Shown piece by piece: positions 1 through 64,000 of a stretch of DNA of 64,000 bases. Both the position numbers and the translations under genes were made by a program. The DNA is from Methylosinus sp. H3A (GTDB lineage Bacteria; Pseudomonadota; Alphaproteobacteria; Rhizobiales; Beijerinckiaceae), in contig NZ_JADNQW010000005.1 of NCBI RefSeq assembly GCF_015709455.1, positions 2,472,501-2,536,500 on the forward strand, read 5' to 3'. Each line of letters opens with the position of its first letter. Within the stretch, counting starts at the first letter, position 1. Under the pieces are notes generated by a model. That model saw nothing but the letters and a program-made list of their open reading frames with translations, was not told where the DNA came from and made no database searches.

Positions 1-416
1 GGCAGCATCGCGCGGAGGAGCCGATCGGCGTTTGGACCACGATCGAAGAAGACGCGCGTGGGTTGAAAGTGCGTGGACGGCTCGATCTCTCGGTCGTGCG
101 GGCGCGCGAGGCCCAGTCGCTGATCCACGCCGGAGCGCTCGACGGTTTGTCGATCGGCTTTCGCACGTTGCGCGCGGCGAGCGATCCCACGACTGGCGCG
201 CGGCGACTGCTCGCCGTCGATCTCGTCGAGATTTCGATCGTCACCTTTCCCGCGCTGACGCAAGCGCGTATCGACGCTGCGCCTGCCTTCGCCGCAGCGC
301 CGCGACTTGCCGCGGCGAACTTGGGCCAAAAGCTCGCGCGACTACGCATGCAGAGCGCCGCGCAGAGCTTCGAGACGAAGCTGCGGCGCGCATCGATTGC
401 TCTCGACTGGCGCTGA
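1..416 (+). CDS. HK97-type prohead protease, 5'-truncated (GTA g4-like)
   Basis: The reading frame is open from base 3 and lacks its start, so the gene begins left of the window. The visible 137 residues contain IGVWTTIEEDARGLKVRG, then a segment reading GALDGLSIGFRT and a segment LVEISIVTFPAL. These are typical of the catalytic core of HK97 prohead proteases (family S78), which trim scaffold regions from the major capsid protein during head maturation. It is followed by a capsid gene as in the Rhodobacter capsulatus GTA order g4-g5. The C-terminus is alanine/arginine-rich and probably the self-cleaved tail. The 261-base gap to the capsid gene has no gene that I can support. Confidence 0.85.
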   Translation, partial: QHRAEEPIGVWTTIEEDARGLKVRGRLDLSVVRAREAQSLIHAGALDGLSIGFRTLRAASDPTTGARRLLAVDLVEISIVTFPALTQARIDAAPAFAAAPRLAAANLGQKLARLRMQSAAQSFETKLRRASIALDWR

Positions 417-677
417 TCGCCGGACCGCTGCGGTCATTACGCGCATGTGAGGTCCGACGCCTCTCGGCATTCGACGTTTACTGACCGACCACGACGTCTC
501 CACGATGTGTCCGCGGCCATGAACCTCCGCATCTGAGCATTCGCTCGGTCGTCGCATAAATCGCCGCGCTCGGCGCAGCTCGCGAGACGTCTTCATTCCA
601 CCCGGCGCACGCTCGCCCGCGCATCCCGCGCGGCGCATCCGCGCGCCTTCACGTCAAAAAGAAAGAGGATCTTGCCA

Positions 678-1907
678 ATGTCGTCTCTCGAAACCAAGAC
701 GCTCTCCGGCGAGGAGGCGCTCGCCGATCTCCACCGCGCCTTTGCGGCCTTCAAGGACACGAATGACGAGCGGCTCGCGCAGATCGAGACGCGCATGGGC
801 GTCGATGCGCTCACCGAGGAGAAGCTGCAACGCATCGATCGCGCTGTCGACGAGACCAAGCGTCGCATCGATCGTGTCGCGCTCGATCTCTCGCGCCCGC
901 GCCTCTCCGGCGCGCCGAGCGAGGATTCGCCCGCGCGCGAGCACAAATCCGCTTTCGCGCTCTATATGCGCAGCGGCGAAGCGGTCGGATTGAAGGCGCT
1001 CGAATCGAAGGCGCTCTCGGCTGGGTCGGGCCCCGACGGCGGTTATCTCGTGCCGACGCCGGCGGAGCAGGAGATATTGCGTCGTCTCGCGCGTCTCTCG
1101 CCCGTTCGCGCCATAGCCAGCGTGCGCGAAATCTCCACTCATTCGCTGCGCAAGGCCTATTCGACGCAAGGTCCGGCGGCCGGCTGGGTGGCCGAGGCGG
1201 ATCCCCGCCCGCAGACGAGCAGCCAGCAGATCGTCGATCTGACCTTTCCGGCGATGGAGCTCTACGCCATGCCGGCGGCGACGCAGACTCTGCTCGATGA
1301 TTCCGCGATCGATGTGGAGCAATGGATCGCCGAGGAAGTGCAGACCGTCTTCGCCGAGCAGGAAGGCGCCGCTTTCGTGAATGGCAACGGCGCCGACAAG
1401 CCCAAGGGTATTCTCGCCTATGCGACAGTCGCAGACGCCAGTTGGAGCTGGGGCAATATCGGCTATGTGGCGACCGGCGTCTCTGGCGGGTTCGCCGCGA
1501 GCAATCCTTCCGACGCGCTCTTCAATCTCGTCTATGCGCTGCGCGCCGGCTATCGGCAGAATGGCAAATTCATTCTCAATCGCCAGACGCAATCGGCGAT
1601 CCGCAAATTCAAGACGACGACCGGAGAATATCTCTGGGCGCCGCCGACGAGCCTCGATCAACCCGCCTCGCTGCTCAATTTCCCCGTCGTGGAGGCGGAG
1701 GACATGCCGAACATGGGCACCGACAGCTTCTCGGTCGCCTTCGGTGATTTCGCGCGCGGCTATCTCGTCGTCGATCGCCTCGGCGTGCGGGTGCTGCGCG
1801 ATCCTTATTCCGCGAAGCCTTACGTCCTCTTCTACACGACGAAGCGTGTCGGCGGCGGCGTGCAGGACTTCGAGGCGATCAAGCTGCTGAAGTTCGGAAC
1901 GGCCTGA
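678..1907 (+). CDS. HK97-fold major capsid protein (GTA g5-like)
   Basis: This 409-residue protein has the layout of phage HK97 family capsid proteins. An N-terminal charged helical delta region (about residues 1-100) precedes the mature shell domain starting near KALSAGSGPDGGYLVPT. The shell domain includes AGWVAEADPRPQTSS, the VNGNGADKPKGIL segment and a C-terminal RVLRDPYSAKPYVLFYTTKRVGGG. The length and the NGNG-KPKGIL block match GTA g5. The start at 678 is preferred over TTG 672 because AGAGGA lies 9 bases upstream of this ATG. The protein builds the capsid shell and is a substrate of the upstream protease. Confidence 0.93.
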   Translation: MSSLETKTLSGEEALADLHRAFAAFKDTNDERLAQIETRMGVDALTEEKLQRIDRAVDETKRRIDRVALDLSRPRLSGAPSEDSPAREHKSAFALYMRSGEAVGLKALESKALSAGSGPDGGYLVPTPAEQEILRRLARLSPVRAIASVREISTHSLRKAYSTQGPAAGWVAEADPRPQTSSQQIVDLTFPAMELYAMPAATQTLLDDSAIDVEQWIAEEVQTVFAEQEGAAFVNGNGADKPKGILAYATVADASWSWGNIGYVATGVSGGFAASNPSDALFNLVYALRAGYRQNGKFILNRQTQSAIRKFKTTTGEYLWAPPTSLDQPASLLNFPVVEAEDMPNMGTDSFSVAFGDFARGYLVVDRLGVRVLRDPYSAKPYVLFYTTKRVGGGVQDFEAIKLLKFGTA

Positions 1908-1974
1908 ATGTGAGCCGCTAAATCGTAAGCGGCGAGCGCCGCGGCTCGCGGCGCTCGCATTCACCAATCACGCA

Positions 1975-2568
1975 ATGGACGAATTTATGGTTCCAGAACT
2001 CCTCTTCGGGCCGGCCCTCGAGCCCGTGTCGCTCGACGACGCAAAGGCCTGGCTGCGACTCGATTCGAGCGACGAGGATCAGTTGCTGTCGGCGCTGATC
2101 GTCTCGGCGCGCATGACGGTCGAAGCCTATGCGCGGCGCTTCTTCGTGACGCAGAGTTGGCGAATGAGACTCGACGCCTGGCCCCCGCACACGTTGCGGC
2201 GCCGAACTCTCGCCATTCCATTCGCTCCGTTTCGGAGTGTGTCGGCGATACGCGTGTTCGATTCTTCGGACGTCTCACAGACGTTGCCGGGCGCCTCCTA
2301 TCGCGCGCCGGCGACGCGCGACTCGGGGCGCGTAGTCTTTGCCGATGCGCCTGCGCAACCCGGACGCGCCCGGGACGGAATAGAGATCGACGTCGTCGCC
2401 GGATATGGCGACGCCGCCACGGACACGCCCGAGCCGCTGCGTCGGGCCATTCTCGCGCTCGTCGCGCATTGGCACGAAAATCGAGGTGACGCGGGCGATG
2501 TCGGCGCGCCTCTGCCGACGCTCGTTGTCGCGCTGGCCAAGCCGTTTCGACGCGAGCGCCTGACATGA
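1975..2568 (+). CDS. Head-tail connector, phiE125 gp8 / GTA g6-like
   Basis: A 197-residue protein with the N-terminal motif of the phage gp6/gp8 connector family: EPVSLDDAKAWLRLDSSDEDQLLSALI, then a helical stretch VEAYARRFFVTQSW. It forms the adaptor ring below the portal. The C-terminal helix LRRAILALVAHWHENRGD is also typical of the family. ATG 1975 and ATG 1987 are both possible; neither has a strong ribosome binding site. The 3' end overlaps the next gene by four bases (ATGA), consistent with translational coupling inside the head-tail block. Confidence 0.82.
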   Translation: MDEFMVPELLFGPALEPVSLDDAKAWLRLDSSDEDQLLSALIVSARMTVEAYARRFFVTQSWRMRLDAWPPHTLRRRTLAIPFAPFRSVSAIRVFDSSDVSQTLPGASYRAPATRDSGRVVFADAPAQPGRARDGIEIDVVAGYGDAATDTPEPLRRAILALVAHWHENRGDAGDVGAPLPTLVVALAKPFRRERLT

Positions 2569-2891
2569 GCGCGCCAAGCATCGGCGAGATGCGGTTGCGC
2601 ATGTCGCTCGAGGCCGCTGTCGACACGCCGGATGACAGTGGCGCGATGACGCGCAGCTATGTGCCCGTCGGCGACCTATGGGTGATGCTGTCGCCGCTCT
2701 CCGCCGATGCGCAATTCGTCGCCGAGCGGCAGGAGCAGGCAGTCGAATGGATCGCGCATATTCGATGGCGGTCGGATGTGACGAACGAAATGCGGCTCGT
2801 CGCCGGCGCCCGCAGGCTGCGCGTCAAATCCGTCCATGATCCGGATGGTCGACGCCGCTTCTTGCTCTGTCGTTGCGAGGACATCGAATGA
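2565..2891 (+). CDS. Head-closure (stopper) protein, GTA g7-like
   Basis: A 108-residue protein of the phage head-closure family (SPP1 gp16-like). It has GEMRLRMSLEA at the start, a central VGDLWVMLSPLSADAQFVAERQEQAVEWIAHIRWR and a C-terminal RRLRVKSVHDPDGRRRFLLCRCEDIE. The pattern of a beta barrel interrupted by a W-x-x-x-x-P loop is typical. The gene overlaps the previous one by ATGA. By position and family it seals the capsid exit below the adaptor ring. Confidence 0.8.
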   Translation: MSAPSIGEMRLRMSLEAAVDTPDDSGAMTRSYVPVGDLWVMLSPLSADAQFVAERQEQAVEWIAHIRWRSDVTNEMRLVAGARRLRVKSVHDPDGRRRFLLCRCEDIE

Positions 2892-2901
2892 GGAGACGCA
2901 A

Positions 2902-3312
2902 ATGAGTCTTTCGGCGATCCTCGCGCTACGCAAGGCGATGCGCGCGCGCCTCGCGGCGAATGGTGATCTCCTCGCCGCGCTCGGGGGCGCGAAAATCTAT
3001 GACGAGGCGCCGCGCGGCGCCGAAGCTCCCTACCTGCTGTTCACGGACACGAGATTGCGCGACTGGTCGACTGCGGAGGCCCGTGGCGCCGAGCAATTCG
3101 TGACGCTCTCGATCGTCTCGAATCAGCGGGGCGCGGCGGAAGGGCTCGCCATAGGCGAGAAAATCGTCGCTCTGCTCGATGAGGCGCCGCTGACGCTCGA
3201 TGGCCATCATCTCGTCGATCTGCGGCATCAGGGAAGCGAGACGCGGCGCGAGCACAACGGCCGCTTTGCCCGCGTCGATCTACGCTTTCGCGCGACCACG
3301 GAAGTCCTTTGA
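2902..3312 (+). CDS. Tail terminator, DUF3168 / GTA g8-like
   Basis: A 136-residue protein of the DUF3168 tail-completion family. Visible signatures are LAALGGAKIYDEAPRGAEAPYLLFTD near residue 30, TLSIVSNQRGAAEGLAIGEKIVALLDEA in the middle, and a C-terminal strand series RHNGRFARVDLRFRA-like. ATG 2902 is chosen because it is preceded by GAGGAG, although the frame stays open further upstream. The family caps the tail tube at the head-proximal end. Confidence 0.82.
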   Translation: MSLSAILALRKAMRARLAANGDLLAALGGAKIYDEAPRGAEAPYLLFTDTRLRDWSTAEARGAEQFVTLSIVSNQRGAAEGLAIGEKIVALLDEAPLTLDGHHLVDLRHQGSETRREHNGRFARVDLRFRATTEVL

Positions 3313-3342
3313 CGTCGCCATTTCGAAATTTGGAGCCCTCGC

Positions 3343-3753
3343 ATGTCCGCACAAAAGGGAAAAGATCTGCTGTTGAAGCTCGACGATGGAAGCGGGACTT
3401 TCATCTCGGTCGCCGGCCTGCGCACGAGGCGTCTCTCATTCAACGCCGAAACCGTGGATGTCACAGATGCGGAATCCGCGGGGCGTTGGCGGGAGTTGCT
3501 CGATGGCGCTGGCGTGAAGCGTGCGAGCCTCGCGGGAACCGGCATTTTCAAGGATCAGGCGTCGGATGCGCTCATTCGCCAGCTTTTCTTCGATGGGCTG
3601 CTGCGCGATTGGCGAATTGTCGTTCCGGACTTCGGCGTCATGGCCGGCGCGTTCCAGATCACGAGCCTCGATTATCGCGGCGAGCACAACGCCGAGATGA
3701 CATTCGACATAGCGCTCGAATCGGCGAGCGCGATCTCCTTCACGCCGGCTTGA
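3343..3753 (+). CDS. Major tail tube protein, TP901-1 type / GTA g9-like
   Basis: A 136-residue protein of the TP901-1 major tail protein family. It opens with GKDLLLKLDDGSGTFISVAGLRTR, contains the conserved NAETVDVTDAESAGRWRELLDG segment, and ends in MTFDIALESASAISFTPA. This is the repeating subunit of the tail tube. It is encoded between the tail terminator and the g10-like genes, the standard GTA order. Confidence 0.9.
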   Translation: MSAQKGKDLLLKLDDGSGTFISVAGLRTRRLSFNAETVDVTDAESAGRWRELLDGAGVKRASLAGTGIFKDQASDALIRQLFFDGLLRDWRIVVPDFGVMAGAFQITSLDYRGEHNAEMTFDIALESASAISFTPA

Positions 3754-3762
3754 GGCCTCGTC

Positions 3763-4113
3763 ATGGTCAATCGGAAACGCGGAGACGTCGAGGCGGCGCT
3801 CGATGGCAAAGTCTATCGCCTCTGTCTCACGCTCGGCGCGCTCGCCGAGCTCGAGAGCGGACTCGGCGCGAGCGATCTCGTCGCGCTCGCCGAACGCTTC
3901 GAAGGGCGGCGGCTCGGGGCGCGCGATCTCATTCGCATCATCGGTTGTGGATTGCGCGGCGGCGGGCATGAGGTGAGCGACGACGACGTCGCGCGCATGA
4001 CGGTCGCGGGCGGGCTCGGCGACTATGTGCGAATTGCGGCCGCGCTCCTCGCGGCGACCTTCGGAGAAAGCGAAATCGCAAACCCTACGGCGCCGCGGGA
4101 TGCGAGCGGCTGA
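3763..4113 (+). CDS. GTA g10 family tail protein
   Basis: A 116-residue protein matching the gene transfer agent g10 family. Signatures are the N-terminal NRKRGDVEAALDGKVYRLCLTLGALAELE and the helical GGGHEVSDDDVARMTVAGGLGDYVRIAAALLAATFGE. In tailed phages, proteins at this position are tail assembly chaperones, and the next gene is the second member of the pair. ATG 3763 is nine bases after the tail tube stop. Its TGA is overlapped by the probable CTG start of the next gene. Confidence 0.8.
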   Translation: MVNRKRGDVEAALDGKVYRLCLTLGALAELESGLGASDLVALAERFEGRRLGARDLIRIIGCGLRGGGHEVSDDDVARMTVAGGLGDYVRIAAALLAATFGESEIANPTAPRDASG

Positions 4114-4313
4114 CGCCGCCGGCCTTCCCCTGGGCGCGGGCGATGGCTTTCGGACTCGGCGTTCTGCGCCTGTCGCCTCGCGATTTCTGGGCGATGACGC
4201 CGCGTGAGTTGGCGTGCGCCGCGGAGGGCGTTTATGGGCGCGCGGCGGGCGCGCCTTCGCGAGACACGCTCGCCGCCTTGATGCGAGCGTTTCCAGACGG
4301 AGATGCAAAGTGA
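4110..4313 (+). CDS. Short tail assembly chaperone, GTA g10.1-like, non-ATG start
   Basis: This frame encodes LTPPAFPWARAMAFGLGVL, then RLSPRDFWAMTPRELACAAEG, and ends in TLAALMRAFPDGDAK. That is the diagnostic sequence of the small GTA/phage tail chaperone (g10.1, DUF2376-like). No ATG, GTG or TTG precedes the conserved FPW; the only near-cognate start is CTG 4110, which overlaps the g10 stop as CTGA. ATG 4143 would remove the conserved FPW segment. The stop TGA overlaps the GTG start of the tape measure gene. The product is about 67 residues, or 56 if ATG 4143 is used. Family call is firm; the start is inferred. Confidence 0.75.
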   Translation: MTPPAFPWARAMAFGLGVLRLSPRDFWAMTPRELACAAEGVYGRAAGAPSRDTLAALMRAFPDGDAK

Positions 4314-4900
4314 CAGATTCGACGAGCAGTGACAGCGTAGCGCAATCGTCTCTCGATCTTCCGTTTCAGGCGCTCGATCTGAAGACGACGAAGTCGCTGC
4401 TGCAGGATATCAATGTCGTCGCCGCTTCGGCGACAAAATCTTTGTCCAGCGGACTCGCCGGAGCGGCCGTGAGCGGAAAGAGCTTCGACACGACTCTCGC
4501 CTCCATAGCGCGTTCGCTCGCCAAGCTCGGTGTGAGCGCAGGCGCGCAGGTATTGGCGCAAGGCGTGTCGAGCGGATTGAGCGCGCTGATCTCCGGCGCC
4601 TTTGGAGCGGGAGGCGGCGCTTCCGTGGCGCCTTTCGCAGAAGGCGGGGTCGTTGCGAGCCCGACCTTCTTCGGCGCGAATGGCGCGATCGGGCTGATGG
4701 GCGAGCGCGGCGCCGAGGCGATCATGCCGCTCGCGCGCGGGCCGGACGGGCGCCTCGGCGTCGCGATGCAGGGCGCGCGCGACGCCGTGGCCGTCACCGT
4801 CAACATAGCGGCGCATGACGTCGAGAGCTTTCGGCGCTCGGAGGGCCAGATCTCGGCGGCGCTCGCGCGGGCAGTGGCGCGCGGTCGGCGCAATCTGTGA
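4310..4900 (+). CDS. Short tail tape-measure protein, GTA g11-like
   Basis: This 196-residue protein has an N-terminal polar part, a central helical stretch LASIARSLAKLGVSAGAQVLAQGVSSGLSALI and the hallmark tape-measure C-terminus FAEGGVVASPTFFGANGAIGLMGERGAEAIMPLARGPDGRLGV. It sets tail length and is unusually short compared with phage tape measures, as in GTAs with short tails. GTG 4310 overlaps the preceding stop (GTGA). The frame is open upstream, but that part lies over g10.1 and is rejected. Confidence 0.85.
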   Translation: MTDSTSSDSVAQSSLDLPFQALDLKTTKSLLQDINVVAASATKSLSSGLAGAAVSGKSFDTTLASIARSLAKLGVSAGAQVLAQGVSSGLSALISGAFGAGGGASVAPFAEGGVVASPTFFGANGAIGLMGERGAEAIMPLARGPDGRLGVAMQGARDAVAVTVNIAAHDVESFRRSEGQISAALARAVARGRRNL

Positions 4901-4912
4901 GGAGCCTTCGGC

Positions 4913-5554
4913 ATGCTGGAGTTTCACGAGACGCGCTTTCCGCTCGATGTGTCGTTGAACGGACGCGGTGGGCCGGAGCGACGCACGGATGTCGTCACGC
5001 TCGGCTCGAATCGCGAGGCGCGTAATGCGCGATGGGCGCATTCGCGCCGGCGCTATGAAGCGGGCTATGGCGTCAAATCGCTCGCGCAGCTCGCTGTCGT
5101 AATCGATTTCTTCGAAGAGCGGCGTGGTCGCCTTATCGGCTTTCGCTGGCGTGATCGCGCTGATTGTTCTTCTGCGCGGCTCGGTGGAGCGCATTCGCCG
5201 GTCGATCAGACGCTCGGCGTCGGCGATGGCGTGAGCACGCAATTTCAGCTGGTCAAAATCTATGGCGCGAGCTTCGCGCCTTATGCGCGCGCAATCGCCA
5301 AGCCTGTGGAGGAGAGCGTCCGCGTCGCCGTCGCCGGAATCGAGAAGACGCGGGGCGCGGATTTCGATGTGGATGCGACGAATGGCCTCGTGTCCTTCGC
5401 GCCGTCGGCGATTCCTTCGAGCGGGGCAGCGGTGACGGCAGGCTTTCTCTTCGATGTGCCCGCCCGCTTCGATACGGATTATCTCGAGATCGACGTCTCG
5501 GCCTTCGAGGCCGGCGCGATTCCGAAAATTCCGATCGTCGAAATTATTCCGTGA
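4913..5554 (+). CDS. Distal tail protein, DUF2460 / GTA g12-like
   Basis: A 213-residue DUF2460 (TIGR02217) protein. Conserved features include FHETRFPLDVSLNGRGGPERRTDVVTLGSNREARNARW, then the FFEERRGRLIGFRWRDRADC segment, and a C-terminal FDTDYLEIDVSAFEAGAIPKIPIVEI. In GTAs this forms the distal tail ring that links the tube to the hub. The conserved FRWRD motif is intact. GAGGAG lies a few bases before ATG 4913. Confidence 0.9.
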   Translation: MLEFHETRFPLDVSLNGRGGPERRTDVVTLGSNREARNARWAHSRRRYEAGYGVKSLAQLAVVIDFFEERRGRLIGFRWRDRADCSSARLGGAHSPVDQTLGVGDGVSTQFQLVKIYGASFAPYARAIAKPVEESVRVAVAGIEKTRGADFDVDATNGLVSFAPSAIPSSGAAVTAGFLFDVPARFDTDYLEIDVSAFEAGAIPKIPIVEIIP

Positions 5555-5566
5555 AGGAGAAATCCG

Positions 5567-6457
5567 ATGCGTTCTGTTTCGTCGACGATGCGGGAGCGTC
5601 TCGACGCTCGCGCTTCGAGCTTCTGCAATTGCTGGCGCCTCGCGCGCAAGGATGGGACGCTCCAAGGATTTACCGATCATGATCGCGATCTTGTGTTCGC
5701 AGGCGTGACTTATCGGGCGGCCTCGGGGCTGACGGCCACTCAGATCGAGGCGAATGTCGGCCTCGCGGTCGGTAGCGGCGAGATCGTCGGAGCGCTGCAG
5801 TCGGAGGGTCTCGAGGAGCGGGATCTCGCCAATGGGCTCTATGATGGGGCGGGTGTGGAGATATGGCTGGTCGACTGGTCCGACGTCGATAATCGTCTGC
5901 TCGTCGACGCGATGACGATCGGCGAAGTGGCGCGCAGCGAGTTCGCTTTTCGGGCGGAGCTGCGCTCGCTCGCCCATCTATTCGACGAGACGCGCGGTGA
6001 CAGCTTTCAACGCGGCTGTTCCGCCGATCTCGGCGATGCGTGTTGCAAGGTGGATGTCGGCGCCTCGGCGTTTCGTACCACCGGCGCCGTGCTGGGCGCG
6101 GCGCGGGGTGCGATCGTCGCAACTCTCGCCGGGGCGTTCGACGATGAATTTTTCACAGGCGGTTCGCTGACGTTTACGAGCGGCGACAATGCCGGCGCGC
6201 GCGTCGCGATCAAGTCACATCGACGGTCGGGTGAAAATGTGAGCCTGGCGCCATGGTCGCAGCTCGCGGGCGAAATCGCGTCCGGAGACACCTTCGCTCT
6301 TGTCGCAGGATGCGACAAGAGCGCTGCGACCTGCGAAAGCAAATTTTCGAACATCGTCAATTTTCGCGGCTTTCCACATATGCCGGGCAATGATGTCGTG
6401 ATGTCCTATCCGAGTTCGCTCGCGCCGACGATGGATGGTGGGAGCTTTTTTCGGTGA
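5567..6457 (+). CDS. Baseplate hub protein, DUF2163 / GTA g13-like, with four-cysteine cluster
   Basis: A 296-residue DUF2163 protein of the GTA hub. The N-terminal part has FCNCWRLARKDGTLQGFTDHDR and LQSEGLEERDLANGLYDGAGVEIWLVDW. The C-terminal part has FQRGCSADLGDACCKV and later AGCDKSAATCESKF, ending in NFRGFPHMPGNDVVMSYP. The spaced cysteines match the ones reported to bind an iron-sulphur cluster in the R. capsulatus GTA hub; that function is carried over by family, not shown here. The gene overlaps the next by GTGA. Confidence 0.9.
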   Translation: MRSVSSTMRERLDARASSFCNCWRLARKDGTLQGFTDHDRDLVFAGVTYRAASGLTATQIEANVGLAVGSGEIVGALQSEGLEERDLANGLYDGAGVEIWLVDWSDVDNRLLVDAMTIGEVARSEFAFRAELRSLAHLFDETRGDSFQRGCSADLGDACCKVDVGASAFRTTGAVLGAARGAIVATLAGAFDDEFFTGGSLTFTSGDNAGARVAIKSHRRSGENVSLAPWSQLAGEIASGDTFALVAGCDKSAATCESKFSNIVNFRGFPHMPGNDVVMSYPSSLAPTMDGGSFFR

Positions 6458-6891
6458 GCGGGCTCGCGCGCGCGGCGATCGTCGCAGAGGCTCGGCGTTG
6501 GATCGGGACGCCCTATCGGCATCAGGCTTCGCTCATTCATGTCGGCTGCGATTGCCTTGGTCTCGTGCGCGGCGTGTGGCGCGGGCTCGTCGGGCCGGAG
6601 CCGGAGGAGACGCCGCCCTATTCGCCGGATTGGGCGGAGGCGGAAGGCGAAGAAACATTGTCGCTCGCCGCGCATCGGCATTTTACGAGTGTCGAGGCAG
6701 GATCGTTTCGAGCGGGCGATGTGCTGCTGTTCCGCTTCCGGGATTTCGCGCGGGCGAAACATCTCGGCATTGCGACCAGCGCCACTCACATGGTCCACGC
6801 GCATGGCGGCGCGTGCGTCGCGGAGGCGCCCATCGGACTTTGGCGAAAAAGGATGGTCGACGCTTTCGTCTTTCCCGGCGTCATGGACTGA
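6454..6891 (+). CDS. NlpC/P60 tail peptidase, GTA g14-like
   Basis: A 145-residue NlpC/P60-family hydrolase. The catalytic cysteine lies in VGCDCLGLVRGVWRGLVG (near residue 31), and the active-site histidine in KHLGIATSATHMVHA. In GTAs this enzyme sits at the tail tip and is proposed to cut peptidoglycan during DNA delivery. GTG 6454 overlaps the hub gene stop. Its position before the megatron gene is invariant in GTA clusters. Confidence 0.9.
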   Translation: MSGLARAAIVAEARRWIGTPYRHQASLIHVGCDCLGLVRGVWRGLVGPEPEETPPYSPDWAEAEGEETLSLAAHRHFTSVEAGSFRAGDVLLFRFRDFARAKHLGIATSATHMVHAHGGACVAEAPIGLWRKRMVDAFVFPGVMD

Positions 6892-6906
6892 CTCTTCGAG
6901 GACCAT

Positions 6907-9900
6907 ATGGCCACACTCTTATTGCAGACGGCCGGCGCGGCGATCGCGCCAGTTGGTTCGATTCTCGGCAATGTCCTCGCCGGCGTCGGCGGGGTTCTGG
7001 TGGACGCTGCATTGCAGCCGCGGGCGGCCACGCGGTACGAAGTCGGGCCGCGCTTGAAGGCGATGGACGGCGTGGCCTCGACCGAGGGCGCGGCGATTCC
7101 GCGCGTCTACGGCCGGGTGCGCATCGGCGGGCAGATGATCTGGGCGACGCGTTTTCTCGAGCAGGCGAATGTCTCGCTGGACGGCGGATCCGGCAATCGC
7201 GGCAAGGGCGGCGGTGGATCGTCTCAGACCGTCAATGTCACTTATTCCTATTACGCCAATTTTGCGATCGGTCTCTGCGAGGGGCCGATCGCTTTCGTGC
7301 GGCGCATTTTCGCGGATGGCAATGAGCTCGATATGACGAGCCTGCCGATCCGCATCTACAATGGCGATGAAGAGCAGCTTCCAGATCCGTTGATCGTCGC
7401 CAAGGAAGGCGCTGAGAATGCGCCGGCCTATCGTGGGCTCGCCTATATCGTGTTCGAGCAATTGGCGCTCGCCTCTTTCGGCAATCGCATTCCGCAATTC
7501 ACCTTCGAGGTCACCCGGCCGGTCGCCGGCCTCGGCGAGATGATTCGCGCGATCGATGTCATTCCCGGCGCCACCGAGGCGGGCTATCAGCCGTCGCTGC
7601 AATTGAACTTTTTTTCGCCCGGCGCGACCAGTGCGGAAAATCGGCATCAGTCGACGGCGGCGAGCGACTGGACCGCGTCGATCGACGCGCTGCAGGCGCT
7701 CTGTCCAAACCTCGAGAGCGTCGCGCTCGTCGTGTCGTGGTTCGGCGACGATTTGCGCGCGGGTCATTGCAGCATTGCGCCGCGTGTCGACGCGACCTTC
7801 AAGACGATCGGCGAATTCGACTATGTGTATGGTCCCTATTGGCCCGCGGATTGGTCGGTCGCGGGGCTGAACCGCGCTTCCGCACGGCTCGTCTCTCAGC
7901 TCGATGGACGAGCCGCCTTCGGCGGCACGCCGAGCGATGCTTCTGTGCGCGCGGCGATCGCGGATCTGAGAGCGCGTGGGCTTTCGGTCGTGTTCTATCC
8001 TTTCGTGATGATGGATGTGCCGCCGGACAATATTTTGCCGGACCCCCGCACCGGCGCGGCCGGGCAGCCGGCGTTTCCCTGGCGTGGTCGCATCACTTGC
8101 GATCCGGCGCCGGGACGCGCCGGCGCTGTGGATGGAACCAGCGAAGCGGCGACGCAAGTCGCGGCATTTTTCGCGCAATATCGTAGCTTTATTTTGCATT
8201 ACGCCGAGCTTTGCGAGGAGGCGGGTGGCGTCGACGCGTTTCTGATCGGCTCGGAGCTGGTCGCGCTGACGCGCATTCGCTCGGCTGTGGGAGTCTTTCC
8301 TGCGGTCGCCGCGCTGGAAGCGCTCGCCGTCGATGTGAAGAGCGTTGTTCGCAGCGGCGTGAAGATCGGTTACGCCGCCGATTGGACAGAATATGGCGGG
8401 CAGGTTCTGGAGGAGGGCGAGGTTCGTTTTCCGCTCGACCGGCTCTGGGCGTCGACGGCGATCGATTTCGTCGGGATCGACATTTATTGGCCGCTCTCGG
8501 ATTGGCGTGATGGGGTCGATCATCTCGACGCTCAAATCGCGGCGAGCGTCTATGAGATCGATTATCTCGGCGCGCGCGTCGCCTCTGGCGAGGGATATGA
8601 CTGGTTTTACGCGAGCGAGGCGGATCGGCAGTCGCAAACGCGCGCGCCGATCGCGGATGCGCTCGGCAAGCCATGGATGTTCCGCGTCAAGGATCTCGTG
8701 GCCTGGTGGTCAAACGCGCATCATGAGCGTGTCGGCGGCGCAGAGCTGAGCGCGGCGACGGGCTGGACGCCGCAGAGCAAACCGATCTGGATCGTCGAGA
8801 CGGGATGTCCGGCCGTCGATCGCGGCGCCAATGGGCCAAATGTGTTTCCAGACGCGCATTCGTCGGAAGGCGGCTTTCCTTATTTCTCGCGCGGCGGACG
8901 GGATGATTTGATGCAGGCGCGCGTTCTCGAAGCGATGATCGCGCATTTCGATCCGACGAGTCCCGGCGGTGACGCGCGCAATCCGCTCTCGCCGATTTAT
9001 GGCGGGCGCATGGTCGACTCGGATCGCGTCCATGTCTGGTGCTGGGATGCGCGGCCGTTTCCCGCCTTTCCGGGCTGCTCGGATGTTTGGGCCGACGCGG
9101 CGAATTGGGAGACGGGACATTGGTTGAATGGAAGGCTAGAAGGCGCGCCGCTCGATCGGCTCGTTTCTGAGCTCGCATCGACGATCGAGACGGGGGACTT
9201 GCGCGTCGAGCGGCCGGCGATTCACGGCTTTGTCGACGGCTATGTTCTAGATGCGGCGATGTCGCCGCGCGAGGCGATCGAGCCGCTCGCTTCGTTGTTC
9301 GGCTTCGAGCCCATCGTCTCCGGCGGAGCGCTGCGCTTCGTCTCTCATGCGGCGAAGATCGTGCGCGAGATCGGAGACGGCGATCTCGTTCCGAACCAGG
9401 ACGGCACTCTCGTCGAGCTGCGGCGCGCGCAGGAGAGCGAGTTGCCGCATGAGATTGCGCTGTCCTTCGGTGATTCGGAGTTCGACTATCGCACGGGCCG
9501 CGTGTTGTCGCGGCGGCTCGAGGGCTATTCGTCGCGACGCAGCGAGGCGCAGACCGCGGTGATGATCGGTCGGGCCAATGCGCAGCGATTGGCCGACATT
9601 TGGTTGCAGGATATTTGGGCTGGCCGCGAGACAGCCCGATTTTCGGTGCGGCCTGGACTCGTGATGTTGGAGCCGGGCGATGTGGTGTCGCTCGCGAGCG
9701 CTCCCGGCCGTCTTTTGCAGGTCACGCAGATCACCGATGGCGCGGCGCGAGCGATCGAGGCGCGCGCTGTCGATCCGAGCGTCTACGATGTTTGCGCGCA
9801 TGCGGTCGCGCGGCGGATTCTCGCGCCTCCGGGCGTGATCGGGCCTCCGCGTATCCTCGTTCTCGATCTTGCGATCGCGAAAGATGGAGAGATGGCGCTG

Positions 9901-10773
9901 TCGCATGTAGCGGCTTTCGCCGACCCCTGGCCGGGCGCGCTCGCGATCTGGCGCAAGATCGGCTCGTCCTTCGAGTCGATCGGGCTGATCGAGAAGCGCG
10001 CGACGATCGGCGAGACGCTGGATGCGCTCGCGCCCGGACCGCTTGGATGTTTCGACCATGGCGCCAGCGTCACGGTGAAGCTCGCCTCGGGCGCGCTCGC
10101 CTCGGTGGACGACGGCAGCGCTTTCGCGCTGCGCTCGGCGATGGCGATCCGCGGCGCCGACGGCGCTTGGGAGATATTCGCTTTCACGCGCGCGGAGCTC
10201 GTCGCGGCCGATACTTATCGATTGTCGCGATTGCTGCGCGGGATCGGGGGGGAAGATTCGCTCGCGTCACGGAGCGTGGCGGCGGGGGCGACGGTGGTTC
10301 TGCTCGACGATGCGATCGTCCCGCTCGCAGTGGATGTCGCAGAGATCGATTCGGCGCGGGTCTATCGAATCGGACCCGCGGACCGCGATCATGGCGATCC
10401 GACCTTTGTCGAGCTCGACGTCGCGGCGACGCGCAAATCCTTGGCTCCCTATTCGCCGACTCATGCACAGGCGTGGCGAACCACGGAGGGCGTGGAAATC
10501 TCGTTCACGCGGCGCGGACGAATCGACGCCGACGCATGGGAGCCCTTCGACATTCCGCTCGGCGAGGAGAGCGAAGCCTTTGACATCGTCGTCGCGCTTC
10601 CGGGGGGCGGCGAGCGCGTGCTGAGCTCTGCGACCGATTCCGTCGTCTATGCGGCGAGCGACGAGCTCGCCGATTTCGGAGCGCCGCAGACGAGCTTCGC
10701 ATTGTCGATATTTCAAATCGGCGCGCGTGTCGGTCGGGGTTTTCCGCTCGTCGCGACGCTGTTCATCGAGTGA
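6907..10773 (+). CDS. Host-specificity megatron protein with GH-TIM-barrel, GTA g15-like
   Basis: This 1288-residue protein is the tail-tip megatron. It starts with a glycine/alanine-rich hydrophobic segment and a conserved block RLKAMDGVASTEGAAIPRVYGRVRIGG-like, followed by NVTYSYYANFAIGLCEGPIAFVRRI. A glycosidase-like TIM barrel occupies about residues 430-740, with YAADWTEYGG, DFVGIDIYWPLSDWRDG and KPIWIVETGCPAVDRGANGPN. The C-terminal third holds the tail-fold domains, with FSVRPGLVMLEPGDVVSL. It closes the tail channel and contacts the recipient surface. The gene is intact, with no frameshift seen. Confidence 0.93.
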   Translation: MATLLLQTAGAAIAPVGSILGNVLAGVGGVLVDAALQPRAATRYEVGPRLKAMDGVASTEGAAIPRVYGRVRIGGQMIWATRFLEQANVSLDGGSGNRGKGGGGSSQTVNVTYSYYANFAIGLCEGPIAFVRRIFADGNELDMTSLPIRIYNGDEEQLPDPLIVAKEGAENAPAYRGLAYIVFEQLALASFGNRIPQFTFEVTRPVAGLGEMIRAIDVIPGATEAGYQPSLQLNFFSPGATSAENRHQSTAASDWTASIDALQALCPNLESVALVVSWFGDDLRAGHCSIAPRVDATFKTIGEFDYVYGPYWPADWSVAGLNRASARLVSQLDGRAAFGGTPSDASVRAAIADLRARGLSVVFYPFVMMDVPPDNILPDPRTGAAGQPAFPWRGRITCDPAPGRAGAVDGTSEAATQVAAFFAQYRSFILHYAELCEEAGGVDAFLIGSELVALTRIRSAVGVFPAVAALEALAVDVKSVVRSGVKIGYAADWTEYGGQVLEEGEVRFPLDRLWASTAIDFVGIDIYWPLSDWRDGVDHLDAQIAASVYEIDYLGARVASGEGYDWFYASEADRQSQTRAPIADALGKPWMFRVKDLVAWWSNAHHERVGGAELSAATGWTPQSKPIWIVETGCPAVDRGANGPNVFPDAHSSEGGFPYFSRGGRDDLMQARVLEAMIAHFDPTSPGGDARNPLSPIYGGRMVDSDRVHVWCWDARPFPAFPGCSDVWADAANWETGHWLNGRLEGAPLDRLVSELASTIETGDLRVERPAIHGFVDGYVLDAAMSPREAIEPLASLFGFEPIVSGGALRFVSHAAKIVREIGDGDLVPNQDGTLVELRRAQESELPHEIALSFGDSEFDYRTGRVLSRRLEGYSSRRSEAQTAVMIGRANAQRLADIWLQDIWAGRETARFSVRPGLVMLEPGDVVSLASAPGRLLQVTQITDGAARAIEARAVDPSVYDVCAHAVARRILAPPGVIGPPRILVLDLAIAKDGEMALSHVAAFADPWPGALAIWRKIGSSFESIGLIEKRATIGETLDALAPGPLGCFDHGASVTVKLASGALASVDDGSAFALRSAMAIRGADGAWEIFAFTRAELVAADTYRLSRLLRGIGGEDSLASRSVAAGATVVLLDDAIVPLAVDVAEIDSARVYRIGPADRDHGDPTFVELDVAATRKSLAPYSPTHAQAWRTTEGVEISFTRRGRIDADAWEPFDIPLGEESEAFDIVVALPGGGERVLSSATDSVVYAASDELADFGAPQTSFALSIFQIGARVGRGFPLVATLFIE

Positions 10774-10779
10774 GCCTCC

Positions 10780-12219
10780 ATGACAGAAACGATTCATCTC
10801 GCTCTGCCCCGCATTGACGCGGCGCAGGCGCAAAAGCATGTGACTCACAATGAGGCGCTGGCGCTCCTCGACGCGATGACGCAACTCGCCGTCATCGAGA
10901 AGCGGACTTTCCCTCCGACCGCGCCTGCCGAAGGGGATCGATATCTCGTCATCGCCACGGCGACCGGGGCTTTCGCCGGGAAGGAGCAGAACGTCGCCGT
11001 TCGTCTCGCCGGCGGCTGGGTTTTCCTCACGCCGAAAGCGGGATGGCTCGCCTATGTGGAGGCCGAGCAGACGACGTTGCTCTACGACGGTTCGGCTTGG
11101 GTGGATGCGGGGCTCGCTCTGCGCGAGCTCCAGACTCTGGCGCTGCTAGGCCTAGGCGCAACAGCGGACTCGGCCAATCCGCTCTCTGTGAAAGCCAATG
11201 CTGTTTTATTCGCGGCGCGGACGATCGCGGAGGGCGGCGCCGGCGACTTGCGCGTCAAGCTCGTGAAAGAGGCGGCGGGCCATACGGTCTCGCAGCTCTA
11301 TCAATCCAACTGGTCCGGCCGCGCGGAGACGGGGCTGATCGGCGACGATGATTTCCATGTGAAGGTCTCCGCCGATGGAACGACATGGCGGGAGGCGCTC
11401 ATCGTCGACCGAGCGACCGGCCGGGTGGCGTTTCCGAGCGGAACGGGCGACGGCGCGCCCGCCGCCTTTCGCAATCGCCTGCGCAACGTCGCATTCGCGG
11501 TCAACCAGCGCGCCGTCTCGGGGACGGTGACGCTCGCGGCCGGACAATATGGCCATGACGGCGTCAAGGCAGGGGCCGCGGGGGCGAGCTATACATTTTC
11601 GGTGAGCGAGATCGATACGACTCTTTCGGTCACTGCCGGTTCGTTGATCCTGCCGATCGAAGCCGTTCTGATCGAAGGCGGAGCCTATGCGCTGGCGCAT
11701 GACGGAACGGCGCAGGCGCGTGTCTGGCAGGGAACGGGCTATGCGGGTTTGGGCGCTTATGCGCCGGCCACGCGAAGCGCGCCGCTCGTCGTCGCGGGGC
11801 TGACGACGGGCGCGCAGACCAATGTCGAATTTTCCGCGGGGACAATTCTGCGACCGCAATTCGAACCGGGCGGCTATGCGACGGGGTTCGAGCGACGGCC
11901 GCCGGGCGTCGAGTCGGCGGTGTGCCAGCGCTATTACCAGCCGATCATCGGCTGGTGCGGCGGATGGCAGGTTTCCAGCACGCAACTCTCTGTCGCAGGC
12001 GCCTTCGCCGTTCCGATGAGAGCGGCGCCCACAGTGATGATCACGACGTCCGCGACGATAATCGTGCAGTTCGGTTGGTCGTTTCAGACCGCATTGGCGA
12101 TCACGGCGGCGGGGGTGAACGGTAGCGGCGGGTATCTCGATATAACGACGACGACAGCGAGCATGGGGAGCCTCGGTTCGATCCGTGATTTGGGCATATT
12201 CGCTTCCGCGGAGATTTGA
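10780..12219 (+). CDS. DUF2793 tail-fibre protein
   Basis: A 479-residue protein opening with a DUF2793 domain: LPRIDAAQAQKHVTHNEALALLDAM, then EGDRYLVIA and GAFAGKEQNVAVRLAGGWVFLTPK (residues 1-100). The middle resembles phage fibre shafts, and the C-terminus includes RPQFEPGGYATGFERRPPGVE then CQRYYQP. DUF2793 proteins serve as receptor-binding fibres in alphaproteobacterial phages and GTAs. It lies six bases after the megatron gene. The C-terminal 90 residues are the likely receptor-binding tip and the part expected to vary between strains. Confidence 0.8.
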   Translation: MTETIHLALPRIDAAQAQKHVTHNEALALLDAMTQLAVIEKRTFPPTAPAEGDRYLVIATATGAFAGKEQNVAVRLAGGWVFLTPKAGWLAYVEAEQTTLLYDGSAWVDAGLALRELQTLALLGLGATADSANPLSVKANAVLFAARTIAEGGAGDLRVKLVKEAAGHTVSQLYQSNWSGRAETGLIGDDDFHVKVSADGTTWREALIVDRATGRVAFPSGTGDGAPAAFRNRLRNVAFAVNQRAVSGTVTLAAGQYGHDGVKAGAAGASYTFSVSEIDTTLSVTAGSLILPIEAVLIEGGAYALAHDGTAQARVWQGTGYAGLGAYAPATRSAPLVVAGLTTGAQTNVEFSAGTILRPQFEPGGYATGFERRPPGVESAVCQRYYQPIIGWCGGWQVSSTQLSVAGAFAVPMRAAPTVMITTSATIIVQFGWSFQTALAITAAGVNGSGGYLDITTTTASMGSLGSIRDLGIFASAEI

Positions 12220-12222
12220 GAC

Positions 12223-12747
12223 ATGAGCTATTCGATCATCTCCGATGTTTCTGGATCGCCGCTCGCGCGCGTCGTTCGGCGCATCGCCGATGGGGCTGTC
12301 GTGCCCATCGACGCCGACAGCGTCGACAGCGCCGCCTATCGCCAATGGCTCGCCGACGGCAATGTGCCGACGCCCCTCGCGACGCCGACGCTCGCGGAGG
12401 CGAAGATAAAAAAGCTCGCGGCGCTCGCCGAACGTCGTTGGCGCGCCGAAACGGTGGGGACGATGGCGAGCGGCATGAACCTGCCGACCGACGAGAAAAC
12501 GCAGGCGAAGCTGACTGCGGCTGTGGTGGCCAGCGTGCTGGACAATGATTATGCGGTGAATTGGAAGCTGGCGGACGGTAATTTCGTCTTGCTCGACCAT
12601 GCGACTCTCGTCGCCGTCGCGCAGGGCGTGCGCGCTCATGTGCAATCTTGCTTCGATCGCGAGGCGCAGCTCGTCACGGCGATCGGCGCGGCGTCCGACG
12701 TCGCCGCGCTCGCGGCGATCGAAATAGAGACGGGATGGCCCGTCTGA
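12223..12747 (+). CDS. DUF4376-type phage protein, possible fibre accessory
   Basis: A 174-residue protein with SVDSAAYRQWLADGNVPTPLATPTLAEAK followed by a DUF4376-like helical domain (KLAALAERRWRAETVGTMASG and QAVVASVLDNDYAVNWKLADGNFVLLD-like segments). Such proteins follow tail fibres in many phages of alphaproteobacteria. A role as a fibre cap or assembly factor is inferred from position only. It starts three bases after the tail fibre stop. Confidence 0.65.
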   Translation: MSYSIISDVSGSPLARVVRRIADGAVVPIDADSVDSAAYRQWLADGNVPTPLATPTLAEAKIKKLAALAERRWRAETVGTMASGMNLPTDEKTQAKLTAAVVASVLDNDYAVNWKLADGNFVLLDHATLVAVAQGVRAHVQSCFDREAQLVTAIGAASDVAALAAIEIETGWPV

Positions 12748-12793
12748 CGCCGCATTTTGTTCGCGGCGCTTCTCTACTGAAAGGACATTCGTC

Positions 12794-13252
12794 ATGATCG
12801 ATACGAAGGTCGCGGCGCGTCGCGCGCCGCGCGGAGGTTTTGCTTTGGAGGAAAGCTCGGAGGCGAAGCTCTCAGGCGTCCATCCCGATCTCGCGCGCGT
12901 GGTGCGCGCCGCCTCGGCGCGCTGCGAGCAGACATTCGTCGTGTTCGAAGGCGTGCGTTCGATCGCGCGTGAACGCGCGCTGATCGCGCGCGGAGTGTCG
13001 GCGCTGAAGAATCCGTTCCGCTGTCGCCATGTGCCGACGCTGGATCCGAAATATGGGCTGGTGGGACATGCGGTCGATCTCGTTCCGCTCGTCGACGGCC
13101 GCCCGCAATGGTCGTGGCCGCATATCTATCCGATCGCGCGCGCGATGAAGGCGGCCGCGCAGGCCGAGCATGTGACGATCGAATGGGGCGGCGATTGGCG
13201 CATGTTGCGCGACGGTCCGCATTATCAGCTTCCCTTCGCGCTCTATCCGTGA
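12794..13252 (+). CDS. M15-family endolysin (D-Ala/L-Ala peptidase)
   Basis: A 152-residue zinc peptidase of the M15C type used by phages as endolysin. The zinc-site motifs are GLVGHAVDLVPLV (His and Asp) and the C-terminal WGGDWRMLRDGPHYQL (His). The segment FEGVRSIARERALIARGVSALKNPFRCRH is the usual N-terminal part of the fold. No signal peptide is visible, so release would need a holin, and the next gene is a candidate. GAAAGGAC precedes ATG 12794. Confidence 0.87.
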   Translation: MIDTKVAARRAPRGGFALEESSEAKLSGVHPDLARVVRAASARCEQTFVVFEGVRSIARERALIARGVSALKNPFRCRHVPTLDPKYGLVGHAVDLVPLVDGRPQWSWPHIYPIARAMKAAAQAEHVTIEWGGDWRMLRDGPHYQLPFALYP

Positions 13253-13326
13253 CCGCGGCGCGGGTTCTCGCCGCGCGTCAAATTCCGCGCCGGGCGGTCT
13301 CCCGGCCAAACGAAAGGACGAAACAC

Positions 13327-13524
13327 ATGGGTCTTTCGCTTTCTTCCGCTTATGGCTGGCTGCTCGCTCGGGCCGAGGAGCCCTCGACCTGGGCCGGGAC
13401 CGGCGTGCTGGCGGCGATCGTGCATTCGATCGCGCCCGGCGCGCTCGGCGATGGCGTGCTCGCGGCAGGGGCCGCGCTCGGCGGCCTGATCGCGGTCGTC
13501 GCGCCCGAGAAGAAGCTGGGCTGA
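13327..13524 (+). CDS. Small holin-like membrane protein
   Basis: A 65-residue protein with one or two hydrophobic helices (GTGVLAAIVHSIAPGALGDGVLAAGAALGGLIAVVA) and a short charged tail APEKKLG. The size, charge pattern and position right after an endolysin fit a class II or III holin. GAAAGGACGAAACAC precedes ATG 13327, which I prefer over upstream in-frame starts that run back through the endolysin gene. Function is inferred from context. Confidence 0.6.
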   Translation: MGLSLSSAYGWLLARAEEPSTWAGTGVLAAIVHSIAPGALGDGVLAAGAALGGLIAVVAPEKKLG

Positions 13525-13532
13525 GGCCTTTC

Positions 13533-13563
13533 GGGCGGCGTCGGAGGGGCTTCGACGCCGCCC
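13533..13563 (+). terminator. Stem-loop at the end of the GTA cluster
   Basis: A perfect 10-base inverted repeat (GGGCGGCGTC / GACGCCGCCC) with an 11-base loop lies nine bases after the holin-like gene stop. No U-run follows, so it may stabilise the 3' end rather than terminate by itself. Confidence 0.4.
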
Positions 13564-13575
13564 GCCTGTCCACAG

Positions 13576-13606
13576 GCGTTCGCATATCGCGTTCACTCGG
13601 CGTTCA
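13576..13606 (+). promoter_or_regulatory. Direct repeats GCGTTC(A), possible OmpR/PhoP-type operator
   Basis: GCGTTC occurs at 13576, 13589 and 13600; the last two are extended to GCGTTCA and are 11 bases apart. PhoP/OmpR-family regulators bind direct repeats with an 11-base period. The site is about 40 bases upstream of the small periplasmic gene that precedes a PhoP-like regulator, so autoregulation is a reasonable guess. Confidence 0.35.
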
Positions 13607-13644
13607 GCAGGCCCGTCGCATAGATTTTGCGGGGAAAAGCGAGA

Positions 13645-13971
13645 ATGCGTCCGACTGTATCGAAAATATTGGCGCTGCTGGTCGCCATTCCGTCATCCGC
13701 GCTCGCCTGGGCCGCGGATCGGCCGGCCCTGCAGTGCCTGCCGATCGCCGAGACCCGGCAGCTCATCGCGGACCGGCGGCTCGGCGATCCTTTCGCGCTC
13801 ATGCAGGCTGCGAGCCTCGCCGCCCATGCCGAGCCCATCAACGCCAGGCTATGCCGCGACAATGACGATCTCGTCTATGAGATCAGCCTGCTGCGCCGCG
13901 ACGGGCGGGTGGTGCGGATTTATCTCGACGCCGCGACCGGCCAGCCCCATGCTGGCCATAAAGAACGTTGA
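13645..13971 (+). CDS. PepSY-like periplasmic protein, FeuN-like position
   Basis: A 108-residue protein with a signal peptide (KILALLVAIPSSALAWAAD) and a C-terminal PepSY-like strand-helix pattern, YEISLLRRDGRVVRIYLDAATG. It has two cysteines that could pair (LQCLPIAE and ARLCRDN). It lies directly before a PhoP/PhoQ-type pair. In Sinorhizobium the small periplasmic protein FeuN is encoded upstream of feuPQ and inhibits that system, so a similar role is likely but inferred. ATG 13645 is used; TTG 13627 is in frame upstream. Confidence 0.65.
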   Translation: MRPTVSKILALLVAIPSSALAWAADRPALQCLPIAETRQLIADRRLGDPFALMQAASLAAHAEPINARLCRDNDDLVYEISLLRRDGRVVRIYLDAATGQPHAGHKER

Positions 13972-14005
13972 AAAGCGATTCGCTCGGGGAGAAGGGGATT
14001 ACGGC

Positions 14006-14680
14006 GTGCGGCTTCTGGTCGTGGAGGACGACAGGGATTTGAACCGGCAGCTCGTCTCTGCGCTGGAGCAGGCGGGCTATGCGGTCGATCGCGCCTTCGA
14101 TGGCGAAGAGGGGCATTTCCTCGGCGAGACCGAACCCTATGACGCCGTCGTGCTCGACATCGGCCTGCCGAAGAAGGACGGCGTCACCGTGCTCGAGGAG
14201 TGGCGCGCCGCCGGGCGGATCATGCCCGTGCTGATTCTCACCGCCCGCGACCGCTGGAGCGACAAGGTGCAGGGCTTCGACGCCGGCGCCGATGATTATG
14301 TCGCCAAGCCCTTCCATATGGAGGAGCTGCTCGCGAGGCTGCGCGCTCTGCTGCGCCGCGCGGCCGGCCATGCGACGAGCGAGATCGTCTGCGGCCCCGT
14401 GCGGCTCGACACCAAGGCGGGACGCGTCGTCGTCGACGGCGCCGCGGTGAAGCTCACTTCTCACGAATATCGGCTGCTCGCCTATCTGATGCATCATTCC
14501 GGGCGCGTCGTGTCGCGCGGCGAGATCGTCGAGCATCTCTACGATCAGGACTTCGACCGCGACTCCAATACGATCGAGGTGTTCGTCGGACGGTTGCGCA
14601 AGAAGCTCGGCGTCGATCTCATCCAGACGGTGCGCGGGCTCGGCTATATTGCGGCGCCGCCGGAACCGGCCAAGCGCTGA
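14006..14680 (+). CDS. feuP: OmpR/PhoP-family response regulator, FeuP-like
   Basis: A 224-residue response regulator. The receiver domain (1-115) has the acidic pair VVEDD, the phosphoacceptor Asp in DAVVLDIGLPKKDG, and the conserved Lys in DDYVAKPF. The winged-helix effector domain (125-220) has LTSHEYRLLAYLMHHSGRVVSR and FVGRLRKKLG near the recognition helix. The sequence reads like rhizobial FeuP, an essential or osmotic-stress regulator; the symbol is given on that resemblance. GTG 14006 follows a purine-rich GGGGAGAAGGGG. The sensor kinase starts six bases after its stop. Confidence 0.8.
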   Translation: MRLLVVEDDRDLNRQLVSALEQAGYAVDRAFDGEEGHFLGETEPYDAVVLDIGLPKKDGVTVLEEWRAAGRIMPVLILTARDRWSDKVQGFDAGADDYVAKPFHMEELLARLRALLRRAAGHATSEIVCGPVRLDTKAGRVVVDGAAVKLTSHEYRLLAYLMHHSGRVVSRGEIVEHLYDQDFDRDSNTIEVFVGRLRKKLGVDLIQTVRGLGYIAAPPEPAKR

Positions 14681-14686
14681 AGCGCG

Positions 14687-16069
14687 ATGCGGCGATTGGG
14701 CTTTCCGGGGCGATCGATCGCGGCGCGGCTGTTCTTCGCCGCCGCGGCGCTGAGTTCCGTCGTGTTGATGATCGCCGGCCTCGCCCTCACCGAATATTAT
14801 CGTCGCACGGCGGAGGAAGTGTTCGAGCAGCGGCTCGGCGTCTATCTGCGCGCCATCGTCGCCGATGTTTCCGAATCGGGCGAGGACGGGCGCAGCGGGC
14901 CGGGCCAGCTCGGCGATCCGCAATTCGAGCTGGCGCGATCCGGCTGGTATTGGCAGATCACCCGTCTCGACGGTGAGGCGCATGAGATAAAGGCCTCGCG
15001 CTCGCTGTTCGCGGCGCGTCTGCCCAAGCTTTCGGATTTGCATGTGCCGGCGGAGACCGGGGGCGTGCGGCGCGGCGTCGCGCTGGGGCCGGACGGGCGC
15101 TTGCTGCGCATCGTCGAGCGCGTCATCGATGTCGGCGACATCGGCGTCTATCTGGTGCAGGTCGCCGCGACGACGGAGGAGACGGAGCATCAGATCGCGC
15201 GATTTCGCTGGTCGCTGATGGTGGCCTTCTCGCTGCTCGCCATAGCGCTCGCGCTCGCCACCGCCGTGCAGGTGAGCGTCGGCCTGCGTCCCCTGAAGTT
15301 GCTGCAGCGGGAATTGTCGCTCATTCGCCGCGGCGAGCGCGGGCGCATAGAAAGCGCCTATCCGACCGAGGTGGCGCCGCTGGCCGATGAGCTCAATCTG
15401 ATGATCTCCGCCAATCGCGACATTGTGGAACGCTCGCGCACGCAGGTCGGCAATCTCGCTCATGCGTTGAAGACGCCGCTCAGCGTCATCGTCAATGAGG
15501 CGGACGCCGCGCCCTCGCCGCTCGCCGCAAAGGTGAGCGAGCAGGCGACGCTGATGCGCGATCAGATATCCTTCTATCTCGAGCGGGCGCGGGCGGCGGC
15601 GCGCGCCGGCGCGATCGGCGCCACGACGGAGGTCGCGCCCGTGGTGGCGGCGCTGCTGCGCACTTTCGGCAAAATCTATGGTGAGCGCGGCGTCGCTTTC
15701 TCCGGCGAGGCGGCGCCGGAGCTGCGTTTTCTCGGCGAACGGCAGGATTTGGAGGAGATCGTCGGCAATCTGCTCGACAACGCCGGCAAATGGGCGGCGA
15801 GCGAGGTGCGCTTGTCCGTGTCGCTGGAGAATGCGGAGGCCGGGCGCAGCCGGCTCGTCTTCACGATAGACGACGATGGTCCGGGCCTCGCGCCGGAATT
15901 TCGCGCGCAGGCGACGCGGCGCGGCCAGCGGCTCGACGAGACGAAGCCGGGAACCGGGCTCGGCCTGTCGATCGTCGCGCATCTCGCGGCGGATTACGGA
16001 GGCGCGCTCGCGCTCGCCGACAGTCCGCTCGGAGGCCTCCGGGCGCAGGCGCGCCTGCCCGGCCTTTGA
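14687..16069 (+). CDS. feuQ: PhoQ/FeuQ-like sensor histidine kinase
   Basis: A 460-residue inner-membrane kinase. The first membrane helix is near residues 15-35, the periplasmic sensor spans roughly 36-165, and the second helix is WSLMVAFSLLAIALALATAVQVSV. A HAMP-like linker follows. The phosphoacceptor His is in GNLAHALKTPLSV, the N box in EEIVGNLLDNAGKWA, and the ATP lid glycines in DDDGPGL and GTGLGLSIV. The HALKTPL form of the H box is typical of PhoQ-type kinases. It forms an operon with the regulator and the upstream periplasmic protein. Confidence 0.85.
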   Translation: MRRLGFPGRSIAARLFFAAAALSSVVLMIAGLALTEYYRRTAEEVFEQRLGVYLRAIVADVSESGEDGRSGPGQLGDPQFELARSGWYWQITRLDGEAHEIKASRSLFAARLPKLSDLHVPAETGGVRRGVALGPDGRLLRIVERVIDVGDIGVYLVQVAATTEETEHQIARFRWSLMVAFSLLAIALALATAVQVSVGLRPLKLLQRELSLIRRGERGRIESAYPTEVAPLADELNLMISANRDIVERSRTQVGNLAHALKTPLSVIVNEADAAPSPLAAKVSEQATLMRDQISFYLERARAAARAGAIGATTEVAPVVAALLRTFGKIYGERGVAFSGEAAPELRFLGERQDLEEIVGNLLDNAGKWAASEVRLSVSLENAEAGRSRLVFTIDDDGPGLAPEFRAQATRRGQRLDETKPGTGLGLSIVAHLAADYGGALALADSPLGGLRAQARLPGL

Positions 16070-16124
16070 CAGGGCGAAAAGCTTCCGGCAAGAGGAGAGG
16101 AGATTGCGAGAACGGAGAGAGTTC

Positions 16125-16538
16125 ATGTCGGCGCAGGCGAGTTCGGCGATCGTCAGAATTGCAATGGGCGCAGGCCTTTTTTGCGCGGCGCTGACCGTGG
16201 CCGGTTGCAATTCGACCGCGCCTTCCGCTCCCGCCGTCGCGGCTGTCGTCGCTCCTGAGCCGCCGGCGCCTGGGGTCGTCGGCGTGACGATCGGCCGTGA
16301 GCTCGATGCGTCGGATCGCGCCATGGCCGTCGTCGCGCAGCAAGAGGCGGTCGCTTCCGGTCAGCGCAAGAGCTGGCGCGGAACCCGTGGCGCCTATGGT
16401 TTCATCGAGCCGGGACCGGAGGCCGCATTGGGCGGCTGCCGCGACTATACGCATAAGATTTTTATCGACGGCCGCCCGCAGCAGGCCAAGGGCCAAGCCT
16501 GCAAGAAGCCCGACGGCGGCTGGCGCGTGGCGAGTTGA
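16125..16538 (+). CDS. Small surface lipoprotein, RT0821/Lpp0805-like
   Basis: A 137-residue predicted lipoprotein: a signal sequence ending in the lipobox AALTVAGC (Cys near residue 28), a proline/alanine-rich linker, then a compact domain with ELDASDRAMAVVAQQEAVASGQRKSWRG and CRDYTHKIFIDGRPQQAKGQACKKPDGGWRV. The pattern resembles the RT0821/Lpp0805 family of outer surface proteins. Two cysteines in the mature domain may pair. ATG 16125 is preceded by AACGGAGAGAG. Its role is unknown. Confidence 0.65.
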   Translation: MSAQASSAIVRIAMGAGLFCAALTVAGCNSTAPSAPAVAAVVAPEPPAPGVVGVTIGRELDASDRAMAVVAQQEAVASGQRKSWRGTRGAYGFIEPGPEAALGGCRDYTHKIFIDGRPQQAKGQACKKPDGGWRVAS

Positions 16539-16548
16539 GCCGCCTCTC

Positions 16549-17718
16549 TCAAGAATAGAAGGACGGCGTCGGATAGGCGTCGTTGAGCACGAAATCTCCG
16601 ATCTCCTTCAGCTTGTGATCGATGGGATCGTGCAGAGTGTGGGTGCGGGCGTTGCGCCAGAAGCGATCGAGCCGCAGCCGCGCATGGGTCGCGCGGGCTC
16701 CCATGATCTCGAAGATGCGCGAGCCGATGTCGAGCGAGGCGCGCGCGCTCACGGCTTTGGCTGTCGCGATCTCGATCGCTATGGCGCCGCGTTCTCGCGG
16801 CGTGATGGAGTCGCCGCGCTCCCAGCCGCTCTGAAAGGCGCGCGTGGCGCGGTCGAGGAGGGCTTCCACGGCGGCGGCCTGCGTCCACAGCTCGCCGGCC
16901 GTGTGGAGAATGAACGCATCGGCGCCGATGCGCGCGGCGCCTTCGCTCGGCAATCCGCGCACATAGGCTTTCGCCTCGTCGAGCGCGCCGCGCGCGAGCC
17001 CCGCGAAGATCGCGACGAGGAGCAGCTGCACGAGACAAGGCCGCAGCGCCGCGAAAGGCGAGCCGAGCGGGCCGGGAGCGACGAGCAATTCGTCCTCGCG
17101 CAGCTCCACGCGCTCGAAAGAGACGGAGCCGCTGTCGGTCTGGCGTTGGCCCATATTGTCCCAATCGTCGTGAATGCGCAGGCCTGCGCGCCGCGTCGGA
17201 ATCGCGGCGATCTTCAACCTGTCCTCCTCGTCCAGGGCGGAGACGATGAGCATGTCCGAATCGCTCGCGCCCGAGCAGAAGGTCTTGGCTCCGTCGAGCC
17301 GCAGAATTGCGCCGTCGCGGGAGAGCCGCAGGCGCGGGTCTTTGGGATTGACCGCATTGCCCCAGAAGCAGCGCTCCCGCGCGGTCTTCTCCATCAGCGC
17401 GCGCGACTGCTCGGCGGTTCCGAAGATTTGCGGCGTGACCACCATCAGATGATGAAAGGCGAAGAGATGGGCGAGCGAGCTGTCGACCGCGGCCATTCGC
17501 TGGACGGCTTGCACGATCTCGATCCAATCGGCGCCGGCGCCTCCCAGCGCGCGTGGAATGGCGAGGCTCAGCAAGCCGCTCTCGCGAATGAGATCGCGCT
17601 CGCGCTTGGCCGTGCCGCCTTCCGTGTCGCGCCGCGCCGCCGTCGAGGCGAGATCGGCGAGCAGCGGCTCGAGCGCGGGATCGCTTTGAAATCTCGTTTC
17701 GGTCTCGAGGTCGGACAT
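16549..17718 (-). CDS. Acyl-CoA dehydrogenase-fold flavoprotein, SfnB-like
   Basis: A 389-residue protein of the acyl-CoA dehydrogenase fold, close in pattern to the SfnB/DszC group of FMN-dependent enzymes used in sulphur acquisition. Conserved segments include GLLSLAIPRALGGAGADW, LAHLFAFHHLMVV, LDGAKTFCSGASDSD and DDWDNMGQRQTDSGSVSFERVEL, with a C-terminal helix bundle ending GDFVLNDAYPTPSFYS. The catalytic Glu of true acyl-CoA dehydrogenases is not evident. It stands alone with no sulphonate genes beside it, so the substrate is unassigned. Confidence 0.7.
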   Translation of the reverse strand: MSDLETETRFQSDPALEPLLADLASTAARRDTEGGTAKRERDLIRESGLLSLAIPRALGGAGADWIEIVQAVQRMAAVDSSLAHLFAFHHLMVVTPQIFGTAEQSRALMEKTARERCFWGNAVNPKDPRLRLSRDGAILRLDGAKTFCSGASDSDMLIVSALDEEDRLKIAAIPTRRAGLRIHDDWDNMGQRQTDSGSVSFERVELREDELLVAPGPLGSPFAALRPCLVQLLLVAIFAGLARGALDEAKAYVRGLPSEGAARIGADAFILHTAGELWTQAAAVEALLDRATRAFQSGWERGDSITPRERGAIAIEIATAKAVSARASLDIGSRIFEIMGARATHARLRLDRFWRNARTHTLHDPIDHKLKEIGDFVLNDAYPTPSFYS

Positions 17719-17782
17719 GAGGAAAAAGCTCCTCGGGGCGGACGAGCCGACGACCGTCGGGCCGTCGAGGTGAGGCGGCTTT

Positions 17783-17868
17783 TGGTGCGGACGGCGGGGA
17801 TCGAACCCGCATGGGCATAGCCCGAGGGATTTTAAGTCCCTTGCGTCTACCGGTTCCGCCACGTCCGC
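17783..17868 (-). tRNA. tRNA-Leu(TAA)
   Basis: Read on the minus strand, the acceptor arms are GCGGACG and CGTCCGC with an encoded CCA. The T arm reads GCGGGTTCGATCCCCGC, and the anticodon loop CTTAAAA lies between GGGA and TCCC arms, giving anticodon TAA. A long variable arm typical of class II leucine tRNAs is present. The length is 86 bases including CCA. Confidence 0.95.
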
Positions 17869-18038
17869 GATTCGTCGAAGTGATAGCGCAGCGCGCCGAC
17901 CTCGGCAAACCGGACTCGCGCCCGACCCGCGCCGATGGGCCGACCTCAACCTCGGGTTAACCATGAGGGCGATATGTCTCGGCGGTTCGCCTCGGAGCGG
18001 CCGCGCGGCTCCTCGGGCCTCCTGCGCCGGGGAGTCGA

Positions 18039-19994
18039 TTGCTCACCTCGACCGATCAAATCGTCCGCCGCGACGGCGATGTGGATGCGCGGGCGCCTCG
18101 AATTGCTCTCGTCGCGCTCGCGCCGCTCGCGGCCTGCGCGGCGATTTTCCTTCTGCTGCGGCCCTATTACGGGCTCGAGCATGACGCTGTGATCTATATG
18201 GGCCGCGGCCTCGCCGATCTCGACCCGCAGGGCGTCGGCCGCGACATCATGTTCCGCCTCGACGGCCAATCGAAATTCAGCGTCTTCTCGCGACTCGTCG
18301 ATTTCCTCATTCCGCTTCTCGGCCTCGCCGCGGCGGCGAAATCGCTCGCCTTCGTCGGCTGCACGCTCTGGTTCGCCACGCTGGCGGCGCTGGCCTCGCG
18401 CCTCGCGCGCAAAGAGGCGCTGTCGGCGTTGCTGCTGCTCGCCGCCTGCTTCGACAGCTCCTATGGCGGATTCGGCGTCTTCCATTTCGCCGAGCCTTTC
18501 GCGACGCCGCGGCCTTTCGCCGAGGCCTTCGTTCTGGCGGCCTTCGCGGCGCTGCTGTCCGAGCGGCGCTGGACGGCCGGTCTCTGCCTTTTGGCCGCCG
18601 TAGCTTTTCACCCGATCATCGCCGCGCCGGGCGTTCTCGTCGCGCTGCTCTATGAAGGCTGGAAAGATCGGCGCATTTTCATCGCCGCGCTGTTCGGCGG
18701 GGTGGGGCTGCTCGCCGCGGCGCTGGCCGGGGCGCCGCTGCTCGAGAGGCTGACCGCACGCATCGATCCGCAATGGGCGGCGATCATCTCGGTGAGGAGC
18801 GATTATATTTTTCTCATCCATTGGCCGGCGAGCACATGGATCGCGATCCTGCGGCAGGCGAGCACGCTGCTGCTCGCGGCGAGCCTCGCTCCGCCGGGCG
18901 CGCGGCGTCTGCTCTTTTGCGTCGTCGGGGCGGTCGGCCTCGGCCTCACGGCGAGCTTTCTGCTCGGCGATCTGCTCATGCGTGAGCTCGCGGCCCAGGC
19001 GCAGAGCTGGCGCGCGCTCTGGCTCGCCGCCGCCTTCGCGCCGCTGGCGTTGGGCCTCTGCGCGCCGGCGCTGTGGCGCGCGGGGGCGCAGGGCCGCATC
19101 GTCCTCGCGCTTCTCGTGACGAGCTGGATTTTGCGCGCGGCGCCCGAGAGCGCCTTTCTCGCTCTCGTCGCGGTTCTCGCCTGGTGGAGCCGGGCGCGCT
19201 GGAGCGGCGTCTCGCTCGCGCTGCTGGAGCGGGCGTTTCTCGCGCTCTGCGGTCTCTGCGCGCTCTGCGTGCTCGGCGTGGCTTTGTGGTTCGCGCGCGA
19301 ATACGCCCGCACGGCCCCGAGCGAGGATTCGGTCCTGTCCTCGGTGCTGCGCGCCGGCGAGCCGGCCTATGTTCCGCTTCTCCTTCTCGCTCTCGCCATG
19401 CTCGTCATCGCATGGCGGCCGCGCCCGCTCGTCGCCGCATCGGCTGTGGCGATCACCGCGCCGCTCGCGGCCTTCTGCTGGTCTCATGAGCCTTTCCCGC
19501 TGCGCTCGGCCGATATCCGCCCGCCGGAGCTCGAGGCGCTCGTGGCGCCGCATGCGGGCGAGGTTCTCTGGCTGAATGAGAAGCTCGCGCCTTGGGTGTG
19601 GCTCGGTCGCGCCAATTGGGCGTCGCATGTGCAGGGGTCGGGCGCCGTATTCTCGCGCGCTCTGGCGCTGGCCTGGCGGGAGCGAATGGGGTTTTTGCGC
19701 GATCTCGGCTGGGTTGCGGACGGCGCTCTGACGCCGCGCCCCGGCGACGGCGTCGATTTTCCGCCCTTTACGCGCGGCGCGCTGGAAAAACTATGCGGAC
19801 GCGCCGATGCGCCGGCCTTCGTGGTGGGGGCCGTCGAATCGCCGGATGCGCTCGCTCCGGGGCTGGAAGCCGGCTTTTGGCGCGGCCCGATGCGCTTTTC
19901 GCTGCATCTTTCCGGCGAGGCGCCGCGATGGACGCCGATCGAGCATTACGCGATCTTCGATTGCGCGGCCTATCGGCCGGCCCCGGCGCAATAG
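18039..19994 (+). CDS. Large polytopic membrane protein, GT-C-like, function unknown
   Basis: A 651-residue protein with about 11-13 hydrophobic helices over residues 20-480 and a soluble C-terminal domain of about 160 residues. An early acidic loop, RPYYGLEHDAVIYMGRGLADLD, sits after the first helix as in GT-C glycosyltransferases and related polysaccharide proteins. I do not recognise a specific family. TTG 18039 follows GGGGAG by six bases and is the best start. The stop is one base from the convergent gpt stop. No polysaccharide genes adjoin it. Confidence 0.6.
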   Translation: MLTSTDQIVRRDGDVDARAPRIALVALAPLAACAAIFLLLRPYYGLEHDAVIYMGRGLADLDPQGVGRDIMFRLDGQSKFSVFSRLVDFLIPLLGLAAAAKSLAFVGCTLWFATLAALASRLARKEALSALLLLAACFDSSYGGFGVFHFAEPFATPRPFAEAFVLAAFAALLSERRWTAGLCLLAAVAFHPIIAAPGVLVALLYEGWKDRRIFIAALFGGVGLLAAALAGAPLLERLTARIDPQWAAIISVRSDYIFLIHWPASTWIAILRQASTLLLAASLAPPGARRLLFCVVGAVGLGLTASFLLGDLLMRELAAQAQSWRALWLAAAFAPLALGLCAPALWRAGAQGRIVLALLVTSWILRAAPESAFLALVAVLAWWSRARWSGVSLALLERAFLALCGLCALCVLGVALWFAREYARTAPSEDSVLSSVLRAGEPAYVPLLLLALAMLVIAWRPRPLVAASAVAITAPLAAFCWSHEPFPLRSADIRPPELEALVAPHAGEVLWLNEKLAPWVWLGRANWASHVQGSGAVFSRALALAWRERMGFLRDLGWVADGALTPRPGDGVDFPPFTRGALEKLCGRADAPAFVVGAVESPDALAPGLEAGFWRGPMRFSLHLSGEAPRWTPIEHYAIFDCAAYRPAPAQ

Positions 19995-19995
19995 A

Positions 19996-20481
19996 TCAGG
20001 GCGATCCTTTGGCGATCGGCGCCTGGAAGGTGAGGCCCGTGTCCCAAGGAAAAAAGATCCAGGTGTCCTGCGAAACCTCGGTGACGAAAGTGTCGACCAG
20101 CGGCCGGCCCTGTGGCTTGGCGTAGACGGTCGCAAAATGCGCCTTGGGCAGCAGCGCGCGCACCACCTTCGCCGTCGCGCCCGTGTCGACGAGATCGTCG
20201 ACGATCAGCACATCCTCGCTCGGGCGCGAGAGAATCGTCTCGGAGAGCGGCTTCAGCACATGGACCTCGCCGCGCTGCGTCTCCTCATGGTAGCTCGCGA
20301 CCCCGATCGTGTCGATGACGCGAATGCCGAGCTCGCGCGCGACGATGCCGGCCGGCACCAACCCGCCGCGCGTCACCGCGACAATGGCCGAGAAGCGGCC
20401 GACGGCCGAGAGCCGCCAGGCGAGCGCGCGCGCGTCGCGGTGGAAGGCGTCCCAGGACACCGGAAAGGCTTTGTCTCCCAT
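19996..20481 (-). CDS. gpt: Xanthine-guanine phosphoribosyltransferase
   Basis: This 161-residue enzyme transfers phosphoribose from PRPP to guanine and xanthine in purine salvage. The PRPP-binding motif is intact as [19 protein letters not shown]. The N-terminal [21 protein letters not shown] is the usual type I phosphoribosyltransferase strand-helix, and the C-terminal DTWIFFPWD is typical of Gpt. ATG 20481 is chosen over longer arginine-rich upstream frames. Confidence 0.88.
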
Positions 20482-20515
20482 AAAGCGGTCTCCTCGAGAG
20501 CGGTCTCCTCGGCCG

Positions 20516-21268
20516 TCAGAGCGGCGTTCCATTGGCGGTGAGCCGCACGATCAGCGCCCGCACCTTCTGCGCCGCGGCCTCGAGCTCGGCGCCGTCGCGG
20601 CTCCGCAGCACGATCTGATTGCGCACGCCGGCGCTGGAGAAGGACGGATAGGAGCCGACCGTCACGCGCTCATGCTCCTTGGCGATTCGCTCCAGATCGG
20701 CGGCGTAGCGGCCCTCCGGTATGCCATGCGCGTCGACGGTGGCCACCTGCACGCGCACGCCTTTGACGATGCGCCCGGCGGCGGCGTCCAGCATGGCCTG
20801 CATGATGATCGGCACGCCGGCCATGACGATCACATTGCCGATCATGAAGCCCGGCGCCTTGGAAATAGCGTTCTCGATCAGCTCCGCGCCCTGCGGAATG
20901 CGGGCCATGCGCCGTCGGGCGGGATTGAGATCCTGCGGGGCGATGCGCTCCAGCAGCATGGCGATGGCGCGCTCGTCCTCGCCGATCGGGACGCCGAAGG
21001 CCTTGGCCACGGCGTCGGCGGTGATGTCGTCATGGGTGGGGCCGATGCCGCCCGTGGTGAAGACATAGCTGTAGCGTCCCCGCAGCGCGTCGAGCGCGGC
21101 GACGATCTCCTCCTCCACGTCCGGCACGACGCGCGCCTCACGCAGGTCGATCCCCAATTCGCCCAGATATTTGGCGATATAATTGGTGTTGAGATCCTGC
21201 GTGCGGCCGGACAGGATCTCGTCTCCAATCACGAGCACGGCGGCCGTGACTATGTCTTCGCGCTCCAT
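20516..21268 (-). CDS. CinA-like molybdopterin-binding domain protein
   Basis: A 250-residue protein with the MoCF/CinA N-terminal domain (COG1058). It has [25 protein letters not shown] at the start, [24 protein letters not shown] in the middle, and [16 protein letters not shown] later. It lacks the C-terminal nicotinamide-nucleotide amidase domain of full-length CinA. Related short proteins have been linked to ADP-ribose pyrophosphatase activity in CinA. The exact substrate is not predictable here. Confidence 0.8.
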
Positions 21269-21436
21269 CGGGCCGCTCCTTCGGGTCAGTCTGGCCGAAA
21301 CTCTATGACAGGGCCGGCGCCGAGGCCAGCCGGGCGTTCGGGGTTCGGCCGTTCGTGGCGCGCGCGCATCTTGCTTTGCGGCGCCAATTTCTTAATTTAT
21401 AAGCTAAAGCCGGCGACGACCAACAGAGAGCACAGC

Positions 21437-22273
21437 ATGACATTCGTCGAGTCCCACCTCGCGGGCTCAGGCCGCAAGAGCGGCCAGATCAAGCTCCATG
21501 GACCCGAGGATTTCGAGGCCATGCGCCTCGCCGGCCGGCTGACGGCCGAGGCGCTGGATATGCTCGTCCCGCATGTGAAGCCCGGCGTCACCACCAAGGC
21601 GCTGGACGATCTCGTCTTCGACTTCGCCATAGCGAACGGCGCCTATCCGGCCCCGCTCGATTATCGCGGCTATCGCAAATCCATCTGCACCTCGATCAAC
21701 CATGTGGTCTGCCACGGCATTCCGGACGAGAAGCCTCTGCGCGAGGGCGACATCGTCAATGTGGACGTGACCTTCATCGTCGACGGCTGGCATGGCGATT
21801 CGAGCCGAATGTTCGCCGTGGGCGAGGTGCCGCGCCGCGCCCAGCGCCTCATCGATGTGACCTATGAGAGCCTCATGCGCGGCATCGCCGTGGTGAAGCC
21901 CGGCGCGACGACGGGCGACATAGGCGCGGCCATTCAGCGCTTCGCCGAGGCCGAGCGCTGCTCCGTCGTGCGCGATTTCTGCGGCCATGGGCTCGGCCGT
22001 CTGTTCCATGACGAGCCCAATATTCTGCATTATGGCGTGCCGGGGCAGGGCGTCGAGCTGCGGCCGGGCATGTTCTTCACCATAGAGCCGATGATCAATC
22101 TCGGCCGGCCGCAGGTGAAGATCCTCGGCGACGGCTGGACCGCTGTCACCCGTGATCGCTCGCTCTCGGCCCAGTTCGAGCATTCGCTCGGCGTCACCGA
22201 GACCGGCGTCGAAATCTTCACCGCCTCGCCCGCCGGGCTCGACAATCCCAACGGAGCCTCGAGCGCCGAATGA
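21437..22273 (+). CDS. map: Type I methionine aminopeptidase
   Basis: This 278-residue enzyme removes N-terminal methionine from nascent proteins. All five metal ligands are visible: the two Asp in [17 protein letters not shown], the His in [13 protein letters not shown], the Glu in FFTIEPMI and the Glu in FEHSLGVT. The substrate His is in [11 protein letters not shown]. The N-terminus has a 20-residue extension before the catalytic domain, common in alphaproteobacteria. ATG 21437 follows AGAGAG. Its stop overlaps the radC start (ATGA). Confidence 0.93.
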
Positions 22274-23010
22274 GCGAGCCGCGCGCGCCTCGGCGGCGGG
22301 CGGCCGGCGACAAAGCCGCCGACGGGCTGCGCGAGGAAGCGCCGCATTTTCATGGACACAGGCAGCGGCTCCGCGACCGTTTCCTGGAGGCGGGCGAGGC
22401 CGCGCTCGCCGATTACGAGCTCTTGGAGCTCGTGCTCTACCGCGCCATTCCGCGCCGTGACGTGAAGCCGCTGGCAAAATCGCTGATCGCGCGATTCGGC
22501 TCCTTCTCCGAGGTTGCGGCGGCGCGGCCGGAGCGGCTGCGCGAGATCGAGGGGCTCGGCGAGGCGGCGATCTGCGAGATCAAGCTGATGGAGGCGGCGG
22601 CGCGGCGCCTCGCGCGCAGCAATCTGCAGAAGCGCACCGTGCTCTCCTCCTTCGTGGATGTGATCGACTATTGCCGCACGGCGATGGCCTACGCCGAGCG
22701 CGAGGAGTTCCGCATCCTCTTCCTCGACAAGCGCAACGCCTTGATCGCCGACGAGGTTCAGGGCGTCGGCACGGTGGATCACACGCCCGTCTATCCGCGC
22801 GAGGTGGTGCGGCGGGCGCTGGAATTGGGCTGTTCCGCGCTGATATTGGCGCACAATCACCCTTCGGGCGATCCGACGCCCTCGACCGCCGATATTCGCA
22901 TGACGCTGGACATCATCGCCATCGCCCAGCCCTTCGGCATCTCGGTGCATGATCATTTGATCGTGGGGCGCAACGGCCATGCGAGTTTGAAGGGGCTGAA
23001 GTTCATTTGA
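22270..23010 (+). CDS. radC: RadC-family JAMM protein
   Basis: A 246-residue protein with an N-terminal helix-hairpin-helix part ([24 protein letters not shown]) and a C-terminal JAB1/MPN metal-site motif, [18 protein letters not shown]. The fold is that of a metallo-isopeptidase, but the function of RadC in bacteria is unsettled; the old link to repair is doubtful. It is translationally coupled to map, an order common in Rhizobiales. Confidence 0.88.
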
Positions 23011-23053
23011 CGCGGCCGTTTCGACATTTCGGGCGAAAATCGTCATAAACGGT

Positions 23054-24514
23054 TTGTCTCGCGTCGCTTTCGCGAATCGCCCCAGCAACCCGCTTCCACG
23101 AGGTCCGTTGCCTTCCTTCGCCATCACGCCGCTCATAATCGCCACAGCGCTCTTCATGGAAAACCTCGACGGCACCGTGCTGGCGACGGCGCTGCCCGCC
23201 ATGGCCGTCGATCTACACGAAGACCCCGTCGCGCTGAAACTCGCGCTCACCTCCTATCTGCTGTCGCTCGCTGTGTTCATCCCGCTCTCGGGCTGGGTCG
23301 CGGATCGTTACGGCGCGCGGCGGGTGTTTCGCGCGGCGATCCTCGTCTTCACCTTCGGCTCCATCCTCTGCGGCTTCTCGACCTCGCTCGCCGGCGTCGT
23401 GGCGGCGCGCGTGGTGCAGGGGCTCGGCGGGGCGATGATGGTGCCGGTGGGGCGGCTCGTTCTGCTGCGCGTCGCCCCGCGACATGAACTCGTGCGCGCG
23501 CTCGCTTATCTCACCATTCCGGCGCTGATCGGCCCGGTCGTCGGGCCGCCGCTCGGCGGCTTCATCGCCACTTATTTTCATTGGCGCTACATCTTCTGGA
23601 TCAATGTGCCGATCGGTTTTCTCGGCGTCGCGCTCGTCACCCGCTATATTCCCGATTTGCGCGAGGAGGGCGTCCCGCCGCTCGATGTGAAGGGTTTTCT
23701 TCTCTCGGGATTGGGACTGTCGAGCCTCGTCTTCGGGCTCGGCGTCATCGGAAGAGGAATCGTCCCGGCGCCCGTCGCGGCATTGCTCATCGCAGCGGGC
23801 GCGACCGCGCTCGTCCTCTATGTGCGTCATGCGCGGCGGACGCCGCATCCGATCATCGATCTCGATCTTTTGCGCGTGCCGACCTTCCACGCCGCCGTCC
23901 TCGGCGGCTTCCTGTTCCGCATGGGGCTCGGGGCGGTTCCCTTCCTGCTGCCGCTGATGCTGCAGACGGGCTTCGGCCTGACGGCGTTTCAATCGGGGTC
24001 GCTGACCTTCATCGCCGCTATCGGCGCCATAGCGATGAAGACCACGGCGCAGCCCATTCTGGGGCGTTTCGGCTTTCGGCGCGTGCTGATCGTCAATGCG
24101 CTGATCTCGGCGGGGTTCTACTGCCTCAACGTCTTTTTTGCGCCGACGACGCCGCATTGGGCGATCATGGCCGTGCTGCTCGCCGGCGGCTTCTTCCGCT
24201 CGCTCCAATTCACGGCGCTGAACGCGATCGGCTATGCCGATATCGATCATCAGGCGATGAGCCGGGCGACGAGCTTCGCCTCGGCGGGCCAGCAATTGTC
24301 GCTGTCGGCGGGCGTGTCGCTCGGCGCTGCGGCGCTGGAGACATCGCGCGCGCTGCGTGGCGACGACGCCTTGCGGCTCGCGGATTTCGACGCGGCCTTC
24401 CTCATCGTGGCCGCTGTTTCGGCCTCCTCGATCCTGATCTTCCGAAAGCTCGCGCCGACGGCGGGCGAGGGGCTGACGGGGAAAGAGGCGGTCGAGGCCG
24501 ACGGAGCGGCCTGA
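23054..24514 (+). CDS. MFS drug exporter, DHA2 family (14 TMS)
   Basis: A 486-residue transporter with about 14 membrane helices. Motif A between helices 2 and 3 reads GWVADRYGARRVFR, the helix 1 motif is MENLDGTVLATALPAMA and motif C lies in ALIGPVVGPPLGGFIATYFHWRYIFWINVP. These define the EmrB/QacA-like DHA2 group of proton-driven exporters. TTG 23054 gives the longest frame but has a poor ribosome binding site; a start nearer helix 1 is possible. No regulator or membrane fusion partner lies next to it. Confidence 0.85.
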   Translation: MSRVAFANRPSNPLPRGPLPSFAITPLIIATALFMENLDGTVLATALPAMAVDLHEDPVALKLALTSYLLSLAVFIPLSGWVADRYGARRVFRAAILVFTFGSILCGFSTSLAGVVAARVVQGLGGAMMVPVGRLVLLRVAPRHELVRALAYLTIPALIGPVVGPPLGGFIATYFHWRYIFWINVPIGFLGVALVTRYIPDLREEGVPPLDVKGFLLSGLGLSSLVFGLGVIGRGIVPAPVAALLIAAGATALVLYVRHARRTPHPIIDLDLLRVPTFHAAVLGGFLFRMGLGAVPFLLPLMLQTGFGLTAFQSGSLTFIAAIGAIAMKTTAQPILGRFGFRRVLIVNALISAGFYCLNVFFAPTTPHWAIMAVLLAGGFFRSLQFTALNAIGYADIDHQAMSRATSFASAGQQLSLSAGVSLGAAALETSRALRGDDALRLADFDAAFLIVAAVSASSILIFRKLAPTAGEGLTGKEAVEADGAA

Positions 24515-24538
24515 TTATTCACCGGGAACGGATTTCGC

Positions 24539-25231
24539 TCAGCCGCGAAATCCCGTGGCGAGCACATAGAGCTCCGCCGAATCGGGGCGGCTCGCCGCCG
24601 GCTTCAGATGGCGCACCTGCGCGAAGTCGCGTTTCAGCGCCGCGAGCAATTGATGCTCCGTGCCGCCCTGCAGCACTTTGGCGACGAAAAAGCCGCCCGG
24701 CGCCAGCACGTCTCGAGCGAAATCCGCGGCGAGCTCGGCGAGCGCCACGATCTTCAGATGGTCGGTCTGCTTATGGCCGGTGGCGTTGGCCGCCATATCG
24801 GACATGACGCCATCGGCGCCGCCGCCGAGCATGGCCTTTATCTGTTCCGGCGCGGTCTCGTCGTTGAAGTCCATCACGGTGAACTCGACGCCGGCGATGG
24901 GCTCCATCTCGAGCAGGTCGATGGCGACGACCTTGCCCGTGCCATCGGCGGATTTCACGCGCGCAGCGGCGATCTGCGACCAGCCGCCGGGCGCGGCGCC
25001 GAGATCGACGATGCGCTTGCCCGGCGTGAGCAGCTTGTGGCGCTCGTCCATCTCGAGCAGCTTATAGGCGGCGCGCGAGCGATAGCCGTCGCGCTTGGCC
25101 TGCGCCACAAAGGGATCGTTGAGCTGGCGCTCCAGCCAGAGCGTCGAGGACAGCGAGCGCTTCCTCGCCGTCTTCACGCGCTCCTTCAGCGAGCGGCCGC
25201 CTTCCCGCCCCGAGGCCCCGGATTTCGTCAT
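24539..25231 (-). CDS. rlmE: 23S rRNA 2'-O-methyltransferase RlmE (FtsJ)
   Basis: A 230-residue SAM-dependent methyltransferase that modifies U2552 of 23S rRNA. The SAM motif is [15 protein letters not shown]. The catalytic K-D-K-E set is suggested by [27 protein letters not shown] and [13 protein letters not shown] basic N-terminal extension rich in Arg, Lys and Ser is seen, as in many alphaproteobacteria. The start ATG 25231 overlaps the stop of the upstream ABC transporter gene by ATGA. Confidence 0.92.
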
Positions 25232-27321
25232 GCGAGCACCGCTTCGCGCGGCGCGAAGGTTCCGTCGGCCTCCTGCTCCATCGAGATATGGCGATGATGG
25301 AAGGCGTGCAGGCTCGAGCGGTGGCCGATGGAGACGACCGTCGTCTGCGGCAGGCGCTCGCGCAGCATGGCGTAAATTTCGCCCTCGAGCTTCTCGTCGA
25401 GCGCCGATGTCGCTTCGTCGAGGAAGAGCCAGTCGGGTTTGGCGAGCAGCGCCCGCGCGACGGCGATGCGCTGCTGCTCGCCGCCCGAGAGGCGCTGGCC
25501 CCAATTGCTCTCCTCCTCGAGATTGGCGACGAAGCCCGGCAGGCGCGCCGCCTCCAGCGCCTCGGCGATCTCGTGGCGCGAATAGGCTTCGGGCTCGGCG
25601 GGATAGGCGACGGCGCGGGCGAGGGAGCCGATCGGCACATAGGGCCGCTGTGGCAGCAGCATCACATTGGCGCCTTCTGGAACCTCGATACGGCCCTCGC
25701 AATAGGGCCATATTCCGGCGACGGCGCGGAACAGCGTCGATTTGCCGGAGCCCGAGGGGCCGGTGAGCAGCGCCGATTCGCCCGGAGCGAGCTCGAGACC
25801 CTTCGCCTCGACGATGCGGCGACCGTCCGGCAGAGCGAGCGTCACATCGAAGGCGATGTCACGGCGTTCGGCGCGTTCTGTCGGCTGCGCGGCGTTCAGC
25901 TCGTCGGCGCGGTCGGCGGCGGCGTCGAAGGAGGCGAGACGGTCGAGCACCGATCTGAAGTCAGAGAGGAAGACGTAATAGTCGACGAAGAAGGTCAGCG
26001 CGGCCTCGACATTGTCGAAAGCGTCGGCCGTCTGTCGCATCACGCCGAACTTTATCTTGCCGGCGAAGTAGAAGGGCGCCGTCAGCACGAAGGGGATGAT
26101 GATCGACAATTGGTTGAAGGTGGCGGTGAAGGAGACGAGCTTCTTGCGCAGGTCGATGATGGCGAAATAATTGGCGACGATCGCGCCGAAGCGGCGCACG
26201 AGCGAGGCGCCCTCGGCGCCTTCGCCGCGGAGCAGAGCGATCTGCTCGCCATATTCGCGCAGCCGCGCGAGCGAGAAGCGGAAGTCTGCCTCGCGCCTCT
26301 GCTTCTCGAACAGGAGCGACGTCAGTGGACGGCCGATCAGATGGGTCGTCACCGTGCCGATCGCGGCATAGATGAGCGCGGCCCAGAACAGCAGGCCCGG
26401 AATGGCGATATTCGCCTCGAAGAAGGTGAAAGCGCTCGAAATATCCCACAGCACGATGGAATAGGAGACGAGCGAGCTCAGCTTGGAGATGAGCAGGATC
26501 GAATAGGAATAGATGCCATATCCGGAATCGCCGCCGTCGATGAAACGATTCACGTCTTCGGCGATGCGCTGATCGGGATTGTCGGTCACGCCGCCGACGA
26601 GCGCCATGGCGTAATGGCGGCGCCCGCCGAGCCAGCGCGAGACATAATGCTTGGTGAGCCACTGTCGCCAACGGATGATCAGCGTCGATTGCAGCACATA
26701 GTCGATGACCGCCACGACGACATGGACGAAGGCCCAGGGCGTGAAACCATAGAGGAACAGCCGCCAGAACTCTCCGGCGTTCATCTCCTGCAGCGCCGTG
26801 TAGTAATCGCGGCGGATGAAGGAGAGCCGCACCGAAATGCCGACGAGGCCCTGGCTCATGAGCACCAGAGTGACGATCATCGCTATGGCGATCAACGGCT
26901 CGCGCACGCGAAAGGCCGGGAGGCCCCAAAGGCGAAGCTCGGTGCGGTCCTGCGCGTCGAAATAGAGATCGGCGATGCGCGTCATCTCGCGCACGACCGG
27001 GATATGCGAGAGGCCGAAGACGATGATCGAGAATATGGCGACGGTGAGCGACATGCTCTCCGGCAGCGCATAATTGGCGAGCGCGGCGGGCCACAGGCCC
27101 TCGACCTCCAGCAGGCGCGCGGCGCCGAAGACGACCGTCTCCACCGAGAAGATCGAGACGAAAATCTTCAGAAAGCTCGAAATCTCCGCGCTGCGCCAGG
27201 TGGTGAAGGCGCAAAGGCCCGCGCCGGCGGCGAGGAGAAAGAGATTGGCGTCGCCGAGATGAACGCCCGCCGCGAGCGTTAGCGCCGCGAAGACCGCGAC
27301 GGCCGCGCCAAGTCCTTGCAT
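25228..27321 (-). CDS. BacA/SbmA-like ABC transporter with fused ATPase
   Basis: This 697-residue protein joins an SbmA/BacA-type membrane domain (about residues 1-440, containing [35 protein letters not shown] and [15 protein letters not shown]) to an ABC ATPase domain. The ATPase has Walker [16 protein letters not shown], signature [15 protein letters not shown] and Walker [14 protein letters not shown]. Proteins of this layout import peptides, bleomycin or cobalamin, and include the BclA-like transporters of rhizobia. The substrate is not set by sequence, but cobalamin uptake is worth considering given the cob operon 3 kb away. Confidence 0.87.
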
Positions 27322-27714
27322 GTCTCATCCTCTCAATCGTCGCGCCGCATTCGCACGGGGCGTCGCTTCGCTGCGCAGTAATCTCGAGATTGCGCCTTTG
27401 CAGTGGCGCGCTGCGTCGCCCTCGCCTTGCGATAGCGCGCTTTCGGGAGGAAGGGCAAATCGCCGCGCCGCGCCGCGCTCCTTCGACGAGGAAGGATTTT
27501 GCTCGAGCTGCGCCGCATTCTCGGGCGAGCCTGCGTCCTTCCCCCGCGGGAGAGAATATCTTGCGTCGCATCGGGCGGCCGAGGAAAAAATTCGGTGTTT
27601 TCGTCCGCCGCGCGCGCGGCGATAGGGGCGCATTCTTGACTTCCCGCGCCGATACGGCCAGTTTCCGCGCCGCTTCGCTAGGCTTCCGAGCCGCAATCCC
27701 GTGTCGTTCGCCAC
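27322..27714. other. Intergenic region without a supported gene
   Basis: This 393-base stretch separates the ABC transporter start from accA. Open frames in it are shadows with no recognisable protein. TTGACT at 27633 could be the -35 of the accA promoter, but I see no convincing -10. No terminator or tandem repeat stands out. Confidence 0.4.
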
Positions 27715-28668
27715 ATGCGTTCCTATCTCGACTTCGAAAAGCCCGTCGCCGAATTGGAGACCAAGGTGGAGGAGTTGCGCGCGCTGGCCTCCAAGGGCGA
27801 CGGCGTGTCCATCTCCGACGAGCTCGCCAAGCTCGAGGCCAAGGCCCACAAGGCGCTCGCCGATCTCTACGCCAGCCTCACCCCGACGCAGAAAATACAG
27901 GTCGCACGCCATGCGCAGCGGCCGCATTTCTCCGACTATGTGCGGCTTTTGTTCGACGAATTCACGCCGCTCGCGGGCGACCGCGCCTTTGGCGAGGACG
28001 CGGCCATCGTCGGCGGTTTCGCGCGTTTTCGTGGCGAGCCGGTCTGCCTCATCGGCCAGGAGAAGGGTTCCGACACGGAGAGCCGGCTCGAGCATAATTT
28101 CGGCATGGCGCGGCCGGAGGGCTATCGCAAGGCGGCCCGGCTCATGGATCTCGCCGACCGATTCGGCCTGCCGGTCATCTCGCTCGTCGACACTTTCGGC
28201 GCCTTTCCCGGCATAGACGCCGAGCAGCGCGGCCAGGCCGAGGCGATCGCCCGCTCCATCGATGTGTCGCTGTCGCTCGGCGTGCCCAATGTGGCCGTCG
28301 TGGTGGGCGAGGGCGGCTCCGGCGGCGCCATAGCGATCGCCAGCTGCAACAAGGTGCTGATGCTGGAGCATGCCGTCTACACGGTCGCTTCGCCCGAGGC
28401 GTCGGCCTCCATTCTGTGGCGCGACGCCTCCAAGGCGCAGGACGCCGCCACCAGCATGAAGATCACCGCCCAGGACTTGCTGAAATTCGGCATCATCGAC
28501 GTCATCGTCGCCGAGCCGGCGGGCGGCGCGCATCGCGATCCGGAGACGGCTGTCGCCGCCGTCGGCGAGGGGATCGACGACGCGCTGGCGAGCCTCGCCA
28601 ATCTTTCCCGCGCGCAGATCGTCGAGGCGCGGGCCGATCGCTTTCTCTCGGTCGGCCGCAAGGTCTGA
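27715..28668 (+). CDS. accA: Acetyl-CoA carboxylase carboxyltransferase alpha subunit
   Basis: A 317-residue subunit that, with AccD, transfers CO2 from biotin to acetyl-CoA to give malonyl-CoA for fatty acid synthesis. It starts with the family motif YLDFEKPVAELETKVEEL. It also has LIGQEKGSDTESRLEHNFGMARPEGYRKA and the oxyanion glycines in VVVGEGGSGGAIAIASCN. Length is normal for the family. ATG 27715 was taken; a clear ribosome binding site is not visible. Confidence 0.95.
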   Translation: MRSYLDFEKPVAELETKVEELRALASKGDGVSISDELAKLEAKAHKALADLYASLTPTQKIQVARHAQRPHFSDYVRLLFDEFTPLAGDRAFGEDAAIVGGFARFRGEPVCLIGQEKGSDTESRLEHNFGMARPEGYRKAARLMDLADRFGLPVISLVDTFGAFPGIDAEQRGQAEAIARSIDVSLSLGVPNVAVVVGEGGSGGAIAIASCNKVLMLEHAVYTVASPEASASILWRDASKAQDAATSMKITAQDLLKFGIIDVIVAEPAGGAHRDPETAVAAVGEGIDDALASLANLSRAQIVEARADRFLSVGRKV

Positions 28669-28912
28669 GCAGACGAGATTCGGCGTCTTCCAGCATTCGC
28701 CGATCACGAATCCTCGATCGGCGCCGATCTCTCGGCGTGAACCATCGGTTAACCTTTCAAACGTTTCCCGCCCTCTGTCAGGCGTGGACAGCCACGCTCT
28801 GGCCTTATTCTTCCTCTTGCGTTAGAAGGACGTTGGTAATTCGACGTCTATTGTCGTGCTAGGCTCCCGAGGCGTGATTCGCGCTTGCGGGCGTGGACAT
28901 CGAGGGGCGAGA

Positions 28913-30433
28913 ATGAGTCTCTTCCAAAACGCCGGGCGTCTCGCCCGCTGGGGCCTCGTCGGCGCCGCCTTCTCGCTCTCCGCCTGCAATGATCTCGGCT
29001 CGGGCTCCCAGCGCTCGTTGACGCCCATTCCGCCGGAGACTCTGGCGATGATGGAGCAGGCCGGCGTCACCAAGGAATCGCCGACGCTCATCCGCGCCTA
29101 TAAGAAAGAAGCCGAGTTCGAAGTCTGGAAGCAGCGGCCCGACGGCCGTTACGCCTACCTCAAGACCTTCCCCATGTGCCGCTGGTCCGGCCAGCTCGGG
29201 CCCAAGGTTCGCGAGGGCGACCGCCAAGTGCCGGAGGGGTTCTATTCCATCACCCCGGGGCAGATGAATCCGAACTCCGCTTATTATCTCTCTTTCAACG
29301 TCGGCTATCCCAACGCCTATGACCGCGCTTTCGGCCATGGCGGCGGCTCCATCATGGTGCATGGTGCCTGTTCTTCGGCGGGCTGTTTCTCGATGACGGA
29401 TCGGCAGATCGGCGAGATCTACGCCATTCTGCGCACGTCGTTCAACAATGGGCAGCGTTCGATCCAGATGCAGTCCTATCCGTTCAAAATGACGGCGGAA
29501 AATCTGGCCAAGCATCGGATGGACCCGAATATCGGCTTCTGGAAGCAGCTGAAGGAAGGCTCCGATCATTTCGAGATCGCCGGCAAGGAGCCCGCGGTCG
29601 GCGTTTGCGGGCGGCGCTATGTTTTCGACGCCGCCTCGGCCAATGGCCAGCCGCTCGACGCCTCCTTGGCCTGTCCGCCACTGAGGCGCAATGCGGAGAT
29701 AGAGGCGCAGGTCGCGCAAAAGGCTGCCGCCGACGAGGCGAAAGTGGCGCAACTGGCGGCGGCCGGCGTGCGGCCGGTGCGCGTCGTCTATCAGGACGGC
29801 GGCCAGCATCCGGATTTCTATGCCCGCGTCGCCGAGGTGAGCCGACCCGACGCGCTCATCGCGCCGATCGAAATCGCGCTCGACGAGAAGATCGGCGGCT
29901 CCAAGTCGCGTTCGCCGCTCATCGCCATGAGCGCGGCCAAGCTCGCCGCCAAGGCCAAGAAAGAGGCGGAGATCAAGATCGCCGCGCAGCCGGCCACGAC
30001 CATCAAGCCCGCAGAAGCCGCGCCGGCCGAGCCGACCAAGCTCAGCGCCTTCGCCGGCGCGACCGATTCGATCGGCGGATTGCTCGGCTTCCCCAAGGAG
30101 GCGCCGCCGGCCGCGCCCGCGGCTCAGAGCGAGGCTCCCGCGCCGGTCGCCAAAGCCGAGCCCGCCAAAGCCGAGCTCTCGAAGGCCGTATTCTCCAAGA
30201 CCGAGGTTGCCAAGGCGGGGAAGGCGGGGCCCGTAAAGGCCTCTGCGACCAAGACCGTAGCCACCGGCCAGTCTGCTGCGTCTCAGGCGCCGGCCTCGCT
30301 GCCGCCGCATCGCGTCGATCCCGCGAAAAAGCCGCAGGCGTCGCTGGGCGGCGAGCATCGCGCCAAAGTCGCCGAGGCCGCCGCAAGCGCACCGGCGTTG
30401 CGCGAAGGTTTGTCGCCCTCCGCTCGCCCCTGA
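28913..30433 (+). CDS. YafK-type L,D-transpeptidase family lipoprotein
   Basis: A 506-residue predicted lipoprotein with lipobox FSLSACN (Cys near residue 25). The catalytic domain (about 60-230) is a YafK/YkuD-like L,D-transpeptidase with FPMCRWSGQLGPKVREGDRQVPEG and the active-site block MVHGACSSAGCFSMTD, where the second Cys is the nucleophile. The last 200 residues are Ala/Lys/Pro-rich and probably a flexible wall-spanning tail. Related enzymes cut or form links between peptidoglycan and proteins. ATG 28913 follows GAGGGGCGAGA. A strong terminator follows the stop. Confidence 0.85.
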   Translation: MSLFQNAGRLARWGLVGAAFSLSACNDLGSGSQRSLTPIPPETLAMMEQAGVTKESPTLIRAYKKEAEFEVWKQRPDGRYAYLKTFPMCRWSGQLGPKVREGDRQVPEGFYSITPGQMNPNSAYYLSFNVGYPNAYDRAFGHGGGSIMVHGACSSAGCFSMTDRQIGEIYAILRTSFNNGQRSIQMQSYPFKMTAENLAKHRMDPNIGFWKQLKEGSDHFEIAGKEPAVGVCGRRYVFDAASANGQPLDASLACPPLRRNAEIEAQVAQKAAADEAKVAQLAAAGVRPVRVVYQDGGQHPDFYARVAEVSRPDALIAPIEIALDEKIGGSKSRSPLIAMSAAKLAAKAKKEAEIKIAAQPATTIKPAEAAPAEPTKLSAFAGATDSIGGLLGFPKEAPPAAPAAQSEAPAPVAKAEPAKAELSKAVFSKTEVAKAGKAGPVKASATKTVATGQSAASQAPASLPPHRVDPAKKPQASLGGEHRAKVAEAAASAPALREGLSPSARP

Positions 30434-30461
30434 CGGCCATCACTCCATATTTTGGGAATTG

Positions 30462-30494
30462 GACGATCCGCCCGGCGCGGATCGTCTCAATTTT
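30462..30494 (+). terminator. Rho-independent terminator of the L,D-transpeptidase gene
   Basis: GACGATCCGC and GCGGATCGTC form a perfect 10-base stem around CCGGC, followed by TCAATTTT. It is 29 bases after the transpeptidase stop on the same strand. Confidence 0.75.
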
Positions 30495-30611
30495 GCCCGC
30501 ATTCCTCGGAAAAAGGCGTCCTGAGCGCGACTGTTCGCCGGGCGGCCCCTTGAAAATTCCGCCGAAAATTCGATCGGGGTGCGACATAGCGACGGTCTTC
30601 CAAAAATGCGC

Positions 30612-30640
30612 TTGACACTTGTGCGCCGCAGCAATACAAC
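30612..30640 (+). promoter_or_regulatory. Sigma70-type promoter of the sRNA
   Basis: TTGACA at 30612-30617 and TACAAC at 30635-30640 are separated by 17 bases. This is a near-consensus housekeeping promoter with no protein gene downstream on this strand; it predicts a transcript start near 30647. Confidence 0.75.
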
Positions 30641-30646
30641 AGTGCG

Positions 30647-30737
30647 ACGCAGCGAGAACTTCTCTCGCTCCGTAGCCCTCCTTGGGCGTTTCCTCCCTTG
30701 ACTTGGGCCGCTGGCGTTACCGGCGGCCCTTTTTTTT
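30647..30737 (+). ncRNA. mmgR: MmgR-like trans-acting sRNA (ar8 family)
   Basis: A transcript of about 91 bases lies between a near-consensus promoter and a strong terminator. It folds as a 5' hairpin (AGCGAGA 30651-30657 with TCTCGCT 30663-30669), a small hairpin GCCC-TCCTT-GGGC, an unpaired stretch holding the ten bases TTTCCTCCCT (30690-30699), and the terminator stem. This ten-base anti-Shine-Dalgarno motif is, to my knowledge, the hallmark of the alphaproteobacterial ar8 sRNAs. Their model MmgR limits polyhydroxybutyrate build-up and phasin expression in Sinorhizobium. The gene is tail-to-tail with cobB, and its last 21 bases are antisense to the cobB 3' end. The family name rests on motif and architecture only. 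Confidence 0.7.
30705..30737 (+). terminator. Rho-independent terminator of the sRNA, inside the cobB 3' end
   Basis: GGGCCGCTGG and CCGGCGGCCC form a 10-base stem (one G-U pair) with loop CGTTA, followed by eight T. On the other strand the T-run supplies the three lysine codons at the C-terminus of CobB. Confidence 0.88.
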
Positions 30738-32042
30738 CGTCATTGCGTGGAAGAAACTTCCCGTGACCGGCCCTGCGCGCAGGCCGGCGGGCCGCTCCTC
30801 CTGCGAATAAGCGTCTGTAACCATCGCAAAGGGCAGGCCCTTCTCGCTCACTATCGTGGCGTAGTGGAATTCGTGCCCGGCGAGCTCTGCGCCCGCCGTC
30901 CCGAGCGCGCAATCGGCCGCCAGTCGCGCGCGTCTATAGCCCAAATGAAGTTTGCGCTGCGCAAAACTCGTCGCCAGATCGAGCAGGCCGGCCATCGTAT
31001 GAAGCTCGCCGGCGGCGTCGGTGAGCGTTCGGCCGAGCGTCATATAGCCGCCGCACTCGCCATGGACCGGGCGCGTCGCAGCGAAGCGCCGAAGCCCACC
31101 CAAAAAATTCGTGGCCGCCGCGAGCCGGCCGGCGTGCAGTTCCGGATAGCCGCCGGGAAGCCAGCAGGAGTCGCAATCGTCGGGCGGGGCTTCGTCGACG
31201 AGCGGCGAAAAAAATGCGATCTCGGCGCCGGCCTCGCGCCAACAGCATGCGAGATGCGGATAGAAGAACGAAAAGGCCTCGTCCCGCGCCACGGCGATGC
31301 GCCCGCCCGGCGGTCGTGGGGCGTCGAGCGAGCCCCGCGCGACGCCGGCCGGGCCTCCCGCCGCGGCGGCCAGCAGGGCGTCGAGGTCGACATGCGTCTC
31401 GATGCGCTCCGCGAGCGCGTCGAGCAGTGCTCCGAGGCCGCGCGTCTCGCCCGCCTGCACCAAGCCCAAATGCCGCTCGGGCAGAGCGATCCCGCTGTCG
31501 CGGGGCAGCGCCCCGAATACTCTGACGCCGATCGCCTCGATGGCCTCCTGCGCGAGCTTGCGATGCCGTTCGGAGCCGACGCGGTTGAGCAGGACGCCGG
31601 CGAGCTTCACCCGCGCGTCATGGGCCGCGACGCCGCGCGCTATCGCGGCGGCGCTCTGCGCTTGTCCCGAGACGTCCATCACCAGCAGCGCCGGCCAGCC
31701 GAGATGGGCCGCGATATCGGCCGAGGCGCCCGTCTGCGCCGGGGCGCCGGGAGCGCCGTCGAAAAGGCCCATCGACCCTTCCGCGACGATCACATCGGCG
31801 TCCTCGCCGGCGCGTAGCGCGAGCTGGCCCAGCAGCTCGGCCTCCATCGTCCAGGAATCGAGATTGAAGCTCGCGCGCCCGGTCGCGGCCGCGTGAAAGG
31901 CGGGATCGATATAATCCGGCCCGCATTTCACGCCGGACACGCGCAGGCCTCGCCGCGCCAGCGCGCGCATCAGCCCGAGCGCCACCGTCGTCTTGCCCGC
32001 GCCGGAGCGGATCGCGGCGACGAGGAGGCCGGGGGCGATCAG
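30717..32042 (-). CDS. cobB: Cobyrinate a,c-diamide synthase, probable CTG start
   Basis: CobB amidates side chains a and c of hydrogenobyrinic acid using glutamine and ATP. The P-loop [16 protein letters not shown] is near residue 15, followed by [14 protein letters not shown] and, in the glutaminase domain, the Cys nucleophile in [15 protein letters not shown] start at GTG 31985 would remove the P-loop. Upstream there is no ATG, GTG or TTG before an in-frame stop; CTG 32042 has AAAGGAG seven bases before it and overlaps the cobM stop as CTGA, so it is the probable start (441 residues). It is the last gene of the cob operon, and its 3' end overlaps an sRNA terminator. Confidence 0.9.
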
Positions 32043-32806
32043 CGTCCGGCTCCTTTGGGGCGAAAGCGGCGGTCATAGCCCGCGTCATAGAGCGCGCTCT
32101 CGCGGAAATCATCGGCCGCCAGCGCCTCGCCGACGAGAATGAGCGCGGTGCGCTCCATCGGCGCAACGCCCGCCAGCGGCTCTATGGTGGAGAGCGTTCC
32201 GCGCAGGATGCGCTCGTCGGGCCAGGAGGCGCGATAGACGAGCGCAATGGGGCAATCCGCGCCATAGAAGGGCGTGAGCTCCTCGACGACCCGTACGAGC
32301 GCATGAATGGAGAGATGGATCGCCATGGTCGCGCGCGCCGCGGCGAAGGCGGCGAGCGTCTCGGTCGGCGGCATGGCCGAGGCGCGGCCCGAGGTGCGCG
32401 TCAGCACGACGGATTGCGCGACTTCCGGCAGCGTCAGTTCCCGTCTCAGCGCGGCGCTGGCGGCGGAGAAGGCCGGCACGCCAGGAGTGATGGTGTAGGG
32501 AATGCCGAGCGCTTCGAGCCGCCGAGTCTGCTCGCCGACGGCGCTCCAGATGGAGAGATCGCCGGAATGGAGCCGGGCGACATCCTGCCCGGCCTCATGA
32601 GCCGCCAGCATTTCCGCGACGATGGCGTCGAGCGAGAGCGGCGCTGTGTCGACGATGCGCGCGCCCTCCGGGCAATGGGCGAGAATCTCCGGCGCGACCA
32701 GCGAGCCGGCGTAGAGGCAGATCGGGCAGCGCGCGAGAATGTCGCGGCCGCGCAACGTCAGCAGATCGGCGGCGCCTGGGCCGGCGCCGATGAAATGGAT
32801 GGTCAT
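32039..32806 (-). CDS. cobM: Precorrin-4 C11-methyltransferase
   Basis: A 255-residue SAM-dependent tetrapyrrole methylase that adds the C11 methyl group in corrin synthesis. Signatures are [22 protein letters not shown] N-terminus, [35 protein letters not shown] and the [14 protein letters not shown] loop. The start ATG overlaps the cobE stop by ATGA, and its own stop overlaps the CTG of cobB. All visible motifs of the CobM/CbiF group are intact. Confidence 0.93.
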
Positions 32807-33276
32807 GGGCCCTCGTCTAGCGCATTTCGCGCGATTGCGCAGGTCGCCCGCGCGCTGGCGAGGCGCGGGCCGAGAAGGAGGCCGCCCTTCCCGGCGCCGA
32901 CGAGCGCCGCCGCTTCCGCCACGCTGCCGACGCCGGTGAGGGCTTCCACGCGGGGCGAGCGGGTGAGGGTTTCGTGCTTTCGCGCGCGCAGCTCTTCCAG
33001 CGGCAGAAAGACGATCGTCATGTCCAACAGTCGAGCGGCTTCGTGGAGGCCGAGCTCGCCGCACTTCGCATCGATGGTGAAGAGCGCGATCTCGACGCGC
33101 GACTCCTTCTCCCACTGATGGGAGAAGGCGGGGGAAGGGGCGCGCACATAGGTTTCGCAAGCCTTTCGGATCAGCGCGACCGCTTCCCGAGCATCGACGC
33201 CGCTGCGCGCGCCTATGCCGATGGCGTAGCGCGCAATGACCGCCGAAGGCGCGCTCAACTCTTCACCGCCCGCCAT
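32803..33276 (-). CDS. cobE: CobE/CbiG C-terminal-domain protein with repeat-derived insert
   Basis: A small CobE protein (up to 157 residues). Family signatures are [44 protein letters not shown] and [27 protein letters not shown]. Between the first two lies [18 protein letters not shown], coded by a palindromic repeat that is absent from the family pattern; the frame stays open. The start is either ATG 33276, overlapping cobL by 22 bases, or TTG 33258, overlapping the cobL stop as TTGA. CobE is needed for efficient cobalamin synthesis, but its reaction is not settled. Confidence 0.82.
33103..33141. repeat. Palindromic repeat inserted in frame in cobE
   Basis: CCTTCTCCC (33105-33113) and GGGAGAAGG (33120-33128) form a 9-base stem, followed by a G-rich tail. 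The same stem begins and ends the composite repeats at 58068 and 59161, so this is a dispersed element read as protein. Confidence 0.7.
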
Positions 33277-34466
33277 TGCAGCACGGGCAGCGCCGGCTCC
33301 AGCGCGTGAAAGCCGCCGATCGGGCGCGCTTTCGAGATCGCCATGTTCACCAGCTCGCCGCCTCTCCTTTGAAAGGCGTCGATCAGCAGCGCTTGCGTCT
33401 CGATCGTTACCGCATTGGCGACGATGCGCCCGCGAGCGGGCAGAAGAGCGTCCCAGGCCGCCTCGATCACATTCGCATCGCCGCCTCCGCCGATGAAGAC
33501 GACATCCGGCGTCGGCAAGCCTGCGAGCGCCTGTGGAGCCGCGCCTTCGACGATGTCGAGATCGGGAACGCCGAGCGAGACGGCGTTGCGCGCGATCCGC
33601 GCTATGCGCGTTGCATTCTGCTCGACCGCGGTCGCGCGATTGGCCGCGTCGGCGAGCATCCATTCGATCGCGATGGAGCCAGAGCCTGCGCCAATGTCCC
33701 ACAGGCGTTCGCCGCGGCGCGGCGCGAGCGCTGCGAGAGTCACTGCGCGAATGTCGCGCTTGGTGATCTGCCCGTCATGCTCGAACCACTCGTCCGGCAG
33801 GCCCGGCGTCAGCGGCAAAACGCGCGCATCGGACCCGGCGATCACTTCGACGCCTATGGTGTTGAGCGCCGCTATGTCGTTCAGCGAAAAATCGCTCGCG
33901 CGCGCGTTGCGAACACGCTCCTTCGAGCCGCCCATATGCTCGAGCACATGCACATGCGACTCGCCCATGCCGAGCGCGGTGAGATGCGCGGCGAGGCGTG
34001 CAGGCGTCGTCCCGTCCCAGGAGAGAATGAGCAGCCGATGCGCAGATTGCAGATGCGGCGTCACGCGCTCGAAGGCCCGGCCATGCAGCGACAGCAACGT
34101 GCAATCCTGCTGGCTCCAACAGAGGCGCGCGGCGGCGAGCGCGAAGGAGGAGGGCGCCGGAAGGCAGAGAATTTCCTCCGTCGCGACATTGCGCGCGATC
34201 ATATCGCCGACGCCGAAGAAGAAAGGATCGCCGCTCGCCAGAACCACGACCGGCGCGCCGCGCCGCGACAGAATCGTCTCCATCGCGGCGGAGAGCGGCG
34301 AGGGCCAGCATAGCGTCTCGGCTTTCTGCGGGCCGATCAAATCGAGATGACGCGCGCCGCCGACGATCAGCGAAGCATTGGAGATGAGCGCGCGCGCGGC
34401 GGGCGTCAGCGCGTCGAGCCCGTCCTCGCCCAGTCCGATCAGCGAGAGCCAGCGCGCCGCGCTCAT
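33255..34466 (-). CDS. cobL: Precorrin-6Y C5,15-methyltransferase (decarboxylating)
   Basis: A 403-residue two-domain enzyme. The N-terminal CbiE-like methylase (1-200) has [21 protein letters not shown] and [16 protein letters not shown]. The C-terminal CbiT-like domain (210-403) has a Rossmann SAM site [17 protein letters not shown] and [17 protein letters not shown]. It adds methyl groups at C5 and C15 and decarboxylates ring C acetate. It overlaps cobJ by ATGA. Length is typical for the fused form of the aerobic pathway. Confidence 0.94.
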
Positions 34467-35245
34467 ATCGCCTTCCGCGCCGTATAGACGAAAGGAGGCG
34501 CGTCGCTGCGCGCAATCAGCTTCGTGCCGCTGGCGCCGATGAGCACGAGAGTCGACATGTCGACGACACCCGGATCGGCTTGCCCGAGCGTGGTGATGAT
34601 GACGTCCTCCTCTGCGCGTCCGACGGATTTCGCGAAGACGACGAGGCGGTCGTCCGGCAGCGCGCGGCGCAGCAGCGCGAATGCGTCATGAATGCGCTGC
34701 GGCCGCGCGCGCGAGGCGGGATTGTAGAAAGCCATCACGAAATCGGCGCGCGCCGCGAGCTCGAGACGCGTCTCGATCACCGACCAGGGTTTCAAATTAT
34801 CGGAGAGCGAGATCACGCAGAAATCATGACCGAGCGGCGCCCCCAGCCGCGCCGCCGCCGCCTGCATGGCCGAGATTCCCGGCAGAATTTCTATGTCGAG
34901 ATCGCGCCACGCGGGATCGCCAGTGTCGATCGCCTCGAGCACCGCCGCCGCCATGGCGAAAATGCCCGGATCGCCGCCCGAGACGACAGCGACTCTGCGT
35001 CCGCTCGCGGCGAGGCGCAGCGCCTCCTCGGCGCGCGCGATCTCGACGCGATTGTCGCTGGCGATGCGCGTCTGGCCGGGCGTGACGGGAACGCGCGCCA
35101 CATAGGGCGCATAGCCGATGATATCCTGCGCCGAACGCAAAGCCTCTTGCGCCTCATGGGTGAGAAAACGCGCGTCGCCCGGCCCGAGGCCGATGACAGA
35201 GAGACGCCCATTCACTGCAGCAGAGTTCATGGCCGCCGAATTCAT
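34463..35245 (-). CDS. cobJ: Precorrin-3B C17-methyltransferase
   Basis: A 260-residue tetrapyrrole methylase that drives ring contraction while methylating C17. Motifs: SVIGLGPGDARFLTHEAQEAL, DIIGYAPYVARVP, AVVSGGDPGIFAMAAAVLEA, ILPGISAMQAAAARLGAPLGHDFCVISLSD and ADFVMAFYNPASRAR. The N-terminus has a tandem leader MNSAAMNSAAVNG: three 15-base units with starts at 35245, 35230 and 35215. The first ATG overlaps the cobI stop, so it is given as the start. Confidence 0.94.
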   Translation of the reverse strand: MNSAAMNSAAVNGRLSVIGLGPGDARFLTHEAQEALRSAQDIIGYAPYVARVPVTPGQTRIASDNRVEIARAEEALRLAASGRRVAVVSGGDPGIFAMAAAVLEAIDTGDPAWRDLDIEILPGISAMQAAAARLGAPLGHDFCVISLSDNLKPWSVIETRLELAARADFVMAFYNPASRARPQRIHDAFALLRRALPDDRLVVFAKSVGRAEEDVIITTLGQADPGVVDMSTLVLIGASGTKLIARSDAPPFVYTARKAI

Positions 35246-36015
35246 GGACGTCGTCCGTGGCCGGGCACGAGGACGAGCGCGAAATAGGGCGCCTCGTCGT
35301 CGCGCTTCTCGGTGAAGCGCATGATTTTCTCATCCGCCATCGTGCCGCGTTCGACATAGATCGCGCGCTCGACGAGCTTCGCATCCTCGAGCGCGAGGCG
35401 CAGCTTCGCCAGATTGCCGCCGAGCTTCATCACCACAGCTGCGTCCGTCGAAGCGAGCCGTTCTGCGAGCGCATCGCGCGGCAGGGTGGCGGGAATGACG
35501 GTGAGCACATCGTCGCCCCAGGTCATCGGCTGGCGCGCCGCTGCGAAACAGCCGGACATTCCCGATACGCCCGCGCAGACCTCCACGCGAAAGCGCGGCG
35601 ACAATCGCGTCTGCAGATGCATGAAGGAGCCATAGAGCATCGGATCGCCCTCGCAGAGGAGAGCGACGTCACGGCCGAGCGACAGATGCAGCGCGAGGCG
35701 CTCCGCGCTTTCCTCGTAGAAAGCGGCGAGCGCGGCGACATAGTCCGGATGGTCGAAGGGGATTTCCGTCGTCAGCGGATAGGCGAGCGGAATTTCTGCG
35801 CAATCCTTCGCGACAAAGCGCGCGGCGATGGCGCGCGCATGGCTCGGCTTTCCGCGTTTGGAGAAATAGGCGATGACCTTGGCCTCGCTCACCAGCCGCG
35901 CGGCTTTGAGAGTCATCAGCTCCGGATCGCCGGGGCCGAGGCCGACGCCGAGGAGCGCGCCGAGCGTGACGGGCGTTTCTTGGTCGGCGCGCAAATTCGG
36001 ATCGACGATATTCAT
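35242..36015 (-). CDS. cobI: Precorrin-2 C20-methyltransferase
   Basis: A 257-residue tetrapyrrole methylase converting precorrin-2 to precorrin-3A. Signatures are GVGLGPGDPELMTLKAARLVSEA, VALLCEGDPMLYGSFMHLQTRL, CAGVSGMSGCFAAARQPMTWGDD and AAVVMKLGGNLAKLR. ATG 36015 is the true start; the open frame runs further upstream over cobH. The gene overlaps cobH by ATGA and cobJ by ATGA. Confidence 0.94.
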   Translation of the reverse strand: MNIVDPNLRADQETPVTLGALLGVGLGPGDPELMTLKAARLVSEAKVIAYFSKRGKPSHARAIAARFVAKDCAEIPLAYPLTTEIPFDHPDYVAALAAFYEESAERLALHLSLGRDVALLCEGDPMLYGSFMHLQTRLSPRFRVEVCAGVSGMSGCFAAARQPMTWGDDVLTVIPATLPRDALAERLASTDAAVVMKLGGNLAKLRLALEDAKLVERAIYVERGTMADEKIMRFTEKRDDEAPYFALVLVPGHGRRP

Positions 36016-36644
36016 TCTTTTTCGCTCGCCAGCGCGTTGATCGCGGCCGCCGCCATGGCGCTGCCGCCCTTGCGGCCGCGCACGATCACGGTCGGGACGC
36101 GCCCGTCGGCGAGCGCCGCCTCTTTCGATTCCGCCGCGCCGACGAAGCCGACCGGCATTGCGATGATCGCAGCAGGCGGCGGCGCGCCTTCGTCGAGCAT
36201 TTCGATGAGGCGGAACAGCGCCGTCGGCGCATTGCCGATCGCGATGACGGCGCCCGCGAGATTTTCTCGCCACAGCTCCATCGCCGCCGCGCTGCGCGTT
36301 GTTCGCATATCTTCGGCGAGCGTGCGAACACGCGGATCGGCGAGCGTGCAGATCACCTCGTTATTCGCCGGCAGGCGCGCGCGGGTGACGCCATGGGCGA
36401 CCATATTGGCGTCGCAGAGAATGGGCGCTCCTTTACGCAGCGCCGCGCTCGCGGCCTCCGCCATGCCGGGCGCGAAGAGAATGTCGTCGGCGATCTCCAC
36501 CATTCCGCAGGCGTGGATGACGCGCACGGCGACGCGCTCCTCCTCGCGCGAGAATCGCTCGAGCCGCGCTTCCGAGCGGATGATGGCGAAGGAGCGGTCG
36601 TAGATCGCGGCGCCGTCGCGGATGTAGGTCAATGCGCCGGACAT
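36012..36644 (-). CDS. cobH: Precorrin-8X methylmutase
   Basis: A 210-residue isomerase that moves the C11 methyl to C12 to give hydrogenobyrinate. Visible features are YIRDGAAIYDRSFAIIRSEA, RVIHACGMVEIADDI (active-site His), LCDANMVAHGVTRARLP and IAMPVGFVGAAESKEAL. The C-terminal segment GRKGGSAMAAAAINAL is conserved. It overlaps both cobG upstream (16 bases) and cobI downstream. Confidence 0.95.
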   Translation of the reverse strand: MSGALTYIRDGAAIYDRSFAIIRSEARLERFSREEERVAVRVIHACGMVEIADDILFAPGMAEAASAALRKGAPILCDANMVAHGVTRARLPANNEVICTLADPRVRTLAEDMRTTRSAAAMELWRENLAGAVIAIGNAPTALFRLIEMLDEGAPPPAAIIAMPVGFVGAAESKEAALADGRVPTVIVRGRKGGSAMAAAAINALASEKE

Positions 36645-37966
36645 GGCGGCTCCTGCGTTGTGGCGCGCGCGAGGCGCGCTCTCATTGCGTCTTCGATTTC
36701 ATTCGCGTCGAGGCCTCGCAGCGTCGGCGCGTCGTTCGCGCCGCCATCGTCGACGAGATCGAAGCCCTGCGGCGTCGCCACCAGCGCGACCTTCGCCGCA
36801 GCGGGAAAGGCGCAGCCCTTGGCGCAGCCGGATATGTGCAGCCTCGCGCCCTCGGACGCAAGCCGCGCCGCGAGAGGGGCGAGCTGCGCCGCGAGACCGC
36901 GGGTGGGCGCCTGCGCCTGCGGGCATTCGGGCGCGCCGGGGCAGGCGATCACGGCGAGGCGCGGATCTTCGGCGTCGACGACGAGGCCGCGCTGCGCGGC
37001 GATCTTTGCGATCATGCGCGCCGCTTTTTCCGTGGGGCAGGGCAGGAGCAGGGCGCGCCAGGGCGTCAGGCGCAATTCGCCGAGGCCGTGCGCGTCGGCG
37101 AGATCGGCGAGCGCGCCGAGCTCATCCGCGCTCAGGCGTCCCGAGGGCGCGCCGATTCCGACGAAGGCTCCCTCGCTTCGCTCGCGGGAGAGAGCGCCTC
37201 CCGCTCCCGCCTCTGGCGCGGGAGGGCCGGGGAGGGGGCGGACCCCGAAAATCGCGGCCGCCGAGGCGGCGCGGCAGCGCGAGCGGTAGGGCGTCGGCGC
37301 GAGGCCCGTCTGTTTCGCCAGCGCGTCGAGCCCGAAGGCGGCGACGACATTGCGCATGCGGCGCAATTCGAATTCGCGTCCCTCCCGCAATGTGAGAAAC
37401 GCGCGCGCCAGCTGGAGCGCGGCGTCCGTCGCTGTTTCGAGCTCTGTGAGAAAGGCCTGTTCGCGGGCGCCTTCGGCGATGACGGCGATCTTGTCGTCAT
37501 GCGCCTCGAGACGAATGTCCATCGCCGAATTGGCGAGGCCGAGCGCGCCGCCGTCATCGACGAGAAAACCGAATTTGCCCGGCAGAGCCTGCAAAGCGCC
37601 GTCTTTCGAAAGGTCTCGCGCGAGACGCGAGGCGAGGGCGCTCGCGTGTTCGTCCGCGAAAGGCGAGACCAGAAAATTGAGCACGCTCTCCGTCGCCGCA
37701 TCCTTGGCGAGCAGGCCGAGCGCGGCGAGGCGATGCTGCGCCACTTCGAGCCGCGTCTCGTCGACGCCGCGCAATTGCAATTGCGCGCGCTGCGAGAGAT
37801 CGACGAGGCCATTGCCGCAGTCGCGCGCGATGGCGGCGATCTCGCGCGCCTCATGCGCGAGAAGGCGTGGCTGCAACGTCTTGGCGCGCAGCAGCAGGCC
37901 GTCGCCGCTCTGCATGGGCCGTAGCGCGCCGGGGCACCAGCCCTGGATTTTCGGCGCGGCTGTCAT
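36629..37966 (-). CDS. cobG: Precorrin-3B synthase (Fe-S oxygenase) with repeat-derived insert
   Basis: A 445-residue CobG of the nitrite/sulphite-reductase-like family, the oxygen-dependent step of the aerobic pathway. The N-terminus has CPGALRPMQSGDGLLLR. The iron-sulphur cysteines lie in ACPGAPECPQ and HISGCAKGCAFP. Between residues about 240 and 265 lies PLPGPPAPEAGAGGALSRE, coded by a palindromic repeat and not expected in the family; the frame is unbroken. Presence of cobG points to oxygen-dependent cobalamin synthesis. ATG 37966 overlaps the cobN stop. Confidence 0.9.
   Translation of the reverse strand: MTAAPKIQGWCPGALRPMQSGDGLLLRAKTLQPRLLAHEAREIAAIARDCGNGLVDLSQRAQLQLRGVDETRLEVAQHRLAALGLLAKDAATESVLNFLVSPFADEHASALASRLARDLSKDGALQALPGKFGFLVDDGGALGLANSAMDIRLEAHDDKIAVIAEGAREQAFLTELETATDAALQLARAFLTLREGREFELRRMRNVVAAFGLDALAKQTGLAPTPYRSRCRAASAAAIFGVRPLPGPPAPEAGAGGALSRERSEGAFVGIGAPSGRLSADELGALADLADAHGLGELRLTPWRALLLPCPTEKAARMIAKIAAQRGLVVDAEDPRLAVIACPGAPECPQAQAPTRGLAAQLAPLAARLASEGARLHISGCAKGCAFPAAAKVALVATPQGFDLVDDGGANDAPTLRGLDANEIEDAMRARLARATTQEPPCPAH
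37167..37246. repeat. Palindromic repeat inserted in frame in cobG
   Basis: About 80 bases made of nested inverted repeats (CTCCCGC with GCGGGAG, and CCCTCGCTTCGCTCGCGGGAG). It adds about 25 Pro/Gly/Ala/Glu-rich residues to CobG without a frameshift. Confidence 0.6.
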
Positions 37967-40900
37967 GGCTCCGCCCCCGTCCCGGTGAGTGTCGCGAACG
38001 GGGCAGGGTCGGGGACGGGGCTTTCGCCGAGCGCCGCTGCGACGCTGTTGCGCCGCGTGCGCCAGAAGCCCCGCGCGATGGCGCGCTCGAAAACATCGCG
38101 AATAGCCTCCGCCGCGCGCGGATTGTCGCGCAGCAGAAAGGCGCGCACATGCGGCGCGCCGAGCGTCGCGTCGAACACCAAGTCCCATTGCGAGTCGCGC
38201 ACGAAGGCGGTCGTCGCGGCGAAGGCGAAGAGATTGTCGATCGTCTCGGCGATTTCCGCGGCGCCGCGATGGCCGTGGCGCATCTGCCCCTCGAGCCAGC
38301 GCGGATTGGCGGCGCGGCCGCGAATGACGCGCGCGATCTCTCGGTCGAGCGAGCGCAGCTTCGGCGCGGCGGGGCGCGTCGCGTCGAGATGCACCACCTC
38401 GGCCGCGCCGCCGAGCGCGGCGTTGGCGGCGGCAAAGCCGCCTTCGAACTCCGCGAAGGCTGCGCCGGTGAGCACATCCGTCTCCGCCATATCCTGCACA
38501 TGCACCAGCGCATCGGCGGCGCCGACGCGCTCGCCGAAAGCGTGATGCGCCGGCGCGCTCTCGCCATTGCGCGAAAAGGCGTGGCCGCCGGCCTCGAGAA
38601 AAGCGCGGCCGAGCGCGTCGCGCGTCTCTCCTCGCGCAATCGCTTCGGAGAGGCCGAGGCCGTAGCTTCCCTGCGCCGCGCCGAAGACGCGCTCGAGCGA
38701 GCGGCTTTCGCGACGAGCCGCCGCGAGAGGATTGGATTCCTCGTCTTCATCGAGCGCGGCGACGGCCGCGACGGCGTCGTGAAACAGCGCGATGAGGCCG
38801 GGGAACATGTCGCGGAACAAGCCTGAGATATGAAGCGTCACATCCACGCGCGGAAAATCGCGTTTGGCCAGCGGTTCGATCTCGAAGCCGGCGACGCGCG
38901 CGCTGGCGTGATCCCAGAGCGGCGCGACGCCCATCAATGCGAGCGCTTGCGCGAAATCCTCGCCGCCGGTGCGGATCGTCGCGCTGCCCCAGAGATCGAG
39001 CACGATATTGCGCGGCCATTCGCCATGTTCCTGCGCATGACGCATCATGACCTCGCGCGCGGCGCGGGCGCCGATGTCATGAGCCGTGCGCGTCGGCGCA
39101 TGGCGCGGATCGATGCAGAAGAGATTGCGTCCCGTCGGCAGCACATCGGCGCGTCCGCGCGAGGGCGCGCCCGCAGGGCCGGGCTCGACGAAGTGGCCTT
39201 CGAGCGCGCGCAGCAATCCGCTCGTCTCCGCCTCGCCGCAGGGGCCGGCGCCGAACACATGCAGTCCGTCGCCGACGCGCATTTCCTTGACGTCGCAGAG
39301 CCAGGCGTCGAGCCGCGCCAGCGCCTCGGCGCGATCCGTTTCGCGCGTGACGCCGCATTCCTGCGCGAGGCCGTTGCGCTCCGCAGCGTCGAGAATCGCT
39401 TCGGCGATGAGCTTCGCGCGGCGCGGGTCGAGTGTCGCGGCGCTCGCATATTCGTCGAGCAGGCTCTCGATTTCTTGCGCCTCCGCCGCGAGTCCGGCTT
39501 CGACGAGCGGCGGCGTCATATGACCGATCGTCACCGCGCTGGTGCGGCGCTTGGCCTGCGCCGCTTCGCCGGGATCATTGACGATGAAAGGATAGACGAG
39601 CGGCGTCGGCCCCAGCAGAACCTCTGGCGCGCAAGCGGGGCCGAGCATGACGGATTTGCCGGGCAGCCATTCGAGCGTGCCATGCGTGCCGAGATGAATC
39701 AGCGCGTCGATGTTTCGGACGTGACGCAGAAAGAGATAGAAGGCGATGTAAGCGTGACGCGGGGGAAGCTCGGCGTCGTGATAGGTCTCGCGCCGCTCGG
39801 TTCTGTTTCCGCGATCTTGTTGCAGCGCGATGACGAGCTTGCCGCTTTCGACGCAGGAGAAGCGGAAGGCGCCGTTCTGAAGCGCGGGATCGTCTTCGGG
39901 CGCGCCCCAGGCGGCGGCGACTTGGCGCGTGAATTCGTCGGGAAGCGCGGCGAAGAAACGCCGATAATCGTCGAGCGGAAGCTCGGCGCAATGCGCGCCG
40001 TCTTCGAGCGCGCGCATCAAAGCAACAGTCCCCTCGTCCTGAGGAGCCCGCGCAGCGTGCGTCTCGAAGGAGGCGGCCGTGGGGCGATCATTCTCCTCTC
40101 GCCCTACGAGACGCGAGTTTTGCTCGCTTCTCAAAGCGACAGGAGAATGATCGCCGATGCCGTAGCCCGCGTCTCGCAACAGATCACATATGGCAAGCAC
40201 GCTTTGCGGGGTATCCAGCCCTATGGCGTAGCCGCCGCGTCCGCGTCGCGCGGGATAATCGGAGAGCACGAGCGCGAGGCGCTTGTCGCTATTGTCGAGT
40301 CGGCGCAGGCGCGCCCAATTCTGCGCGAGCGCCGCGACATGATCTATGCGCGAAGGCTCGGGCGCATGGCGGATTTCGTCGAATTCGCTCGCCGTCCGCG
40401 TGCGCGTCTGCGCCTTGAAGGAAATGGCGCGGGTGAAGATGCGGCCGTCGACCTCCGGCAGCACGACATTCATCGCGAGGTCGGCGCCATTGGCGCCGCG
40501 CTTGGAGCTCTCCCAGGACTCGCGCGTCGTGGTTGCGAGCGCGACTTGCAGGACGGGCGCATCGGCGCGGTCGAGAACGCAGCCGCCTTCCGTGCGGGCC
40601 GAGAAGGCGGTGGCGTTGAGGACGACGTCGGGACAAAATTCCGCGAGCGTCTGCGCGAGAATCTTTTCGCAGGCGTGGTCCTTGAGGCTCGCGACGAACC
40701 AGGCTTCGACGACGAAGCCGCGCGCATGCAGAGAATCGGCGAGCGCGACGATCGGCGCGAAATCGCCGGCGAGCCACGCCGAGCGGTAGAAAGTGATGAG
40801 CGCGCGCGGTGCCGACGCCGGGTCGGCGCAGGTCGATGGAGCCGTCACGCGGCGCCTTCTGGAGCTCCCCCTCGTGCTTCGAGACGGTCGCTTCGCGACC

Positions 40901-41478
40901 TCCTCGGCATGAGGGGGAGGGCGGTTGGGTCGGCAGGCTGTTTCGCAGCGGCCGGCGAGGGGAACGGGCTCGCTCTCGCGCCAGGGCGCCGGGGTTCCCG
41001 CGAGCGTGGACGCGAGACAGAGGAAGGCGCGCAGATTGTCTGGTCCGCCATCGCGGAAGAATGACCAGATGCGTGAGAGATCGTCGGGCGCGAGCGTGGA
41101 GGCGCGCTCGAGTCTCTCGTCGTGATGCGTATCGCCCGGAACGATCGCCAGAGCGAAGCCGCGCGCGCGGGCGGCGGCCGCAAGCTCGTCGACGCCATAG
41201 GACCAATAATCCTTGCCGCCGAGCAGGCGCACGATGACGAGCCGCGCATGGCGCGCGACCTTGTCGATATAGAGATCGACGGAATAGGGGTGCTTCAGCC
41301 TAGCGAGCGAGGCGCAGCGTAGCGAGGGAAGCGCTGCGTTCTGCTCATGCAGCTCGGCGACGAGGCCGAGCTCCGCGTCCGAGAAGGACAGAAAAATGAC
41401 CGTCGCCGGAGTTTGCCCGAGGTCGACCGCCGCCTCATTGTCATCGAGGCCATGGAGATCGCGCGCGAGCAGATGCAT
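37963..41478 (-). CDS. cobN: Cobaltochelatase large subunit CobN with repeat-derived inserts
   Basis: A 1171-residue CobN, the ATP-dependent cobaltochelatase subunit that binds hydrogenobyrinate diamide. Conserved blocks include VIVRLLGGKDYWSYGVDEL, PVLQVALATT, LVLSDYPARRGRGGYAIGLDTPQS, DALIHLGTHGTLEWLPGKSV, NIVLDLWGSATIRTGGED and VFDATLGAPHVRAFL. At least two segments do not fit the family and are coded by palindromic repeats: near residues 185-215 and 440-485. The CobS and CobT subunits are not in this window. The gene starts seven bases after cobW. Confidence 0.95.
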   Translation of the reverse strand: MHLLARDLHGLDDNEAAVDLGQTPATVIFLSFSDAELGLVAELHEQNAALPSLRCASLARLKHPYSVDLYIDKVARHARLVIVRLLGGKDYWSYGVDELAAAARARGFALAIVPGDTHHDERLERASTLAPDDLSRIWSFFRDGGPDNLRAFLCLASTLAGTPAPWRESEPVPLAGRCETACRPNRPPPHAEEVAKRPSRSTRGSSRRRRVTAPSTCADPASAPRALITFYRSAWLAGDFAPIVALADSLHARGFVVEAWFVASLKDHACEKILAQTLAEFCPDVVLNATAFSARTEGGCVLDRADAPVLQVALATTTRESWESSKRGANGADLAMNVVLPEVDGRIFTRAISFKAQTRTRTASEFDEIRHAPEPSRIDHVAALAQNWARLRRLDNSDKRLALVLSDYPARRGRGGYAIGLDTPQSVLAICDLLRDAGYGIGDHSPVALRSEQNSRLVGREENDRPTAASFETHAARAPQDEGTVALMRALEDGAHCAELPLDDYRRFFAALPDEFTRQVAAAWGAPEDDPALQNGAFRFSCVESGKLVIALQQDRGNRTERRETYHDAELPPRHAYIAFYLFLRHVRNIDALIHLGTHGTLEWLPGKSVMLGPACAPEVLLGPTPLVYPFIVNDPGEAAQAKRRTSAVTIGHMTPPLVEAGLAAEAQEIESLLDEYASAATLDPRRAKLIAEAILDAAERNGLAQECGVTRETDRAEALARLDAWLCDVKEMRVGDGLHVFGAGPCGEAETSGLLRALEGHFVEPGPAGAPSRGRADVLPTGRNLFCIDPRHAPTRTAHDIGARAAREVMMRHAQEHGEWPRNIVLDLWGSATIRTGGEDFAQALALMGVAPLWDHASARVAGFEIEPLAKRDFPRVDVTLHISGLFRDMFPGLIALFHDAVAAVAALDEDEESNPLAAARRESRSLERVFGAAQGSYGLGLSEAIARGETRDALGRAFLEAGGHAFSRNGESAPAHHAFGERVGAADALVHVQDMAETDVLTGAAFAEFEGGFAAANAALGGAAEVVHLDATRPAAPKLRSLDREIARVIRGRAANPRWLEGQMRHGHRGAAEIAETIDNLFAFAATTAFVRDSQWDLVFDATLGAPHVRAFLLRDNPRAAEAIRDVFERAIARGFWRTRRNSVAAALGESPVPDPAPFATLTGTGAEP
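40026..40154. repeat. Double palindromic insert in cobN
   Basis: The left part (40028-40070) is CCTCGTCCTGAGGAGCCCGC then GCAGCGTGCGTCTCGAAGGA, a repeat type common in Rhizobiales genomes. The right part is bounded by perfect 14-base inverted repeats GCGATCATTCTCCT (40084-40097) and AGGAGAATGATCGC (40141-40154). Together they interrupt the conserved GGYAIGLDTPQSV to ALMRALEDG region of CobN in frame. Confidence 0.7.
40865..40919. repeat. Palindromic insert in cobN, N-terminal third
   Basis: CTCCCCCTCGTGCTTCGAGA pairs, with a few mismatches, with TCCTCGGCATGAGGGGGAG around a GGTCGCTTCGCGACC hairpin. It codes for a His/Arg/Ser-rich segment (PPPHAEEVAKRPSRSTRGS) outside the CobN family pattern. 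Confidence 0.65.
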
Positions 41479-41485
41479 GGCGCCC

Positions 41486-42520
41486 TCAGCTCGTCAGCAT
41501 GGCCGTCACGCCCGCGCGGTCGAGACCTTTTTCGCCGATGACGACGAGACGGCTGGCGCGCGGCTCGTCGGCGCGCCAGGGGCGGTCGAATTGATGGCGA
41601 AAGCGCGCGCCGACGCCCTGCACCAGCAGCCGCATCGGCCTGCCGGCGATCTCGACGAAGCCCTTTATGCGCAACACATCATGGGTTTCCGCGACGCGGG
41701 CGAGACGCTCGACGAGCTCGGCCGGATCGCGCACGGCGGCGATCTCGACGATGAAGCTCTCGAAATCATCGTGATCGTGACCCTCTTCCGTATCGTGATG
41801 CGAGGGGCGGTTGGCGAGATCGTCCTCCGCCGCGGCGCCGAGGCCGAGCAGAATGGCGGGATCGAGCCGTCCCTCGCTCGCGCGCAGCAGCTTTGCCGCA
41901 CGCGGCGCCGTGGCGCGGATCTGCGCGGCGACCTGCGTCGCTTCTTCGTCGCTCAGAAGATCGATCTTGTTGAGCACGATGAGATCGGCGCAGAGGAGCT
42001 GATCCTCGAACACTTCCTCGAGCGGATTGTCATGGTCGATCGCGAGGGTCTCGGCGCGCTCCTTGGCGATGGCGTCGAGATCGTCGGCGAAGCGGCCCGC
42101 CGCCACCGCCGGCCCGTCCACCACGGCGATGACGCCGTCGACGGTCAGATGCGGGCGGATGGTCGGCCATTCGAAGGCCTTGACCAAGGGCTTCGGCAGA
42201 GCGAGGCCGGAGGTCTCGATGATGATGTGCTCGGGGCGGTTGGGAAGCGCGAGCAGCGCTTCGATCGCGGGCGCGAAATCATCGGCCACGGTGCAGCAGA
42301 GGCACCCATTGGCGAGCTCGACGATATTCTCTTCCGGGCAATTCTCCACGCCGCAGGCGCGTAGAATGTCGCCGTCGACGCCGACGTCGCCGAATTCATT
42401 GATGACGAGCGCGAGGCGACGACCGCGCGCCGTCTCCAGTATGTGGCGGATCAGCGTCGTCTTGCCGGCGCCGAGAAAGCCGGTGACGATCGTCGCAGGG
42501 ATTTTCGTGAGAGCGCTCAC
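41486..42520 (-). CDS. cobW: CobW metallochaperone GTPase
   Basis: A 344-residue G3E-family GTPase. It has Walker A TIVTGFLGAGKTTLIRHIL, the metal-binding CXCC motif in ELANGCLCCTVADDF, the ETSGLALPKPL switch region, the guanine motif VLNKIDLL and a His/Asp/Glu-rich loop HHDTEEGHDHDD before the C-terminal CobW domain. It supplies Co(II) for insertion by the CobNST chelatase. GTG 42520 overlaps the cbtA stop (GTGA). Confidence 0.93.
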   Translation of the reverse strand: MSALTKIPATIVTGFLGAGKTTLIRHILETARGRRLALVINEFGDVGVDGDILRACGVENCPEENIVELANGCLCCTVADDFAPAIEALLALPNRPEHIIIETSGLALPKPLVKAFEWPTIRPHLTVDGVIAVVDGPAVAAGRFADDLDAIAKERAETLAIDHDNPLEEVFEDQLLCADLIVLNKIDLLSDEEATQVAAQIRATAPRAAKLLRASEGRLDPAILLGLGAAAEDDLANRPSHHDTEEGHDHDDFESFIVEIAAVRDPAELVERLARVAETHDVLRIKGFVEIAGRPMRLLVQGVGARFRHQFDRPWRADEPRASRLVVIGEKGLDRAGVTAMLTS

Positions 42521-43272
42521 GCCGCGGCCTCCCTGCTCGCCCTCTGGCCGAGGAAGCGCCAGACGAAGCCGACCGCCGCGCCGACGAGAATCCAGGTGAG
42601 CGCATGGATGGCGAGCGAAGCCGCGGCGAAGCGCGCGGCGAGCTCGGCGGGCGCGGTGCTCTCCGGCGCGGGCGGTTGCGGCGCGCCGATGAGATGCGGC
42701 GCGATCAGCAAAGCGACGCCCAGCGCCTTGACGACAGGCCGCTCGACGCGCAGCAGCGCGAAGAGGCCGGCGCCCGTCGAGGCCGCCGTGGCCAGCCACC
42801 AGAGCTGGCGCGTGGCGAGATCGCCGGCGGCGCTGCCCGGCAGCTCCGGCGCGAGGCCGAGGCTCGTCGCGAGACCCGTCGAGGCGAAGGCGCAGGCGCC
42901 CCAGAGCGCGGCGCGCTTGGGCTCGATCGTCTCGCCGGAAAGGAGCATCAGCGCCAGCAGCACAAAGGCGTAGCCGACGGCGGTGACGCTGGTCGCGACG
43001 CTGGTGGCCGCAGTGCGCTCGAGGCCGGGCGCCGGCTCCCAGGCGGGCGCATGCTCATGAGTCGTGTGCTCATGAGTCGTGTGTTCATGCCCGGTGTGCT
43101 CATGCGCGGCGTGGTCGTGCGCCGCGGCTCCGCCATGCGCCTGCTCGGCCGCGGTCTCATAGACCTCGGCGGCGAGGATCAGCGGAGTCGTGGTGACATT
43201 CTGCAGGGCCGCGACGGCGAGCCCCGCGAGAAGGCCGGCCAGAAGACCGACCGCGAGGAGTCGCTGGATCAC
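42517..43272 (-). CDS. cbtA: Cobalt transporter subunit CbtA
   Basis: A 251-residue membrane protein with about five or six helices, starting VIQRLLAVGLLAGLLAGLAVAALQ. It has a His-rich loop after helix 1 that repeats HEHT three times. CbtA family proteins are predicted cobalt importers found only under cobalamin riboswitches. GTG 43272 is taken as start because it gives a normal CbtA N-terminus; the frame is open 24 codons further upstream over cbtB. Confidence 0.88.
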   Translation of the reverse strand: MIQRLLAVGLLAGLLAGLAVAALQNVTTTPLILAAEVYETAAEQAHGGAAAHDHAAHEHTGHEHTTHEHTTHEHAPAWEPAPGLERTAATSVATSVTAVGYAFVLLALMLLSGETIEPKRAALWGACAFASTGLATSLGLAPELPGSAAGDLATRQLWWLATAASTGAGLFALLRVERPVVKALGVALLIAPHLIGAPQPPAPESTAPAELAARFAAASLAIHALTWILVGAAVGFVWRFLGQRASREAAA

Positions 43273-43279
43273 CGTTGCG

Positions 43280-43480
43280 TCAATGGCAGGGGAAGCCGAG
43301 CGAATGGCGCGAGTCGTGGGCCGCATTATGGGCGACGCTCGCATAGGAGAAGCCGGCGAGATAGACGAGGCCTGCGCCGAGCGTGAAGACGACGAGCGCG
43401 GCGCGCAGCACCTCTATGCGGCTCGAGACGAGGACGGCGTCGGCGGAAAGGGTCTTCACGGAAAAGGTCTTGGCGGTCAT
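43280..43480 (-). CDS. cbtB: Cobalt transporter subunit CbtB
   Basis: A 66-residue protein with one membrane helix (LRAALVVFTLGAGLVYLAGFSYA) and the C-terminal metal-site motif HNAAHDSRHSLGFPCH that defines CbtB. It is the first gene after the riboswitch. ATG 43480 follows GGAGAATC. It ends seven bases before cbtA. Confidence 0.93.
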   Translation of the reverse strand: MTAKTFSVKTLSADAVLVSSRIEVLRAALVVFTLGAGLVYLAGFSYASVAHNAAHDSRHSLGFPCH

Positions 43481-43539
43481 CTGATTCTCCTCGCCGCCCC
43501 ACCGGCGGCATTCGTGGTTTCGCGTGACGGCAGGTCACA

Positions 43540-43708
43540 TGACGGCAGGTCTCCTGGCTCGCGGGTCGCCGCACGCGCCGCCTTCCCGGGCTTTCGCCCA
43601 GTGGCTTTACGGGCGCGCGCTCGCCGCTCACAGTTGCGGGGGCAGCCGCGGAATCGGGGACGAGCCCCTTACCGCATTCCCTGTTCGCCTCCTTGCGGAG
43701 GACCGTCC
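43540..43708 (-). ncRNA. Cobalamin (B12) riboswitch
   Basis: On the minus strand the leader contains the canonical blocks in order: GGGAATGCGGTAAGGG, CCCCGATTCCGCGGCTGCCC, CCGCAACTGTGAGCGG, the B12 box GCCACTG (43599-43605), CCCGGGAAGGCGG, and GAGCCAGGAGACCTGCC (43544-43560). It precedes cbtB by about 60 bases and should turn off the cbtBA-cob operon when adenosylcobalamin is high. Confidence 0.95.
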
Positions 43709-43714
43709 CGAACA

Positions 43715-43743
43715 GTCATATGACGGAGAGCAGGAGCCGTCAA
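43715..43743 (-). promoter_or_regulatory. Promoter of the cbt-cob operon
   Basis: Read on the minus strand, TTGACG (43743-43738) and TATGAC (43720-43715) are 17 bases apart, placing the start near 43708, just before the riboswitch. The -10 lies in a 10-base palindrome, GTCATATGAC, close to the start of the divergent cobO gene. Confidence 0.7.
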
Positions 43744-43763
43744 ACGGCGAGGAGACGCAAATC

Positions 43764-44393
43764 GTGTCGGAATTCGCGGAGGAAGACGCGGCCCGCCGCC
43801 ATCGCGAGAAGATGGAGAAGCGCAAGGCCGTCCAGGACGCCGAGGTCGCCGGCAAGACCATCGCCGAAAAGGGCCTGCTCATGGTCCATACGGGCGCCGG
43901 CAAGGGCAAGTCGACGGCCGCCTTCGGCCTCGCGCTGCGGGCGATGGGCCATGGGTTCCGGGTCGGCGTGGTGCAATTCGGCAAGGGCGCCTGGGAGAGC
44001 GGCGAGCGCCGCATCCTCGAGAAGCTCGGCGAGGAGGAGGGGCTCGTCTCCTGGCATACGCTCGGCGAGGGATTTACCTGGGAGACGCAGGATCGCGCCC
44101 GCGACGAGGCGGCGGCCCGCCGCGCCTGGGAAAAGGCGAAGGCGCTGATGGCGCAGGAGTCGATTCGGCTGCTGGTGCTCGACGAATTGTCGATCGCGCT
44201 GCGCTATGAGCATCTGCCGCTGGATGAGGTGGTCGAGACGCTGAAGGCGCGGCGCGCCGATCTGCATGTCGTCGTCACCGGCCGCAACGCCAAGCCGGAA
44301 CTCGTCGCCATCGCCGATCTCGTCACCGAGATGACGCTGATCAAGCATCACTTCCAGGCCGGTGTGAAGGCGCAGATAGGCGTCGAATTCTAA
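43764..44393 (+). CDS. cobO: Cob(I)yrinic acid a,c-diamide adenosyltransferase
   Basis: A 209-residue BtuR/CobO-type adenosyltransferase that attaches the 5'-deoxyadenosyl ligand. It has the P-loop LLMVHTGAGKGKSTAAFGLALRA, GHGFRVGVVQFGKGAWESGE and IRLLVLDELSIALRYEHL. The N-terminal helix EEDAARRHREKMEKRKAVQDAE is typical. GTG 43764 follows GAGGAG by nine bases. It is divergent from cbtB; the upstream region is shared with the riboswitch promoter. It may be expressed without riboswitch control. Confidence 0.93.
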   Translation: MSEFAEEDAARRHREKMEKRKAVQDAEVAGKTIAEKGLLMVHTGAGKGKSTAAFGLALRAMGHGFRVGVVQFGKGAWESGERRILEKLGEEEGLVSWHTLGEGFTWETQDRARDEAAARRAWEKAKALMAQESIRLLVLDELSIALRYEHLPLDEVVETLKARRADLHVVVTGRNAKPELVAIADLVTEMTLIKHHFQAGVKAQIGVEF

Positions 44394-44402
44394 AAGGCGC
44401 AG

Positions 44403-44442
44403 GGCGCCGGCTGGCCGATGGCCCGGCCGGAACCCCGGCGCC
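44403..44442. terminator. Stem-loop between convergent cobO and the His-rich gene
   Basis: GGCGCCGG and CCGGCGCC enclose a further CTGGCC/GGCCGG stem, giving a long GC-rich hairpin between two convergent stops. No T-run is present on either strand, so a bidirectional terminator is only likely. Confidence 0.4.
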
Positions 44443-44451
44443 GAGCCGATT

Positions 44452-44763
44452 TCAGCACACGAATTGACGGCGGCCGTTCCACCAGCGCCAGCAGGCGTTG
44501 GAAGCCGGCGCGCGGCGCGGTCCCGCATAATAGGACCGGCCATAATAACCGCCGCCATAACTGCCGCCCCATCCGGCGTGGCGCCAGCCGTGATGGCCCC
44601 AGCCGTGATGGACGCTGGCGTGGCGGCCGTGATGGTGATGATGGTGATGATGGTGATGATGATGGTGGTGGTGGTGGTGACGATGGTGGCCGCGGGCGGA
44701 GGCCGCGCCGGGCAGCATCAGCGCGCCGACCAGGGCCGCCGCATAAACCATATGTCGAAACAT
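44452..44763 (-). CDS. Secreted histidine-rich protein with 17 consecutive His
   Basis: A 103-residue protein with a signal peptide (MVYAAALVGALMLPGAASA), then GHHR and 17 consecutive histidines, then SVHHGWGHHGWRHAGWGG and a glycine/tyrosine-rich stretch. It ends in ACRWWNGRRQFVC-like sequence with two cysteines. The tract mixes CAC and CAT codons, so it is not a simple trinucleotide slip. Such tracts bind Ni, Co, Zn or Cu; it could buffer metal in the periplasm. The neighbours are cobO and an NRAMP transporter. No characterised homologue is recognised. Confidence 0.7.
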   Translation of the reverse strand: MFRHMVYAAALVGALMLPGAASARGHHRHHHHHHHHHHHHHHHHHGRHASVHHGWGHHGWRHAGWGGSYGGGYYGRSYYAGPRRAPASNACWRWWNGRRQFVC

Positions 44764-44903
44764 GCCGTTTTCTTCCCTTGTTCGAGGAGGGCCCCCAGCG
44801 CCGCCTCGGCCGGGGAAGAACGTCGCGCGAAAGAAGATCGTTCCCGCGCGCGCTTGGTTGACGCGCGCTTGCGGAGCCGCATGGTCAAGGGAAAGTTAAA
44901 GGA

Positions 44904-46229
44904 TCAGCCTGTGAGCGCGTCGAGGAGCAGCTTGCCGTTCAGCGCGACGATGGCCACGGCGATGACTGCGGCGACGGCTGTGGTGACGCGCGGCGCCGCG
45001 AGCTCGCCCATCAGCCTGCGCGAGGCGGTGAACCAGACCAGCGGCACGACGGCGAAGGGCAGGGTGAAGCTCAGCACCACCTGGCTCAGCACCAGCAGCC
45101 GGCCGGTCGCCGCCTCGCCGGCGACCAGAGTGACGGCGACGGCCGGGACGATGGCGATGAGCCGAGTCACCAGACGCCGCAGCGCCGGTTTCATGCGCAG
45201 CTCGACGAACCCCTCCATCACGATCTGACCGGCGAGGGTCGCCGTCACCGTGGAGTTGAGCCCGCAGGCGATGAGCGCGATGGCGAAGAGCTTGGCGGCG
45301 ATCGGCGCGCCGAGCAGCGGCGCGATCAGCGTATAGGCCTGGCCGAGCTCGACGACATCGGTATGGCCGGTCGAGTGGAAGGCGGCGGCCGCCAGCACCA
45401 GGATAGAGCCATTGATGACGAGCGCGAAAATGAGCGCCAAGGTGCTGTCGAATATGGCGAAGTCGATCGCCTCGCGGCGCTCCGCCGAGGAGGCGCCGAC
45501 GTCGCGCGTCTGCACGATATAAGAGTGCAGGAAGAGATTGTGCGGCATCACCGTCGCGCCGAGAATGCCGAGGCCGATATAGAGCATCTCGGGATTTTCG
45601 ATGAGCGCGCGGCTCGGCACGAGGCCGGCGGCGACCTCGCCGAGATCGGGCCGCGCCAGCAGCAGCTGGCCGCCGAAGGCCAGCGCGATGATCCCCAGCA
45701 TGGCGACGACGAAGAGCTCGATCTTGCGGAAGCCGAGACGCTCGAAGGCGAGCACGAGGAAAGTGTCGAGCAAGGTGACGACGACGCCGAAAGCGAGCGG
45801 CAGGCCGAACAGCAATTGCAGGCCGATCGCCGTGCCGATGACCTCGGCGAGGTCGGTCGCCAGAATCCCCGCCTCGGCCAGCAGCCAGAGCGCCACGGAG
45901 GCGGCGCGGGGAAAGCGGCGGCGGCAGGCGCTGGCGAGATCGAGGCCGGTGGCGAGGCCGAGCCGGGCCGTCAGCGATTGCAGCACGATCGCCATGACGC
46001 TGGACAGCACGGCGACGAAGAGCAGCGCCGTGCCGAATTTGGAGCCGCCGGCGAGCGCGGTCGCCCAATTGCCGGGGTCCATATAGCCGGTGGCGACGAG
46101 ATAGCCGGGGCCGAGGAAGATGAAGAGACGACGAAAGCCGACGGTCTCGCGCGGGACGCGCACCGAGCCGCGCATATCGCCGCGAGCCGGGACGAGCGTG
46201 GCGGAGAGGTCGGGCGAGGCTGCGTGCAT
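44904..46229 (-). CDS. mntH: NRAMP-family divalent metal transporter
   Basis: A 441-residue transporter with about 11 helices. The two metal-site motifs are intact: [15 protein letters not shown] in helix 1 and [16 protein letters not shown] in helix 6. This is the MntH pattern for proton-coupled Mn(II) uptake, with possible uptake of Fe(II) or Co(II). The cytosolic N-terminus is about 40 residues. It is downstream-coupled to nothing; the His-rich gene lies 140 bases further on the same strand, so co-transcription is possible. Confidence 0.9.
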
Positions 46230-46724
46230 GCGGCGGCTTTCTTCTTCGCGAGATCGCGTCCGCCCTCGTCTCCGGCAGGCGTCTCACGAGGATATAGGCC
46301 CCGCTCGCCGCGAGCGCCAGCGGGCCGGCGGACGCCTTTCGCGCCTGCGCTCGGCTTCGCCCCTCCGGCGATGCGATGGACTGGGTCGTTTCTATGTCGC
46401 AATGCGTAGCCGGATGCGTCGCAGCGGCGCCGAGCATGCGGCGAAACGCTAAAATTTGTGACCTTGTTGCAACAGTCGTCGAGATAGTTTTCCGCGAGCC
46501 GGGCAAAGGGCCAGATGCCCCTTTTCAGCCATAAACGCTGCGCTAATCTCGACCCGTCACAAGGTCATCGAAGACATGGAGACGCCTCCCGCGCCGGCTC
46601 GTCGCGGGAGAACGCTCCCCTCGTTTCCGAACGCCTGTCGTCGATTTTCGGCGGTGACGCATGGCGGTGTTGTGCGCGGCGTTTTTTTTGAGACGCCAGC
46701 GGCGTTGAGAAAGTCAGATCCTCG
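46230..46724. other. Intergenic region between divergent mntH and exoR
   Basis: This 495-base stretch must carry both promoters. I see no convincing manganese riboswitch, MntR/Mur box or small gene. Several GC-rich inverted repeats lie between 46290 and 46345. A T-run of eight is at 46681. Confidence 0.4.
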
Positions 46725-47606
46725 ATGATCGTGTTTCTCCAGGCGATTGCGTCGACGGTAGGGCCGCGCGGGCGTCGTTCGACGCTGCTTCTCGCGCTCG
46801 GCTGTGCGACAGCCGGATCTCTTTGGGCGGGCGCCGCCGCCGCCTTCGACGCGTCGGAGCCGCGCTCCCTCGCGGCCGCCACGCAGCCATTGACCATCTT
46901 CAAGGATCCGCAGGCCGCTCTGCGCGCCGGGCTGGAGAGCTATCACGCCGGCAACACCAAGAAGTCGGTGGAGGCGCTGCGCTACGCCGCGGATGGCGGC
47001 GAATCGCTCGCCCAATGGAAGCTCGGCCGCATGTATGCGGACGGCGACGGCGTCGCCCGCGACGACGCCAAGGCCTATTCCTATTTCGCCAAGCTCGTCG
47101 AGCATTTCGCCGACGACGAGCCGAGCCCGCGCGAGCGGCTGATGGCGGCCGGCGCCTTCGTGGCCGTCGGAGTCTATTATCTCGAGGGGATTGCCGCCGC
47201 GAAGATCACGCCGGACGCCGGCCGCGCCTTCGATCTCTTCCGCTACGCCGCGACCTATTTCGGCAACGCCGACGCTCAATATAATCTCGCGCGCATGTAT
47301 CTCGACGGCAATGGCGTCTCCAAGGACGCGCGCCAGGCCGCCAATTGGCTCGATCTCGCCGCGCGGAAGGGCCATGCGCCGTCGCAGGCGCTGCTCGGCC
47401 ATCTGATGTTCAACGGCGAAGCCGGCGGTCCGCCTCAGCGGGCGCGCGGCCTCATGTATCTCACGCTGGCGCGCGAGGCCGCCGGCGATCGGCCGACCGA
47501 TCAATGGATCGTCGAGCTGCATTCCCGCGCATTGGCGCGGGCGGGCGAGGCGGACCGCAAAGCGGCGGTGGCGATGCTCGAATATTATCTGACGCGCCGG
47601 GACTGA
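46725..47606 (+). CDS. exoR: ExoR-like periplasmic Sel1-repeat regulator
   Basis: A 293-residue secreted protein with a signal peptide near residues 18-40 (LLLALGCATAGSLWAGAAAAF) and Sel1-type repeats: AGLESYHAGNTKKSVEALRYAADGGESLAQWKLGRMYADGDG, then NADAQYNLARMYLDGNGVSKDARQAANWLDLAARKG. The LTIFKDPQAALRAGLESY segment matches ExoR of rhizobia. There ExoR binds the ExoS/ChvG sensor and represses exopolysaccharide synthesis until cleaved in acid. ChvG/ChvI are not in this window. A terminator follows the stop. Confidence 0.85.
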   Translation: MIVFLQAIASTVGPRGRRSTLLLALGCATAGSLWAGAAAAFDASEPRSLAAATQPLTIFKDPQAALRAGLESYHAGNTKKSVEALRYAADGGESLAQWKLGRMYADGDGVARDDAKAYSYFAKLVEHFADDEPSPRERLMAAGAFVAVGVYYLEGIAAAKITPDAGRAFDLFRYAATYFGNADAQYNLARMYLDGNGVSKDARQAANWLDLAARKGHAPSQALLGHLMFNGEAGGPPQRARGLMYLTLAREAAGDRPTDQWIVELHSRALARAGEADRKAAVAMLEYYLTRRD

Positions 47607-47634
47607 CCCCCTTACTCATCGGCCGAGAATGCGA

Positions 47635-47672
47635 GGCGATCCTGGAGCCGTCGGGCCCGGGATCGCCTTTTT
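47635..47672 (+). terminator. Rho-independent terminator after exoR
   Basis: GGCGATCC and GGATCGCC form an 8-base stem around a 17-base GC-rich loop, followed by five T, 30 bases after the exoR stop. Confidence 0.75.
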
Positions 47673-47839
47673 GCGTCGCGTTTTCGCTGCTCTTCACGGG
47701 GCCTGACTAATTTTGTCGCGCGCGCACATGCCGCATTGTGCCCGGAAAAGAGTTGGTGTAGGCTGACGCCGATGCGACGCTTTGTCGCGCATCAAGTGAA
47801 AAAAAAGCAAAAAAGCACCAACATTCGGAGGATCGTCAC

Positions 47840-48022
47840 ATGTCAACAATCGGACACAGCAGCGCTGAGATCGGCAAGACTGTTCTGTGGATGGTCGCCA
47901 TCGTCGCTTTCGTCATCATTGCGCTGACGAAGGTTCCGGACTGGATTTCCCCCGCCGGCACCAACGGCACGGGCAACGGCTCCGACCCGGGCGTCGGCCG
48001 CACCGTGAAGATGATTCAGTAA
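47840..48022 (+). CDS. Small single-helix membrane protein, unknown
   Basis: A 60-residue protein with one membrane helix (GKTVLWMVAIVAFVIIALTKV) and a polar Asn/Gly/Thr-rich C-terminus (TNGTGNGSDPGVGRT). CGGAGG lies nine bases before ATG 47840, which is a strong ribosome binding site. This supports a real gene. The 233 bases upstream back to exoR hold its promoter and the exoR terminator. No family is recognised. Confidence 0.6.
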   Translation: MSTIGHSSAEIGKTVLWMVAIVAFVIIALTKVPDWISPAGTNGTGNGSDPGVGRTVKMIQ

Positions 48023-48130
48023 GATCGACGATCTCTCGCCTTTCGTCTGCAGCTTCGCCATCCTTCTCGTGAAGTTAGCGGCTTGGCGTTGATCGCCGAC
48101 TTTTAAAGAAAGTCACACTCGATCCGCCTC

Positions 48131-48221
48131 CTCCGCCTCGTTGTCGCGACAATGAGGCGGAGTGAGGGGGACGACAGGCGCGAGGGCGCTCCGATTCCCT
48201 CGCGCGAGGTTCGAGAGCGCC
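48131..48221. repeat. Two palindromes between the small gene and serA
   Basis: CTCCGCCTCGTTGTCGCGAC then AATGAGGCGGAG (48131-48162) is a near-perfect 32-base palindrome. GGCGCTC (48185) and GAGCGCC (48215) enclose a second palindrome, CCTCGCGCGAGG. They lie between convergent stops and may serve as U-less terminators. Confidence 0.5.
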
Positions 48222-48254
48222 ACCTCGAAAAACAGCGCGCCCCTCCCGTCTTCC

Positions 48255-49841
48255 TCAAAATTGCAGCGTCGTCGCGAAGCGCACTCCGGCCAGCGCGGCG
48301 ATCTCTCGCATCGTCTCGCGCGGCGCCGGCTCGTCGATCGCGACGAGAGCCACGGCGGAGCCGCCCGGACGATCGCGTCCCAGCGCGCAGGTCGCGATAT
48401 TCACGCCCGCAGCGCCGAGCAGCCCCGCGAAACGCCCGATGAAGCCGGGTCTGTCGGCGTTGGACACGAAGATCATTCGCTCGGAGAACTCAGCCTCCAC
48501 GCGGACGCCATCCGCGGCGACGATGCGCGGCCGGCCGTCGTGGAACAGAGAGCCGGCGAGCGTCCTCTCCCCGTCGCGCGTCGTCACCGATACGGCGATG
48601 AGTGAATCATAATCGCTCGCGCCGGAGCGTGTCGCTTCGTCGATCGCTATGCCGCGCTCTTTGGCGATCGCGAGCGCCGAGACGAGATTGACCTCGGCGA
48701 GCGCCGGCCGCAGCAATCCGGCGACGGCCGCCGCCGTCATCGCCGGGACATTGCGCTGCGCCGCCGCGCCTTCATAGGCGACCAAGATGCGTTCGATCGG
48801 CGATTCGGTCGATTGGCCGAGGAAGGAGCCGAGCTTCTCGGCGAGATCGACGAAGGGCGCGAGCCGCGGCGCCTCCTCGGCGCCGATCGACGGGAAATTG
48901 ACCGCATTCACGATCGCGCCGCGCGTCAGAAAATCGGACATTTGCTCGGCGATCTGCACCGCGACCTTCTCTTGCGCCTCGACCGTCGAGGCGCCGAGAT
49001 GCGGCGTGCAGACGACATTCTGGCGCGAAAAAAGCGGGTTTTCGCGCGCCGGCTCGGTCTCGAACACATCGAGCGCCGCGCCCGCGACATGGCCCTCGTC
49101 CAGAGCCGCGACGAGAGCGGCCTCGTCGACGAGCCCGCCGCGCGCGCAATTGACGATACGCACGCCGCGCTTGGTCTCCGCGAGCGACACGGCGTTCAGC
49201 AAGCCCCGCGTCTTGGCGGTGAGCGGCGTATGCAGCGTGATGAAATCGGCGCGCGCGAGCAGCGCGTCGAGATCGACCGGCTCGATGCCGAGCCGCCGCG
49301 CGCGCTCCTCGGTCAGGAAGGGATCATAGGCGATGACGCGCATGGAAAAGCCGAGCGCGCGGGTCGCGACATTGGCGCCGACATTGCCGCAGCCGATGAC
49401 GCCCAGCGTCTTGCCGGCGAGCTCGACGCCCATGAATCGGTTCTTCTCCCATTTGCCGGCGCGGGTGGAGGCGTCGGCGGCGGGAATCTGGCGGGCGAGC
49501 GCCAGCATCAGCGCCATCGTATGCTCGGCGGTGGTGATGGAATTGCCGAAGGGCGTGTTCATCACGATCACGCCGCGCGTCGTCGCCGCGGCGACATCGA
49601 CATTGTCGACGCCGACGCCCGCGCGGCCGATGACTTTCAGCCGCTCCGCCTGCGCGAGCAGCGCTTTGTCGACTTGCGTCGTCGAGCGAATGGCGAGCCC
49701 GTCATAGGCGCCGATGGCGGCGGCGAGCGCGGGGGCGTCCTTGCCGAGCTCCGGCCGGTAGTCGGCCTCGATAGCGCGTGAGCGGAAGAGTTCGAGAGCC
49801 GCGGGCGAGAGCGCGTCGGAAACGAGCACGCGTTTGAGCAT
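48255..49841 (-). CDS. serA: D-3-phosphoglycerate dehydrogenase
   Basis: A 528-residue long-form SerA, first enzyme of serine synthesis. It has the NAD site LGVIGCGNVGANVATRAL, catalytic Arg in VNCARGGLVDEAAL, Glu in DVFETEPAREN and His in VCTPHLGAST. An intervening domain and a C-terminal ACT domain (ADRPGFIGRFAGLLGAAGVNIATCALGRD) follow. The ACT domain suggests allosteric control. serC lies 105 bases upstream on the same strand, so the two probably form an operon. Confidence 0.95.
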   Translation of the reverse strand: MLKRVLVSDALSPAALELFRSRAIEADYRPELGKDAPALAAAIGAYDGLAIRSTTQVDKALLAQAERLKVIGRAGVGVDNVDVAAATTRGVIVMNTPFGNSITTAEHTMALMLALARQIPAADASTRAGKWEKNRFMGVELAGKTLGVIGCGNVGANVATRALGFSMRVIAYDPFLTEERARRLGIEPVDLDALLARADFITLHTPLTAKTRGLLNAVSLAETKRGVRIVNCARGGLVDEAALVAALDEGHVAGAALDVFETEPARENPLFSRQNVVCTPHLGASTVEAQEKVAVQIAEQMSDFLTRGAIVNAVNFPSIGAEEAPRLAPFVDLAEKLGSFLGQSTESPIERILVAYEGAAAQRNVPAMTAAAVAGLLRPALAEVNLVSALAIAKERGIAIDEATRSGASDYDSLIAVSVTTRDGERTLAGSLFHDGRPRIVAADGVRVEAEFSERMIFVSNADRPGFIGRFAGLLGAAGVNIATCALGRDRPGGSAVALVAIDEPAPRETMREIAALAGVRFATTLQF

Positions 49842-49945
49842 GAGGGGGCCTCCCTCGGCTTGCGCCGAGCGAATTCGCCCCCTTTCGGCGCCGCTCTGTC
49901 GCGGCGTCCGTCCCTGTCCCTAGATCGTGACGAGCGGCGTCGGTC

Positions 49946-51118
49946 TCAAGCCGCCTTGGCCGATTGCGCGACCGCCTCGGCATAGGCCCAGTCGATCCAG
50001 GCGGTCAGCGCCGCCACATCGCTCGCCTCCACCGTGGCTCCGCACCAGATGCGCAGGCCGGGCGGCGCGTCGCGATAGGCGCCGAAGTCGAAGCCCGCGC
50101 CTTCCTTCTCGACGAGGCCGACGATGCGGGCGGCGAGGGCCGATTGTTCCGCCCGCGGCTTTGCGGCGATGGCGGGATCGGCGAAGACGAGGCAGACGCC
50201 CGTATTGGAGCGCGTTGCCGGATCCTGCGCGAGATGCGTGAACCAGGGCGTTTTCTCGACCCAATCGGAAACGACTTTGGCGTTGGCGTTCGCCCGCGCG
50301 AAGAGCGCGTCGAGCCCGCCGATCGACTTCGCCCATTTCAGCGTGTCGAGATAATCCTCGACGCAGAGCATGGAGGGCGTGTTGATCGTGTCGCCTTCGA
50401 AAATGCTCTCGACGAGCTTGCCGTTCTTGGTGAGGCGGAAAATCTTCGGCAGCGGCCAGGCGGGCGTGTAGCTCTCGAGCCGCTCCACGGCGCGTGGCGA
50501 GAGGATCAGCATGCCATGCGCGGCCTCGCCGCCCATCACCTTCTGCCAGGAGTAGGTGACGACGTCGAGCTTGGCGAAATCGAGCGGCTGCGCGAAGGCG
50601 GCCGAGGTCGCGTCGCAGATCGTCAGCCCCTTGCGGTCGGCGGGGATGAAATCGGCGTTCGGCACGCGCACGCCGGCGGTGGTGCCGTTCCAGGCGAAGA
50701 CGAAGTCATTGTCGAAGTTTATCTTCGCGAGGTCGGGCAGTTCGCCGAAGGGGGCGACGAAGCTGCGGGCGGAGCCCGGCTTCAGCTGCTCGATGATGTC
50801 GGTGACCCAATCCGCGCTGAAGCTCTCCCAGGCGGCGACGTCGACGCCGCGCGCGCCGATCAGCGACCACAGCGCCATTTCGACAGCGCCGGTGTCGGAG
50901 GCGGGAACGATGGCGATGCGATGGCTCGCCGGCACGCGCAGCACCTCGCGCGTGAGATCGATGGCTTCCTTCAGCTTCGCCTTGCCGGCAGGGGAGCGGT
51001 GCGAGCGGCCGAGCGCCGCGCCCGAGAGCGCGCCGAGCGTCCAGCCGGGACGCTTGGAGCAAGGGCCGGAGGAAAAACGTGGATCTGCCGGCTTCACGCC
51101 GGGCTTTTGGATGGGCAT
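49946..51118 (-). CDS. serC: Phosphoserine aminotransferase
   Basis: A 390-residue PLP enzyme of the alphaproteobacterial SerC type, converting 3-phosphohydroxypyruvate to phosphoserine. The PLP lysine is in [19 protein letters not shown]; other marks are [12 protein letters not shown] at the start, [13 protein letters not shown] and [19 protein letters not shown] 51118 is preferred over an upstream ATG because GGGGAGG is about 10 bases ahead. A structured leader precedes it. Confidence 0.94.
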
Positions 51119-51129
51119 TTGAGCGCTGC

Positions 51130-51205
51130 CTCCCCGGGGCATGGATTTTCGGATGCTGCGCTACGCGCAACACGTCTTCGCGTCAAGCGGGAGACGTGAA
51201 GGCTA
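51130..51205 (-). ncRNA. Structured serC leader, candidate serC RNA motif
   Basis: On the minus strand the leader holds a hairpin CACGTCT/AGACGTG (51198-51171), a second TGCGC-GTA-GCGCA (51169-51157), and then TGCCCCGGGGAGGCA over the Shine-Dalgarno. The alphaproteobacterial serC RNA motif is also a two-hairpin leader just upstream of serC. I assign it by position and layout, without an alignment. Confidence 0.45.
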
Positions 51206-51239
51206 AGCCGGGGGAGCCGGAACAGCGACGGTTTTTTCG

Positions 51240-52187
51240 TCAGTCGGTTGTGATACGAACGCCCAGTCGGACCTCGTGAGAGACCAAGTCGTAGGGCGCC
51301 GCCGTCGCGCCAGACGAGCCCGCCAAGCCTACATATTTCCCCGAATTCAAGAATCGGTAGCCCACGTCGATCTTGATGTTGTCGGCCACGTCGTAGGTCA
51401 CGCCTGCGAGCAGAGCCCAGGCGAACTTCCAGCTGCTTTTCGCCCGCGAGCGGTCCCAATACTGCTGCGCGAACGCCAGCCCGGGCTGTGGGGTGAGGGC
51501 GGCGCCTGTGATTCTGTCGATCCAAACGAGCGGATAGCCTTCGACCGGCGACAAATCTGCCGTGTAAGGCGTGCCATTGGAAGATTTGTAGTAGTTGACC
51601 GCGCCGTTCGACCGAACATAAGAAACGCCGGCGCCTGCGCCGACATAGGGCGTAAAGCCGTACCAGTTGCCGAGATCGATGTAGGCGTTGAAGAGGCCTG
51701 TGGTCCTGCTCAGATTGCCTGTTGTACGGGCGAGGCAGGTTTCATTCGGATCGACGCCATAGCCGAGCGTTTGACTCGGCGCGATGAGCACGCCGTTACT
51801 GTTGTACTCCGGCTGTGAGCTCAACGGATGATTTTGATACGGGCACCAGACGGGCGCAGAGGTCGCGTTCGGGCGAATTACCGACCGATCGAGGGCAATC
51901 TCCGTACGTAGCCAGGAATTGTATTGATAGCCGGCCCCGAGCGAGCCCGAGACCGATCCGGTGCGGGTCGATGCGTTGACGAGGTCGGCGATAATAGTCG
52001 GCGATGTAATGTTCGAATAGCCGACGTCGCCGCGAAGATACCATCCCGTGCCGAGTTCCGCCGGACCGTCATCGAGGGGAGGCGGAGAGAAGAAAGGCAT
52101 GTCCGCGGCGGCGGCCGGGCCGGCGGTCAAAAAGCCCAGGGCCGCGCAAAAAAGCCCCGCCCCGGCGCAGGAACCGGAAAATCTCAT
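51240..52187 (-). CDS. Outer-membrane beta-barrel protein
   Basis: A 315-residue protein with a signal peptide ending GPAAAADMPF and an 8-strand barrel pattern. Features are GWYLRGDVGYSN near the N-terminus, GSLGAGYQYNSWLRTEIALD, FNAYIDLGNWYGFTPYVGAGAGVSYV and a C-terminal KIDVGYRFLNSGKYVG and HEVRLGVRI. This is the Omp25/Omp31-like opacity porin family of Rhizobiales. Loops between strands are unusually rich in Asn/Ser/Thr and contain two cysteines, WCPY and ETCLA, which may pair. Confidence 0.85.
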   Translation of the reverse strand: MRFSGSCAGAGLFCAALGFLTAGPAAAADMPFFSPPPLDDGPAELGTGWYLRGDVGYSNITSPTIIADLVNASTRTGSVSGSLGAGYQYNSWLRTEIALDRSVIRPNATSAPVWCPYQNHPLSSQPEYNSNGVLIAPSQTLGYGVDPNETCLARTTGNLSRTTGLFNAYIDLGNWYGFTPYVGAGAGVSYVRSNGAVNYYKSSNGTPYTADLSPVEGYPLVWIDRITGAALTPQPGLAFAQQYWDRSRAKSSWKFAWALLAGVTYDVADNIKIDVGYRFLNSGKYVGLAGSSGATAAPYDLVSHEVRLGVRITTD

Positions 52188-52317
52188 TGGTTCATCCTCG
52201 CTTCGCGCCGGGCGGCCTCGAGCGGGCCGCGACGCGGGTGATGAACAATGAGTAAGCGATTATACTTAATTGTTACTTAATGCGCCCCGCTGCGGCCCAG
52301 CGGCGGGGCGCATCGCG

Positions 52318-52869
52318 TCAGATCAAGTTGAAGACGCGGACCAGCAACGGCGACAGGATCAGCAGCATGAAGCCGATATAGATCGCCGAGAGCGCGAAGG
52401 CCGGGATGAAGCGCAGCGAGGCGTGGCGGAAGATCCACAGGAAGACGGTGAATTTCCACATCACTAGCGGGAACAGCACAAAGCCGACGAGCTTGGCGGC
52501 CGGCAGCGGCGGCGGGAATATCTGCGCGACGAACAATGACAGCACCATGGAGACGACGGCGATGATCGCGCCCGTGGCGGCCAGGGCGACGAGCGTCTGC
52601 TGGAAGCGGTCGCGCGCTCCGGCGAGGAACAGCGCGCCGAATGTCACCGCGGCCAGCAGGCCGGCGCTCAGCAGGCCGTAGACGAGCGACGGAAGAATGT
52701 CGCCGTTCACCAATTGGCCGCCTGCTTCCGCGGCGGCATAGGCGCCGAGGCTGATCCACAGCGCCAGCCGGGAATCGGGCATGGCGGTCGGCCCGACCTC
52801 GAGCTTGATGAGGTCGAGGAGCGCCTTCGGCGTCGGCGGCAGGCTGATGGACGGCGGCGAGATCGACAT
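52318..52869 (-). CDS. Yip1-like four- to five-helix membrane protein
   Basis: A 183-residue membrane protein. The N-terminal PPTPKALLDLIKLEVGPTAMPDSRLALW is followed by about five hydrophobic helices, with LFPLVMWKFTVFLWIFRHASLRFIPAF near the C-terminus. The pattern fits the Yip1/DUF1282 group. The function in bacteria is unknown. It stands alone between the barrel protein and the glycosyltransferase. Confidence 0.6.
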   Translation of the reverse strand: MSISPPSISLPPTPKALLDLIKLEVGPTAMPDSRLALWISLGAYAAAEAGGQLVNGDILPSLVYGLLSAGLLAAVTFGALFLAGARDRFQQTLVALAATGAIIAVVSMVLSLFVAQIFPPPLPAAKLVGFVLFPLVMWKFTVFLWIFRHASLRFIPAFALSAIYIGFMLLILSPLLVRVFNLI

Positions 52870-53059
52870 TTGACGGCCTATCGGGTTGGAGCCTCGTCAC
52901 GGCAGGCGCGACTCGCGCCCCCGCTGCACACAAAAGCGGCGAAGCCTGCGGTTCGAGAGAGCCGCAGGCGCCGCCGCCGCAGCCGCGTCTCTATCATGCT
53001 TTCGGGCGCGGCGGAACAACGAGCCGCAGGAGCCGAGCAAGAGGCCGGCAGGATGCGGT

Positions 53060-54471
53060 TCAGGGCAGCCTCTGGCTCCAATCCTCCGTCGCGATCACCT
53101 GCGCGACGCGATGCGCCGCCTCCGCCCAGGAGGCGCGGCTGACTTGGGACGGATCGGCCGAGACGCGGCCGTCCAGAAAATCCGCGATCCGCTCCGCCAA
53201 GGCCTGCGGATCATTGACTCGGAAATAGACCGCGCCCGCGCCGCCGACCTCCCGGAACACGGGGATATCGCTGCAGATCACCGGCCGGCCGCGACGCGCG
53301 GCCTCGGAGATGGGCAGACCGAATCCTTCGGCGTAGGAGGGGACCAGCGCCGCCGCGCTCTCGTCATAGAGAAAGGCGAGCTCGGCGTCGCCGACATCGT
53401 CGAACCAGAAGAGACGCCGCCCGAATTCGGCATGGCCGCGAATTTCGGCGACGATCGCCTCCTCGAACCAGCCGCGCCGCCCGACGAAGACGAGCCGCGC
53501 GTCGCGGCCCGCGCGCCAGAGCGCGTCGAAAGCTCGGAGCGCGACGCGATGGCCCTTGCGCGGCTCCAATGTCCCGACGCTCAGAAACATCGCGCCGCCG
53601 GCGGCCGCCGCGGCGATCTCCGGGCGGGGCGCGGCCGGCGCGGCCTCGGTTATGTCCGAGCCGCAATGGAACCAGCCGATCGCGAGACCCGGCCGATGCG
53701 GCGCGCCGGCCTTGGCCACGAACTCGGCGAGCTGCTCGGCGACAGTGCGCGAAATGGCCAGAAATGCGTCGCTCTCGACGAGCGCCCGTCGCAGCCAGGC
53801 CTCGTAGCGCGGCGGCGTCACCTCATGGCAGGCGTGCGGATAGAGGACCGGGATGAGGTCGAAGACGCAGGTGACGATCTCGCCGCCGCCGGCGCGGATG
53901 CGCGCGAAGATCGGCTGGAACTCCTCGAAAGCGTTCCAGCTGTCCGAGAGCATGAAGAAGCGATCGCCGGGCGCGATCTCGATCTCCCGATCAGGGCCGG
54001 CCGGCTCGCCACCGAGCGCCGCGACAAAGGCTTCGCAAGTGAACAGCCGCCCGCCCTCGCAGCGCACGGCGACGGCCGGGATGGGCAGCGCGTCGTCGCG
54101 ATAGAGCGCCTGCGTAATCTTTTTGACGACGCGCTGTATGCCGGTTCCGGCGTCATGTCGCGCAGTAGCCGTCACATCGACGAGCAATCGTCGCGCCCGC
54201 GTCGTCGGATGCGTCGCGGGTGGCGTCTCCATCGCCGACGGCTCGAGCGCCGGAGCGGCCGCATCGCGGGAGAGGCGTCGAAGGACCGGCGAGACGGCGT
54301 CGACGAGCGCCGCCTCGAAGCGGCGAAGCGGCCGGAAGATCAGCCAGGCGGCCGAATAGACGTTTTTTTCCCGCTCATGAACGAGATGCAGCAGCTCCGC
54401 CCGGAGATAGTCGAGCTGATGCTCGAGGAGGCGGACCCGCTCCTCCAAACGTCGCTCGCGGTCGCTTTCGG

Positions 54472-54475
<4 letters not shown>
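53060..54475 (-). CDS. Glycosyltransferase family 4 with N-terminal coiled coil
   Basis: A 471-residue GT-B enzyme. The first 60 residues form a charged helix (RERRLEERVRLLEHQLDYLRAELLHLVHERE). The catalytic part has LLVDVTATARHDAGTGIQRVVKKI, MFLSVGTLEPRKGHRVAL and the EX7E site PSYAEGFGLPISEAARRGRPVICSD. GTG 54475 overlaps the rmd stop (GTGA). Coupling to gmd and rmd suggests that it uses GDP-D-rhamnose, or builds an oligosaccharide that contains it; this is inferred. Confidence 0.85.
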
Positions 54476-56711
<2,236 letters not shown>

Positions 56712-56751
56712 TCATGGTAGCGGATCGCGAGCAGCGGAAAAGGCGAAAAAA

Positions 56752-58044
56752 ATGGCGCGAGCGGAAGCAGTCGTGACGGGGGAGCGGGAGTTGGGCGATC
56801 TGATGGCCGAGCTCGGCCGCAGCGCCCGGCAGGCGGCGCGGGCGGTCGCGCTGGCTCCGGCCGAGGTCAAGAATGCGGCTTTGCGCGCGGCGGCGTCGGA
56901 ATTGCGTCGGCGCGCGCCGGCTCTGCTCGCCGCCAATGCGCTCGATGTGGCGGAGGCGAGAGGCCGCGGAACGGTCGCCTCCTACCTCGATCGGCTGACG
57001 CTCGACGACCAGCGCGTCGAGGCGATGGCCCGCGGCCTCGAGGAGATCGCCGATCTGCCCGATCCCGTCGGCCGTCTGCTCGCCTCCTTCGAGCGGCCGA
57101 ACGGTCTGCTCATCGAACGCGTCGCGACGCCGCTGGGCGTCATCGGCGTCATTTATGAGAGCCGGCCCAATGTCACCGCCGACGCCGGCGCCCTCTGCCT
57201 CAAGGCCGGCAACGCCGCCATATTGCGCGGCGGCTCGGAGAGCCTGCGCTCCTCGCGCGCGATCCATGAATGTCTCGTCGCCGGTCTCGTCGCGGCGGGT
57301 CTGCCGGAGGCGGCGATCTCACTCGTGCCCATCGCCGACCGCGCCGCCGTCGGCGCCATGCTCGCCGGGCTCGACGGCAATATCGACGTCATCGTGCCGC
57401 GCGGCGGCAAGAGCCTCGTCGCGCGCGTGCAGCATGAGGCGCGCGTGCCGGTTTTCGCGCATCTCGAGGGCATTGTTCATGTCTTCGTCCATGCGGAAGC
57501 GGATCTCGACATGGCGAGACGCATCTTGCTCAACGCCAAGCTGCGCCGCACCGGCGTTTGCGGCGCCGCCGAGACGCTGCTGGTCGATCGCGCCTGTGCC
57601 GCCACACATCTGTCGCCGCTGGTGAAGATGCTGCTCGACGCCGGCTGTGAAGTGCGCGGCGACGACGCCGCGCAGGCGGCCGACGCGCGCGTGCTGCCGG
57701 CGAGCGAGGAGGATTGGCGCGCCGAATATCTCGACGCCATCATCGCCGTGCGCGTCGTCGACGGGCTCGAGGCGGCGATCGCGCATATTGAAACCTACGG
57801 CTCGCATCACACCGATTGCATCATCACGCAGAACGAGGATGTGGCGCGGCGCTTCATGGCCGAGGTGGATTCGGCGATCGTGCTGCACAACGCCTCGACG
57901 CAATTCGCCGATGGCGGCGAGTTCGGCTTCGGCGCCGAGATCGGCATAGCGACGGGCCGCATGCATGCGCGCGGGCCGGTCGGCGTCGAGCAGCTGACGT
58001 CGTTCAAATATCGCGTGCATGGCGCCGGGCAGGTGAGGGGATGA
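56752..58044 (+). CDS. proA: Gamma-glutamyl phosphate reductase
   Basis: A 430-residue NADPH-dependent enzyme of proline synthesis. It has [41 protein letters not shown] blocks and the catalytic Cys in [18 protein letters not shown]. The C-terminal [23 protein letters not shown] and [23 protein letters not shown] are also typical. ATG 56752 has GAAAAGGCG upstream. proB is not next to it. A composite repeat follows the stop. Confidence 0.95.
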
Positions 58045-58067
58045 GCGCGCGATCTTCGTGCGCGCAT

Positions 58068-58234
58068 CCTTCTCCCGCTTGCGGGAGAAGGCAGCCTCGC
58101 GAAGCGAGGTCGGATGAGGGCCCCGGCGATTATCGCGATCGTCGGCGGCAATTCGGTTCGTATGCCGAAAACCGCGGCGGCCCTCATCCGACCCGGCTTC
58201 GCCGGGCCACCTTCTCCCGTAAACGGGAGAAGGG
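58068..58234. repeat. Composite inverted repeat, copy 1 (proA-nadD gap)
   Basis: Two inverted units face each other. Each has a CCTTCTCCC/GGGAGAAGG hairpin, a second small hairpin (CCTCGCGAAGCGAGG or CCCGGCTTCGCCGGG) and the shared arm GGTCGGATGAGGG / CCCTCATCCGACC. About 60 bases of unrelated sequence lie between the units. Confidence 0.85.
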
Positions 58235-58258
58235 GCGCGAACATTCGAAGATCGCGCG

Positions 58259-58894
58259 ATGATCCGCCTGCCGCCCCATGCGCCGGGGATGCGGATCGGC
58301 CTCTTCGGCGGCTCCTTCGATCCGCCGCACGAGGGGCACGCCCATGTCTCGCAAGTCGCGCTGCGGCGGCTCGCGCTCGATCGGCTCTGGTGGCTGGTGA
58401 CGCCCGGCAATCCGCTGAAGCAGACCGCCGGCCTCGCTTCGCTCGCGCAGCGCATCGCAGCGGCGAGAAAGCTCGCCCGTGATCCGCGCATCCTCGTCAC
58501 CGGCCTCGAGGCGGAGATCGGCGCGCGCTACACCGCCGATACGCTGCGCTTCCTGCATCGGCGCTGTCCGCATGTGCGTTTCGTCTGGATCATGGGCGCG
58601 GATAATCTGTTGCAATTCGACCGCTGGCGCGATTGGGAGGAGATTGCGCGGACGACGCCCATCGCCATCGTCGATCGGCCGGGCGCGACCTTCCGGGCGA
58701 TGTCCGCCAAGGCGGCGCAGCGCTTTTCTCGCGCGCGCCTGCCAGAGCGCGCGGCGCCGTTGCTCGCAGACGCCGCGCCGCCCGCTTTCGTCTATCTGCA
58801 CGCACCGCGCGTCGCGCAGTCTTCCACCGCGCTGCGCAGCGCGAAATTATTTGCCGGCGCTGCGGCGCTGCCACCAGAGCAGGGCGGCCCCTAG
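58259..58894 (+). CDS. nadD: Nicotinate-nucleotide adenylyltransferase
   Basis: A 211-residue nucleotidyltransferase of NAD synthesis. The N-terminal RIGLFGGSFDPPHEGHAHVS carries the HxGH site, with WWLVTPGNPLKQ, RFVWIMGADNLLQFDRWRDW and the C-terminal SSTALRSAK. ATG 58289 is an alternative start. The last 48 bases overlap the 3' end of a convergent small gene. rsfS and rlmH, which often follow nadD in Rhizobiales, are absent here. Confidence 0.92.
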   Translation: MIRLPPHAPGMRIGLFGGSFDPPHEGHAHVSQVALRRLALDRLWWLVTPGNPLKQTAGLASLAQRIAAARKLARDPRILVTGLEAEIGARYTADTLRFLHRRCPHVRFVWIMGADNLLQFDRWRDWEEIARTTPIAIVDRPGATFRAMSAKAAQRFSRARLPERAAPLLADAAPPAFVYLHAPRVAQSSTALRSAKLFAGAAALPPEQGGP

Positions 58895-59110
58895 GCCGAT
58901 CATCGGCACGACGACCAGCACATAGGTCCAGACCGTGCCTTCGTCATAAGGGTGACTGTCGTAATAGCCGAACTCGACCGCCTGCTGATACGGGTTGCGG
59001 AAGAAGAAGGTGACGAACACCCACATGGCGAGGATGACCGCCGTGAAGAACATCAGCTGACGGCTGGCCAGGAAGCGCGGAATGCGGTCCTTCGGGGGCT
59101 CTTCGGTCAT
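58847..59110 (-). CDS. Small two-helix membrane protein overlapping nadD
   Basis: An 87-residue protein with a charged N-terminus (MTEEPPKDRIPRFLASRQ), two membrane helices (LMFFTAVILAMWVFVTFFF and WTYVLVVVPMIGLGAALLWW) and a loop EFGYYDSHPYDEGTV. The amino acid composition is that of a real protein rather than an antisense shadow. GAGAGGAGCG precedes ATG 59110. It shares 48 bases tail-to-tail with nadD. No family is recognised. Confidence 0.7.
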   Translation of the reverse strand: MTEEPPKDRIPRFLASRQLMFFTAVILAMWVFVTFFFRNPYQQAVEFGYYDSHPYDEGTVWTYVLVVVPMIGLGAALLWWQRRSAGK

Positions 59111-59160
59111 AGGCGGCGCTCCTCTCCCATTGTTGTTTTCAGCGCTCGTCGTGCGCGGTT

Positions 59161-59321
59161 CCTTCTCCCACTCGTGGGAGAAGGTGGCCTCGCGAAGCGA
59201 GGTCGGATGAGGGTCCGTCGCGGTTCGCGGACACTGTCGTCAACGCGGCGTCTTTCGCGCTGGGCGGGGCCCTCATCCGACCCGGCTTCGCCGGGCCACC
59301 TTCTCCCGGAACGGGAGAAGG
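59161..59321. repeat. Composite inverted repeat, copy 2 (upstream of small gene and after rimO)
   Basis: This has the same layout as the copy at 58068, with almost identical arms (TGGCCTCGCGAAGCGAGG then TCGGATGAGGG, and GGCCCTCATCCGACC then CGGCTTCGCCGGG) but a different spacer of about 60 bases. The two copies are about 1.1 kb apart and in the same orientation. Confidence 0.85.
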
Positions 59322-59351
59322 AGACGCGCGGCGCGGCTTCGCCTTCATATA

Positions 59352-60710
59352 TCACACCGCTGCGCCGTAGAGATCATAGGCGTCGGCGCGGTCGATCTTC
59401 ACCGTCACAATGTCGCCGGCGCGCAGCGGACGGCGCGAAGAGATATGCACCGTTCCGTCGATCTGCGGCGCGTCCGATTTGCTGCGTCCGCGCGCGAGGC
59501 CTGTCGCGCCGCCGCCCGGCTCGTCCACCAGAACCTGCAGGCGCTTGCCGATCTTGCGCTTCAGCAGGCGGGCGCTCACCTTCTGCTGGCGCTCCATGAA
59601 GCGCTTCCAGCGCTGGTCCTTCACCTCGGGCGCTATGGCGTCGAGCGGCAGATCATTGGCGGGCGCGCCGGCCACGGGCTCGTAGCGGAAGGCGCCGGCG
59701 CGGTCGATTTCCGCCTCCTCCAGCCAATCGAGCAGATAGGCGAAATCCTCCTCCGTCTCGCCGGGGAAGCCGACGATGAAAGTGGAGCGCAGCGCGAGAT
59801 CGGGGCAGATGCGCCGCCACGCCTTTATCCGCTCCAGCGTCTTTTCCTCATTGGCGGGGCGCTTCATCGCCTTCAGCACGGAAGGGGCGGCGTGCTGAAA
59901 AGGAATGTCGAGATAGGGCAGGATATTGCCCTGCGCCATCAGCTCGACGACCTCGTCCACATGCGGATAGGGATAGACATAATGTAGCCGCACCCAGGCC
60001 CCGAGTGAGCCGAGTTCCTTTGTGAGATCGAGGAAGCGCGCGCGCACGGCGCGGTCGCCCCATTGGCTCTCGGAATAGCGCAGATCACGGCCATAGGCGC
60101 TGGTGTCCTGCGAGATGACGAGCAGCTCCTTGACGCCCGCCTTCACCAGCCGCTCGGCCTCGCGCAGCACCTCGCCCGCAGGCCGCGAGGCCAGCGAGCC
60201 GCGCAAATGCGGAATGATGCAGAAGGAGCAGCTATTGTCGCAGCCTTCCGAGATTTTGAGATAGGCGTAATGGCGCGGCGTGAGCTTGACGCCCTGCTCG
60301 GGCACGAGATCGAGAAACGGGTCATGGCTCGGCGCGGCGACGGCGTGGACGGCCTCGACCACGCTCTCATAGGCCTGCGGGCCGGTGATCGCGAGAACGT
60401 CGGGGAAGCGCTCGGTGATCGCCTGCGGTTCGGCGCCCATGCAGCCGGTGACGACGACCTTGCCATTCTCCTTCAGCGCCGCGCCGATCGCCTCCAGCGA
60501 TTCTGCCTTGGCGCTGTCCAGAAAGCCGCAGGTGTTCACCACTACGACATCGGCCCCCGCATGGGTGCGGGTGAGTTCATAGCCCTCGGCGCGCAGGCGC
60601 GTGAGAATGCGCTCGCTGTCGACGAGCGCCTTGGGGCAGCCGAGCGAGACGAAGGAGACGCGCGGCGCTTCTTTGGCCGGCGCGGGCGGATCGGCGGGGA
60701 CGTTCTGCAT
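59352..60710 (-). CDS. rimO: Ribosomal protein S12 methylthiotransferase
   Basis: A 452-residue radical SAM methylthiotransferase that modifies an Asp of ribosomal protein S12. The N-terminal cluster cysteines are in [23 protein letters not shown] and VTGCMGAEP; the radical SAM CxxxCxxC is in [18 protein letters not shown]. The C-terminal TRAM domain includes [26 protein letters not shown] 60710 is used; a short arginine-rich upstream extension is unlikely. Confidence 0.94.
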
Positions 60711-60942
60711 GGCCGCAGGCTTGCCATGGCGCGCGCGCCATGGCAATCGCGCGCGGATCGAAACGAGAACTCGGCGCAGCTCGCCAAAACGCGAGCCGAG
60801 CCGGCGCGAGCCCGGCCAAACTCGAGCTCGGCTTGGGGATTAACGAGTTTTAAGGTTCGCGCCTCGCCAATCCCTGCTAGGCATGAGGTTCATGCGGCGG
60901 CGTCCCCGCCGCCCCCGGTCAAAAGAAAGAGGCTGCACGCCG

Positions 60943-61920
60943 TTGCTCAGAACCGTCATACTCGGAACCGGATCCTACGCCCCCGCGAAGGTTCTGACCA
61001 ACGCCGACCTCGAGAAAATGGTCGCGACCAATGGGGCCTGGATCGTCAGCCGCACCGGGATCGAGGAGCGCCGCATCGCCGCGCCGGGCGAATCCACCTC
61101 CGATTTGGCCGCCGCTGCGGCGAAAAACGCGCTGGAGCTGGCTGGCGTCGATCCGCGCGAGCTGGATCTCATCATCGTCGCCACAGTGACCGGCGACGCC
61201 CAGACGCCCGCCTGCGCAGCCTTTCTGCAGGCCAAGATCGGGGCCGAGAACGCTTTCGCCTTCGATGTCTCGGCCGCCTGCGCCGGCTCGCTCTATGCGC
61301 TCTCCATCGCCGATCAGTTCATCAAGACCGGCAAGGTTCGACGCGCGCTCGTGGTCGGGGCGGAGACTTTGAGCCGCGTCGTCGATTGGACGAATCGCGA
61401 GACTTGCGTGCTGTTCGGCGACGCCGCCGGCGCCATGGTGCTCGGTCCGGGTGAGGAGGAAGGCCGCGGCCTGCTCTCCACCAGTCTGCGCACCGATGGG
61501 ACCATGACCAGCATTCTCGGCATTCCGCGCGCCTATGATCCGCGTCAGGACGGGCCGACGCCGGGGGAGGCGCATAAGATCAAGATGCGCGGCCGCGAGG
61601 TCTATAAGGTCGCGCTGCGCCTATTGCCGGAAATCGTCACCGAGGCGCTGGCCATGGCCGGCCTCGAGGCGAAGGATGTCGATCACGTCATCGCGCATCA
61701 GGCCAATGCCCGCATCATAGAGGCGTCGCTGGCGTCGCTCGGCGTGCCGCTCGAGAAATGCTGGATGAATATTTCCCGCTTCGGCAACACGTCGAGCGCC
61801 TCCATGCCGATCACTCTGGACGAGGCCAATCGCGCCGGCCGGCTGAAGAAAGGCGATGTGATCGCCATGATGGCGATCGGCGCCGGAATGACCTGGGGCG
61901 GCGCGGTGCTGCGCTGGTGA
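60943..61920 (+). CDS. fabH: Beta-ketoacyl-ACP synthase III
   Basis: A 325-residue condensing enzyme starting fatty acid synthesis from acetyl-CoA and malonyl-ACP. The catalytic triad is present: Cys in DVSAACAGSLYAL, His in VIAHQANARIIEAS and Asn in NISRFGNTSSASMP. TTG 60943 follows AAGAGG by 10 bases and gives the normal N-terminus LRTVILGTGSYAPAKVLTN. The usual plsX and ihfA neighbours are missing, so it may be a second copy or a relocated gene. Confidence 0.92.
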   Translation: MLRTVILGTGSYAPAKVLTNADLEKMVATNGAWIVSRTGIEERRIAAPGESTSDLAAAAAKNALELAGVDPRELDLIIVATVTGDAQTPACAAFLQAKIGAENAFAFDVSAACAGSLYALSIADQFIKTGKVRRALVVGAETLSRVVDWTNRETCVLFGDAAGAMVLGPGEEEGRGLLSTSLRTDGTMTSILGIPRAYDPRQDGPTPGEAHKIKMRGREVYKVALRLLPEIVTEALAMAGLEAKDVDHVIAHQANARIIEASLASLGVPLEKCWMNISRFGNTSSASMPITLDEANRAGRLKKGDVIAMMAIGAGMTWGGAVLRW

Positions 61921-61927
61921 GGCGCTT

Positions 61928-62584
61928 TCAGTAGAGGCCGGGAACGAGCCGGGCGGTGCGCGCGCGATAGGCCTCGTAAGTCGCGCCGAAATGGGAGGCG
62001 AGCAGCGCCTCCTCGGATTTCATGCGGGCGACGAGCGGCGGGATCGTCGCCGCTGCCAGCAGCAGGCCGACGATGGAGCGAAAGGCGAGCGCCCAGCCGA
62101 CGAAGCCGATGAGAAGGCCGAGATAGCTCGGATTGCGGATATGGGCGTAAACGCCGGTCGTCACCAGCTCGTGACCCGGCTGTATGGCGACGAGGCCGCT
62201 GAAGCGCCGCCCGAGCACGAACACCGGCCAGAGACGGACCACGCCGCCGATGACAGAGAGGATGACGCCGATCCAGCGCAGCCCGTCGCCGCCGATCGTG
62301 AGAATGTCGAGGCGATCCGTATAGGCGGGGAGGAAGGCGTCGAGCAGGCCGATCACGCCGAAAGCGGCGAGCACCCAGCGATTGCCGCGATCCTCGCGCT
62401 CTCCGGCGCCGAGATGGCCCTGCGAGAAAGCGGCGGCGACGGCGAGCGCCAGCGTGACGAGCGCCAGCGCGACGAGCGGCGGCTTTACGAGAAAGGCGGA
62501 AACCCCGCCCGCGCCCAGCGCCGCGACGCCGAGATAGGCGAGCGTGAAGAAGATGGCGGAAGCGGCCGTCGCGAGCTTTTTCAT
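61928..62584 (-). CDS. Isoprenylcysteine carboxyl methyltransferase-like membrane protein
   Basis: A 218-residue integral membrane protein with five or six helices. The C-terminal motif VTTGVYAHIRNPSYLGLLIGFVGWAL and the following EALLASHFGATYEAYRARTARLVPGLY are typical of the ICMT/PEMT-like family, which methylates lipids or isoprenoid groups with SAM. The start ATG shares one base with the stop of the flavoprotein gene (TAATG). The substrate is unknown. Confidence 0.78.
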   Translation of the reverse strand: MKKLATAASAIFFTLAYLGVAALGAGGVSAFLVKPPLVALALVTLALAVAAAFSQGHLGAGEREDRGNRWVLAAFGVIGLLDAFLPAYTDRLDILTIGGDGLRWIGVILSVIGGVVRLWPVFVLGRRFSGLVAIQPGHELVTTGVYAHIRNPSYLGLLIGFVGWALAFRSIVGLLLAAATIPPLVARMKSEEALLASHFGATYEAYRARTARLVPGLY

Positions 62585-64000
62585 TATTGGTCCTTCAGAG
62601 CCTGAAGCGCGGCGCGCCGGCCGGAGCCGACAGCGCTCTCCACGGATGGAGCGCCTTCGACATGTTGTCCGGCGAAAACCACGGGCCCCAGTGGCGCGCA
62701 GGCGATGCGCCGTGGCGCCTGGGCGCGGTCGAGCCTTCCGCTCGCGTCTCGCGTCGCGCCGAAGAGGAAGCCCGGCGGCGGCCGCAACATGCTGTGGCCC
62801 CAGCGATAGAGGAAGAGCGCGCGCACATCGCGATCGAAATCGAAATCCGCGCCGCGCATCAGCCGCGACAGATCGTTGCGGAGCGAGTCTTCGTAATCGG
62901 AAAAGGGCGTGTGCATCAGCTTCATGCGCGCTTCGGCGAGACCGTCGAGCGGCGCGTCGCAGCCGCCATAGAAGGTGAGCGTCGTTTGCCGCTCGGGATC
63001 GGCGCGCTTGTCGCTCATCCAATCGGCGACGATGTAATTGACGAAATGGCGTCCGCCCCACCAGCTCTGGCTATAGCCGAGACCGAGTTCCAGCAGCGGC
63101 GCAGCGCGGCGCAGCGTCACATTGGCGGTGACGATCGGCGCGGCATGGAACCCGCTCCAGGCCTCCTTGCGCGCGGCGTCGGAGACATGCGCGACGAGAT
63201 GGCGCGCGCTCTGCGCCGGCGCGGCGAGGATGATCTGCCTCGCAGAGACGCGGCGAAAACCGCCGTCCTTGAAATAGACGACGCTCGCGCCCGCGCGCGC
63301 GTTGGAGGATCGCGGATCGATCCGCAGCGCCGTGGCGTCGCATTCGATGCGCGGCGGCGTCTCGCTCTGTGTCAGAAAGCGCTGAGCGCGGCGTGCGATC
63401 TCCGAAGTTCCGCCCGGATAAGTGAAGAGGGCGCCGCGCGTGAATTCGCTCGACAGGAATGCGAGCGCGCTATGGGCGTTCACCTGTTCGGCGGTTCCGC
63501 CGAATGCGGTGAGCGTATAGGCGGTGAAGAATTGCGCGACGATCGGATCGCAGCGTAGTTGCTCGTCGAGGTAATGCCTCAGGCCGATAGTCGAGAGATC
63601 GTCGAGCGCCGGATCGCTCTCATCCGCCGGATCGGTGAGGCCTTTTTCGCCGAGCGCGCGGATCGCTTCACGCGCGCGGGCGAAGTCGGCGACAATGCGC
63701 GCGTCATAGGGAAGCTGGGCCAAGCCCTTTTCGAACGTGTCGATGTTCCAGCGACGGCCGGCGATGGCGCCGGGGGCGAATTCGTCGAAATAAAAGCTGC
63801 TCTCCGGGCCGGGGATGCTCTGCGCGCGCCAGTCGACTCGAAGCGCGCGATAGAATTGCGCGAGCCAATCGGCGGCGGGCGCGGCTCCATAGGCGCCTGC
63901 GGTGGAGGCGGGGCCGGGAAGCGGCGCGCCCTCGTCGCGGCCGGCGTTGCCGCCGAGACGGGAGGCGGCCTCGAGGATCGCCACGCGCGCGCGCGGCCGC
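62584..64000 (-). CDS. NAD/FAD-dependent amine oxidase-like protein, 5'-truncated
   Basis: At least 471 residues of a flavoprotein of the COG2907 type; the start lies beyond the right edge. The first visible residues ARVAILEAASRLGGNAGR are the end of the dinucleotide-binding fold. Later features are FLSSEFTRGALFTYPGGTSEIARRA, QIILAAPAQSARHLV and the FAD C-terminal motif GPVVFAGQHVEGAPSVESAVGSGRRAA. Such genes often sit with fatty-acid cyclopropane or lipid-modifying enzymes, which fits the coupled ICMT-like gene. Confidence 0.8.
   Translation of the reverse strand, partial: RPRARVAILEAASRLGGNAGRDEGAPLPGPASTAGAYGAAPAADWLAQFYRALRVDWRAQSIPGPESSFYFDEFAPGAIAGRRWNIDTFEKGLAQLPYDARIVADFARAREAIRALGEKGLTDPADESDPALDDLSTIGLRHYLDEQLRCDPIVAQFFTAYTLTAFGGTAEQVNAHSALAFLSSEFTRGALFTYPGGTSEIARRAQRFLTQSETPPRIECDATALRIDPRSSNARAGASVVYFKDGGFRRVSARQIILAAPAQSARHLVAHVSDAARKEAWSGFHAAPIVTANVTLRRAAPLLELGLGYSQSWWGGRHFVNYIVADWMSDKRADPERQTTLTFYGGCDAPLDGLAEARMKLMHTPFSDYEDSLRNDLSRLMRGADFDFDRDVRALFLYRWGHSMLRPPPGFLFGATRDASGRLDRAQAPRRIACAPLGPVVFAGQHVEGAPSVESAVGSGRRAALQALKDQ

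Follow-up and report, generated by a model that had tools for sequence, protein, structure and literature searches.

A stand-alone MmgR/alphar8 small RNA gene in Methylosinus with paired PhaR/AniA-like operator sites and a cobB neighbour

Background

A genuine stand-alone small RNA (sRNA) gene of the MmgR/alphar8 family (RF00519) is present in Methylosinus sp. H3A, at 30646-30737 (+) of the window, the whole 64,000-nucleotide stretch of DNA analysed here. The predicted transcript is about 90 nt long, and its start, at 30646-30649, was placed from the position of the -10 element and by analogy with the coordinates in Sinorhizobium meliloti. Both the family and its link to polyhydroxybutyrate (PHB) were already known; this study adds the pairing of PhaR-like operators and the altered position in the genome.

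Type II methanotrophs, e.g. Methylosinus, possess genes for PHB and are investigated with a view to methane bioconversion (PMC12403871). Most of what is known about the function of the RNA comes from S. meliloti, where MmgR is predicted to form three stem-loops (review PMC7143759) and where deletion of its core leads to 20% more PHB and to higher levels of PhaP1 and PhaP2, their mRNA levels being unaffected (review PMC8401924). In the same species, PhaR is reported to bind the promoters of mmgR, phaP1 and phaP2, and in the latter two a pair of PhaR-site copies flanks the -35 element (PMC12542648).

Results

Family membership, fold and terminator

The covariance-model search that the original prediction had proposed as a check was run on the whole window and returned RF00519, an Rfam entry named suhB and described as Makes More Granules Regulator RNA, mmgR. 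The match, at 30668-30743 (+), spans the full model (1-77) and scores 68.4 bits, far over the gathering cut-off of 41 (E = 5.2e-12 over the whole window). It is also the single match in the 5.38-Mb genome of the host.

The region 30643-30738 is predicted to fold into three hairpins at -43.9 kcal/mol (z -5.15), a stability equalled by none of 200 shuffles, and this agrees with the two- to three-hairpin transcript claimed at the outset as well as with the number of stem-loops predicted for MmgR. A 5' hairpin at 30647-30673 (+), outside the Rfam model, is followed by a second, weak hairpin, GCCC-UCCUU-GGGC, at 30675-30687 (+). On its 3' side lies the anti-Shine-Dalgarno seed UUUCCUCCCU (30689-30698, +), single-stranded in the predicted fold, as had been claimed for the ten-base motif. 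The corresponding DNA 10-mer, TTTCCTCCCT, has no other exact copy on either strand of the window, and the same 10-mer is reported for the alphaR8 family (PMC12559287).

The terminator scan found an intrinsic terminator at 30705-30737 (+), composed of a 10-bp stem (30705-30729) and eight T (TTTTTTTT); two terminator-like sites were found in the region against 0.6 expected. The terminator is strong, as first described, and its overlap with cobB is also real, extending over the last 21 nt of that gene, but it does not lie wholly inside cobB, since the stem straddles the stop codon at 30717-30719.

Distribution of the RNA

At E <= 0.001, all ten Methylosinus genomes have an RF00519 match (10 over the cut-off). 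So do 58 of 60 genomes sampled from the family and 131 of 150 sampled from the order, 56 and 115 of these, respectively, scoring over the cut-off. Among 14 control genomes, matches were recorded in Caulobacter, where they are expected and exceed the cut-off, and in Thermus composti, where the match is implausible and below the cut-off.

In some relatives the RNA is highly amplified, with 14 copies in genome G013, 12 in G054 and, in G045, five that share one orientation and lie within 1.5 kb of sequence (G045:C3:4132730-4134189). Some Methylosinus also carry a second, diverged alphar8-like copy (L041, L042 and L043, at 48, 46.9 and 36.3 bits, respectively, only L043 being under the cut-off), which has a different terminator stem and is devoid of the paired PhaR-like operator.

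Promoter and PhaR/AniA-like operators

A sigma70-type promoter is recognisable at 30612-30640 (+), with TTGACA (30612-30617) as the -35 element, a 17-nt spacer and TACAAC (30635-30640) as the -10 element. Ten of the twelve hexamer positions are consensus, so that its earlier description as near-consensus stands. The same 17-nt spacing is predominant in Methylosinus sporium 5 (PMC12403871). A strict promoter scan listed no promoter in 30400-31000 because it accepts only -10 hexamers that end in T.

The first PhaR/AniA-like operator (30616-30636, +) is located between the -35 and -10 elements and has the core TGCGCCGCA at 30622-30630. Its sequence, CACTTGTGCGCCGCAGCAATA, is identical at 18 of 21 positions to the S. 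meliloti mmgR PhaR/AniA operator, CAATTGTGCACCGCAGCATTA, to which purified PhaR binds efficiently in EMSA (PMC12542648, Table 3); the runner-up 21-mer on either strand of the 64 kb reaches 14/21. A second operator-like core, TGCGACGCA, lies 21 bp from the first, at 30643-30651 (+), over the predicted transcription start, and fits YGCRNYGCR, the reported palindrome core of the PhaR site (PMC12542648). Judged by sequence, PhaR would bind one or both of these promoter sites. Taken alone, the core pattern is permissive, matching 143 times in the 64-kb window, so that weight must be given to position and conservation.

Conservation was assessed on 90 promoters, i.e. 100 loci minus eight with no exact 14-base core near the match and two duplicates. 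At least one core was present in 86 of them and at least two in 61, compared with means of 15.4 and 1.6 after dinucleotide shuffling (maxima of 26 and 6 in 200 runs) and with 6/90 and 1/90, respectively, in a control stretch 220-330 bp upstream. These loci, and those of the neighbour analysis, are the best-scoring of each search, mutually related and not a random draw, and the core counts are consequently not independent events. Two cores stand 18-22 bp apart in 56 promoters, at exactly 21 bp in 39 of the 90, while five of the 61 promoters with at least two cores have no pair at 18-22 bp. In the window, a 21-bp core pair occurs at 30622 and at one other place; in the loci of relatives, 51 such pairs fall within 130 bases of the sRNA core and seven elsewhere in 1.0 Mb.

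Six Rhizobium, Neorhizobium and Agrobacterium promoters were also inspected by eye; the full first core was found in two of them and the second core, which in the window covers the start, in none. This agrees with the one single mmgR row among the PhaR sites of S. meliloti (PMC12542648, Table 3). A literature search found no description of a paired operator for mmgR. A consensus for a sigma54-type site (NtrC arm) fits at best 6 of 10 positions, which is background level.

Conservation of the 5' hairpin

The Rfam model begins beyond the 5' arm of the first hairpin, its match starting at 30668 within the 30647-30673 element. This hairpin is variable in sequence and was misplaced by the MAFFT alignment. 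Its conservation was examined by folding and arm swapping, in sets that exclude the weak copies L041-L043 and the loci without an exact core. In all 77 distinct relatives the fold of the 5' region is more stable than the average over its own 60 shuffles (mean z -2.8), with z below -1 in 76 and below -2 in 58. Native arms pair at -17.7 kcal/mol on average, compared with -10.6 when arms are exchanged between relatives; the native pairs are among the best 5% of swaps in 49 of the 77, although every hairpin was divided at its native loop, a choice biased towards native pairs. We read these values as suggesting that the 5' hairpin is preserved through pairing more than through sequence.

Genomic neighbourhood

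The convergent gene at 30717-31985 (-) is cobB (NF002204, 481.8 bits against a cut-off of 254), as the original prediction had it in describing a tail-to-tail arrangement. Among named records, its closest relatives are those of Methylosinus sp. Ce-a6 (87%) and M. sporium (86%), followed by Methylocystis (64-70%). The upstream neighbour, at 28856-30433 (+), encodes an L,D-transpeptidase-like protein (YkuD/YafK-like).

The start of cobB is probably further upstream than listed, since at approximately 31985-32075 (-) the open frame continues beyond the listed GTG, takes in a P-loop (GAGKTT) and meets no ATG, GTG or TTG before the upstream stop. This leaves a CTG as the sole likely start; it stands at an identical codon in three Methylosinus loci (the window, L044 and L086), and Methylocystis L045 and L046 have TTG or GTG near that codon. 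A cobalamin riboswitch (121.4 bits) lies upstream of cobB on the same strand, at 43527-43720 (-).

Neighbours were tallied in flanks of up to 1.5 kb for 98 of the 100 best-scoring loci in which the core could be located, two duplicate pairs being kept. FGase (N-formylglutamate amidohydrolase) is the commonest, downstream and on the opposite strand in 57 loci, a few of them about 1 kb off; in 43 of these 57 a gene which we take to be hisN-like (inositol-monophosphatase type) lies upstream on the FGase strand. The downstream place is held by cobB in 18 loci (16 without the two duplicates), namely the window, seven more of the genus, Methylosinus and Methylocystis records, a Methylocystaceae MAG, an alphaproteobacterial MAG and L027. 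The L,D-transpeptidase-like gene is upstream of the sRNA in 17 of the 98 loci, the window's own included: 16 of the 18 cobB loci and one with dnaG downstream. The remaining loci have only the hisN-like gene (2), dnaG (2) or none of the tested genes (19). In two genus members, L037 and L038, the sRNA is followed on the same strand by a gene that, judged by its protein sequence, is presumably dnaG, instead of by a convergent cobB. Seen from the cobB side, in a search restricted to the exact core, the sRNA core is 33-51 nt from the end of cobB in 9 of 80 cobB loci, at 617 and 1055 nt in two and absent in 69.

In most species an alphaR8 copy adjoins FGase (PMC12559287), an arrangement that is typical and not defining. 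The RNA does not adjoin FGase in the host, its neighbour being cobB; the only FGase match of the genome (C5:3849258-3849968) is about 1.35 Mb from the sRNA and 20 nt from a hisN-like gene, with no sRNA between the two. The RNA gene may therefore have moved, or an extra copy may have been kept and the ancestral one lost. In Methylosinus and Methylocystis, cobB has replaced FGase as the neighbour of the RNA, and the best explanation is that this is a derived location without evident function, in which the RNA gene kept its promoter.

PHB genes and candidate targets

The proposed connection with PHB storage rests on the work in S. meliloti and gains indirect support here from the near-identical PhaR/AniA operator and from the genes of the circuit, as the host genome encodes a PhaR homologue (PF07879, 108 bits), Hfq and four Phasin_2 matches. 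Before the start codon of the best-scoring phasin, two PhaR-like cores stand 31-32 bp apart in 10/10 genomes of the genus; in the host genome they enclose a TTGACT. No consistent pair of PhaR-like cores is seen for the other two phasin groups.

The unpaired stretch of the RNA was paired with gene start regions using RNAduplex, and 37 gene starts of the window served as controls. For the phasin with PhaR-like sites the duplex reaches -9.8 kcal/mol, an unremarkable value exceeded by 12 of the 37 controls (-8.8 to -9.8 across seven orthologues, its own included). The second phasin gives a suggestive -14.7, with two controls stronger (-9.9 to -17.7 across eight orthologues, its own included). Direct pairing of the sRNA with phasin mRNA is thus a possible, unproven interaction that derives from predicted duplexes.

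Exact complements of the seed occur eight times in the genome, against five for a reversed control pattern. One of the eight is the other strand of the sRNA itself, and another precedes a seemingly spurious open frame (GTG, 140 codons). A further one belongs to a TonB siderophore-receptor operon, where it precedes by 5 bases the ATG of the third gene, which encodes a 94-aa protein (L137:1214-1495, -) annotated as hypothetical in a Methylosinus relative. The predicted duplex at this site, -19.7 kcal/mol, is stronger than all 37 controls (best -17.9). In Methylosinus sp. C49, a plasmid carries an operon 95% identical to this one, where the site is AGGGAAGAAA, with one mismatch and -13.1 kcal/mol; at the Methylocystis iwaonis locus, the seed site is absent at both genes tested, the receptor gene and the PepSY gene. 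Since SisA represses TonB receptors in Caulobacter, the site is regarded as a lead and not as a result.

Discussion

The gene shares with S. meliloti MmgR the covariance-model match, three predicted stem-loops, the 10-nt anti-Shine-Dalgarno seed and the terminator, together with a PhaR/AniA operator between the -35 and -10 elements, which is recognised here by its sequence likeness. It differs in its length (77 nt in S. meliloti against about 90 nt predicted here), in the second operator-like core over the start and in its place, the mmgR locus being beside FGase. In SisA-D of Caulobacter crescentus, a weak hairpin likewise precedes the same 10-nt seed, and a terminator is present (PMC12559287); SisA is an anti-Shine-Dalgarno repressor working with Hfq. 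Their promoters share no motif, and sisA, unlike the gene described here, adjoins FGase (PMC12559287).

As a whole, the explanation that we consider probable is that of a trans-acting MmgR/alphar8 RNA under the control of PhaR, which caps PHB granules via Hfq and Shine-Dalgarno pairing. PhaR would bind one or both operators and block the transcription of mmgR; when PHB granules form, they would draw PhaR away, and the RNA would be made together with phasin. With Hfq, the RNA would pair through UUUCCUCCCU with Shine-Dalgarno regions and lower the translation of its targets. Such an arrangement would constitute an incoherent feed-forward loop, in which PhaR represses both a phasin and a repressor of phasin, so that granule formation would be capped. 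With less assurance, we lean towards a broader evolutionary reading in which, in the methanotrophs and much of the order, mmgR would be under a two-operator PhaR switch. Its two palindromes would be spaced by about 21 bp, equivalent to two helical turns, the first within the promoter spacer and the second over the start site, and the right half of the latter would also serve as the base of the 5' hairpin of the RNA. In Methylosinus and Methylocystis, this cassette would have left the ancestral FGase-hisN place for the cobB side, retaining PHB-responsive control.

It is rather unlikely, yet worth serious consideration, that the main job of the RNA is instead SisA-like, i.e. the repression of outer-membrane uptake through TonB-dependent receptors, with PHB control as a secondary effect. 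The role of SisA in Caulobacter and the seed complement in the TonB-receptor operon, with a duplex that outperforms every control, point in this direction, but the site is imperfect in Methylosinus sp. C49 and missing from both Methylocystis iwaonis genes. Moreover, the eight complements are near background, because the reversed control occurs five times, and another of them stands before a spurious-looking frame.

Far less credible is a locus that mainly controls cobB, through a converging transcript or a terminator acting in cis on the cobB mRNA. The overlap of the terminator with the end of cobB in the window would suit this idea, but the overlap is not kept, since the core is 49-51 nt beyond the end of cobB in Methylocystis against 33-34 nt in two Methylosinus loci, and the neighbour itself gives way to dnaG in two genus members and to FGase in most of the loci surveyed. 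Cis regulation of cobB was rejected because neither the overlap nor the neighbour is conserved. Hardly any probability, slightly less still, is left for a silent or decayed copy of the family, as promoter, operators, hairpins and terminator look intact, the match is the sole one in its own genome, and window 30608-30739 is identical over 132/132 bases to M. sporium locus L033. By its coordinates, this locus belongs to DSM 17706, which we take to be strain 5; given the identity, public M. sporium 5 reads would test the gene directly. A silent copy would be in keeping with the transcript map of that strain: of its six ncRNA families, the main text names four, the cobalamin and glycine riboswitches, EcpR1 and alphar45, and it mentions neither suhB nor this RNA (PMC12403871). 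A literature search found no paper on this RNA in Methylosinus.

Conclusions

A predicted PHB-sensing sRNA in type II methanotrophs would offer a direct means of influencing storage. With the paired operators, the control of mmgR, so far described in loose terms, becomes a promoter switch that can be tested, and the altered neighbour dissociates what the RNA does from where it lies.
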